From Kibdelosporangium persicum (GTDB lineage: Bacteria; Actinomycetota; Actinomycetes; Mycobacteriales; Pseudonocardiaceae), in the NCBI RefSeq assembly GCF_013280595.1, contig NZ_JAAATY010000058.1, positions 1-37,121 on the forward strand: a stretch of 37,121 nucleotides of DNA, read 5' to 3'. Shown piece after piece: positions 1 through 37,121 of the stretch. Every line of letters begins with the position of its first letter. Within the stretch, counting starts at the first letter, position 1. The translations under genes and the position numbers were made by a program. The notes under the pieces were generated by a model. That model ran no database searches and had not been told where the DNA came from. It was given only the letters and a program-made list of their open reading frames with translations.

Positions 1-86
1 CGGCGGAATCACTTACACAGTGGGAATTCCAAGTTTGTTGGTGCCAAATGACACTATGACCGCCCTGTATCGCCCAGGGAGAACAC

Positions 87-911
87 GTGACTGAGCCAAC
101 GCGTCCCACGTTCCTGCGCCGCAAGCTCGGCGCCAAGCTTCGCCGGATGAGGGAGGAGGCCGGGCACACACTGGAGTCCGCCGCCCCGATGCTGGACAAG
201 ACGAAAAGTGCCCTGCATCGGATCGAGACCGGGGAAACCAGGGCCGACGTGCACCTGGTCCGCTCGATCATGGACCTGTACCAGTGCTACGACGAGGAGT
301 TGCTGGAGGAGGTGCGGGAGGCATTGAAGACGCCCTGGTATCGGGTCTTCGGGATCAGGAACTCGGATTTCTTCGACGTGGAGACTGAGGCGTCGGAGAT
401 CAGCCAGTTCTTGCTGATCGAGGTGCCAGGGTTGCTTCAAACCCGCGCCTACATGCGAACGCTATTCAGCGCTCGGTGCCGCCAAGTCCCAGTCGACACC
501 AGCATGAAGGTGCGGCTGTACAGGCAACGGAGGCTGACCAGCGAGGATCATCCGCTGCAGCTGCACAGCATCGTGTGCGAGGCCGCGTTGCGTCGCAGGT
601 TCGGGCCACCAGAACTGATGCAGGAGCAACTCCGGCACCTCATCACGATGTCGGAGTTGCCCACAGTGACACTTCAGGTACTGCAGGACAGAGGCACTTT
701 CTACCTGCCGAACGCACCTTTCACAGTGTTGAGCTTCCCCGACCCCGATGATCCGAGATACCTCTACATGGAGAACCCGACCGGGTCGCTGCAAACCGAG
801 GACCACGCGCAGGTGGAGGAAGCTAGACTGCTACTCGAAGCGTTGCGAATCGAAGCACTGAACCCTTCCGACTCGGTGGCGTTCATCGAGGAGCTAGCGA
901 GGAACCGGTAG
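87..911 (+). CDS. XRE-family HTH regulator with DUF5753 (Scr1-like)
   Basis: This 274-residue protein has an N-terminal Cro/C1-type helix-turn-helix (about residues 10-65, with the typical LRRMREEAGHTLE and SALHRIETG segments). A long DUF5753 sensor-like domain follows (about 85-270). Such proteins are abundant in filamentous actinomycetes and are usually paired with a small DUF397 protein, as here. Pairs of this kind take part in developmental or antibiotic regulation (the WhiJ-like family) and have been likened to toxin-antitoxin modules. The GTG start follows AGGGAG at about 5 bases. The stop codon shares its last base with the GTG of the next gene, so the two are translationally coupled. 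The family assignment is firm, but the target genes are unknown. Confidence 0.9.
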   Translation: MTEPTRPTFLRRKLGAKLRRMREEAGHTLESAAPMLDKTKSALHRIETGETRADVHLVRSIMDLYQCYDEELLEEVREALKTPWYRVFGIRNSDFFDVETEASEISQFLLIEVPGLLQTRAYMRTLFSARCRQVPVDTSMKVRLYRQRRLTSEDHPLQLHSIVCEAALRRRFGPPELMQEQLRHLITMSELPTVTLQVLQDRGTFYLPNAPFTVLSFPDPDDPRYLYMENPTGSLQTEDHAQVEEARLLLEALRIEALNPSDSVAFIEELARNR

Positions 912-1075
912 TGGAACTGAACTGGCGCAAGAGCAGCTACAGCACTTACCACGGGGACTGCGTCGAGATCGCTCTCTTACCTCTCCTCGCCGCCGTTCGG
1001 GACTCCAAGAATCCCGGCTCCACCCTCACCTTCCCGGTGGAGCCTTGGCGGGCGTTCCTCTCGCAGGTCGACTAG
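911..1075 (+). CDS. DUF397 domain protein
   Basis: This 54-residue protein opens with the family hallmark L-N-W-R-K-S-S-Y-S and continues with a GDCVEI segment and a VRDSKNP segment. It ends in the typical W-R-A-F-L motif (about residues 46-50). DUF397 proteins occur almost only beside XRE/DUF5753 regulators and are thought to act with them by protein contact; the biochemical role is not established. The GTG start overlaps the last base of the upstream stop, so it is co-translated with that regulator. The stop overlaps the stop of the convergent minus-strand HTH gene by three bases. No transmembrane segment is visible. Confidence 0.88.
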   Translation: MELNWRKSSYSTYHGDCVEIALLPLLAAVRDSKNPGSTLTFPVEPWRAFLSQVD

Positions 1076-1290
1076 GTCGGTTCTTCGTCCTCGACCCACT
1101 CCAGGAGGTCGCCGGGCTGGCACTCCAGCACCCGGCACATCGCTTCCAGGGTACTGAAGCGGACTGCTTTCGCTCTGCCGTTCTTCAGTACCGCCACGTT
1201 GGCGGGGGTCAGGCCGACCTTTTCGGCGAACTCTCCGACGCTCATCTTGCGCTTGGCCAGCTGGACGTCGATGCGCACGATGATCGGCAT
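1072..1290 (-). CDS. small Cro/C1-type HTH regulator
   Basis: This is a 72-residue single-domain helix-turn-helix protein. The fold is visible as IIVRIDVQLAKRKMSVGE, then an EKVGLTPANVAVLKNG recognition region, and a C-terminal LEAMCRVLECQPGDLLEW. It belongs to the small YozG-like regulators that travel with DUF2975 membrane proteins. The ATG start overlaps the stop of the upstream DUF2975 gene (ATGA), so both lie on one transcript. It is the natural candidate to bind the palindrome over the shared promoter at 1790-1806 and to repress its own operon. That role is inferred from position. Confidence 0.9.
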   Translation of the reverse strand: MPIIVRIDVQLAKRKMSVGEFAEKVGLTPANVAVLKNGRAKAVRFSTLEAMCRVLECQPGDLLEWVEDEEPT

Positions 1291-1766
1291 CAGATCACCG
1301 CTTCCATGTCGGAGCGCAGGGTCGTGGCCTGACGCAGCAGCGCGCGCAACACGACCATCAGCAGTCCGACCACGGTCACGATCGCGGTCATCAGCGTCAG
1401 CACCAGCGGCAGGCCTGGGTCGGTCGCGTTGAAACCGACATAGAGCAGCACGCCCACCAGCACTGCCCAGCCTGCCCCGATGGCCCACAGGATGCCGTTC
1501 ACCCACTTCAACGAGACCTCACTGAAGATCCGGTCCTTCTGCACCAGGGTGAGCAACCGCCACGTGCAGACGATCACCACCTGAACGCACAACACCCAGA
1601 ACACCGTCACGAAGGTCGCGGGCCAGCGCAGGTACGCCATCTCCGGCTCCTCCCTGGCCATGCTCGCGAACTGCCCTGGCAGGGACATCACCTGGAACAG
1701 CACCAGAAGCCCGAACAAGCCCACCAGGCACACTTTGAGAAGGGCAACCGCCCGACGCTCGAACAT
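1290..1766 (-). CDS. DUF2975 family membrane protein
   Basis: This 158-residue protein has four predicted transmembrane stretches, at about residues 8-28, 46-70, 88-110 and 117-142. A short segment lies between the second and third (TLVQKDRIFS), which is typical of DUF2975. The family is of unknown function and is nearly always encoded with a small XRE regulator, as here. The ATG start has no Shine-Dalgarno sequence. A promoter (TTGACA at 1796-1801, 17-base spacer, GATACT at 1773-1778, minus strand) would place the first transcribed base on or next to this ATG. The gene is therefore probably leaderless. Confidence 0.85.
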   Translation of the reverse strand: MFERRAVALLKVCLVGLFGLLVLFQVMSLPGQFASMAREEPEMAYLRWPATFVTVFWVLCVQVVIVCTWRLLTLVQKDRIFSEVSLKWVNGILWAIGAGWAVLVGVLLYVGFNATDPGLPLVLTLMTAIVTVVGLLMVVLRALLRQATTLRSDMEAVI

Positions 1767-1772
1767 GCATCG

Positions 1773-1806
1773 AGTATCGGCATCTATCTATCGATTGTCA
1801 ATCGAT
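1773..1806 (-). promoter_or_regulatory. promoter with palindromic operator for the DUF2975/HTH operon
   Basis: Read on the minus strand, the -35 box is TTGACA (1796-1801) and the -10 box is GATACT (1773-1778), with a 17-base spacer. A perfect palindrome, ATCGATTG-T-CAATCGAT, covers 1790-1806 and contains the whole -35 box. Further ATCGAT-like half sites lie on both sides. Binding of the palindrome would block RNA polymerase. The boxes are seen directly; repression by the downstream HTH protein is inferred. Confidence 0.7.
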
Positions 1807-1821
1807 CCTTATCGGCAATCG

Positions 1822-3231
1822 CTAGATCAGCATCGCCTCGCAGCTGCGTACCACCACCCGGGCCGCGTCGCGCTCGGCGCTGCCCAGCATCGGGTTCTCC
1901 GACTGCTCACGCCACCTGGCCAGGGCGTCGTAGATCGCGTTCTGCACCTCCGCCTGGGTCGGTTCACGGTCGAAACCCAGCCGCGCGTCCAGATCCGTGC
2001 CGTAGCCGCCGATCAACCGCTGGGCCTCCAGGCCCAGTTCCTCCGGCAGACGCGTCCGGCCCGACAACAGGCCCCCGAGCAACCGGAGCTCGTGGAACTC
2101 GTGCGCTCCGGCCAGGACCCGTTCCACGTCGGTCACCAGTTTCGCCGCGCCGGGCCGGGGCTCCATCCGCAGGACCACGTCCAGGCCCAGCAAGGCCGAG
2201 CGGGCCTTCAGCACCTCCCGGCGGTCGACGAACAACCGCCCGATCGAGTCACGCAGTTCGTTCAACCCGCTGCGCTGCACCAATTCCGACGCCAGCTTGG
2301 TACGCGAGTCCGCTCCCTGCCGGATCAACGTCGTCGCCAGCCGGATGCCGACCATCCCCAGCCGGTCCGCCAGCTCCCGGCGCGTCGAGACCGGCAGCAC
2401 GTGCTCGGACCGCGTGAACCTGTCCGCGGTCAGCAACAACTCCTCCGTCTGCGCCCGGGGAGCCGCCGCCAGCGCCGCCAGCGACTGGTACTCCTCCTCC
2501 GGCATCGTCCGGCCCGCCTGGCCGATCAGGCCCGACACCGCCACCACGTTCTGGCACAGGCCACGAATCCGGGCGTCACGCCGGTACCGCCGTGAGATCT
2601 GCTTGGCCGTCGACAAGGAGTCGATCCGGCCACCGCCGACCTCGTCGGCACGCGACAGCACCATGATGCTGTTCACCGGCGCCGCACGGGCCACCGGATG
2701 GTCCTGTGTGGACTGCAGATACCGCACGTCCATCACGTGCACCTGCGGAGTCAGGTACAGCAGGGCGTCCGCTTCGGCCGCGATCTGCTCGGAGATCTCG
2801 TCCGCGATCGGCGGGGTGTCGATCAGCGTCGCGTCCCGCAGCACCCGCGCCGGCCAGTCGACCACGATCCTTGTCATGCCACCGGATTCGAACCCGCTGA
2901 GGTCGATGTCCATCCGGCGGCCGACCCGGACGATCGGCGGTTCACCGGGCGGCCCTTGTCTCATGTAGACGGTCGCGCGCGGCTGCGGGCCGTCCTGGTA
3001 CCAGGTGAAGACCGGGCCGTCCACCTCGATCGGGGCGACCTCGTCGCCCACGACCGCGTTCACCACCGTCGACTTCCCGCTTCCCGGCCTGCCCGCCACC
3101 GCGATCCGCAGTGGCGAGTCGAACCTGCCGATGTGGTGCCGCAGCCAGCTCGTCGCTCGTGGGCTGTCCTGATAAAGCCGCAGTGCCTCATGCAGGATCG
3201 CCCAGACCGCCTCGTCGACGGTTTGGGTCAC
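1822..3231 (-). CDS. iniC: IniC-like dynamin-family GTPase
   Basis: This 469-residue protein resembles mycobacterial IniC (about 490 residues). GTPase motifs are G1 GRPGSGKST (47-55), G3 DTPP (138-141) and G4 SRAD (193-196). The rest is helical, as in bacterial dynamin-like proteins, without an obvious membrane segment. In Mycobacterium, IniA and IniC are dynamin-like proteins induced by cell-wall drugs such as isoniazid and ethambutol, and they remodel membranes. The GTG start overlaps the iniA stop (GTGA), so iniA and iniC are translationally coupled. The gene order iniB-iniA-iniC strengthens the call. IniC proteins are divergent, so the symbol rests on order plus motifs. Confidence 0.85.
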   Translation of the reverse strand: MTQTVDEAVWAILHEALRLYQDSPRATSWLRHHIGRFDSPLRIAVAGRPGSGKSTVVNAVVGDEVAPIEVDGPVFTWYQDGPQPRATVYMRQGPPGEPPIVRVGRRMDIDLSGFESGGMTRIVVDWPARVLRDATLIDTPPIADEISEQIAAEADALLYLTPQVHVMDVRYLQSTQDHPVARAAPVNSIMVLSRADEVGGGRIDSLSTAKQISRRYRRDARIRGLCQNVVAVSGLIGQAGRTMPEEEYQSLAALAAAPRAQTEELLLTADRFTRSEHVLPVSTRRELADRLGMVGIRLATTLIRQGADSRTKLASELVQRSGLNELRDSIGRLFVDRREVLKARSALLGLDVVLRMEPRPGAAKLVTDVERVLAGAHEFHELRLLGGLLSGRTRLPEELGLEAQRLIGGYGTDLDARLGFDREPTQAEVQNAIYDALARWREQSENPMLGSAERDAARVVVRSCEAMLI

Positions 3232-5030
3232 GCGGAGATCTCCAATGGGTTCCTCGACGACGCCGGCAGTGCCCCGGCGATCCGGGTGATCTGACCGTGC
3301 AACTCTCTCAACTGCGTGAGCGCTTGGCGAAGCTCCTGGTCACGGCGCTGCCGCGCGGACAACTCGGCCTGGGCCGAGCGTTGCGCCGCCGAGGCCGCGT
3401 CCGCGACTCGTTGCTGCAACTGCTCCGCCAGCTCCGCGAAATGGTCACGCAGGCCGCGCTGGATCCGGCGGGCGGCGTCCTTGCAGTCCTTGGAGAACCG
3501 CAGGAAGAAGTCGTCCACGTGCCGCTGGGCCGTCGACTTCGCCAGCTGCTGACGCCGCTTGAGCCGCGTCTCCCCTTCTTCCCCGATGCTCTTGCCGCCG
3601 AGCGCCAGACCGGCGCCGATGGAGATCGGGTTGATCAACGGCAACCCGGCGAGGCTGGTGATCAGACCGAACATCAGCACCCCGCCGTAGGAGCCGCGCA
3701 ACCCGGAGAACACCTTCTGGCCCGCGGTGAACTTCTCCAGCCTCGGCCGTTCGGTGTCCCCCGGATCGAGGTCGGCGTCCGACGGGATCACGGTGCCGGG
3801 CACCAGGTCCTGGCGTTCCGGGAAGCACTCGGCCACCCGGTCGGCCACCCACCACGACCGCTCGATCAGCCAGTCGAAGTTGGTCCGGGCGGCCTCGGTC
3901 AGGTTCTCGTTGAGCCATTCCTCGAACTGGTCCCAGGTCTTCGCCGGGTCCGCCTCGTCGAAGGCCCGGTCGACCTCGCGCAGGATCCTGCGGGTCCGGT
4001 CGCGCAGGTCGTACTCGAGATCCGCGATCAGGTCCGCCATCTCGTCGTTCAACACGTTCTGCCACTTGGCCGACCGGCGTTTCAGGTCGGCCATCTTCTG
4101 CTGCGCGTCCATGTACTCCGCGACCGCGGGCGAGTTGCGGTCGTCCGGGCGCGCGGCGAGTTCCTTCTTCACCTGGCCGACGAGTTCCGCCAGCGCGGTC
4201 CCGGTCATCGCGGCGAAGTTCTGCCGGGACGACGGGTTCGACGCGACCGGCAGCACGTCTGTGCGCAGCCGTTCGATCAGCTCGGGGAATCCGGACTCCA
4301 CGTTCAGCGCTTCGTCGTCCTTGGCCACCGCCCGCAGCCGGAGCGCGGACGACACCGGCACCACCGCGGCCGGAATCCCCGCTTTGGACAGGTGTTCCCG
4401 GTTGCGGTCGGCGATCTGCCGCCAGCGCGTGGTCAGGTCGATCTTCGTCAGCGCGACCAGGATCGTCGGGCACGAGCGGCGGACGTGGCGCAGCAGCTCC
4501 AGTTCCGTCGCCGAGAGCTCATGGGAGGCGTCCGTGGCCAGCAGCACGGCATCCGCGCCGCTCAACGCCGAGAAGGTGCTCTGCGCGCGCAACTGGTGCA
4601 GGTTGCCGATCGCGGGCGTATCGATGATCACCAGCCCGGCGGCCAGAATCTTGCGCGGGATACGGACTTCCGTCGTCACGGCGTCGCCGCCCCGGTTGGT
4701 CGCCTGGTCCACCGGCAGCGGCATCCGTTGCGGTTCCGCGCCGGTGCCGTCGTGCAGCAGTTGCGTCGCCGCGGGTTTCTCGGCGTAGCGCACGATCGTG
4801 GGCGCCACCGTCGTCACGTCGTCGCCGACGGCGCACACCGAAGCGCTCACCAAGGCGTTCACCAGTTGGCTCTTGCCCTGGTTGGCCTCGCCGATCACCA
4901 ACACCCTGATCTGCGGGTCGAGCAGCTGCGCCCGCTTGGCCCTGAGCCGTTCGGCCAGGTCAGGTCTGTGGTGGACGACGGATGCCCCGATGGTCTGGTC
5001 CAGAACCTCGAGCCAGGTCGCCGCAGTCAC
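3228..5030 (-). CDS. iniA: IniA-like dynamin GTPase
   Basis: This 600-residue bacterial dynamin-like protein is close to the roughly 640 residues of M. tuberculosis IniA. Motifs are G1 GEANQGKSQ (47-55), a switch-I region TTVAPT (about 73-78), G3 DTPAIGN (137-143) and G4 TKID (195-198). A long helical stalk follows, and a hydrophobic hairpin at about 455-490 (FGLITSLAGLPLINPISIGAG) corresponds to the membrane-inserting paddle. Members hydrolyse GTP to deform or fuse membranes at the inner face of the cytoplasmic membrane. The gene sits 117 bp after iniB, with a terminator-like hairpin between. The GTG start has only a weak ribosome-binding site, so the exact start is less certain. Confidence 0.9.
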   Translation of the reverse strand: MTAATWLEVLDQTIGASVVHHRPDLAERLRAKRAQLLDPQIRVLVIGEANQGKSQLVNALVSASVCAVGDDVTTVAPTIVRYAEKPAATQLLHDGTGAEPQRMPLPVDQATNRGGDAVTTEVRIPRKILAAGLVIIDTPAIGNLHQLRAQSTFSALSGADAVLLATDASHELSATELELLRHVRRSCPTILVALTKIDLTTRWRQIADRNREHLSKAGIPAAVVPVSSALRLRAVAKDDEALNVESGFPELIERLRTDVLPVASNPSSRQNFAAMTGTALAELVGQVKKELAARPDDRNSPAVAEYMDAQQKMADLKRRSAKWQNVLNDEMADLIADLEYDLRDRTRRILREVDRAFDEADPAKTWDQFEEWLNENLTEAARTNFDWLIERSWWVADRVAECFPERQDLVPGTVIPSDADLDPGDTERPRLEKFTAGQKVFSGLRGSYGGVLMFGLITSLAGLPLINPISIGAGLALGGKSIGEEGETRLKRRQQLAKSTAQRHVDDFFLRFSKDCKDAARRIQRGLRDHFAELAEQLQQRVADAASAAQRSAQAELSARQRRDQELRQALTQLRELHGQITRIAGALPASSRNPLEISA

Positions 5031-5085
5031 CCGAACAGTGTGCCCTGCTCGACCGATCGGGTGAAGACCGCCAACGGCAAAAGAA

Positions 5086-5130
5086 GCCGGAGGCCAGGTC
5101 CGCCCCCCGAGGGAGAACCCGGCCTCCGGC
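5086..5130 (-). terminator. terminator/attenuator hairpin between iniB and iniA
   Basis: On the minus strand, a perfect 10-bp stem (GCCGGAGGCC with GGCCTCCGGC) encloses a 25-base loop. It is followed by TTCTTTT. It lies after the iniB stop and before iniA. It could stop part of the transcription so that iniB is made in excess over iniA and iniC, or stabilise the iniB mRNA 3' end. Confidence 0.6.
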
Positions 5131-5147
5131 CGTGTGAGCTGGGCTCT

Positions 5148-6500
5148 TTACAGCAGGCCCAGGTCCGGCACGACGTTGCCGACCACGTCGGTGACCGGGT
5201 TGTCGTTGATCACATTGCCCAGACCGGTCTGGCCGACCACGTCGCCGACGATGTTGTGACCGCTGGCGTCGCCGCCGATGACCGGCAGGTTCTGGGTGAC
5301 CTGCGGGACGACCTGCGAGACGTCCGGCAGGTTGACCGCGGGCACGTCCACCGGGAGGTTGACCGGCAGCTTGTCCAGCACGTCGCCGACGTTCGGCAGG
5401 TTGCCGCCGACACCGGCTACGTCGGTCACGGCGGGCACGTCTACCGGCAGGTCGCCGACGACGGGCAGGTCGCCGGTGACGTCGGTGACGGCACTCTGGG
5501 TGGTCTCCACGGCGTTGTCGGCCGACAGGGCCGGGACGGCCTCGGGAGCCTGGACCGGCAGCGCGGGCAGGTCGACCGGCAGCGCGCCGGCGACGTCGCT
5601 CAGCGGCAGCTGCAGGCCACCGACCGAGGGCACCGCGGAGGCGACACCGAAGACCGCGCCGGTCAGCGCCGTCGGGTCGGTCACGCCCTTGCCCGCGATG
5701 TCGGTGACGTTGCCGACGATGTCGGTGACGTTGCCGGACAGGCCCGGCACCGCCAGCACGTCCTGGTTGATGCCCAGGCCGTGCTCGGTGGTCACGCTGA
5801 TGGTCTTGTCCAGCGGGCCCTCGATCGCGATGCCGCCGTAGGCGACGCCGCCGGCCTCGCCGCCGATCACGTGCGCACCGGTCTCGATCGTGCCGAACGG
5901 CGTGTAGACGCCGGCGTTGGCGGCGACGCCCTCCAGGCCCGCGCTGATCGCGCCGGCGGCACCGAAGTCGCCCACCGGGGTGGACTGGCCGGCCTGGAAG
6001 CCGCCCTCGACCTCGTCGAGCTCGGCCTCGATCTGGCCGACCGCGCCGGTGGTGCCCAGCGGGGACTCGGCGCTCAGCGTGGCCCAGCCGCCGTCCGCGC
6101 CGGCCTCGCCGTCCAGGCTGATACCGCTGGTCAGGCTGTCCAGGTCGGGGACGCCGGGCAGGCCGACGCCCGAGATGCCGCCGAGGCCGTTGACCAGCGG
6201 CAGGTCGCCGGCACCGGCCGGGACCAGGTCGTTCACCAGCGGCAGCACGTCGTAGACGTCCGACGGGGCGATGTCGGTCAGGCCCGCCTTGGTCAGGCAG
6301 CCGACCGGGTCGAGCTCGAACGCCTTCATCAGGTCGGCGTCGCCGAGCAGGCCCTTGCAGAAGTCGTGCAGGGTCGCGGGCTCCGGGGCCGCCGGAACGG
6401 CCGGAGCGGCGGCGGTCGCCTCAGCGGTCGCTTCGGCGTTAGCCTCGGCAGTCGCCTGAGCGGAAGGGGCAGCGGGCTGGGGAGCCTCGTCTCGAACCAC
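5148..6500 (-). CDS. iniB: IniB N-terminal domain protein, Gly/Ala/Val-rich
   Basis: This protein has about 450 residues. It opens with an Ala/Glu/Pro low-complexity stretch (1-42), then the IniB N-terminal domain (about 43-93, TLHDFCKGLLGDADLMKAFE and onward). The rest is a long low-complexity region of repeated valine, proline, glycine and aspartate motifs such as LPVDVPAV and VTDIVGN. IniB is the first gene of the mycobacterial iniBAC operon, which is induced by inhibition of cell-wall synthesis; its own function is not settled. I chose the GTG at 6500 because AGGAGA lies 8 bases upstream and the IniB domain then sits near the N-terminus. The open frame continues to 6767, but that extension is arginine-rich and lacks family resemblance. 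No classical signal peptide is visible. Confidence 0.87.
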   Translation of the reverse strand: MVRDEAPQPAAPSAQATAEANAEATAEATAAAPAVPAAPEPATLHDFCKGLLGDADLMKAFELDPVGCLTKAGLTDIAPSDVYDVLPLVNDLVPAGAGDLPLVNGLGGISGVGLPGVPDLDSLTSGISLDGEAGADGGWATLSAESPLGTTGAVGQIEAELDEVEGGFQAGQSTPVGDFGAAGAISAGLEGVAANAGVYTPFGTIETGAHVIGGEAGGVAYGGIAIEGPLDKTISVTTEHGLGINQDVLAVPGLSGNVTDIVGNVTDIAGKGVTDPTALTGAVFGVASAVPSVGGLQLPLSDVAGALPVDLPALPVQAPEAVPALSADNAVETTQSAVTDVTGDLPVVGDLPVDVPAVTDVAGVGGNLPNVGDVLDKLPVNLPVDVPAVNLPDVSQVVPQVTQNLPVIGGDASGHNIVGDVVGQTGLGNVINDNPVTDVVGNVVPDLGLL

Positions 6501-6948
6501 GGAAATCTCTCCTAGAGGGGTACAGGGGGCAACAACCGGGCAGTGCTTCCGGTGATCGCGGACCCTCCGGTGCGGCACCCGCGGCCGGTCAGTGCATGTC
6601 CACTGCCGGCCATCGACACCAGCGGGTCGTTGATCCCGTGAGCTGCTCGTTCCGCCGGTGGCGAGAAGGCGTCGTTGCCTGTCGTCCACCAGCGGGCCAG
6701 GCCATGGCTGCCCGGCGATGCCCCAGAAAGTTATGCCCCGGGCCGTCCCCCCGACATCGGGGATCACGCCGAGTCATCACTCCCCCCGACTAGGGTTAGG
6801 CCCCATCCTCCATTAGGGGCATTAGGGTGTCCCCCTATGAGTTCCAGTCCGATTCACCGTCGCGGTTGCGGGGTTGGTATGAAGATGTGACCCATCCGGG
6901 GGTAACCCGGACGGGCGCCCGTTCGATCGAGTCGGAAGGCACTCCTGC
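6501..6948. promoter_or_regulatory. divergent control region between iniB and the Hsp70-like gene
   Basis: This 448-bp region has no convincing gene. It contains two copies of CATTAGGG in tandem (6811-6818 and 6820-6827), with further TAGGG and CCCTA half sites at 6791-6795 and 6833-6837. It also holds two copies of TCCCCCCGAC 35 bp apart (6746-6755 and 6781-6790). A minus-strand -10-like TAACTT (6728-6733) would give iniB a leader of about 220 bases. A hairpin near 6892-6915 and GGAAGG (6934-6939) precede the Hsp70-like ATG. The repeats are candidate sites for the adjacent LuxR regulator and for Lsr2. Confidence 0.5.
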
Positions 6949-8376
6949 ATGCCATACGTCTTGGGGATCGACGTGGGGACCTGCCGCACCGCGGCAGCGC
7001 TCTGCCGTCAGACCGGCTCCACCTGGGGCGACCCCGAGGCTGTCCAGCTGGGTGAGCGCACCACCACCGCGCCGACGGTGGTGTACTTCGCACCCGACGG
7101 CAAGGTGGTCGTGGGCGACCCGGCCGACCGGAACGCGGGCAGCGACCCCGCCAACGCCGCGCGTGATTTCGCCAGGCGGATCGGCGACGAGGTCCCGCTC
7201 ATGGTCGGGCGCGAGGTGTGCACGGCCGAGACGCTCGCCGCCGTGCTGATCACCTGGGTGGTCAACGAGGTGTCCACGGCCGAGGGCGAACCCCCCAAGC
7301 ACCTGGTGGTCACCCATCCCGCCGGGTGGGGCAACCACCGCAGGCGCCTGCTGCACCGGGCGTTGCGGCAGACCAAGGTCGACAACGTGACCCTGCTGGC
7401 CGAGCCGGTCGCCATCAGCGAAAGCCATGCCGCGACCCACGACGTGCAGCCGGGTGACGCGCTGGGCGTGTACGACCTCGGCGCGACAGGGCTCGCGACC
7501 GCCGTGGTCCGGCGATCCCCCATCGGCACGTTCGAGGTGCTCAACTCGGCCGAAAGCGTCGACTCCAACGGCGGTTACAGCTTCGACGACGTGGTCTTCG
7601 AGTACGTGCGCAACGCGACCGGCGGAGTCGACCCGGCCGACCCGGACGCCTGGCAGAAGCTCTCCCGGCTGCGCGGCGAATGCGTGGCCGCCAAGGAGTT
7701 CCTCTCGGCGAGCACCGAGGTCACGGTGCACGAGGTCGTGCTGACCAGGGTCGAGTTCGAGGAGATGATCCGCACGTCGGTGCAGGCCGGGATCGAGGAG
7801 CTGCTGCGGATCATCCGGCCGGCCGCGGACCTGAAGACCGTCCTGGTCACCGGCGGGTCCGCCCGGATCCCACTGGTCGGCGAGCTGATCAGGGAAGAAC
7901 TGCGGGACCGCACCGTGATCACCCCCGAGCCTGAGCTCGCGTGCGCACGGGGCGCGGCGATCGTGGCCGGCCGGATGGCCCCGGCACCGCAGGCCGCGCC
8001 CGCGCTGGTCCGCTCGCCGGACGAGGCACCCCCGGCGCCTGCCCGGCCGTCGATCGAGATCACGCCGCTCGAACTGCCCCCGCCGCGTTCGGCGCTGCGG
8101 GCGTTGACCGGGAAACCCAAGCTCGTCGGCGGTCTGAGCGCTCTGGTGCTGGCCGCGGGCGTCGGCCTGACGTTCTACCTCAAGCCCGACGAACCGCCGA
8201 AGCCGCCCGCCCCGGACTCGTCCGCGGTCGCGCCGGTCAACAACAGCAAGCCGACTCCGCTGTCGTCGCCCACCACTCCCGCGGTGACGCCGTCGTCGGT
8301 TCCGCCGCAGCCCAAGTCATCCAGCAGCAAGTCAGCCAGGTCATCGACCCCCAAGACAGGCGAGGACGGCCGTTGA
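6949..8376 (+). CDS. membrane-anchored Hsp70-like ATPase
   Basis: This 475-residue protein has an Hsp70/actin-fold nucleotide-binding domain. Visible motifs are phosphate-1 LGIDVGTCRTA (5-15), phosphate-2 VYDLGATGLAT (174-184) and adenosine VLVTGGSARIPLV (298-310). The usual Hsp70 substrate-binding domain is missing. Instead there is a proline-rich linker (about 353-390), one transmembrane helix (391-411) and a Pro/Ser/Thr-rich tail (412-475) that should lie outside the cell. This resembles other actinobacterial Hsp70-like sensor proteins rather than DnaK. The ATG is preceded by GGAAGG at 9 bases. It is divergent from iniBAC and overlaps the following LuxR gene, which suggests a shared sensing or control role (inference). 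Confidence 0.85.
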   Translation: MPYVLGIDVGTCRTAAALCRQTGSTWGDPEAVQLGERTTTAPTVVYFAPDGKVVVGDPADRNAGSDPANAARDFARRIGDEVPLMVGREVCTAETLAAVLITWVVNEVSTAEGEPPKHLVVTHPAGWGNHRRRLLHRALRQTKVDNVTLLAEPVAISESHAATHDVQPGDALGVYDLGATGLATAVVRRSPIGTFEVLNSAESVDSNGGYSFDDVVFEYVRNATGGVDPADPDAWQKLSRLRGECVAAKEFLSASTEVTVHEVVLTRVEFEEMIRTSVQAGIEELLRIIRPAADLKTVLVTGGSARIPLVGELIREELRDRTVITPEPELACARGAAIVAGRMAPAPQAAPALVRSPDEAPPAPARPSIEITPLELPPPRSALRALTGKPKLVGGLSALVLAAGVGLTFYLKPDEPPKPPAPDSSAVAPVNNSKPTPLSSPTTPAVTPSSVPPQPKSSSSKSARSSTPKTGEDGR

Positions 8377-10766
8377 GCCACCGAACAGCGACCCGAGCAC
8401 GAACCACGACCGTCATGGACGAGGCGGCGAAGAGAGTGCTGGACGCGACCGAGGCCGACCCCTTCGCGCCGGTGGCGCTGGCGGTCATCGCCCCCGGCGG
8501 CTACGGCAAGACCACAGTTCTCAAGGCTTTCCGGCGCGTGTATGAAAGCGCGGGCGTCCGCGTGACCGACCGTCCTGGCGATCCCGAGGCCGCTGTGGTG
8601 GTCGACGACGCGCACAAACTGCCCGCCGACCGCCTGCGGGAGCTGGCCGAGGCCGACGTTCCCCGGCTGGTGATCGCGTTGCGGCCATGGCCGCGTTCGC
8701 CGGAACTCAGTGAGCTCACCCGGACGCTCGGCCAGACGGTGATGCTGGCGCCGCTGGACCGTGGCCAGGTCCGGTCGCATGCGTCCGGCGCATTCGGCGC
8801 GGCGCCCGCGGCGGAACTCGTGGAGTTCCTGTTCACCCAGACCGGCGGTGTCCCCGCTTTTGTGGACCGGTTGGTCTCGGCGATGACGGCACGGCCGGTG
8901 ACCGAGGTCCCGGACGCCGCGCTGGCCGCGTTCCGCTCCGACTTCGACCTGCTTGACCCCGATGTCCTGCAGTACGTGCTGGCCGCGCAGGCCGGCGCGG
9001 GACTCCGGACGGATCTGCTCGCCTCGTTGCTGTGCCGGGACGCGGGCGAAGTCGTGACCGTGATGGAAGCCGCCCGGGCGACCGGGCTGCTCGGCCACGA
9101 CGGCACTCTGTTGCCGATCTGCCACCGTGCCATCCGCGCGGTGATCCCGGCCGAACGTGCCTTGGCCGTGCGCCAACGACTTGCCGAGTTGCTGCTGGAG
9201 CGCGGCGAGTCCGTGCTGCCGTTGGCGCGGTCGCTGCTCGGCAGCGGTGCCGGCGGTGCCGGTGTCGCGGCCGCTTTCCACGCCGCCGCCCACGAGGCAC
9301 TGACCGAGGACCCGGCGTTGTCCGCGAAACTGTTCGCCGCGGCCGTGTCCGCGGGGCGTCCGGTGGCGCAGTGCGCGGCCGGCTGGGCGCACGCCTCGGC
9401 GCTGGCCGGTGATCTCGATTCCGCGATGCGTCTTGCTGATCAGGCGATCTCCGGGTCCGAGGACAAGGCGAGCGGCGCCAGGGTCGCTGCCACCGCGCTG
9501 GCGCACCGGGGGCAGCTCGGCCGAAGCGCCGAGTTGTACCGGTGGTCCGGTGACGGCTCGTTCGCCGCGATCGGCCTGATCGGCACCGGGCACCTGGTCG
9601 ACGTCACCTCCCCGGACGGGCTGCCGACGTTGTTGTCCGGCTCGGCTTCGCTGATGGCGCAAGGAGTCCGCGAGTCGGTCACCGGCAACTCGGTCGACGC
9701 GCTGTCCTCTTTGGTCCGTGCGGCCGGTTTGCTGGAACCCGCGGGCAGCGGGGTGTTGCTGCCGGACAGTCCCGCCGCGTTGGCGGCGTTGGTCGGCTTG
9801 CACTGCGGCGAACTCGGTGTCGCCGAGTCGGTGCTGGACCGGGCCGTGCGGTCGAACATGGGAGGGCCGTTGCTGGCGACGCGGCACCGGCTGCTGCAGG
9901 CGTGGATCTGCATGATGCGCGGCCAGCTGACCGCCGCCGCCGAACACCTCGCCGCGACACGCCCCCGCGAACCCCGGGACTGGCTGTTCGCCGTGGCCCT
10001 GGAGGTCGGCCTGGCCCGGCGTAACAGCGACGTCCAGGCACTGCGGCGGATCTGGGCGCAGGCGTGCGAAGCCGTCGTGCGGCACCCGGTCGACCTGTTC
10101 ACGATCCTGCCGCTCAGCGAATTCGCCGTGGCCGCGGCGAAACTGAGCGACCAGAGCCGCCTCGGGCCGCACCTGCGCGAGGCGTACGCCCTGACCAAGC
10201 AACTCGGCGAACCCGAGATGTGGCTCACTCCCCTGCACTGGGGCGGCCTGCACGCCGCGATCGTGGCCGAACAACCCGGCGAGGCCGCCGATCACGCGGC
10301 CGCGCTGGCCAAGAGCCACAGCCGGTTCGGCCGCGCCCTCGGCGAGGCCGCGCAGTGCTGGCTCGACGTCGTGGCGGGCAAGGTCGACCCGGTCCGTGCC
10401 GAGGCAGCGGCCCGCGGCCTGCACGACATGGGCATGGTCTGGGACGGCTCACGGCTGGCAGGACAGGCCGCGATCCGCACCTCCGACCGCAAGGCCATGG
10501 TGACGTTGCTGGACTGCGCCCGTGAACTGCAGGGCAAGCAGGCCGTGGCCGACCCGGCGCCGGCCACCACCAGCCCGTTGAGCGAACGCGAGCAGGAGGT
10601 CGCGGCACTGGTGCTGCAGGGCATGACGTACAAGCAGGTCGGCGACCAGCTGTTCATCTCGGCCAAGACCGTGGAACACCACATGGCCCGGATGCGTCAG
10701 CGCCTCGGCGCGAGCAGCCGCAGCGAACTGCTCACCCAGCTCCGGTCGATCACGGCGAAGAACTAG
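8373..10766 (+). CDS. large ATP-binding LuxR-family regulator (IniR-like)
   Basis: This protein has about 797 residues. A P-loop, PGGYGKTT (about 41-48), and a Walker-B-like VVVDDAH give an AAA/STAND-type ATPase. A long helical, repeat-like middle follows. The C-terminus is a LuxR helix-turn-helix (LSEREQEVAALVLQGMTYKQ then SAKTVEHHMARMRQRLGA). In M. tuberculosis the regulator Rv0339c next to iniBAC has the same architecture and has been reported to activate the operon, so this is the likely counterpart. The start is uncertain. TTG at 8373 overlaps the Hsp70-like stop (TTGA) and has GAGG 7 bases upstream. ATG at 8415 is the alternative and has no clear ribosome-binding site. Confidence 0.85.
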   Translation: MSHRTATRARTTTVMDEAAKRVLDATEADPFAPVALAVIAPGGYGKTTVLKAFRRVYESAGVRVTDRPGDPEAAVVVDDAHKLPADRLRELAEADVPRLVIALRPWPRSPELSELTRTLGQTVMLAPLDRGQVRSHASGAFGAAPAAELVEFLFTQTGGVPAFVDRLVSAMTARPVTEVPDAALAAFRSDFDLLDPDVLQYVLAAQAGAGLRTDLLASLLCRDAGEVVTVMEAARATGLLGHDGTLLPICHRAIRAVIPAERALAVRQRLAELLLERGESVLPLARSLLGSGAGGAGVAAAFHAAAHEALTEDPALSAKLFAAAVSAGRPVAQCAAGWAHASALAGDLDSAMRLADQAISGSEDKASGARVAATALAHRGQLGRSAELYRWSGDGSFAAIGLIGTGHLVDVTSPDGLPTLLSGSASLMAQGVRESVTGNSVDALSSLVRAAGLLEPAGSGVLLPDSPAALAALVGLHCGELGVAESVLDRAVRSNMGGPLLATRHRLLQAWICMMRGQLTAAAEHLAATRPREPRDWLFAVALEVGLARRNSDVQALRRIWAQACEAVVRHPVDLFTILPLSEFAVAAAKLSDQSRLGPHLREAYALTKQLGEPEMWLTPLHWGGLHAAIVAEQPGEAADHAAALAKSHSRFGRALGEAAQCWLDVVAGKVDPVRAEAAARGLHDMGMVWDGSRLAGQAAIRTSDRKAMVTLLDCARELQGKQAVADPAPATTSPLSEREQEVAALVLQGMTYKQVGDQLFISAKTVEHHMARMRQRLGASSRSELLTQLRSITAKN

Positions 10767-10884
10767 GACCCGATCGGGTGACGGGGCAGCGGGCGAGGTC
10801 CTGGCCGCTGACCCGACGGTCGGCCGTTGACATCCGACGTCCCGGTCTGGTGACGTCCCCTGTGGCGTGAAGAAGGGACGTGAC

Positions 10885-12120
10885 ATGGGTATATCCGGGA
10901 AACTGGCCGCGCTCACGGCGGCAGGCCTGCTGCTGTCGGGCTTACCCGCACTGGCCGCCGGGGACGTGCCGAGGACGGGCTTCGAGCAGTCCGGCGGCGC
11001 CCGGTGGACCACGATGGCCGAGGAACACTCCTTGCTGAAGCAGCTCGGCCGCAAGGTGCCGGTGAGCCAGGTCGGCACGAGCGTGCAGGGACGGCCGTTG
11101 CACCTCGTACGTGTCGGCAAAGGCGGCCCGACGACCGTGCTCTTCCTGTGCGCGCAGCACGGTGACGAACCGGCCGGGCGGGAGGCGTGCCTGATCAAGA
11201 TCCGGGACCTGGCTTACGGCAAGGCCTCCGTGCCGCCGGGGACCACGTTGTTGTTCGTGCCGACCGCGAACCCCGACGGGCGCGAGGCGAACACGCGCGG
11301 CAACGCCGACGGCGTCGACATCAACCGGGACCACATCGCACTGGAAACCCCTGAGGGACGCACGTTCGCGCGGATCATCCGGGACCACCGGCCTGACGTC
11401 GTGCACGACCTGCACGAGTTCGGCCCGCGGCCTTTGGTGTACGACAAGGACGTTCTGTGGCTCTGGCCGCGGAACCTCAACGTGCACAAGCGGGTGCACG
11501 ACGAGTCCGAGGTGTTGTCCCGCTCGTACATCCGGCCTGCCGTGGAATCCCGTGGGCTGACCAGTGGCGTGTACGGCATGCTCGTCGACCCGGTGACCGG
11601 CGAGCCGACGCAGCAGATCGCGGGCGACGGGCAGGAGCGGATTCTGCGCAACACCACGGGCTTGAAGCACGCCCTCGGGTTGCTGGTGGAGACCAACGAC
11701 GCGCCCAACCCCGGCGAGGACGTTCCGGCCGCGGCCCGGCGACGGGTCGCGTCACAGCTGTACGCGGTCGACGGGACGCTGAAGCTGGTGCGCGACAGGC
11801 GTGGCCAGGTCGAGGCCGCGACCACGATCAGCCGCGTGACCGCGCCGTTCCAGCGTGGGCCGATCTACTTCGGTGGCGCGGACAACGAAGCACCTCCGGC
11901 CGGTGAGGTCGAGCCGAACCCGCCCTGCGGCTACCGGTTGACCTCCGCGCAGTACGAGCAGGTGGCGGAGAAGCTCTCGTTGCACGGCGTGGCGTCACGG
12001 CGTGACGGCGACGGACGGCTCGTGCCGTTGGCCCAGCAGTCCCGGCCGCTGATCCCGCTGCTGCTGGACGCTCGGGCGGACTTCGAGTTGGTCGCGGGTA
12101 CGCCGGTCGAACGCTGCTGA
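10885..12120 (+). CDS. secreted M14-family zinc carboxypeptidase
   Basis: This protein has about 411 residues. A Sec signal peptide is clear (MGISGKLAALTAAGLLLSGLP, with likely cleavage after ALA near residue 25). M14 zinc-site features are the H-G-D-E segment (AQHGDEPAGRE), a downstream HDLHE segment, and LLVETNDA, which holds the probable catalytic glutamate. Such enzymes remove C-terminal residues from peptides, or act on peptidoglycan-type peptides, outside the cell. I chose the ATG at 10885 because AAGGGA lies 6 bases upstream; a GTG at 10867 would add six residues. A strong terminator follows, so the gene appears monocistronic. The physiological substrate cannot be read from sequence. 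Confidence 0.87.
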   Translation: MGISGKLAALTAAGLLLSGLPALAAGDVPRTGFEQSGGARWTTMAEEHSLLKQLGRKVPVSQVGTSVQGRPLHLVRVGKGGPTTVLFLCAQHGDEPAGREACLIKIRDLAYGKASVPPGTTLLFVPTANPDGREANTRGNADGVDINRDHIALETPEGRTFARIIRDHRPDVVHDLHEFGPRPLVYDKDVLWLWPRNLNVHKRVHDESEVLSRSYIRPAVESRGLTSGVYGMLVDPVTGEPTQQIAGDGQERILRNTTGLKHALGLLVETNDAPNPGEDVPAAARRRVASQLYAVDGTLKLVRDRRGQVEAATTISRVTAPFQRGPIYFGGADNEAPPAGEVEPNPPCGYRLTSAQYEQVAEKLSLHGVASRRDGDGRLVPLAQQSRPLIPLLLDARADFELVAGTPVERC

Positions 12121-12135
12121 GCGACGTCGAACTCC

Positions 12136-12167
12136 AGTGGGTGGCCGCGCTCACAGGGCCACCCACT
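12136..12167 (+). terminator. terminator after the M14 peptidase
   Basis: A perfect 11-bp inverted repeat (AGTGGGTGGCC with GGCCACCCACT) with a 10-base loop starts 16 bases after the peptidase stop. There is no T run, which is common for actinomycete terminators. Confidence 0.75.
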
Positions 12168-12195
12168 CGGGTTGAGCTGGGGGTTTGATGGTGCG

Positions 12196-13488
12196 GTGAG
12201 AAAACTGTGGGGCGGTCACGAGACACGTGAGCGCATACCAGGGGAAGTCTGGGTCCTGGTGTCGGCGTGTTTCCTCGTGGCCATCGGGTTCGGGATGATG
12301 GCGCCGGTCGTTCCCGCGTTCGCCACGACGTTCGGGGTCGGTGTCACCGCCGCTTCGTTCGTCGTCAGCGCGTTCGCCATCGTGCGGCTGGCGTTCGCGC
12401 CCGCGAGCGGGTCGCTGGTGTCGCGGTTCGCCGAGCGGCCGGTCCTGTTGTGGGGGTTGGTGATCAACGCCGTCTCCACGGCCGCGTGCGCGTGGGCGAC
12501 GTCGTACTGGCAGCTGATCGGATTCCGGTCGATCGCCGGTCTCGGCTCGGTGATGTTCACCGTGGCCGCCATCGGCCTGGTGATCAGGCTCAGCCCGGTC
12601 GGCCTGCGCGGACGGGTCTCCGGGCTGTGGTCGACCAGCTTCCTGTTGGGCAACATGGCCGGCCCGTTGTTCGGCGGGCTGTTCGCCGGCGCGTCGCTCC
12701 GGCTGCCGTTCGTGATCTACGGCACCGGCACGGTGCTCGCCGCGCTGCTGATCTGGCTGCTGCTGAAGAAGTCCGGCGGGAGTGTGACGTCGGCCTCGCT
12801 GGAGCTGCCGGAGTTCACCGTCCGGCAAGCGGTGCGGCGCCGGGCGTACCGGGCGTCGCTGGCGTCGTCGTTCGCGGTCGGGTGGATCTCGTTCGGCGTC
12901 CGGTTCTCGTTGATCCCGTTGTTCGTGGTCGGCGCGCTGCACGAGTCCAGCACCGTCTCCGGCATCGGCCTGTCGATCTACGCGGTGGGCACGGCGGCCG
13001 TCCTGATGATCGCGGGCCGGATCGCGGACCTGAGAGGCCGCAAGCCCGTCGTGCTGGCCGGGCTGGCGATCCTCACCGTCGGGTCGGTCCTGCTGGGCCT
13101 GGCCACGACCACACCGTTGTTCTTCGCCGCCGCGCTGATCTCGGGCATCGGGTCCGGTCTGGTCACCCCGGCGCAGACGGCGACCGTCGCCGACGTGATC
13201 GGCACGGACGTGCGCGGCGGGCCGGTGCTGGCGTTCTTCCAGATGGCCGCGGACTTCGGCGCCATCATCGGGCCGCTGGCGGCGGGCGTGATCGTCGACC
13301 TGTGGTCCTACCAGGCCGCCTTCGTCCTGTGCGGGCTGATCTCGGCGCTCGCGCTCGGCCTGTGGCTGATCGCCCCGGAAACGCTTGTGGGCGGCCGGGA
13401 AAGGCCGCCCACAAGGGTGTCACCGGAGCGTCAGGCCACGCCGGGGTCCGAGGTCTGCGGACCGGCGGCGGACACGTCGTCCAGCTGA
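12196..13488 (+). CDS. MFS transporter, drug/proton antiporter type
   Basis: This protein has about 430 residues and 12 predicted transmembrane helices. The MFS motif A appears in the loop after helix 8 as [16 protein letters not shown]; the first copy is weaker ([16 protein letters not shown]). The fold suggests a DHA1-type exporter for a small molecule, with substrate unknown. I chose the GTG at 12196 because the TTG at 12172 lies almost against the upstream terminator; neither has a strong ribosome-binding site. The last 30 or so residues are hydrophilic, are read through a strong hairpin (13384-13415), and overlap the 3' end of convergent aceE by 58 bp. That tail is probably not part of the core fold. 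Confidence 0.85.
13384..13415. terminator. bidirectional terminator hairpin between MFS and aceE
   Basis: A perfect 13-bp stem (CTTGTGGGCGGCC with GGCCGCCCACAAG) encloses a 6-base loop. It lies just beyond the aceE stop on the minus strand and inside the last codons of the MFS frame on the plus strand. It can serve both convergent genes. Confidence 0.75.
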
Positions 13489-16205
13489 TACTTCCTGGTC
13501 GCCTCGACCACCTTGGCCTTGTCGATCTCGCCGCGCCTGGCCAGCGCGGCCAGCACGCCCACCACGATCGACTCGGCGTCCACCAGGAAGTGGCGCCGCG
13601 CGGCCGGGCGGGTGTCGGAGAACCCGAACCCGTCCGTGCCCAGCGCCACCATGTCGCCCGGCACCCACGGCCGGATCAGGTCCGGAACCGCACGCATCCA
13701 GTCCGACACCGCCACAACCGGGCCCTCGGTCTCCGACAGCACCGACGTCACGTACGGAACGCGCGGCTCGGCCTCCGGGTGCAGCAGGTTGTGCCGGTCG
13801 ACCTCGACGGCCTCACGACGCAGCTCCGAGTACGACGTGGCCGACCACACATGGGCCTGCACACCCCACTCCTCGTTGAGCAGCTCCTGCGCCTTGAGCG
13901 CCCACGGCAACGCCACACCGGAACCGAGGATCTGCGCCTTCGGGCCACTGCCCGACGGCGCGCCCTTGTAGTGGTACAGCCCGCGCAGCAGGCCCTCCAC
14001 GTCCAGGTCCTCCGGCTCGGCGGGCTGCTGGTACGGCTCGTTGTAGATGGTCAGGTAGTAGAAGATGTCCTCCGCCTGGTCGCCGTACATCCGGCGCAGA
14101 CCGTCCTTGACGATGTGCGCGACCTCGAACGACCACGCCGGGTCGTACGCGACGACGGCCGGGTTGGTCGCCGCCAGCAGCAGCGAGTGCCCGTCGTTGT
14201 GCTGCAGGCCCTCACCGGTCAGCGTCGTACGGCCGGCCGTGGCACCCAGCACGAACCCGCGCGCCATCTGGTCGGCAGCGGCCCACAGGCCGTCACCGGT
14301 GCGCTGGAACCCGAACATCGAGTAGAAGATGTAGATCGGGATCATCGGCTCGCCGTGCGTGGCGTACGACGTGCCCACCGCGGTGAACGACGCGGTCGAC
14401 CCGGCCTCGTTGATGCCCTCGTGCAGGATCTGGCCGCGCTCGCTCTCCTTGTAGGCGAGCATCAGCTTCGCGTCCACCGAGGTGTACAGCTGACCCTGGC
14501 GGTTGTAGATCTTCTGCGTCGGGAACATCGAGTCCATGCCGAACGTCCGGGCCTCGTCCGGGATGATCGGCACGATCCGCGGCCCGATCTCCGGGTCCTT
14601 GGCCAGGTCACGGACCAGCCGGACGAACGCCATCGTGGTGGCGACCTCCTGCTTGCCCGACCCCCTGCGGACCACGTCGTAGACCTTGTCGCCGGGCAGC
14701 ACCAGCGTCTTGGACTTCGCGCGCCGCTCCGGCACGAACCCGCCCAGCTGGCGGCGCCGCTCCAGCATGTACTGGATCTCCGGCGAGTCCTGGCCGGGGT
14801 GGAAGTACGGCGGCAGGTACGGGTCCTTCTCCAGCTCGGCGTCGCTGATCGGGATCCGCAGGGTGTCGCGGAAGCCCTTCAGGTCGTCGAGGGTCATCTT
14901 CTTCATCTGGTGCGTGGCGTTGCGCGCCGCGAAGTGCGGGCCGAGGTTGTAGCCCTTGATCGTCTTGGCGAGGATCACCGTCGGCGCGCCGTGCGTCTCC
15001 GAGGCCGCCTTGTACGCCGCGTAGACCTTGCGGTAGTCGTGGCCACCGCGCTTGAGGTTCCAGATCTCCTGGTCGTCGAGGTTGAGCACCAGGTCCTTGG
15101 TCCGCGGGTCGCGGCCGAAGAAGTGCTCACGCACGTAGGCGCCGTCGTTGGCCTTGTAGGTCTGGTAGTCGCCGTCCGGCGTGGTGTTCATCAGGTTGAC
15201 CAGCGCGCCGTCGCGGTCGGCGTGCAGCAGCGCGTCCCACTCGCGGCCCCAGATGACCTTGATGACGTTCCAGCCCGCGCCGCGGAAGAACGCCTCCAGC
15301 TCCTGGATGATCTTGCCGTTGCCGCGGACCGGGCCGTCCAGCCGCTGCAGGTTGCAGTTGATCACGAAGGTCAGGTTGTCCAGGCCCTCGTTGGCCGCGA
15401 CGTGGATCAGGCCACGCGACTCCGGCTCGTCCATCTCGCCGTCGCCGAGGAACGCCCATACTCGCTGGTCGGACGTGTCCTTGATGCCCCGGTCGTGCAG
15501 GTAGTGGTTGAACCGGGCCTGGTAGATGGCGTTCATCGGGCCCAGGCCCATGGAGACCGTCGGGTACTCCCAGAAGTCCGGCATCAGCCGCGGGTGCGGG
15601 TACGACGGCAGGCCGCCGCCCATCCCGGCGTGCGAGTACTCCTGACGGAAACCGTCCAGCTGGTTCTCGGCGAGCCTGCCCTCCAGGTACGCGCGCGCGT
15701 ACATACCAGGAGACGCGTGGCCCTGGAAGAACACGTGGTCTCCCCCGCCGGGGTGGTCCTTGCCGCGGAAGAACCAGTTGAAACCGACCTCGTAGAGCGT
15801 CGCGGAGGACGCGTAGGTCGAAATGTGTCCACCGACACCCACACCGGGACGCTGCGCCCGGTGCACGGTCATCGCCGCGTTCCAGCGGATCCACGCACGG
15901 TAGCGGCGTTCGACCTCTTCGTCACCGGGGAACCACGGTTCCTGCTCGGTGGGGATGGTGTTGACGTAGTCGGTGCTCGTCAGCGACGGAATCCCGACAC
16001 GCCCCTCCCGGGCCCGCTCCAGCAGCCGGAGCATCAGGTAGCGAGCGCGCTGCTGCCCGCCGTCCTGCAGGACGGCGTCGAACGACTCAAGCCACTCCGA
16101 CGTCTCCTCGGGGTCGATATCGGGCAGGTGGGCGGCGAGGCCGTCGCGGATAACGTGCACCCTCCCTGGGGTGCCGGCGCCGTGTGAGTTGGTTTGCGGG
16201 GCCAA
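13431..16205 (-). CDS. aceE: pyruvate dehydrogenase E1 component, homodimeric
   Basis: This 924-residue protein matches actinobacterial AceE along its length. It decarboxylates pyruvate with thiamine diphosphate and transfers the acetyl group to the lipoyl domain of E2, in the cytoplasm. Seen are the N-terminal family block [16 protein letters not shown], the [15 protein letters not shown] active-site region, and the thiamine-binding motif [10 protein letters not shown] followed by a ...NCNLQR segment. Start: TTG at 16205 with GAGGAG about 5 bases upstream; it gives the expected N-terminal length. The gene stands alone, facing DUF3052 divergently. A CGCCAA-N10-TTGGCG inverted repeat at 16241-16262, just upstream, could be an operator. 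E2 and E3 are not in the window. Confidence 0.95.
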
Positions 16206-16550
16206 GGGGTCTCCTCGCCTGGTTCTCTCGTTGTTTCCTACGCCAATTCAACCCGGTTGGCGTGCGTCATACCTCATCGTCGTCCCGATCGGGCCCCACG
16301 TCATCACTACTCGTGAGTAACCCGATGGCGGTGTGCCCCACACTCCCGGGAGTGGTATTGCCTTCTTCAAGGCACGGGCGATCCGACGCATACCGTCACC
16401 GTAGTGCGGGCTCCGTCGGGCTCCCGAGCGGACACAGTTGGGCACTGACCCGGTGTGGACGGTTGCGCATCCGGGTACTGGGAGTGTTCGCTATCGCCTA
16501 ACACGCGGTGCCTCCGGCGCCGCATTGGTTCACATGGAGGAGTGGAAGCC
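16206..16550. promoter_or_regulatory. divergent region between aceE and DUF3052
   Basis: This 345-bp region contains no supported gene. The aceE ribosome-binding site (GAGGAG, minus strand) lies at its left edge. An inverted repeat CGCCAA-N10-TTGGCG (16241-16262) lies close to aceE. A small hairpin TGCCTT-cttc-AAGGCA is at 16359-16374. I see no confident -35/-10 pair for either gene. Confidence 0.35.
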
Positions 16551-16982
16551 GTGGTGGCCGCGGGAGACGCCGGCAAAGCAGGCGTCGCCGAGAAGCTTGG
16601 GATCGAACCAGGCATTGTCGTCCAGGAGATCGGCTGGGACGAGGACGTCGACGACGACGTGCGTGCCGCCATCGAGGAACGCAGCGGTAGCGACCTGCTG
16701 GACGAGGACGCCGACGAGGTGGTCGACGTCATCCTGCTGTGGTGGCGGGAGGACGACGGTGATCTCGCCGACACGCTCCTCGACGTACGCAGCCCGCTCG
16801 CCGACACCGGTGTGATCTGGGTGCTGACACCCAAGACCGGGCGGGACGGGCACGTGGAGCCCAGCGAGATCGCCGAGGCGGTGTCGACAGCGGGCATGGC
16901 ACAGACCTCGAACATCAGCGTGGGCAGCGACTGGACCGCGACCAGGCTCGTGTCGCCGAAGTCCGCCAACACCCGCCGCTGA
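16551..16982 (+). CDS. DUF3052 domain protein
   Basis: This 143-residue acidic cytoplasmic protein matches DUF3052 along its whole length (EKLGIEPGIVVQEIGWDEDVDDDVR near the N-terminus, then DEVVDVILLWWREDDGDL and VIWVLTPKTGR). The family is conserved in actinobacteria next to aceE or fatty-acid genes, and its function is unknown. The GTG at 16551 is preceded by GGAGGA at 9 bases and yields the family's usual N-terminus MVAAGDAG; a second GTG follows directly. A 9-bp hairpin terminator follows. The aceE-DUF3052-ahpE order is a conserved actinomycete neighbourhood (from memory), which suggests a housekeeping role near pyruvate or acetyl-CoA metabolism. Confidence 0.9.
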   Translation: MVAAGDAGKAGVAEKLGIEPGIVVQEIGWDEDVDDDVRAAIEERSGSDLLDEDADEVVDVILLWWREDDGDLADTLLDVRSPLADTGVIWVLTPKTGRDGHVEPSEIAEAVSTAGMAQTSNISVGSDWTATRLVSPKSANTRR

Positions 16983-16997
16983 CGCCCAGTGCGTGAA

Positions 16998-17021
16998 CCG
17001 TCTGGGACCACACCCAGACGG
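16998..17021 (+). terminator. terminator after DUF3052
   Basis: A perfect 9-bp stem, CCGTCTGGG with CCCAGACGG, with a 6-base loop lies 16 bases after the DUF3052 stop and before ahpE. Confidence 0.65.
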
Positions 17022-17071
17022 GGCACTAGGCTGGGCGGAAACGGCGGACTCGCATCTGGGAGGACACGGGT

Positions 17072-17533
17072 ATGGCGGTCGAGGTCGGTTCGAAGGCCCC
17101 GGACTTCACGCTCAACGACTACAACAAGCAGCCGGTCACGCTCTCGTCGTTCCAGGGCGAGAAGAACGTGCTGCTGGTGTTCTACCCGTTCGCGTTCAGC
17201 GGCATATGCCAGGGCGAACTGTGCCAGGTGCGGGACGAACTGGCGAACTACAGCGACGCCGACGTCCAGGTCCTCGGCGTGTCCGTGGACAGCCCCTTCG
17301 CCCTCAAGGCGTGGGCCGACCAGCAGGGCTACACCTTCCCCCTGCTGGCGGACTTCTGGCCGCACGGCGAGGTGGCGCAGGCGTACGGCGTGTTCAACGA
17401 CAAGGCAGGCATGGCCCTGCGCGGCACCTTCCTGATCGACAAGGAAGGCACCGTCCGCTTCGCCGCGGTCAACCAGCCAGGCGAACCCCGTGACCAGGAG
17501 GCCTGGAAGAAAGCAGTCGCCGACCTGGCATGA
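17072..17533 (+). CDS. ahpE: AhpE-type one-cysteine peroxiredoxin
   Basis: This 153-residue protein aligns along its length with mycobacterial AhpE. It reduces hydrogen peroxide and organic hydroperoxides in the cytoplasm and is recycled by mycothiol or mycoredoxin-type partners. The peroxidatic site is the P-x-x-x-S-x-x-C motif at 39-46, with Cys46 in SGICQGEL. The FPLLADFWPHG and RGTFLIDKEG segments are also typical. Besides Cys46 there is Cys51 in the same helix (ELCQV), where M. tuberculosis AhpE has no cysteine; this extra residue could influence resolution. The ATG is preceded by GGGAGGA. A TAGGCT -10-like box (17027-17032) lies upstream, but no -35 box is clear. Confidence 0.93.
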   Translation: MAVEVGSKAPDFTLNDYNKQPVTLSSFQGEKNVLLVFYPFAFSGICQGELCQVRDELANYSDADVQVLGVSVDSPFALKAWADQQGYTFPLLADFWPHGEVAQAYGVFNDKAGMALRGTFLIDKEGTVRFAAVNQPGEPRDQEAWKKAVADLA

Positions 17534-17543
17534 TTGTCCTGAC

Positions 17544-17567
17544 CGCGGTGCCCGCCAGGGCACCGCG
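17544..17567 (+). terminator. terminator after ahpE
   Basis: A perfect 10-bp stem (CGCGGTGCCC with GGGCACCGCG) with a GCCA loop lies 10 bases after the ahpE stop and ends 3 bases before the tRNA gene. Confidence 0.75.
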
Positions 17568-17570
17568 CGA

Positions 17571-17642
17571 GGGCGCATAGCTCAGCGGAAGAGCACCTCC
17601 CTTACAAGGAGGGGGTCGCAGGTTCGAACCCTGCTGCGCCCA
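17571..17642 (+). tRNA. tRNA-Val (anticodon UAC)
   Basis: A full cloverleaf can be drawn. The acceptor stem pairs GGGCGCA with TGCGCCC, and the D arm is GCTC...GAGC. The anticodon stem CCTCC/GGAGG holds a CTTACAA loop (anticodon TAC). The T arm GCAGG/CCTGC holds TTCGAAC. The discriminator base is A, and CCA is not encoded. It reads GUA and probably other valine codons. Confidence 0.95.
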
Positions 17643-17650
17643 CGGCCTCA

Positions 17651-17791
17651 GGTCGACCCTGCTCGCGGACTGCGCTTCGCTTGTCCGCTCGCCGGGTCGG
17701 CCGTCTTTATTTTGGGGGGCCGAGCCCCCCAGACCCCCCACGGTGCGGGCTCCGCGCCTTCCAGCGCTGGGCGCTTTGGGCTTGGACCAGC
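17651..17791 (+). repeat. structured intergenic repeat, copy A
   Basis: The conserved core is 84 bp (17708-17791) and matches copy B (20061-20144) at 79 of 84 positions. The core holds a GGGGGGC-CGA-GCCCCCC hairpin, a GGTGCGG/CCGCGCC hairpin and the palindrome CCAGCGCTGG. Just upstream, a two-part stem is unlike copy B in sequence but alike in shape: outer arms GGTCGACCC (17651-17659) and GGGTCGGCC (17694-17702), inner arms GCGGAC and GTCCGC (17665-17670, 17683-17688). It lies between tRNA-Val and the 3' end of the minus-strand pnuC-like gene and may act as a terminator or a structured RNA. Confidence 0.75.
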
Positions 17792-17806
17792 ACTGGGTGC
17801 GTCGGG

Positions 17807-18442
17807 CTAGGTTGTGACGGGTTTGGGGGCCGTTGTCAGGGTGCGCTTGGCGTCGCGGGTCCAGGTGAACCAGCCCCAGATCACCAGGGCCGCGAAGACC
17901 GTGTAGATCAGGGCGCTGAACCACAGGTTCGAGGCGATCTGCAGTGGCACGCCGACCGCGTCCACCGCCAGCCAGACCAGCCAGAACTCGACGAGGCCAC
18001 GGCCCTGCAGGGCGAAGGCCACGACCGTGCCCACGAAGATCGCGGCGTCGGGCCACGGTGCCCAGGAGGCGTTCAGGGCGTCGAGCAGTAGCGCCACGCC
18101 GACTGTGCCGACGACCAGGGCGCCGATGGTCACGAAGACCTCGGTGAGGGTGGAACGGCGGACGACCACGCCGTAGACGGGGTCACGGCGGCGCGTCCAC
18201 GCCCACCACCCGTAGACGCTGATCAGCAGGATGATGACCTGCCGGGACGCCAGGCCGCCGAGGTGCGCCGAGACGTAGACGCTGAACAGCAGCACCGTGG
18301 CCGCGACCTGCACCGGCCACGTCCACAGGGTGCGGTACTTGGCGAGGAACACCACCGCCAAGGCGAAGACCTGGCCGATCAGCTCGGCGTACGAGGTCCA
18401 TTGGCCCAGCACGGTGATGCCGTGCTCCAGAAAGAACCGCAC
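17807..18442 (-). CDS. pnuC: PnuC-family transporter (nicotinamide riboside/vitamin uptake)
   Basis: This 211-residue membrane protein has seven or so hydrophobic helices. It has the PnuC-type ISVYGWWAWTRR motif at about residues 75-86 and WFSALIYTVFAALVIWGWFTW near the C-terminus. PnuC proteins carry nicotinamide riboside by facilitated diffusion, and relatives carry thiamine or riboflavin. The exact substrate cannot be told from sequence. The GTG start follows GGAGG on the minus strand at about 7 bases. It lies 36 bp downstream of ndh on the same strand, so both may share a transcript. That pairing links NAD precursor uptake with an NADH-using enzyme, but this is only suggestive. Confidence 0.82.
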   Translation of the reverse strand: MRFFLEHGITVLGQWTSYAELIGQVFALAVVFLAKYRTLWTWPVQVAATVLLFSVYVSAHLGGLASRQVIILLISVYGWWAWTRRRDPVYGVVVRRSTLTEVFVTIGALVVGTVGVALLLDALNASWAPWPDAAIFVGTVVAFALQGRGLVEFWLVWLAVDAVGVPLQIASNLWFSALIYTVFAALVIWGWFTWTRDAKRTLTTAPKPVTT

Positions 18443-18478
18443 CCGATCCTCCTCACCCGGATTCCCCCAAGAACAGTG

Positions 18479-19801
18479 CTACTGGGTCCGAGTGTTCCGC
18501 GCCAGGGTGTGAGGTGTCTCTCGTACCACTATCTCCCAGTCGCGCCGAGGGTCCTGGATCTGGCCGAGCGACACGATCTCGCGCCGCGACAGCAGCACGG
18601 TCAGCCAGTCGAGCAGAACCCGGAGTTTGCGACCGGCGGTCGGCACCCGGCTCCAGTGGTACGCCCGGTGCATCAGCCAGGCAGGCCAGCCGCGCAACCG
18701 GATCCCGTAGACCTGGGCGACACCCTTGTGCAGGCCGAGGCTGGCCACCGAACCGACGTGCTTGTGCTTGTACGCCTTCAGAGGCTTGCCGCGCAGTGAC
18801 GCGATGATGTTGTCGGCCAGGACTTTCGCCTGCCGCACAGCGTGCTGCGCGCTCGGCGTGCACAGCGCGCCGAGGCCGGTCAGGTCCGGCACGGCCGCGC
18901 TGTCACCCGCGCCCCAGACGTCTTGCAGCCCCTTGGCCTGCAAGGTCTCCGTGCAGATCAGCCTGCCGCGGTAGTCGATCGGCATGCCGGAACGCATCGC
19001 CAGCGGGTTCGCCTTCACCCCGGCGGTCCACACCACGGTGTCGGCGTCATACGACGTCCCGTCCGACAGTTCCACGTGCCCGTCGACCATCGAGACGACC
19101 TTGGTGTTCAACTGGACCCGCATGCCGCGGTCGGTCAGCCTGCGGATCGTGTAGTCCGACATCGCCGGGCTGACCTCCGGCAGGATCCGGTCCGACGCCT
19201 CGACCAGCACCCACCGCATGTCCGAAACCGACAGTCCCTTGTGGACCCGCATGGCGTAGCGGGCCATGTCCTCCAGCTCACCGAAGACCTCGACGCCCGC
19301 GTATCCCCCACCGACCACGACGAACGTCAACGCACGCTGCTTGCGTTCGGGCGTGCTCGACGCGACGTCCAGCCGCGACAACACGTGATTGCGCAAATAG
19401 ATGGCCTCGCCCACGGTCGCGAAACCGATGCCCGCCTCAGCCAGGCCCGGGACCGGCACCGTGCGCGACACCGAACCCGCCGCCATCACAAGAACGTCGT
19501 ACGGCATCGACGTCGGCAGCCCTTCGGCGGGCACGACCGTCGCGACCTTGCGCTCGTGGTCGACCCCGGTGACCCTGCCCGTCACCACAGTGCATTTCGG
19601 CAGCACCCGCCGCAACGGCACCACCACGTGCCGCGGCTCGACCGACCCCGCGGCGGCCTCCGGCAGGAACGGCTGATACGTCATGTTCGGCTGCGGATCG
19701 ACAACCGTCACGGTCGCCTCACCGGCGCGCAGTCTCTTCTGCAAGCGAATGGCGGTGTACATCCCGACATACCCGCCACCGACGATCAGGATGTGAGTCA
19801 T
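18479..19801 (-). CDS. ndh: type II NADH:quinone oxidoreductase
   Basis: This flavoprotein of about 440 residues passes electrons from NADH to menaquinone at the membrane without pumping protons. The first Rossmann motif (GGGYVG, residues 8-13) binds FAD. The second (VVVGGGYAGVEVFGEL) binds NADH. A late D-V-W-G-A-G-D-S-A motif contacts FAD, and a C-terminal amphipathic region (RGWPAWLMHRAYHW) probably docks at the membrane. I chose the ATG at 19801 because the first Rossmann fold then begins at residue 4. The reading frame runs on to 20047 without family resemblance and across the hairpin at 19972. The ribosome-binding site is weak. Confidence 0.92.
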   Translation of the reverse strand: MTHILIVGGGYVGMYTAIRLQKRLRAGEATVTVVDPQPNMTYQPFLPEAAAGSVEPRHVVVPLRRVLPKCTVVTGRVTGVDHERKVATVVPAEGLPTSMPYDVLVMAAGSVSRTVPVPGLAEAGIGFATVGEAIYLRNHVLSRLDVASSTPERKQRALTFVVVGGGYAGVEVFGELEDMARYAMRVHKGLSVSDMRWVLVEASDRILPEVSPAMSDYTIRRLTDRGMRVQLNTKVVSMVDGHVELSDGTSYDADTVVWTAGVKANPLAMRSGMPIDYRGRLICTETLQAKGLQDVWGAGDSAAVPDLTGLGALCTPSAQHAVRQAKVLADNIIASLRGKPLKAYKHKHVGSVASLGLHKGVAQVYGIRLRGWPAWLMHRAYHWSRVPTAGRKLRVLLDWLTVLLSRREIVSLGQIQDPRRDWEIVVRETPHTLARNTRTQ

Positions 19802-19971
19802 ACCCCGAGCCTGACGCGGCGGACGGGAAAAGACCTCACCAGAGCGACCCGGGCGACTCCCTCCCCAGCGGGAGACACACCCAGGACCTACGTCCCACGA
19901 TAGGGGGACAACGGTGGCGCGTCGATCAAGGAAAGTCCATAGTGGATCTACCGGTGGGGACCGGGGAGAAA

Positions 19972-20012
19972 GGCCCCCTGGAGTGCAGCGCACCACTACA
20001 CTCCAGGGGGCC
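19972..20012. terminator. strong hairpin without an obvious gene in front
   Basis: A perfect 14-bp stem, GGCCCCCTGGAGTG (19972-19985) with CACTCCAGGGGGCC (19999-20012), encloses a 13-base loop. It looks like a terminator, yet no plus-strand gene ends before it, and ndh starts away from it. It may end a small RNA or serve as a barrier upstream of fasR. Its last four bases also form the start of the GGCCATTG arm in repeat copy B. Confidence 0.5.
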
Positions 20013-20144
20013 ATTGACTTCGGTGCTTCGCTTCGCACCTTCGCCAATGGCCTGTCGTCCTATTTTGGGGGGCCGAGCCCCCCATACCCCCCACGGTGCG
20101 AGCTCCGCACCTTCCAGCGCTGGGCGCGTTGGGCTTTGACCAGC
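20009..20144 (+). repeat. structured intergenic repeat, copy B
   Basis: The core (20061-20144) matches copy A (17708-17791) at 79 of 84 positions, in the same orientation. The upstream stem uses other sequence: outer arms GGCCATTG (20009-20016) and CAATGGCC (20045-20052), inner arms GGTGC (20022-20026) and GCACC (20035-20039). In the core, the change from GCGCC to GCACC turns the G-T pair of copy A into an A-T pair. It sits about 180 bp upstream of fasR. Confidence 0.75.
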
Positions 20145-20321
20145 GACCTTCCTCCCGCTTGCGTAGAGGGTTGGAATTTCACCAGCACCTGTTCTGTGGG
20201 GCTTTGACCAGCGACTGTTTCTTCCTGTTGCGTTGGGGTGGTGGGGTTTCACCGACGACTTTCCCTTGTCCTCGCGTTGGGGGGTCGCGGCTGGGCTTCC
20301 TGGCCGTGTCAAGCTGGGAGG

Positions 20322-21530
20322 GTGAGAGCAGGGGCCGTTTCGGCTAAGACGCTGGCTGAGTTGGAACGGGCTTCCGGCAAGCTGGCTTCGGCCACTTTGG
20401 CCGCGATGGACTCGCAGTTCCCGTGGTTCAGCCGGATGCCCGCCGACCAGCGGGCCAGCGTGCTGTTGATCGCGCAGTCCGGCGTGGCCGGGTTCACCGC
20501 GTGGCTCAAGGACGAGACCGCGTCGCTGCGACTGACCACCGACGTCTTCCGCGCCGCCCCCCGTGACCTGTCGCGGTGGATCAGCCTGCGGCAGACCGTC
20601 GAACTGGTCCGCGTCGCCTTGCAGGTCTTCGAAGGACAGGTGCCGGACCTCGCGGCCGACGACACCGAACGCGCGATCCTCGGCGAAGCGGTCCTGCGCT
20701 ACGGCCGGGAAGTCGCGTTCGCCTCCGCGATGTCGTACGCCTCCGCCGCCGAGACCCGAGGTGCCTGGGACGCACGCCTTGAAGCCCTGGTCGTCGACGG
20801 GATCGTCCGTGGTGACGCCGAAGAGGCCCTGCTTTCGCGCGCTGCCGCGCTGGGGTGGGACCCGGCGGCGGAAGCGACCGTTGTGGTCGGCAACCGGCCG
20901 TCCGACGACCCGCCGACGGTCGTCTACGAGGTCCGTAGCCGTGCCGCGCGTCTCGGGCGTGCGGTGCTGTTGAGCGTGCAAGGGACCCGGCTGGTGGTGG
21001 TTCTCGCTGGCCCGACCGACGACCTGGTCGGTGAGGAACGTCGTGGGCGTGCGCCGAGCAAGGCCGTGCTTGACCGGATCACCGCCGCCTTCGGCGACGG
21101 GCCCGTGGTCGCGGGACCGACGGTGGCGAGCCTGGCTGAGGCGCATCGCAGTGCCGCGGACGCGCTGTCGGGGCTACGGGCCGTGGTCGGGTGGCCCGCG
21201 GCGCCCAGGCCCGTCCGGTCGACGGATCTGCTGCCGGAACGGGCGCTGGCCGGAGACCCCGAGGCGGAGTGGCAGCTGGTCGACCGGATCGCCCGGCCGC
21301 TGGAGGACGCGAGCGGGTCGCTGCTGGAGACGGTGGACACGTACCTTGAGGTGGGCGGCGTGCTGGAGACGTGCGCGCGGCAGTTGTTCGTGCATCCGAA
21401 CACGGTCCGCTACCGGCTGCGCCGGGTCGCCGAGCTCACCGGCCGCAACGCCAACGACCCGCGTGACTCTCTGGTGCTCCGCGTGGCTCTCGCCGTGGGC
21501 CGGTTGGCGCGGGCGAGGGGGTTGTGGTGA
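20322..21530 (+). CDS. fasR: PucR-type regulator of fatty acid synthesis (FasR/MabR-like)
   Basis: This protein has about 402 residues. The C-terminus has the PucR helix-turn-helix (ETCARQLFVHPNTVRYRLRR), preceded by a GGDEF-like domain. In Streptomyces FasR and in mycobacteria MabR, PucR-type proteins encoded directly before fabD control the fabD operon, as the position suggests here. The candidate operator is the TTTGTAG-N5-CTACAAA palindrome at 21615-21633. The start is uncertain. GTG at 20322 lies directly against GGGAGG, too close for good use of that site, but no better in-frame start is visible before 20408. The stop is 161 bp upstream of fabD. Confidence 0.87.
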   Translation: MRAGAVSAKTLAELERASGKLASATLAAMDSQFPWFSRMPADQRASVLLIAQSGVAGFTAWLKDETASLRLTTDVFRAAPRDLSRWISLRQTVELVRVALQVFEGQVPDLAADDTERAILGEAVLRYGREVAFASAMSYASAAETRGAWDARLEALVVDGIVRGDAEEALLSRAAALGWDPAAEATVVVGNRPSDDPPTVVYEVRSRAARLGRAVLLSVQGTRLVVVLAGPTDDLVGEERRGRAPSKAVLDRITAAFGDGPVVAGPTVASLAEAHRSAADALSGLRAVVGWPAAPRPVRSTDLLPERALAGDPEAEWQLVDRIARPLEDASGSLLETVDTYLEVGGVLETCARQLFVHPNTVRYRLRRVAELTGRNANDPRDSLVLRVALAVGRLARARGLW

Positions 21531-21614
21531 CCGAGATAACGCGCGTGACGCGGTGATGACGAGGGTTCACATCGACAACGTTTTCCCGTTTCAGCCCGTC
21601 ATTCAGCGGTAACC

Positions 21615-21633
21615 TTTGTAGACACGCTACAAA
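21615..21633. promoter_or_regulatory. candidate FasR operator in the fabD promoter region
   Basis: There is a perfect inverted repeat, TTTGTAG-N5-CTACAAA. A second overlapping inverted repeat, CGCTA-caaaa-TAGCG, spans 21625-21639. A TANNNT -10-like box (TAACCT, 21610-21615) touches the left edge. This AT-rich island is unlike its surroundings and lies 59 bp before the fabD GTG. It resembles the TTTTGT...ACAAAA type of site I recall for MabR. Confidence 0.6.
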
Positions 21634-21691
21634 ATAGCGGGACAGGTTTCGTGACTGGCGGCATCCCGGTAATCGGCAGGCGGAGTGTTCA

Positions 21692-22621
21692 GTGGAACGT
21701 GTGATCGCGATACTCGCCCCTGGCCAGGGCTCCCAGACACCAGGAATGCTGGCACCGTGGCTCGAGCTGGACGGCGCCGAGGAGCGCCTCGCCGGCTGGT
21801 CCGAGCGCGCCGGGCTCGACCTGCGCGAACTCGGCACCACGGCGACCGCCGAGGAGATCGTCGACACCTCGGTGACCCAGCCGCTGGTCGTCGCCGCCGC
21901 GCTGCTGGCGCAGGCGGAGATCGAGAAGCGATTCACCCTCGCTGACGACACCGTCGTCGCCGGGCACTCCGTCGGCGAACTGGCCGCGGCCGCGGTCGCC
22001 GGTGTGCTGACCGCCGAGGACGCCGTGGGTCTGGCCGCCGTGCGCGGCCGTGAGATGGCCGCCGCGTGCGCGCTGCACCCGACGGGCATGACCGCGATCC
22101 TGGGCGGAGACCGTCAGGTTGTGCTGGACAAGCTGGCCGAGTACGGCGTCGAACCGGCCAACCAGAACGGCGCGGGCCAGATCGTCGCGGCGGGCGACCG
22201 GGAAGCGCTGGAGAAGCTCGCGAAGGACCTGCCGCACGGCGTGAAGGCCAGGGCGTTGAAGGTCGCGGGCGCGTTCCACACCAAGTACATGGCGCCTGCG
22301 CAGGACGCGTTGCGCGCGTATGCCGGCTCGGTCCCGACGAAAGACCCGGCGCGGACCCTGCTGTCCAATGCCGACGGCGACGCGGTGACCACTGGTACGG
22401 AGACCCTGACCAGGCTGGTCGACCAGGTGACCAGGCCGGTGCGGTGGGACGCCTGCATGGCGGCCCTCGGCGAGCGCGGCGTCACCGCGGTCGTCGAACT
22501 CCCGCCCGCGGGCGCGCTGGTCGGCTTGATCAAACGGGAACTGCCGTCCGTGGCACGGATCAGGCTCAAGACCCCGGACGACTTGGACTCCATCGCGGAG
22601 TTCGTGGAGGGCAACAAGTGA
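21692..22621 (+). CDS. fabD: malonyl-CoA:ACP transacylase
   Basis: This 309-residue enzyme loads malonyl groups from CoA onto acyl carrier protein for fatty acid elongation. Catalytic features are Ser93 in GHSVGE, Arg118 in AVRGREM and His196 in GAFHTKYM. The substrate pocket motif GQGSQ is at 11-15. Length is normal for FabD. The GTG start has GGAG 8 bases upstream. It is the first gene of the fabD-fabH-acpP-fabF cluster and overlaps fabH by GTGA. Control by FasR is expected through the palindrome upstream. Confidence 0.96.
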   Translation: MERVIAILAPGQGSQTPGMLAPWLELDGAEERLAGWSERAGLDLRELGTTATAEEIVDTSVTQPLVVAAALLAQAEIEKRFTLADDTVVAGHSVGELAAAAVAGVLTAEDAVGLAAVRGREMAAACALHPTGMTAILGGDRQVVLDKLAEYGVEPANQNGAGQIVAAGDREALEKLAKDLPHGVKARALKVAGAFHTKYMAPAQDALRAYAGSVPTKDPARTLLSNADGDAVTTGTETLTRLVDQVTRPVRWDACMAALGERGVTAVVELPPAGALVGLIKRELPSVARIRLKTPDDLDSIAEFVEGNK

Positions 22622-23595
22622 GCACGTCGCTCAACATCACGACCGGACCTGCGGGCAGCCGGATCCTCGGTGTCGGCAGCTTCCGCCCCGAGCGGATCGT
22701 CACCAACGACGAACTGTCCCAGCGGATGGACACCAACGACGAGTGGATCCGCACCCGGGTGGGCATCGTCGAGCGCCGGTTCGCCGGACCGGACGAGTCC
22801 CTTGTGGACATGGCGGTCGCCGCGGGCACGCGGGCGGTCGAGGACGCCGGCCTCCAGCCGTCCGATGTGGACACGGTGATCGTCGCCAACTGCACGATGC
22901 CGTCCCCGATCCCGAACGCGGCCGCGCAGGTCGCCGACCGGATCGGCGTGAAGGCCGCAGGCGCGTTCGACCTCAACGCCGCGTGCGCCGGGTTCTGCTA
23001 CAGCCTGGCCACCGCCTCCGACCTGATCCGCTCCGGCTCGGCCGGCCGGGTGCTGGTGATCGGCGCGGAGAAACTGACCGACTGGGTGGACCCGACCGAC
23101 CGGGCGAACGCGATCATCTTCGCCGACGGCGCCGGTGCCGCGGTGGTCGGCCCGTCCGACGAGCCGGGCATCGGCCCGGTCGCGTGGGGCAGCGCGGGCG
23201 ACATGGTCGACATGATCTACAACCGCGACAACAAGTACATCTACCAGGAAGGCCAGACGGTCTTCCGGTGGGCCACGACGCAGATCGCGCCGATCGCGTT
23301 GCGCGCGCTGGAACTCGCCGGGCTTCAGCCGTCCGATGTGGACGCCCTGATCCCGCACCAGGCGAACCTGCGCATCGTCGAGGCCATCGCCAAGCGGCTG
23401 CGCAAGGAAGGCGCGAAGGAGAAGATGGAGGTGGCCGACGACATCATCTACACCGGCAACACCTCCTCGGCGTCCATTCCGATCGCGCTGGACAACATGC
23501 GCAAGGCCGGCCGCGTCAGCACCGGTGACGTGCTGCTGATGGTCGGGTTCGGCGCCGGGCTGTCCTACGCGGGACAGGTCGTGATCAGTCCGTAG
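22618..23595 (+). CDS. fabH: 3-oxoacyl-ACP synthase III
   Basis: This 325-residue enzyme starts fatty acid synthesis by condensing an acyl-CoA primer with malonyl-ACP. In actinomycetes it often takes branched primers. The catalytic triad is Cys123 (NAACAGF), His247 (PHQANLRI) and Asn281 (TGNTSSASIP). The GTG start overlaps the fabD stop (GTGA) with GGAGGG 7 bases upstream, so translation is coupled. Presence of FabH in the cluster matches Streptomyces and differs from the mycobacterial fabD-acpM-kasA operon. Confidence 0.96.
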   Translation: MSTSLNITTGPAGSRILGVGSFRPERIVTNDELSQRMDTNDEWIRTRVGIVERRFAGPDESLVDMAVAAGTRAVEDAGLQPSDVDTVIVANCTMPSPIPNAAAQVADRIGVKAAGAFDLNAACAGFCYSLATASDLIRSGSAGRVLVIGAEKLTDWVDPTDRANAIIFADGAGAAVVGPSDEPGIGPVAWGSAGDMVDMIYNRDNKYIYQEGQTVFRWATTQIAPIALRALELAGLQPSDVDALIPHQANLRIVEAIAKRLRKEGAKEKMEVADDIIYTGNTSSASIPIALDNMRKAGRVSTGDVLLMVGFGAGLSYAGQVVISP

Positions 23596-23604
23596 ACTCT
23601 GCCC

Positions 23605-23619
23605 GGGCGCGACGCGCCC
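23605..23619 (+). other. short GC hairpin between fabH and acpP
   Basis: GGGCGC-gac-GCGCCC forms a small perfect hairpin 10 bases after the fabH stop, followed by a TTTAT stretch. It could be a weak terminator or a processing signal that separates acpP expression from fabDH. The evidence is structural only. Confidence 0.35.
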
Positions 23620-23657
23620 AGCGGTGGGATTTATCGCAAACAGAAAGGGAAAGATCG

Positions 23658-23900
23658 ATGGCGAACGAAGAGGTCCTGTCCGGCCTGGCCGACATCGTCG
23701 AAGAGGTCGCTGGCGTGGCCAAGGACGACGTCACCGTCGAGAAGTCCTTCGTGGACGACTTGGACATCGACTCGTTGTCCATGGTGGAGATCGCCGTGCA
23801 GGCCGAGGACAAGTTCGGCGTGAAGATCCCGGACGACGAGCTGGCCAACCTCAAGACGGTCGGCGACGCGGTCGACTACATCACCAAGAACACCGTGTGA
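23658..23900 (+). CDS. acpP: acyl carrier protein
   Basis: This 80-residue acidic carrier protein has the phosphopantetheine attachment Ser39 in the DIDSLS motif, followed by the helix VEIAVQAEDKFG. It carries growing acyl chains between FabD, FabH, FabF and the reductases. The ATG is preceded by a strong GAAAGGGAAAGA site. It lies 62 bp after fabH and 70 bp before fabF. A small hairpin upstream may allow its level to differ from that of its neighbours. Confidence 0.97.
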   Translation: MANEEVLSGLADIVEEVAGVAKDDVTVEKSFVDDLDIDSLSMVEIAVQAEDKFGVKIPDDELANLKTVGDAVDYITKNTV

Positions 23901-23970
23901 TCCGTGCCGGCGTCCCGCCTCAGCCTGACAGCCGGGGCGGCGTCGGTGAGCGACTAGGGCGGAGAAGGAA

Positions 23971-25200
23971 TTGAGTAACGACATCGTCATCACCGGGCTG
24001 GGTGCCACCACACCGCTCGGCGGAGACGTCGCGACCACGTGGGACGCGATGCTCGCCGGTAAGAGTGGCGTGTCCACACTTGACGCCGACTGGGTCACGG
24101 CGTTCGACCTGCCGACCCGGATCGCCGCCCGACTCGCGGTCGAACCCAGCGAGGTGCTGCCTCGGGTCGAGGCACGCAGGCTGGACCGGTGCGAGCAGGT
24201 CGCGGTGGTCGCGTCCCGGCAGGCCTGGGCGGACGCCGGGCTGGACTCCGGCTCGGTCGACCCCGAACGGCTCGCGGTGATCATCGGTACCGGCATCGGC
24301 GGCGCGAACACCCTGCTGGCCCAGGACGACCTGCTGGAAGGTCCTGGCCTGCGCAAGGTCTCGCCGCTGACCGTGCCGATGCTGATGCCCAACGGCCCGG
24401 CGGCACACGTCGGCATCGAACTCAAGGCGCAGGCCGGTGTGCACGCCCCGGTGTCGGCATGCGCCTCCGGCGCCGAGGCGATCGCCTGGGCGTACCGGAT
24501 GCTGAAGGCGGGCGAGGCGGACGTGATCGTGGCAGGCGGCGCCGAGGCCGCGATCGCCGGGATCACCATGGCCGGCTTCTGCCAGGCCCGCACCATGAGC
24601 ACGAAGAACGACGAGCCGACCAAGGCCTCGCGGCCGTTCGACATCCACCGCGACGGCTTCGTGCTCGGCGAGGGCTCCGGGATCATGGTGCTGGAGCGGG
24701 AGGACCACGCCAAGGCGCGGGGCGCGAAGATCTACGCGAAGCTGGCCGGTGTCGGCACCAGCTCCGACGGCTACCACATCACCGCCCCGGACCCCGAGGG
24801 CGCCGGGCAGGCCCGGGCCATCGCCACCGCGTTGCGCACCGGTGAGCTGGACCCGGCCGACATCGGGCACGTCAACTGCCACGCCACGTCCACTTCGGTG
24901 GGGGACGTGACCGAGACGGTCGCGATCCGCAAGGCCATCGGCGAACACCCGATCCTGACCGCCCCCAAGGGTTCCTTCGGGCACCTGCTCGGCGCGGCCG
25001 GCGCGGTCGAGGCGATCGTCACCGTGCTGTCGCTGCGGGACAGCGTGATTCCCGCGACGCTCAACCTCGAGGAGCTCGACCCGGGTGTCGTGCACGACGT
25101 GGTCGCGGGCGAGCCGCGCAAGGTCGACCTGAAGGCCGCGGTGAACGACTCGTTCGGGTTCGGCGGGCACAACGTCGCGCTCGCGTTCGCCGCCGTGTGA
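23971..25200 (+). CDS. fabF: 3-oxoacyl-ACP synthase II
   Basis: This 409-residue elongating condensing enzyme carries the Cys-His-His triad: Cys164 (SACASGAE), His304 (NCHATST) and His338 (GSFGHLLGA). It extends acyl-ACP by two carbons with malonyl-ACP. The start is TTG at 23971 with GGAGAAGGA directly upstream; no ATG or GTG fits better. It is the last gene of the fab cluster. In Streptomyces a DUF3145 gene follows fabF, but here about 7 kb of other genes intervene. Confidence 0.96.
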   Translation: MSNDIVITGLGATTPLGGDVATTWDAMLAGKSGVSTLDADWVTAFDLPTRIAARLAVEPSEVLPRVEARRLDRCEQVAVVASRQAWADAGLDSGSVDPERLAVIIGTGIGGANTLLAQDDLLEGPGLRKVSPLTVPMLMPNGPAAHVGIELKAQAGVHAPVSACASGAEAIAWAYRMLKAGEADVIVAGGAEAAIAGITMAGFCQARTMSTKNDEPTKASRPFDIHRDGFVLGEGSGIMVLEREDHAKARGAKIYAKLAGVGTSSDGYHITAPDPEGAGQARAIATALRTGELDPADIGHVNCHATSTSVGDVTETVAIRKAIGEHPILTAPKGSFGHLLGAAGAVEAIVTVLSLRDSVIPATLNLEELDPGVVHDVVAGEPRKVDLKAAVNDSFGFGGHNVALAFAAV

Positions 25201-25210
25201 TCGTCCCAGT

Positions 25211-25242
25211 CTGATCATCCGCTGATCACCGGGCTGATCAGC
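25211..25242. promoter_or_regulatory. three spaced TGATCA repeats
   Basis: CTGATCA occurs at 25211-25217, 25222-25228 and 25234-25240, spaced 11 and 12 bases apart, about one helical turn. The third is inside the perfect palindrome GCTGATCAGC (25233-25242). The position between fabF and the lipoprotein gene suggests a regulator binding array for the nucleoside operon. No regulator gene lies next to it. Confidence 0.45.
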
Positions 25243-25262
25243 GCGGTAACGATTCCGCGTCC

Positions 25263-25294
25263 GAGGGCTGTCCTTCCCCTGAAGGGCGGCCCTC
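25263..25294 (+). terminator. hairpin between fabF and the BMP lipoprotein gene
   Basis: The outer arms GAGGGC and GCCCTC (25263-25268, 25289-25294) and inner arms CCTTC and GAAGG (25272-25276, 25281-25285) form a two-part stem with a CCCT loop. It could end the fab transcript. It lies upstream of a TAAGTT -10-like box (25314-25319) that would start the next transcript at or next to the ATG at 25328. Confidence 0.5.
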
Positions 25295-25327
25295 ATGTCG
25301 TATTTGGGCGGTGTAAGTTGCGAGGTC

Positions 25328-26377
25328 ATGCGAACCCGTCTGGTCCCGTTAAGCCTCGTGTCCGTGGTCGCGCTGGTGGCGGCCGGGTGTTCGTCGGAGA
25401 CGACCCCGCAGGCGCCGCCCAAGAAGGCCGCTCTGGTGATCGCCCAGGGCGGGCTCGGCGACGAGTCGTACAACGACCTCGCGATGTCCGGTTTCACCGC
25501 GGCGACCAAGGAGAAGGGCGTCGAGGGCCAGCACATCGAGTCCAGTGACGTGGTCGCGCAGGGCGAGCAGCTGCTGCGCCGCGCGGGGACGTCCGGCTAC
25601 GGCCTGGTGATCGACCTGGAGTTCTCGCACGGCGAGATCCTGCCGGCCATCGCGTCGTCGTACCCGAACGTGCAGTGGGCGTTCCTGAACAACAAGATCG
25701 ACGGCCCGAACATCGCGTCGGTGCTGTTCGCCGAGCACGACGGGTCGTACCTGGCCGGCGCGCTGGCGGCGATGATGACCACGCAGACCGGCAACCCGAA
25801 GATCAACCCGGACAAGAAGATCGGCGTGATCGGCGGCACGAAGTCGGTCGGCATCGACAAGTTCCTGTCCGGCTACATCGAGGGCGCCAAGGGCGTCGAC
25901 CAGTCCGTCGAGGTGCTCACCGCCTACAGCGACACGTTCGGCGACCCCACCAAGGGTTCGCAGCTCGCCGAAACGATGTTCCAGCAGGGCGCGGACATCG
26001 TGTACCACGTGGCGGGCGGCACGGGCGCCGGCGTGATCGAGGCCGCCAAGAAGAACAACCGCTACGCCATCGGCGTCGACGACAACCAGGACAAGCTGGC
26101 TCCCGGGTTCGTGCTGACCAGCGTGCTCAAGCGGGCCGACCTGGCGGTGCGCAAGGTCGTCGAGGCGTACGCGGACAACAAGTTCCCCGGCGGCCAGGTG
26201 ATCAACCTGGGTCTCGCGGACGGCGCCGTGGGCCTGACGGAGTTCGAGTTCACCAAGAACGAGATCCCGGAATCCGTGCGGACCAAGGTCGACGACCTGA
26301 AGAAGAAGATCATCTCCGGTGAGCTCAAGGTGTGGAACGTGATCGACCAGGGCTATCCCACCTGGCTGCAGGGCTGA
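25328..26377 (+). CDS. BMP-family nucleoside-binding lipoprotein
   Basis: This protein has about 349 residues. It has a lipoprotein signal peptide with lipobox VAAGC (modified Cys21) and a BMP/PnrA-type periplasmic-binding fold. Such lipoproteins hand purine or other nucleosides to an ABC importer of the YufO/YufP/YufQ type, whose genes follow directly. The ATG at 25328 is preferred because it gives a normal lipoprotein leader. A -10-like TAAGTT ends 8 bases before it, so the mRNA may be leaderless. An ATG at 25295 would add 11 unlikely residues. It opens a seven-gene operon, 7 bp before the ATPase. Confidence 0.9.
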   Translation: MRTRLVPLSLVSVVALVAAGCSSETTPQAPPKKAALVIAQGGLGDESYNDLAMSGFTAATKEKGVEGQHIESSDVVAQGEQLLRRAGTSGYGLVIDLEFSHGEILPAIASSYPNVQWAFLNNKIDGPNIASVLFAEHDGSYLAGALAAMMTTQTGNPKINPDKKIGVIGGTKSVGIDKFLSGYIEGAKGVDQSVEVLTAYSDTFGDPTKGSQLAETMFQQGADIVYHVAGGTGAGVIEAAKKNNRYAIGVDDNQDKLAPGFVLTSVLKRADLAVRKVVEAYADNKFPGGQVINLGLADGAVGLTEFEFTKNEIPESVRTKVDDLKKKIISGELKVWNVIDQGYPTWLQG

Positions 26378-26384
26378 TCTGCGA

Positions 26385-27848
26385 ATGAGTGTCCGCCTGG
26401 GCGCGCGGGACGTCTCACGTGCGTTCGGTCCCGTGCGCGCCAACGAAGGCGTCAGCGTCGAGATCCGGGCGGGCACAGTGCACGCGGTCGTCGGCGAGAA
26501 CGGCGCGGGGAAGACGACCCTCATGCGTATCCTCTACGGGCTTGACCAGCCGGACTCGGGCACAGTCGTGATCAACGACCAGCCGGTGCGGCTGCGTGGT
26601 CCCGCGGACGGCATCGGGCACGGAATCGGCCTGGTGCCCCAGGAACTGGCGATGATCGGGTCGTTGACCCTGCTGGAGAACCTGGTCCTGGGCACGGAAC
26701 CACGCAGCGGCCCGCGGATCGACTGGGCCAGGGCGCGCGGGGAAGCCGAGGAGCTGGCGTCCCGGGTGGGCGTCGAGCTGCCGTGGACGGCTTTGGCGGA
26801 CAACGTGTCCATCAGCGTCCGGCAGCAGGTCGAGATCCTGCGGGCGTTGCGGCGCGGCGCGGACGTGCTGATCCTCGACGAACCCACCGCCGCGCTGGCG
26901 CCCGCGCAGGTCGACGACCTGTTGCGGCTGTTGCGTGGCCTGCGGGAAGCCGGCCGCACAGTCGTTTTCATCAGCCACAAAGTCGACGAAGTGCTCGCAG
27001 TCGCCGACGAGATCACGGTCCTGCGTGGCGGCAAGGTGATCACCACGCGGCCGGTGGGCGACCTGGACCGCACGTCGTTGATCGAGCTGATCGTCGGCCA
27101 GCAGGTGGGATTCACCGGATTCGTGCCGTCCGCCGTGACCGGCGACGAAGTGCTGACGGTCGCCGGCTCGGTCTCGTTGTCCGTGCGCGCCGGGGAGATC
27201 GTCGGCGTGGCCGGGATCGCGGGCAGCGGGCAGGACGAACTCGTCGAGCGGGTCGTCGGCCTGCGGCCGCCCGACGGCCGGATCACCCTGGCGGGCCAGG
27301 ACATCAGCACCCTGCCGGTGGACCGGCGACGAGCGGCCGGGCTCGGGTACATCTCCGGTGACCGCAGGTCGGAGGGCCTGTCGATGGACGCGTCCCTGGC
27401 GGACAACACGATCGCGGGCACACACCGGACGCTCGGCCGCCACGGCTGGCTGAAACCATCGGCGGTCCGCGCGTACGCCAAACGGGTGCTCGACGGTTAC
27501 TCCGTCCGATATGGACGGACGACCGCGGTCGCCCGCACGTTGTCGGGCGGCAACCAGCAACGGGTGGTGATCGGACGTGAACTGGACCGCGACCCCAAGC
27601 TGCTGGTGGCCGCCGGGCCGACCCGCGGCGTCGACGTGCTCGGCATGACCTACATCCACGACAAGCTCAGGGCGTTGCGCGACAACGGATCCGGCGTGCT
27701 TCTGGTGTCCGAGCAACTCGACGAGCTGCTGGACCTGTCCGACCGGATCATCGTCCTGCACGGCGGCCGAGTCGCCGGTGAGGTCCCCGGCGGCCCCGCA
27801 AGCCGAACCGCCATCGGCACCCTCATGCTCGGCAGGACCCCCTCGTGA
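26385..27848 (+). CDS. nucleoside ABC transporter ATP-binding protein (two domains)
   Basis: This 487-residue tandem ATPase belongs to the sugar/nucleoside (RbsA-like) class. Domain 1 has a good Walker A (GENGAGKTT, about 38-46) and Walker B (VLILDEPTAAL), but its signature reads VSISVRQQ instead of LSxGxQQ. Domain 2 has the signature LSGGNQQR, but its P-loop is degenerate (GIAGSGQDEL, no lysine). That asymmetry is normal for this class, so only one composite site is fully active. The ATG follows the lipoprotein gene by 7 bp. The stop codon TGA lies inside a 46-bp palindromic repeat and overlaps the permease start. Confidence 0.92.
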   Translation: MSVRLGARDVSRAFGPVRANEGVSVEIRAGTVHAVVGENGAGKTTLMRILYGLDQPDSGTVVINDQPVRLRGPADGIGHGIGLVPQELAMIGSLTLLENLVLGTEPRSGPRIDWARARGEAEELASRVGVELPWTALADNVSISVRQQVEILRALRRGADVLILDEPTAALAPAQVDDLLRLLRGLREAGRTVVFISHKVDEVLAVADEITVLRGGKVITTRPVGDLDRTSLIELIVGQQVGFTGFVPSAVTGDEVLTVAGSVSLSVRAGEIVGVAGIAGSGQDELVERVVGLRPPDGRITLAGQDISTLPVDRRRAAGLGYISGDRRSEGLSMDASLADNTIAGTHRTLGRHGWLKPSAVRAYAKRVLDGYSVRYGRTTAVARTLSGGNQQRVVIGRELDRDPKLLVAAGPTRGVDVLGMTYIHDKLRALRDNGSGVLLVSEQLDELLDLSDRIIVLHGGRVAGEVPGGPASRTAIGTLMLGRTPS

Positions 27849-27887
27849 GTGTTTGTCCGCGTTCTAACCCTGATAAGTACTCACGAG
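27842..27887. repeat. 46-bp palindromic repeat, copy 1 (inside the operon)
   Basis: The ends are an inverted pair: CTCGTGAGTG at the left and TACTCACGAG at the right. It matches copy 2 (36909-36954) at 37 of 46 positions with equal length. It contains the ATPase stop (TGA, 27846-27848), the permease GTG start (27845) and the first 14 permease codons. Confidence 0.7.
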
Positions 27888-28864
27888 TGCTGACCAGCGG
27901 TTTCCGGGCCGTGGTGCCGTTCGTGATCGCGCTGGTGATCGGCGGGGCCGTGCTGCTGGCCACCGGGCACAACCCGCTGGCGTTCTACCAACTGCTTGTC
28001 CGGGAGTCGTTCGGCGGCACCGACCGGATCGCCGCCACGCTCAGCGCGGCCACTCCGCTGCTGTTCACCGGCCTGGCCACGGCGATCGCGTTCCGGGCCG
28101 GGGTGTTCAACGTCGGCGTCGAGGGCGGCTTCGTCCTCGGCGGCCTGACCGGCGCGACGGTCGCCCTGCACGCGGGCCTGCTCGCCGGCTGCGTGGCGGG
28201 GGCGCTCGCGGGTGTTCTGGTCAGCGCGTTGCCCGCCTGGCTCAAGGCCCGCTGGAACGTCGACGAGGTCGTCACCACGTTGATGTCCAACTTCGTGGTC
28301 GCCGGGCTGACCGGCTGGCTGGTGACGGCGTTCCTGCAGGCCAAGGGAGTCGCGAACTCGGCGACACCGCTGATCCCGCGAAGCGCGTGGCTGCCCGACC
28401 TGCTGCCGCCGTACGGGCTGACCTCGGGCGTGCTCATCGCGTTGGTGCTGGTCATGCTGTACGCGGTGTGGATCAAGCACTCCGTGCTCGGCTACGAACT
28501 GCGCCAGACCGGGCTGAACCCGCGGTTCAGCGCCGCCCAGGGCATCCGGGTCGGACGTGTGATCATCGTGTCGATGCTGATCTCCGGTGCGATCGCGGGC
28601 CTCGGCGGCGCCGCGCACGCGTTGGGCGTCGTGCACCGGTTCGTCGACGGGTTCTCCCCCGGCTACGGCTTCACCGGCATCGCCGTGGCACTCCTGGGCC
28701 GCAACAGCGCTGTCGGTGTCGTGCTCGGCGCGGTGCTGTTCGGCGCGTTGGCCTCCGCGGGCACGACGGCCCAGCTGTTCAGCGACATTCCCCTGGACAT
28801 CGTGGACGTGCTGTCCGGCACCGTGATGGTGTTCGCCGTGATCCGCCTGTGGAGGCAGCGATGA
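27845..28864 (+). CDS. nucleoside ABC transporter permease 1
   Basis: This 339-residue membrane protein of the BMP-transporter permease family (YufP-like) has about 8-10 helices. It contains the family segments FNVGVEGGFVLGG and FTGIAVALLGRNSAVG. The GTG start overlaps the ATPase stop (GTGA), with AGGA 7 bases upstream. Residues 1-14 (MSVCPRSNPDKYSR) are encoded by the palindromic repeat and look unlike the family's usual start. An in-frame GTG at 27887, just at the repeat's right edge, would give a more typical N-terminus but lacks a ribosome-binding site. Folding of the repeat would bury the start codon and could lower translation. Confidence 0.9.
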   Translation: MSVCPRSNPDKYSRVLTSGFRAVVPFVIALVIGGAVLLATGHNPLAFYQLLVRESFGGTDRIAATLSAATPLLFTGLATAIAFRAGVFNVGVEGGFVLGGLTGATVALHAGLLAGCVAGALAGVLVSALPAWLKARWNVDEVVTTLMSNFVVAGLTGWLVTAFLQAKGVANSATPLIPRSAWLPDLLPPYGLTSGVLIALVLVMLYAVWIKHSVLGYELRQTGLNPRFSAAQGIRVGRVIIVSMLISGAIAGLGGAAHALGVVHRFVDGFSPGYGFTGIAVALLGRNSAVGVVLGAVLFGALASAGTTAQLFSDIPLDIVDVLSGTVMVFAVIRLWRQR

Positions 28865-29727
28865 CGGTGTCGATGCTCGGTGGTTTGCTCATGTCCGCGT
28901 TGCTGCTGTGGACGCCCCTCGCCCTGGCCGCGCTGGGTGGCCTGCTGCACCGCGTCAGCGGAGTGGTGAACATCGGACTCGAAGGCCAGATGCTGACCGG
29001 TGCGCTGGTCGGCGCGGTCGTGTCCGGCGCGACCGGTGACTGGGCGCTCGGGGTGCTCGCGGCCGGCGCCGCCGGTGGCCTCATCGGGTTGCTGATGTCG
29101 TTGTGCATCACCCGGCTCGGCGCGAACGAGATCATCGCCGGACTCGGGTTCACCATCGTGCTCAGCGGCCTGATCGGCTACCTGCTGCGCAGCGTTTTCG
29201 ACGTGTCCGGGACATTGCGGGTGGCCGGGCTCGACCCGTTGCCGCGAATCCTCGGCCTGGATCCGCTGTTCTGGCTGACAATCATTTTTGTCCCGCTGAT
29301 CGGGTGGTCGTTGCGCAACACGGTCGCCGGGCTCCGGCTGCGCGCGACCGGCGACGGATTCGACGCCGCCAACGCCCTCGGATTGCCCGCGAACGGCATA
29401 CGCGACATAGCTGGCACGCTCGCCGGCGTGTTCGCCGGAATCGCCGGATCGCACCTTGTCCTCGGCCAGGTGGGGCTTTTCAATGAGAACATGGTGGCTG
29501 GGCGCGGGTTCATCGCGTTGGCCGCGTTCTACTTCGGCAGGGCGCGTCCGCTGCCCACCGCGCTGGCATGCCTGTTGTTCGCGGTGTTCGACGCGGCACA
29601 GGCCCGGTTGCAGACCGCCGGAGTGCCCGCCCAGCTGATCCAGACGCTGCCGTATGTTGTGGTCATCGCGGTTCTGACAGCCACGGCGGTCCGCGGTGTT
29701 CGGGGAAGAGTTCGAAGGGCAGGCTGA
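28861..29727 (+). CDS. nucleoside ABC transporter permease 2
   Basis: This 288-residue membrane protein of the YufQ-like permease family forms the second half of the membrane channel with the preceding permease. Typical segments are GVVNIGLEGQMLTGAL and GRGFIALAAFYFGRARP. The ATG overlaps the stop of permease 1 (ATGA), which couples their translation at equal ratio. The hydrolase gene follows 3 bp later. The importer is complete with the lipoprotein and ATPase upstream. Confidence 0.92.
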   Translation: MTVSMLGGLLMSALLLWTPLALAALGGLLHRVSGVVNIGLEGQMLTGALVGAVVSGATGDWALGVLAAGAAGGLIGLLMSLCITRLGANEIIAGLGFTIVLSGLIGYLLRSVFDVSGTLRVAGLDPLPRILGLDPLFWLTIIFVPLIGWSLRNTVAGLRLRATGDGFDAANALGLPANGIRDIAGTLAGVFAGIAGSHLVLGQVGLFNENMVAGRGFIALAAFYFGRARPLPTALACLLFAVFDAAQARLQTAGVPAQLIQTLPYVVVIAVLTATAVRGVRGRVRRAG

Positions 29728-29730
29728 GGC

Positions 29731-30297
29731 ATGGCCGGAAATGACAATCGGGTCGCGCTGGTCGTGATCGACGTGCTCGACGCGTTTTTCGCGCCGGGCA
29801 AACCCGCCTACTACCCGGACTCGGTGAAAATCCTGGACCCGTTGCGGCAACTCCTGGCCGCGGCACGCGAACGGGGCAATCTGATCGTCCATGCGGTGGA
29901 ACGCCACCGGCCGGGGCTCGCCGACTTCGAACACAAGAAAATTCCCGTGCACTGCGAAATCGGTGACGACCAGTCACCGTACGTGGCGGGATTCGAGCCG
30001 CGGGACGCCCCCAACGAAGTGGAGTTGCCCAAGCGGCGCTACTCCGCGTTCTACGGCACTGATCTCGATCTTTTGCTCCGCGAGCAAGGCATCGAAACGC
30101 TGGTGCTCGCCGGCGTCAAGACCAATGTCTGCGTGCGCGCGACAGTTCAGGACGCCTTCGCGGCGGGGTATGAGATCCTTTTGGTGAAAGAGGCCACCAA
30201 CTCGAACCGGCCGCACCTGGCCGAAGCGTCGCTCGAGGACATCGACCGCTATTTCGGGTCCGTGGTATCGCTCGAGCAGGCATTGGAGCGACTGTGA
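29731..30297 (+). CDS. isochorismatase-fold cysteine hydrolase
   Basis: This 188-residue protein shows the full catalytic triad of the isochorismatase/nicotinamidase superfamily: Asp14 (VVIDVLDAF), Lys101 (ELPKRRYSAF) and Cys134 (KTNVCVRAT). Members cleave amides or C-O bonds, for example nicotinamide, ureidoacrylate or N-carbamoyl compounds. The D-x-H metal site of classical nicotinamidases is not obvious, so the substrate stays open. In an operon for nucleoside uptake it probably acts on the base released from the nucleoside or on a ring-opening product. The next gene starts inside its stop (GTGA). Confidence 0.88.
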   Translation: MAGNDNRVALVVIDVLDAFFAPGKPAYYPDSVKILDPLRQLLAAARERGNLIVHAVERHRPGLADFEHKKIPVHCEIGDDQSPYVAGFEPRDAPNEVELPKRRYSAFYGTDLDLLLREQGIETLVLAGVKTNVCVRATVQDAFAAGYEILLVKEATNSNRPHLAEASLEDIDRYFGSVVSLEQALERL

Positions 30298-31163
30298 GCA
30301 GCCGGGTCGCTGTCGTCGGATACGCCAGCATGGACCACTCGATGGAGTGCGACGAGTTCCGTGCGGCCGCCGGGACCACCCTGATCAAACGCCGTCTGTC
30401 CGACCCGTGGCCGGGCATCGGCGGGATCGCGCATGCCGCCCGTGGCCTGGCCGCGGCCGGGCACGAGGTGCACGCGATCACGTGGGTCGGTGACGACGAG
30501 CCGGGCAAGGAGTACATCGACCGGCTCAACGCGTACGGCGTGGACATCTCCGGGATTTCCACCGACAGCATCCGCACCCCGTCGTGCTACCTGTTCTACG
30601 GCCCGGACGGCGAGACCGTCGTCGTGTACGACCCGGGCGACCGCGCGGCGGGCAACCTGACCGACCGGCAGCGCGAGATCGTCAAGAACTGCGACTGGGT
30701 GTGCCTGATGGTCGGCCCGCGCGCGGCCAACCTCGAAGTGCTCGACCTGCTCACCGACGATCAGCAGCTGGCGTGGGGTGTCAAGGGCGACCCGGACGCG
30801 TACTCCCCCGGTGTCGTGCACCGGATCCTGGCACGCGCCAGCGTCGTCAGTTTCAGCGCCCGTGAGCGCGTGTTCCTGGACCGGATCGTCGCGCCCCGCA
30901 CCCTGCTGGAGCGCACGCGGCCGGACGCGTTGCTGGCCGAGACGCACGGCCCGGCCGGTGTCCGCATCTGGCGCGGCGACCTGCACGACATGGTTCCGTG
31001 CACCGAGATCGACGCGGTGGACACGACCGGCGCCGGCGACATGTTCTTCGCCGGGATGGTCGCCAGTCTGCTGGAGCACCCCGACGACACCCGGCAGGCC
31101 GCCACGCGCGGTGTCGAGGCCGCGACCGGGATGCTGCTCGAGCGGCTGCCCGTCAATGGGTGA
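30294..31163 (+). CDS. PfkB-family sugar or nucleoside kinase
   Basis: This 289-residue member of the ribokinase superfamily has the C-terminal signature DTTGAGDMFFAG (243-254), with catalytic Asp249. A sugar-binding G-I-G-G-I-A-H-A-A segment is at about 41-49. It is the operon's phosphotransferase and could phosphorylate ribose, a nucleoside or a related sugar after phosphorolysis. The GTG start overlaps the hydrolase stop (GTGA). The following phosphorylase gene starts 8 bases before its end. The precise substrate is not readable from sequence. Confidence 0.88.
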   Translation: MSSRVAVVGYASMDHSMECDEFRAAAGTTLIKRRLSDPWPGIGGIAHAARGLAAAGHEVHAITWVGDDEPGKEYIDRLNAYGVDISGISTDSIRTPSCYLFYGPDGETVVVYDPGDRAAGNLTDRQREIVKNCDWVCLMVGPRAANLEVLDLLTDDQQLAWGVKGDPDAYSPGVVHRILARASVVSFSARERVFLDRIVAPRTLLERTRPDALLAETHGPAGVRIWRGDLHDMVPCTEIDAVDTTGAGDMFFAGMVASLLEHPDDTRQAATRGVEAATGMLLERLPVNG

Positions 31164-31902
31164 TCCGACAGAACGGGCGTGGTTCCTCCGCTGTTCTGCT
31201 GACGAGGTCGCCGACCGCGCTGTGCTGGTCGGGGACCGTGGCCGCGTCACGAAGGCGGCGACGCTGCTCGACAACGCCCGGGTGCTCAACGAGGACCGCG
31301 GCCTGAGCGCCGTGACCGGCACGTACCAGGGCCGCCCGGTGACCGTCGCCGCGTTCGGCATGGGCGCTCCCATTGCCGGGGTTGTCCTGCACGAGCTGGC
31401 CATGCTGGGTGTGCGCCGTTTCCTGCGCCTGGGGACTGTGCTCGGGATCGGCGGGACCACGCTGGGATCGCTGGTTCTCGCCGAGGGCGGCGTCCGCAAC
31501 GAATCCACGTCTGGCACATATCTGCCACTTGGTTTTCCCGCGATCGCCGACCATTCGATGACCATGGCGCTGCGCTCGGCGCTCGAGGCCGGTTCGCGGC
31601 CGTGGACCTGCGGGCTGATCGCGTCCTACGACGGTTTCTACACGGAGATGTTCGCCGCCGACCCTGTCCGTGCCGCGGCGACCCGGGCCCGGATGGACGA
31701 GCTCGGCAGGTACGGCGTGAAGGCCGTCGACATGGAGACCTCGGCCGTGCTCGTGGTGGCTCGCGCGGTCGGCGCTCAGGCCGCGTCGCTGTGCCTGGCC
31801 AGCGTGGACGGGGTGAGCCAGGAGAAACTCACCGACGGGCGCGCCGAGGCCGAACTGGACCTGCTGACCACCGGGCTGACCGCCCTGGCGTCACTTGGCT
31901 GA
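31156..31902 (+). CDS. nucleoside phosphorylase
   Basis: This 248-residue protein of the PNP/UDP phosphorylase superfamily has a phosphate-binding VLVGDRGRV (23-31), a central GMGAPIAG loop (68-75), and the ribose-contacting VDMETSAVL (181-189). It would split an imported nucleoside into free base and ribose 1-phosphate. The closest family by motif pattern is uridine phosphorylase-like, but base preference is unsettled. I chose ATG at 31156, overlapping pfkB by 8 bases, because the phosphate motif then sits where expected. It ends the operon and overlaps the next minus-strand gene tail by 12 bases. Confidence 0.88.
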   Translation: MGDPTERAWFLRCSADEVADRAVLVGDRGRVTKAATLLDNARVLNEDRGLSAVTGTYQGRPVTVAAFGMGAPIAGVVLHELAMLGVRRFLRLGTVLGIGGTTLGSLVLAEGGVRNESTSGTYLPLGFPAIADHSMTMALRSALEAGSRPWTCGLIASYDGFYTEMFAADPVRAAATRARMDELGRYGVKAVDMETSAVLVVARAVGAQAASLCLASVDGVSQEKLTDGRAEAELDLLTTGLTALASLG

Positions 31903-32508
31903 CGTGTCGGCGCCGCACTTGTCGTGCCGCGGCGACGCGCCCTCCGGGCCGACGTCGATCTTCCACTTGTTGTCCTCCCGGGTCAGCGGGAGCACGATGT
32001 GCCAGCGGATGCACGGCTCAGGCAGCTCAGGCGGCGCGTCGGCGATGTCCTGGGTGCTGGTGAAGCTGACCATCACCCGGAGTTTGCGGTCCGGCGCGGA
32101 GTCCATCCGGTGCACCAGGATGCTGCCGTCCCTGGTCGACCGGTAGTCCAGCCGCCAGGTGCGCTCGTCGAACCCGGCCGCCCTCGCCCTGGTGACTGTG
32201 GTCCGCCACTTGTCGTAGTTCTTCTCGTTGATCGAGTCGAAGTGCGTCTGCAGCATCGGCCACACCGCACGCGACTGCGGGTGTTCGTGGAACTCACCGA
32301 GCGCCGTGACGATCCCGGAGCCCGGCTGCTGCTCCAACGGCACCGACGTGCTCGGCTGTACGGGCACGATCTGCTCCCGGACAGCCGTGTGCGTCTCCGG
32401 TTGCCGGTAGAGCTCGCGCGCGGCGAAGCCACCCGCCGCCGCGATGACCACGACACCCAGCGCGACCGCCCAGATCCGCGGCCCGCGCTGCCCCCTGACT
32501 GCTTGCAC
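31891..32508 (-). CDS. conserved membrane-anchored or secreted protein, unknown function
   Basis: This 205-residue protein has a single N-terminal hydrophobic segment (about 12-30, IWAVALGVVVIAAAGGFAA), which is a membrane anchor or uncleaved signal. The remainder is an extracytoplasmic domain with a short Pro/Thr/Ser-rich linker. I do not recognise the domain; the size and the THFDSINEKNYDKWR segment are reminiscent of NTF2-like domains, which is a guess. The GTG start has no convincing ribosome-binding site. It lies 33 bp downstream of DUF3145 on the same strand and probably shares its transcript. Its 3' end overlaps the convergent phosphorylase gene. Confidence 0.7.
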   Translation of the reverse strand: MQAVRGQRGPRIWAVALGVVVIAAAGGFAARELYRQPETHTAVREQIVPVQPSTSVPLEQQPGSGIVTALGEFHEHPQSRAVWPMLQTHFDSINEKNYDKWRTTVTRARAAGFDERTWRLDYRSTRDGSILVHRMDSAPDRKLRVMVSFTSTQDIADAPPELPEPCIRWHIVLPLTREDNKWKIDVGPEGASPRHDKCGADTSAK

Positions 32509-32541
32509 AGTCCGAGGGTGCCATGGATCAGCCCACCCGGC

Positions 32542-33045
32542 CTATCCGACCCTGTGCAGCCAGGTCACGGGCGCACCGTCACCGGCCCGCCGGAACGGCT
32601 CCAGTGCCTCGTCCCAGGACGAACCCAGCATCTCGTTGACCTTGTGCACGAACGACTCGCCGCCACGGCTGGCCGCGGCGACCGCGCGCAGCTGGTCCTC
32701 GCCGACCACGATGTCGCCGTTGGCCGACGTCCTGGCGCGCCACAAACCCAGGCCCGGTGCGAAGCAGAACCGCTCGCCGTCCACCCCGGCGCTCGGCTCC
32801 TCGGTGACCTCGAACCTGATCATCGGCCACGCCCGCAGAGCCTGGACCAGCTTGGCGCCAGTGCCTGCGGCGCCGGTCCACGAACATTCGGACCGCAGCT
32901 GACCAGCGGCCGCCGGCTGGGCGGTCCACTTCAGCTCGGCCCGGACACCCAGGGTGCCCGAAATCGCCCACTCGACGTGCGGACAAACCGCAGACGGCGA
33001 CGAGTGGACGTACACCACGCCACGGGTGCTGCCACTTGTGCTCAC
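32542..33045 (-). CDS. DUF3145 domain protein
   Basis: This 167-residue protein matches DUF3145 along its whole length (RGVVYVHSSPSAVCPHVEWA at the N-terminus, then WPMIRFEVTEEPS and SSWDEALEPFRRAGDGAPV). The family is actinobacterial and of unknown function. In Streptomyces it lies beside fabF, which suggests a link with fatty acid synthesis. Here it is about 7.3 kb from fabF because the nucleoside operon lies between. The GTG start follows GGAGG at about 7 bases. No membrane segment is visible. Confidence 0.9.
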   Translation of the reverse strand: MSTSGSTRGVVYVHSSPSAVCPHVEWAISGTLGVRAELKWTAQPAAAGQLRSECSWTGAAGTGAKLVQALRAWPMIRFEVTEEPSAGVDGERFCFAPGLGLWRARTSANGDIVVGEDQLRAVAAASRGGESFVHKVNEMLGSSWDEALEPFRRAGDGAPVTWLHRVG

Positions 33046-33382
33046 TGCTGACCTCCGCTACTCGACGAGGAAACGTCTTCCCCTACGACCTCGCTGAGCG
33101 TGTGGTCAGGCGCGTGTACAAGTCGACCCGGCGCCTATTCTGCCTCCTCACTGTGCAATTTCGCCACAGGAACGATCAGAAGACACACCAGTCACTCCGA
33201 TCGGCTGATATTTTCGGCGTGTCGCTCCGGCGTGTCGCCCTTACCGGTACTTGTTCACTAGTGGATACGTGCTGTCGGTGTGGCGGTGACCACTGCTGCA
33301 CGCCTCGATTCCAGCGAGATCCGCAGGCGGGGCTACGGTGGCACGCGCAGATGCGCAGGGGCAGTGATCAGGGGGAGGTGCC
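33046..33382. promoter_or_regulatory. divergent region between DUF3145 and the NERD-like gene
   Basis: This 337-bp region has no supported gene. A direct repeat, CGGCGTGTCGC, occurs at 33215-33225 and 33228-33238 (13-base period), a candidate regulator site. The palindrome CACTAGTG lies a little further right. GGGGAGG just before 33383 is the ribosome-binding site of the next gene. I could not assign -35/-10 boxes with confidence. Confidence 0.35.
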
Positions 33383-34672
33383 ATGCGGCTGATCCGGCTG
33401 GGTAACGAGACGTCCGCGGTCGGTGCCGATGTCAGAGCGGCGCTCGCGTCATGGGGACGTGGTGAGGGTGTCGTCGGCGGGGTCGCCCTGATCGGCTGCC
33501 GCCCGCCGGACTGCCCGGACGCGGTCGACGCGATCGTCATCCTGCCGCGGGGCATCCTCGTCGTCGTCGGCGTCGACCTGCCCGATCCCGCGATGCGCCT
33601 GGACGCGCCGGTCAACGGGCAGTGGAAGGTCGACGGCTGGCCACTGGTGCGCTCGGACGGCGCGGTGAACCCGGCGGCCGAGGCCGTCCAGGCCGCCACC
33701 GCCGTCGTGGCGCGGCTACAGGCACAACGCGCCGAACCGGTGCCCGTCGGCACCGTCATCGCGGTCGGGCCGTACGTCTCGCGGGTGTCCCAGCCGACCA
33801 GTGACCTGGCCAGGGGCATTCGGATCCTGCACCCGGAGCCGACCACGTTGCTCACCGCCGCGCGGGAACTGGCCGTCTACGAACGGCGCTGCTCGCCGCA
33901 GCGGGCCAATGCCATTCTGGCCGCGCTGGCACCCGATCACCCGCCGCTGAGCACCGAAGACCTGATGGCCGAGGGGTTCGCCAATTCCGCTGATCCCGGC
34001 CTGGCCGCGGCCAGCACGCTGCTGATTCCGCGAGTGGCCCCGGACGCGCCCCGGCCGGTCAGCGCCGTCCGTCCGGCGCCGAAACAGCTGGGCTGGCTGC
34101 CGGTCACCGCCGTCCTGCTGGTCGGCCTGCTGATGGTCGTCGGGATCATCGTCGCGATCGCCGCGGCCGGTGACGAACCCCAGACCACCGAAGGGCCGAC
34201 GACTTCGGTGACCGTCGCACAACAAGCCGGCCAAGTCGTCGACGGTGTCCCTTACACGCCAAAAGGCACGGTCACGGACACCGACTGCCCGGCACGGGCA
34301 TTCGGTGATATGCAAGTTTGGCTCCAAGCGAACCGGTGCGTCTCACTGACCCGGGCACGCTATGAGAGCACCGCGGGTAATGAGCCAATCGCGGTACTCG
34401 TCGCCGACCTCACATTCCAGGACGCGACCGTCGCGGACGCCTTCCTGAAACTCGCCGCCGCCCCTGGTACCGGCAGCATCACCGATCCGTCGGTGCAGGG
34501 AACGCCGTGGCCGGACGACCGCAGGCCGATCTTCGAGTCGGCGGCATATCAGGCAAAGCAGACCGGCTCGCAAGTCCGGATTGTTCAGGTGGTCTGGCTG
34601 GACAAGGCCGCCACACCGGACGACCCCGACCTGCTCGCCGCCGCCACCAGGTCACTCAACCTGCCTGCTTAA
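33383..34672 (+). CDS. one-pass membrane protein with NERD-like N-terminus
   Basis: This 429-residue protein has a cytoplasmic N-terminal region (about 1-130) with a pattern like the nuclease-related NERD domain (AVDAIVILPRGILVV, then W-x-x-D-G-W and V-N-P-A-A-E-A-V-Q). The usual catalytic acidic and lysine residues are not all visible. A helical stretch follows, then one transmembrane helix (238-262) and an extracytoplasmic domain of about 165 residues. The function is unknown. The ATG is preceded by GGGGAGG. It looks monocistronic and lies between DUF3145 and lsr2. NERD resemblance is a weak inference from pattern only. Confidence 0.75.
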   Translation: MRLIRLGNETSAVGADVRAALASWGRGEGVVGGVALIGCRPPDCPDAVDAIVILPRGILVVVGVDLPDPAMRLDAPVNGQWKVDGWPLVRSDGAVNPAAEAVQAATAVVARLQAQRAEPVPVGTVIAVGPYVSRVSQPTSDLARGIRILHPEPTTLLTAARELAVYERRCSPQRANAILAALAPDHPPLSTEDLMAEGFANSADPGLAAASTLLIPRVAPDAPRPVSAVRPAPKQLGWLPVTAVLLVGLLMVVGIIVAIAAAGDEPQTTEGPTTSVTVAQQAGQVVDGVPYTPKGTVTDTDCPARAFGDMQVWLQANRCVSLTRARYESTAGNEPIAVLVADLTFQDATVADAFLKLAAAPGTGSITDPSVQGTPWPDDRRPIFESAAYQAKQTGSQVRIVQVVWLDKAATPDDPDLLAAATRSLNLPA

Positions 34673-34896
34673 TGCCCTAATGGCCATCCTGTCAACCCGA
34701 TCAAGTGGCGGCTGAAGCCGTTGTGCTAAGAGCCGGTGGTACTCCGCGAGCGTAGGAAAAGGATCGCCCTGGTCACACGAGGTCGCGCCCGAAAAGAACC
34801 ACAGAAAATGCCGGACAGCTTTATTTCGCATGCCTCCTCGTGGTTATCATTGGCAGTAGGCTGGGGCTACACCGAAACTCACCACACGGAGGAACC

Positions 34897-35250
34897 GTGG
34901 CACAGAAGACCGTCGTCGAGCTGGTCGACGACCTGGATGGCGGAATAGCCAACGAGACTGTCGCCTTCACGCTCGACGGCGTCGAGTTCCAGATCGATCT
35001 CTCCACGGAGAATGCGACCAGGCTGCGGAACTCCCTGGAACCTTATGTCGCGGCCGCGCGCCGAATCGGCGGGCGCAAGCAGCGGCTGGCGCCCGGCGGC
35101 GACGTGACGGGAAAGAAGTCGGCCGAAGACGCGGCGCAGAATCAGGCGATCCGTGAGTGGGCCCGTTCGCAAGGCAAGACCGTGGCCGAGCGCGGCAGGC
35201 TGCCGCACGCGTTGGTCGTCGAGTTCAAGGAAGCGCACGGCGTCGGATAA
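34897..35250 (+). CDS. lsr2: Lsr2 nucleoid-associated protein
   Basis: This 117-residue H-NS-like protein silences AT-rich DNA by bridging it. The N-terminal part (about 1-60) is the oligomerising domain (MAQKTVVELVDDLDGG...). The C-terminal domain (about 80-115, IREWARSQGKTVAERGRLP) carries the R-G-R minor-groove motif at 99-101. The GTG at 34897 is preceded by GGAGGA and gives the family's typical start; the open frame begins earlier at 34840 without support. A strong terminator follows. In mycobacteria Lsr2 represses iniBAC, so it may act on the ini region of this window too. Confidence 0.95.
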   Translation: MAQKTVVELVDDLDGGIANETVAFTLDGVEFQIDLSTENATRLRNSLEPYVAAARRIGGRKQRLAPGGDVTGKKSAEDAAQNQAIREWARSQGKTVAERGRLPHALVVEFKEAHGVG

Positions 35251-35263
35251 CCCGGCTCGTGGA

Positions 35264-35301
35264 AACTCCCCGGCATGCCACCAGTCGCATGCCGGGGAGT
35301 T
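35264..35301 (+). terminator. terminator after lsr2
   Basis: A perfect 15-bp stem, AACTCCCCGGCATGC with GCATGCCGGGGAGTT, with an 8-base loop and a CTCTTT tail starts 13 bases after the lsr2 stop. Confidence 0.9.
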
Positions 35302-35451
35302 CTCTTTGGGACAGACCGTCACCGGCCAGAGGTCGCCTTCAGTGGCAACACGCGTCGATCACGTTGCGGCGCGTGAGAACCTTGTTGACATCGGCCGCGC
35401 TGATGCCGTTGGTTTATGGACAGCGAACAGCCCTTCAGGAGAGGCAGCCGG

Positions 35452-36291
35452 GTGGCGGCCACACAGTTCTTGGACAGACCGGGCGGCCGGCTGGCGTACG
35501 ACGTACAAGGCCAGGGGCCGCTGGTGGTCTGCGCGCCCGGACTGGCCGATCTCCGGTTCACCTACCGGGACCTGGCCGCGCTCCTCGTCGCCGAGGGGTA
35601 CACGGTCGTCACGATGGACCTTCGGGGCCTCGGGGAGTCCTCGGTGGACTGGCCGTCCTACACGGAGTCGGACGTCGCCGCCGACATGGTGGCGGTGATC
35701 CAGGCCCTGGACGCCGGACCGGCCGTGCTCGTGGGGTGTGACTACAGTGCAGGCGCGGCCGTCGTGGCCGCGGCCAACCACCCCGACCTGATCGCGGGAC
35801 TGGTCCTGTCCGGACAACGTATGCGTGAGCACCCCGCGAACGCCGTCGCCGCCGTGGGCCGCTGGCTGATCCGCAGGCCAGGGTTCGGACGGTACCTGTG
35901 GAACCGCGCCTGGCCATGGTTATGGGGCCCGCACAAGCCTTCGGATTTTCCGGAAAGACAGCGTGCCGTCGCCGCGAACCTCGCCGAACCCGGACGCTAC
36001 GAGGCCGTACGGGCCATGCTGCGGCCCGGAACGCAAAACTGCGAACTCGCGATGCCGCACGTGACGTGTCCGGTGTTGATCGTCTCCGGGGACGCCGACC
36101 CGGCGTACTCCAACCAGAGCCCGGAAGCCGAAGCGCGGTTCGTGGCGGACCGTCTCGGCGGACCGGCCGAGGTGCGAATGGTGCGCGGCGCCGGGTACTA
36201 CCCACACGCGGAACAGCCCGAGTACGTCTTCTCGGTCTGCCGACGATGGTTGACAACCCACCATCAGTTGAAGCTCTTGGGAAACGATTGA
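35452..36291 (+). CDS. alpha/beta hydrolase with an Asp nucleophile
   Basis: This protein has about 279 residues and an alpha/beta-hydrolase fold. The nucleophile elbow reads VLVGCDYSAG (92-101). Aligned with the standard G-x-S-x-G, the nucleophile is Asp97, as in epoxide hydrolases and haloacid or haloalkane dehalogenases. The later SGDADPAYS and a His in YYPHAEQPE are candidate acid and base. The substrate is unknown. I prefer GTG at 35452 because AGGAGAGG lies 7 bases upstream; ATG at 35416 would add 12 residues and has a weak site. It lies 32 bp before the amidase gene. Confidence 0.82.
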   Translation: MAATQFLDRPGGRLAYDVQGQGPLVVCAPGLADLRFTYRDLAALLVAEGYTVVTMDLRGLGESSVDWPSYTESDVAADMVAVIQALDAGPAVLVGCDYSAGAAVVAAANHPDLIAGLVLSGQRMREHPANAVAAVGRWLIRRPGFGRYLWNRAWPWLWGPHKPSDFPERQRAVAANLAEPGRYEAVRAMLRPGTQNCELAMPHVTCPVLIVSGDADPAYSNQSPEAEARFVADRLGGPAEVRMVRGAGYYPHAEQPEYVFSVCRRWLTTHHQLKLLGND

Positions 36292-36316
36292 CACTCGGCG
36301 TGCGCGGCGTCATCGT
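36288..36316 (+). promoter_or_regulatory. promoter of the amidase gene
   Basis: TTGACA (36288-36293), a 17-base spacer and CATCGT (36311-36316) form a good -35/-10 pair. The expected first base falls at about 36323-36324, on the ATG, and no Shine-Dalgarno sequence precedes that ATG. The gene is probably translated from a leaderless mRNA. The -35 box overlaps the stop codon of the hydrolase. Confidence 0.55.
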
Positions 36317-36323
36317 TCCAAGC

Positions 36324-36902
36324 ATGAGCATCACCCGCCGAAACCTCATGCTGGCCGGCGCCGGCGCACTGGCCGCCGGTACCACTGCCCTGGGGACCCC
36401 TGCGTCGGCGGCCGCTGTTGTCGACTACCCCGGCGCAGAATGGATCCCTGCCACCTCGTCGAACTTCACGGTGTCCACCCGTCCGTCCAGCTACCCGATC
36501 AACGTCGTGGTCATTCACGTGACCCAGGAGTACTACCGGGACGCGATCGCGATCTTCCAGGACCCGGCACGGAAGGTCTCGTCGCACTACCTCGTCCGGT
36601 CCGGTGACGGCCATATCGCGCAGCTGGTCCGGGAGAAGGACATCGGCTGGCACGCGGGCAACTGGAACTACAACACCCGCAGCATCGGCATCGAACACGA
36701 AGGCTGGGTGGACCAGCCCCAGTGGTTCACCGCCCAGATGTACGCGGCCTCCGCGGCACTGACCCGGGCGATCTGCGACAAGTACCGCATCCCCAAGGAC
36801 CGCAGCCACATCATCGGCCACAACGAAGTGCCAGGCGCGACACACACCGACCCAGGCCCGCTCTGGGACTGGACCAGGTACCTGCGCCTGGTCAACAACT
36901 GA
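36324..36902 (+). CDS. Tat-exported N-acetylmuramoyl-L-alanine amidase
   Basis: This 192-residue protein has a twin-arginine signal (TRRNLML at 4-10, then a hydrophobic stretch and cleavage near AS-A at residue 29). The mature part is an Amidase_2/PGRP domain. Likely zinc ligands, by AmpD comparison, are His65 (VVIHVT), His166 (IIGHNEVP) and Asp176 (THTDPGP). It cuts the bond between muramic acid and the peptide stem outside the membrane, in wall turnover. No wall-binding domain is present. It is probably leaderless. The 46-bp palindromic repeat follows 6 bp after its stop. Confidence 0.93.
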   Translation: MSITRRNLMLAGAGALAAGTTALGTPASAAAVVDYPGAEWIPATSSNFTVSTRPSSYPINVVVIHVTQEYYRDAIAIFQDPARKVSSHYLVRSGDGHIAQLVREKDIGWHAGNWNYNTRSIGIEHEGWVDQPQWFTAQMYAASAALTRAICDKYRIPKDRSHIIGHNEVPGATHTDPGPLWDWTRYLRLVNN

Positions 36903-36908
36903 CCTTCC

Positions 36909-36954
36909 CTCGTGAGTGTTTATCCGGGTTAGAACACGGTTAAACACTCACGAG
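36909..36954. repeat. 46-bp palindromic repeat, copy 2
   Basis: The left end is CTCGTGAGTGTTTA and the right end TTAAACACTCACGAG; together they form a long hairpin. It matches copy 1 (27842-27887) at 37 of 46 positions, with the outer 13 left bases and the last 10 right bases identical. It lies between the amidase gene and the rRNA terminator, where it could end amidase transcription. Confidence 0.75.
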
Positions 36955-36970
36955 CATGACATGCGGAAAA

Positions 36971-36994
36971 GGCCCCACAGATACCTGTGGGGCC
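36971..36994 (-). terminator. rRNA operon terminator
   Basis: A perfect 10-bp stem, GGCCCCACAG with CTGTGGGGCC, has a four-base loop. Read on the minus strand it is followed by TTTT. It lies shortly downstream of the 5S rRNA 3' end, as expected for the end of an rrn operon. Confidence 0.9.
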
Positions 36995-37009
36995 CTTCCG
37001 GAAATAAAT

Positions 37010-37121
37010 TACGGCGACGACCTACTCTCCCACACCGTACCCAGTGCAGTACCATCGGCGCTGAAGAGCTTAGCTTCCGGGTTCGGAATGGGACCGGGCG
37101 TTTCCTCTTCGCTATTATCAC
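37010..37121 (-). rRNA. rrf: 5S ribosomal RNA (3' part)
   Basis: The reverse complement has the 5S hallmarks GAACCCGGAAGCTAAG and GCGCCGATGGTACTGC, and near the 3' end GGGAGAGTAGG. About 112 of the usual 117 or so bases are present; the 5' end lies beyond the window edge. The 3' end at about 37010 is approximate. The orientation implies a complete rRNA operon to the right, transcribed leftward. Confidence 0.95.

Follow-up and report, generated by a model that had tools for sequence, protein, structure and literature searches.

A strand-fixed two-hairpin element behind stable RNA genes of Pseudonocardiaceae, probably a transcript-end module

To our knowledge, the end of transcription at tRNA and other stable RNA genes is poorly described in high-GC actinobacteria. 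Canonical intrinsic (Rho-independent) terminators mark transcript ends by a GC-rich hairpin with a U-rich stretch behind it, a plan that the element described here resembles. In RNIE, the work of Gardner et al. from 2011, TRIT is reportedly a terminator model for M. tuberculosis, and would resemble the element as a lineage-specific terminator family captured by a covariance model. REP and other dispersed palindromic repeats share with it the many extragenic copies 3' of genes and their homogenisation within a genome. In PMC8355165, hairpin-cluster terminators combine two adjacent hairpins at the transcript end with a weak or absent U-tract, as the element may do, and I-shaped terminators in GC-rich genomes, mentioned in PMC8269248, bear the same likeness. 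TRIT is mentioned in PMC3526491.

We analysed a 37,121-nt stretch of DNA from Kibdelosporangium persicum (hereinafter the window), in which a first-pass annotation had pointed out two copies, A and B, of an intergenic element. The 84-bp near-identical cores that it reported are confirmed as a 94% direct repeat (17708-17791 versus 20061-20144), which is the longest of seven direct-repeat families in the window at the settings used. The two-part stems that it drew upstream of the cores also stand: folded alone, hairpin 1 of copy A (17651-17702) reaches −35 kcal/mol (z −5.4) and that of copy B (20009-20052) −20.6 kcal/mol (z −4.7), with 0 of 200 shuffles as good in either case. From 5' to 3' the element runs from hairpin 1 through a spacer of about 11 nt, rich in T, into G(n)-CCGAG-C(n)-NNN-C(n), comprising hairpin 2 and a second C run, and closes with a genome-specific tail. 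The features in and beside the two copies are as follows:

17571-17643, + strand: tRNA-Val(tac), the RNA gene preceding copy A (ARAGORN; Rfam RF00005, 72.7 bits)
17651-17702, + strand: copy A hairpin 1, a two-part stem with outer stem GGTCGACCC/GGGTCGGCC, internal loop TC/TC and inner stem (fold, covariation)
17703-17713, + strand: copy A T-rich spacer GTCTTTATTTT (direct reading of the sequence)
17714-17739, + strand: copy A hairpin 2 and second C run, G6-CCGAG-C6-AGA-C6 (fold; signature pattern match C58:17715-17738)
17740-17791, + strand: copy A tail (ACGGTGCG..CCAGCGCTGG..GGACCAGC) (direct repeat D1; tail likeness tracks genome, not RNA gene)
19896-20012, + strand: conserved unannotated leader or small RNA before copy B (family-genome matches, 8-genome alignment, fold)
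20009-20052, + strand: copy B hairpin 1, outer stem GGCCATTG/CAATGGCC (fold; R1 match, 44 bits)
20053-20066, + strand: copy B spacer TGTCGTCCTATTTT (direct reading of the sequence)
20067-20092, + strand: copy B hairpin 2 and second C run, G6-CCGAG-C6-ATA-C6 (fold; signature pattern match C58:20068-20091)
20093-20144, + strand: copy B tail (direct repeat D1)

By the ARAGORN coordinates, hairpin 1 of copy A starts 7 nt past tRNA-Val(tac). At its other end, copy A finishes ahead of the stop codon of an NMN-transporter gene (Pfam PF04973) that points towards it. Copy B is flanked by a minus-strand gene for a pyridine-nucleotide oxidoreductase and a plus-strand gene for a PucR-type regulator (Pfam HTH_30), which may be FasR. 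Rfam matches over the whole window are confined to 5S rRNA and tRNA; in the element region (17560-20200), a search at E up to 5 returned the tRNA, and three other families that scored below their cut-offs. The consensus scan, covering promoters of the sigma-70 type, found none at 17000-20500 and called no terminator at copy A or copy B. The tRNA-Val gene, the linkage to tRNA, tmRNA and SRP RNA, the second C run and the conserved RNA before copy B are observations beyond the first-pass annotation.

Blast with copy A gives at least 32 matches in the 10.35-Mb K. persicum genome, a lower bound with 40 of 69 first-look candidates scored, and tRNA 3' ends precede many of these matches in the flanks inspected. 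The signature G5-N3-5-C5-N2-4-C5 occurs 32 times in the same genome, at 30 distinct sites by manual count, while control patterns with the signature reversed or with the extra C run placed 5' instead have 0 occurrences each; the G5/C5/C5 signature is far more frequent than chance. By manual reading, 19 of the 30 sites lie directly or in tandem behind a tRNA or tmRNA gene, one lies about 130 nt behind SRP RNA (L014), one behind a tRNA-His 3' fragment and two at a contig start resembling a tRNA-Lys array; the other seven, copy B included, are away from known stable RNAs or fragments. Tandem copies of the element are present. Approached from the RNA genes, hairpin 1 together with a G5-6/C5 hairpin is found within 95 nt downstream of 17 of the 68 ARAGORN entries in tRNA regions (64 tRNAs by Rfam; one or two entries look doubtful), the carriers being tmRNA and the tRNAs for Ala (2), Glu, Ile, Leu, Lys, Met (4), Phe, Pro, Ser (2), Tyr and Val. 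Another tRNA follows within 160 nt downstream in 21 of the other 51 entries, so that the element stands at 17 of 47 likely unit ends. A stem of at least 8 pairs follows 28 entries, 8 of these stems having a T-rich tail (4 or more T among the 10 bases that follow); the remaining 2 entries have neither stem nor tRNA.

Folds of the whole element are milder than those of hairpin 1 (z −3.5 for copy A and −2.6 for copy B), and folding is seen on the reverse strands as well (z −2.0 and −3.4), so the strand is not named by folding alone. Selection on RNA structure, as the first pass had proposed, is backed by compensatory change in hairpin 1, which covaries strongly. Among 84 aligned matches to covariance model R1 (E up to 1e-5, model seed loci left out), 95.2% of the paired cells of hairpin 1 form standard pairs, compared with 74.5% after shuffling and 43-68% when slid, and 337 cells are changed on both sides, compared with 80.8 expected from shuffling; the alignments are fitted to the model, which inflates support, and the sequences are related. 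The first count, over 120 matches that took in 9 seeds and a few weak antisense matches, gave 94.2% versus 74.2%. Compensatory change is thus found in other copies, the place where its absence had been named as counting against the element. The covariance models were built from gapless seeds, and MAFFT over 22 copies scrambled the stems; the A5 seeds were selected for pairing and TC loop, and the pairing result from A5 is biased upward. G-U pairs are common on the element strand in the outer stem of hairpin 1. Hairpin 2 is nearly invariant, with 5 of 7 pairs that never vary, and therefore yields no covariation evidence. Within the core, the annotated change from G-T to A-T is real (GGTGCG..CGCGCC versus GGTGCG..CGCACC), but it is no evidence for structure because the third stem to which it belongs is not kept elsewhere; we rejected this stem as a conserved structure, other copies having it broken, for example as GGTGCG..CTTACC.

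Independent folding of 76 copies, picked by core only, places a small internal loop with TC on its 5' side (mostly TC/TC or TC/TTC) in hairpin 1 of 47 copies and not in the other 29, compared with 1 of 51 coreless tRNA ends and 11 of 380 shuffles. The spacer has a mean length of 11.2 nt and is 59% T across the best 98 of 120 aligned rows, a T content that is partly selected because TTTT belongs both to the pattern by which the named loci were found and to R1; up to the G run the spacer measures 11 nt in 67 of these rows. The T run begins several bases past the hairpin 1 stem. Hairpin 2 has the form G(n)-loop-C(n)-NNN-C(n), with CCGAG or CGA as the loop, and C, not U, comes after the hairpin. 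All three runs have the same length in 66% of 158 copies. The two C runs are equally long in 71%, where permutation reaches 48% on average and 59% at most, in a test confined to preset loop types and uncorrected for relatedness of the copies by descent.

The exact 21-base core pattern has 77 matches in 76 stretches of the public genome collection, a count that may omit records very near the K. persicum genome. They lie in Pseudonocardiaceae genera, the exception being records labelled Rhodococcus rhodnii whose label looks wrong (they are apparently the own-genus genome G003). A tRNA or tmRNA is directly upstream on the same strand in 48 of the 77, a tRNA lies within 120 nt in the other three arrangements in 0 of the 77, and 4 of the remaining 29 are behind a tRNA 3' half. 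The covariance-model search of Pseudonocardiaceae that the first pass had suggested detects the element, by R1, in 48 of the 120 family genomes, which represent 21 of 46 genera; elsewhere in the class, 14 of 196 genomes have it. These genome searches ran with stricter filters, by which weak matches are lost. Of the R1 matches listed, those directly behind a tRNA or tmRNA number 26 of 30 for the family (a single locus from each genome, K. persicum included) and 15 of 18 for other families of the class. R2, modelled on hairpin 1 alone, matches 13 of the 196 other class genomes; of its 25 listed loci outside the K. persicum genome, 15 are directly behind a tRNA or tmRNA, 1 is in tandem behind a tRNA (L317), 2 are apparently in a tmRNA array (L289, L314) and 7 are elsewhere, several of them weak matches. 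SRP RNA is upstream of copies at L152 and L178, as at L014, and Rfam on 36 further loci returned tRNA, SRP RNA, glycine riboswitch and 6C RNA, the last two not adjoining the element. Copies are also found behind protein genes with the NCBIfam names alanine dehydrogenase (two genomes: L142, L023), rsmE (L110) and SigB-type sigma factor (L167), whose stop codons lie 211-342 nt upstream of the element. A looser G5/C5/C5 pattern applied class-wide is noisy, several genomes having high control counts too.

In our view the element probably serves stable-RNA units as a composite terminator or 3'-end module, and it also stands behind some mRNAs. This reading is favoured because the element is strand-fixed behind stable RNAs, hairpins stand at other tRNA ends (28 of 30), the gap is U-rich and copies occur behind protein genes. 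The first-pass suggestion of a dispersed terminator or transcript-end element is supported by the copy number, the compensatory change in hairpin 1, the constant orientation 3' of RNA genes and the conservation across species and genera; termination itself is our inference. On passing out of a tRNA, tmRNA, SRP RNA or certain other units, RNA polymerase would run through hairpin 1 into the U-rich stretch and come off there, much as it does at an intrinsic terminator. Immediately downstream, hairpin 2 with its very stable G(n)/C(n) stem could provide a second stop, and/or the hairpin pair could define the 3' end and shield it until tRNA 3' maturation. The second C run tends to equal the stem in length and may be a second pairing partner or a third strand. 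Against a terminator stand the offset T run, the C that follows hairpin 2 and the consensus scan, which calls none; homogenised tails and tandem copies also fit a repeat settling behind terminators. Among the 30 coreless tRNA ends with no following tRNA, 28 have stems but 8 have T-rich tails, so that the comparison with plain U-tract terminators is weaker. In the Streptomyces clavuligerus 3'-end map, 353 highly structured ends have no U-rich tract, versus 182 that have one (PMC8269248), and an unusual terminator in this lineage would therefore be unsurprising.

Tentatively, and at rather long odds, the element may be a distinct actinobacterial 3'-end module, in which the conserved UC/UUC internal loop of hairpin 1 would be read by a factor and the second C run of hairpin 2, equal in length to the stem runs (4/4/4, 5/5/5, 6/6/6), would lie parallel to the G strand, in a possible C-G-C triple helix or partner switch. 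Concerted evolution would keep such a module uniform across dozens of loci, with each RNA gene keeping its own covarying hairpin 1.

The 3' ends of tRNA, tmRNA and SRP RNA are made by processing, which counts for an alternative that we judge unlikely, namely that the element serves RNA processing or stability. Termination would then occur further on, by Rho or at the tail, and the AU-rich gap would be a ribonuclease site setting the 3' end of pre-tRNA, pre-tmRNA and pre-SRP RNA. The position of this gap between two strong stems and the retention of the pyrimidine internal loop in 47 of 76 copies, far above coreless tRNA ends and shuffles, are consistent with such a role, but copies behind protein genes need no such maturation, and another hairpin occupies the same place at 28 of 30 element-less tRNA ends.

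The history of the copies bears on the relation between hairpin 1 and the rest of the element. At the tRNA-Val(tac) site the element is present in six genomes of two genera (K. persicum, G002, G003, G004, G007 and G008), with hairpin 1 sequences that differ between genomes and a core that is similar, and tRNA-Val(tac) lacks it in several other genera; within the genus, the positions of the element at tRNA-Val and at copy B are kept. In G001, G005 and G006 the match starts inside a tRNA, 18 to 81 kb from the intact tRNA, and we read these displaced matches as islands inserted at the tRNA 3' end. In a likeness test of 42 RNA-linked copies from seven genomes (9 from K. persicum, the exact-core ones; unlinked and near-locus-end copies dropped), hairpin 1 likeness by RNA type shows a difference of 0.100 (permutation maximum 0.059) and by genome one of 0.008. 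Tail likeness within a genome exceeds that between genomes by 0.064 (maximum of 300 permutations 0.031), and the value by RNA type is 0.002. Hairpin 1 tracks RNA type and the tail tracks genome; hence hairpin 1 stays with its gene and the tail is homogenised within the genome. Judged from these sequence comparisons, core and tail behave as a dispersed repeat would, and hairpin 1 appears to be inherited with its own RNA gene. With a locus-bound hairpin 1 next to a genome-homogenised tail, the element is a clear example of how a repeat with a putative regulatory role undergoes concerted evolution.

The same contrast between hairpin 1 and tail, together with the tandem copies and the 7 of 30 K. 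persicum sites away from known stable RNAs or fragments, would suit an element that is mainly a dispersed REP/MITE-like repeat, selfish or passive, and that arrives beside terminators by insertion or conversion, hairpin 1 being the old terminator and core and tail the repeat. Many near-identical extragenic copies in one genome, as expected of a REP/MITE-type family, are indeed found (at least 32 blast matches; 30 signature sites). We nevertheless regard this reading as doubtful, since the places of the element are kept across species and genera and the core co-occurs with a TC-loop hairpin 1. Recent duplication within one strain, which the first-pass annotation had named as a refuting outcome, is ruled out by the copies in other species and genera. 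Its small RNA family is unsupported because the copies are the 3' flank of differing RNA genes, each with its own hairpin 1; a trans-acting family of this kind was rejected on that position, on the differences in hairpin 1 by RNA gene and on the lack of any sigma-70-type promoter in the scan of 17000-20500. Very improbable is a DNA-level element at tRNA genes (protein binding, barrier or recombination site) in place of an RNA signal: the perfect palindrome CCAGCGCTGG in the tail of many K. persicum copies, the likeness of tRNA ends to island attachment sites with tRNA 3' fragments displaced along with the element in G001, G005 and G006, and the nearly as good folding of the reverse strands speak for it, but the strand-fixed position 3' of RNA genes speaks for RNA, as does the covariation between stem arms, in which G-U pairs are many, and the palindrome is often absent from tails of other genera.

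The conserved RNA in front of copy B (19896-20012) has no Rfam match above cut-off at E up to 5. The stretch 19884-20016 is matched in 89 of 150 family genomes, and 19932-20016 folds at −46 kcal/mol (z −4.8). Its 14-bp covarying terminal stem (19972-20012) shares GGCC with hairpin 1 of copy B. In the 8-genome alignment, compensation in this stem takes GTG/CAC to GCG/CGC in G001 and G002, and GGCCCCC/GGGGGCC to GGCCTCC/GGAGGCC in G003, with GGCCCTC/GAGGGCC in its place in G006 and G007. All 8 genus genomes have an orthologous copy B, which is altered in G001 and G006. Of the 30 loci examined, 27 include a homologue of the PucR-type gene, and an element like copy B follows the terminal stem in 17 of the 30 and not in 13, judged by eye over about 190 nt. 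The region could correspond to a small RNA or to an attenuator-bearing leader upstream of the PucR-type gene. As a covarying module that can be searched by sequence, the element predicts transcript ends and can flag unannotated RNAs, as it does here.

Compared with described systems, the probable transcript-end module departs from each in part. No description of it was found in the literature searched, subscription journals lying largely outside. Like an intrinsic terminator it sets a stable GC-rich hairpin at the unit end (z −5.4 and −4.7; 48 of 77 exact core matches behind tRNA or tmRNA), but its U-rich stretch is offset from the stem, a second G/C hairpin and an extra C run come at once after, and it has a conserved pyrimidine internal loop and core sequence. 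Unlike REP repeats, it is strand-fixed behind tRNA, tmRNA and SRP RNA, and its orthologous places are kept across genera. Unlike tandem or clustered hairpin terminators, it is conserved in sequence, nearly fixed in spacing and mainly tied to stable RNA genes. By its probable mode of action we would place the element among the tandem or sequence-conserved terminators; for its matching C run and its pyrimidine loop we know of no earlier description.

Directly in front of copy B of the element (20009-20144) lies a highly conserved segment, with matches in 89 of the 150 family genomes, which combines the boxes CACGATAGGGGGACA and CCATAGTGG, a hairpin CCGGTGGGGACCGG and a terminal stem with covariation. 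The window features concerned are:

19896-20012, candidate leader or small RNA, unannotated, upstream of the PucR-type regulator gene
27840-27887, second repeated palindrome, first copy
36907-36954, second repeated palindrome, second copy

The two palindrome copies are 81% identical, with ends CTCGTGAGTGTTT.. and ..ACTCACGAG, and the copy at 36907 sits immediately 3′ of the 5S rRNA gene, which is on the minus strand.

The pattern G5-loop-C5-NNN-C5 is frequent in family f33 of the class sample, with 148 matches versus 12 for the backward control (10 f33 genomes listed), both figures counting pattern matches alone, irrespective of tRNA context. Hairpin plus G/C/C units also occur in tandem, at L066 (C9:240983), L065 (C34:18037), L008 (C2:376786) and L016 (C9:152752); these stand 3′ of tRNA-Ser and tRNA-Leu genes, with one site lacking a known RNA. 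JOAA01000003.1 and related records (locus L109 and others) are labelled Rhodococcus rhodnii NRRL B-16535; this label looks wrong, and the records appear to correspond to G003, a Kibdelosporangium-like genome of the window's genus.

Some tRNA 3′ fragments bearing the element are found 18 to 81 kb away from the intact tRNA:

C8:106060 of the window's own genome, tRNA-His fragment with element L021 (tRNA-His at C8:78105)
Genomes G001, G005 and G006, tRNA-Val 3′ fragment with element

The pattern resembles island integration at a tRNA 3′ end, as if the element had thereby been shifted away.
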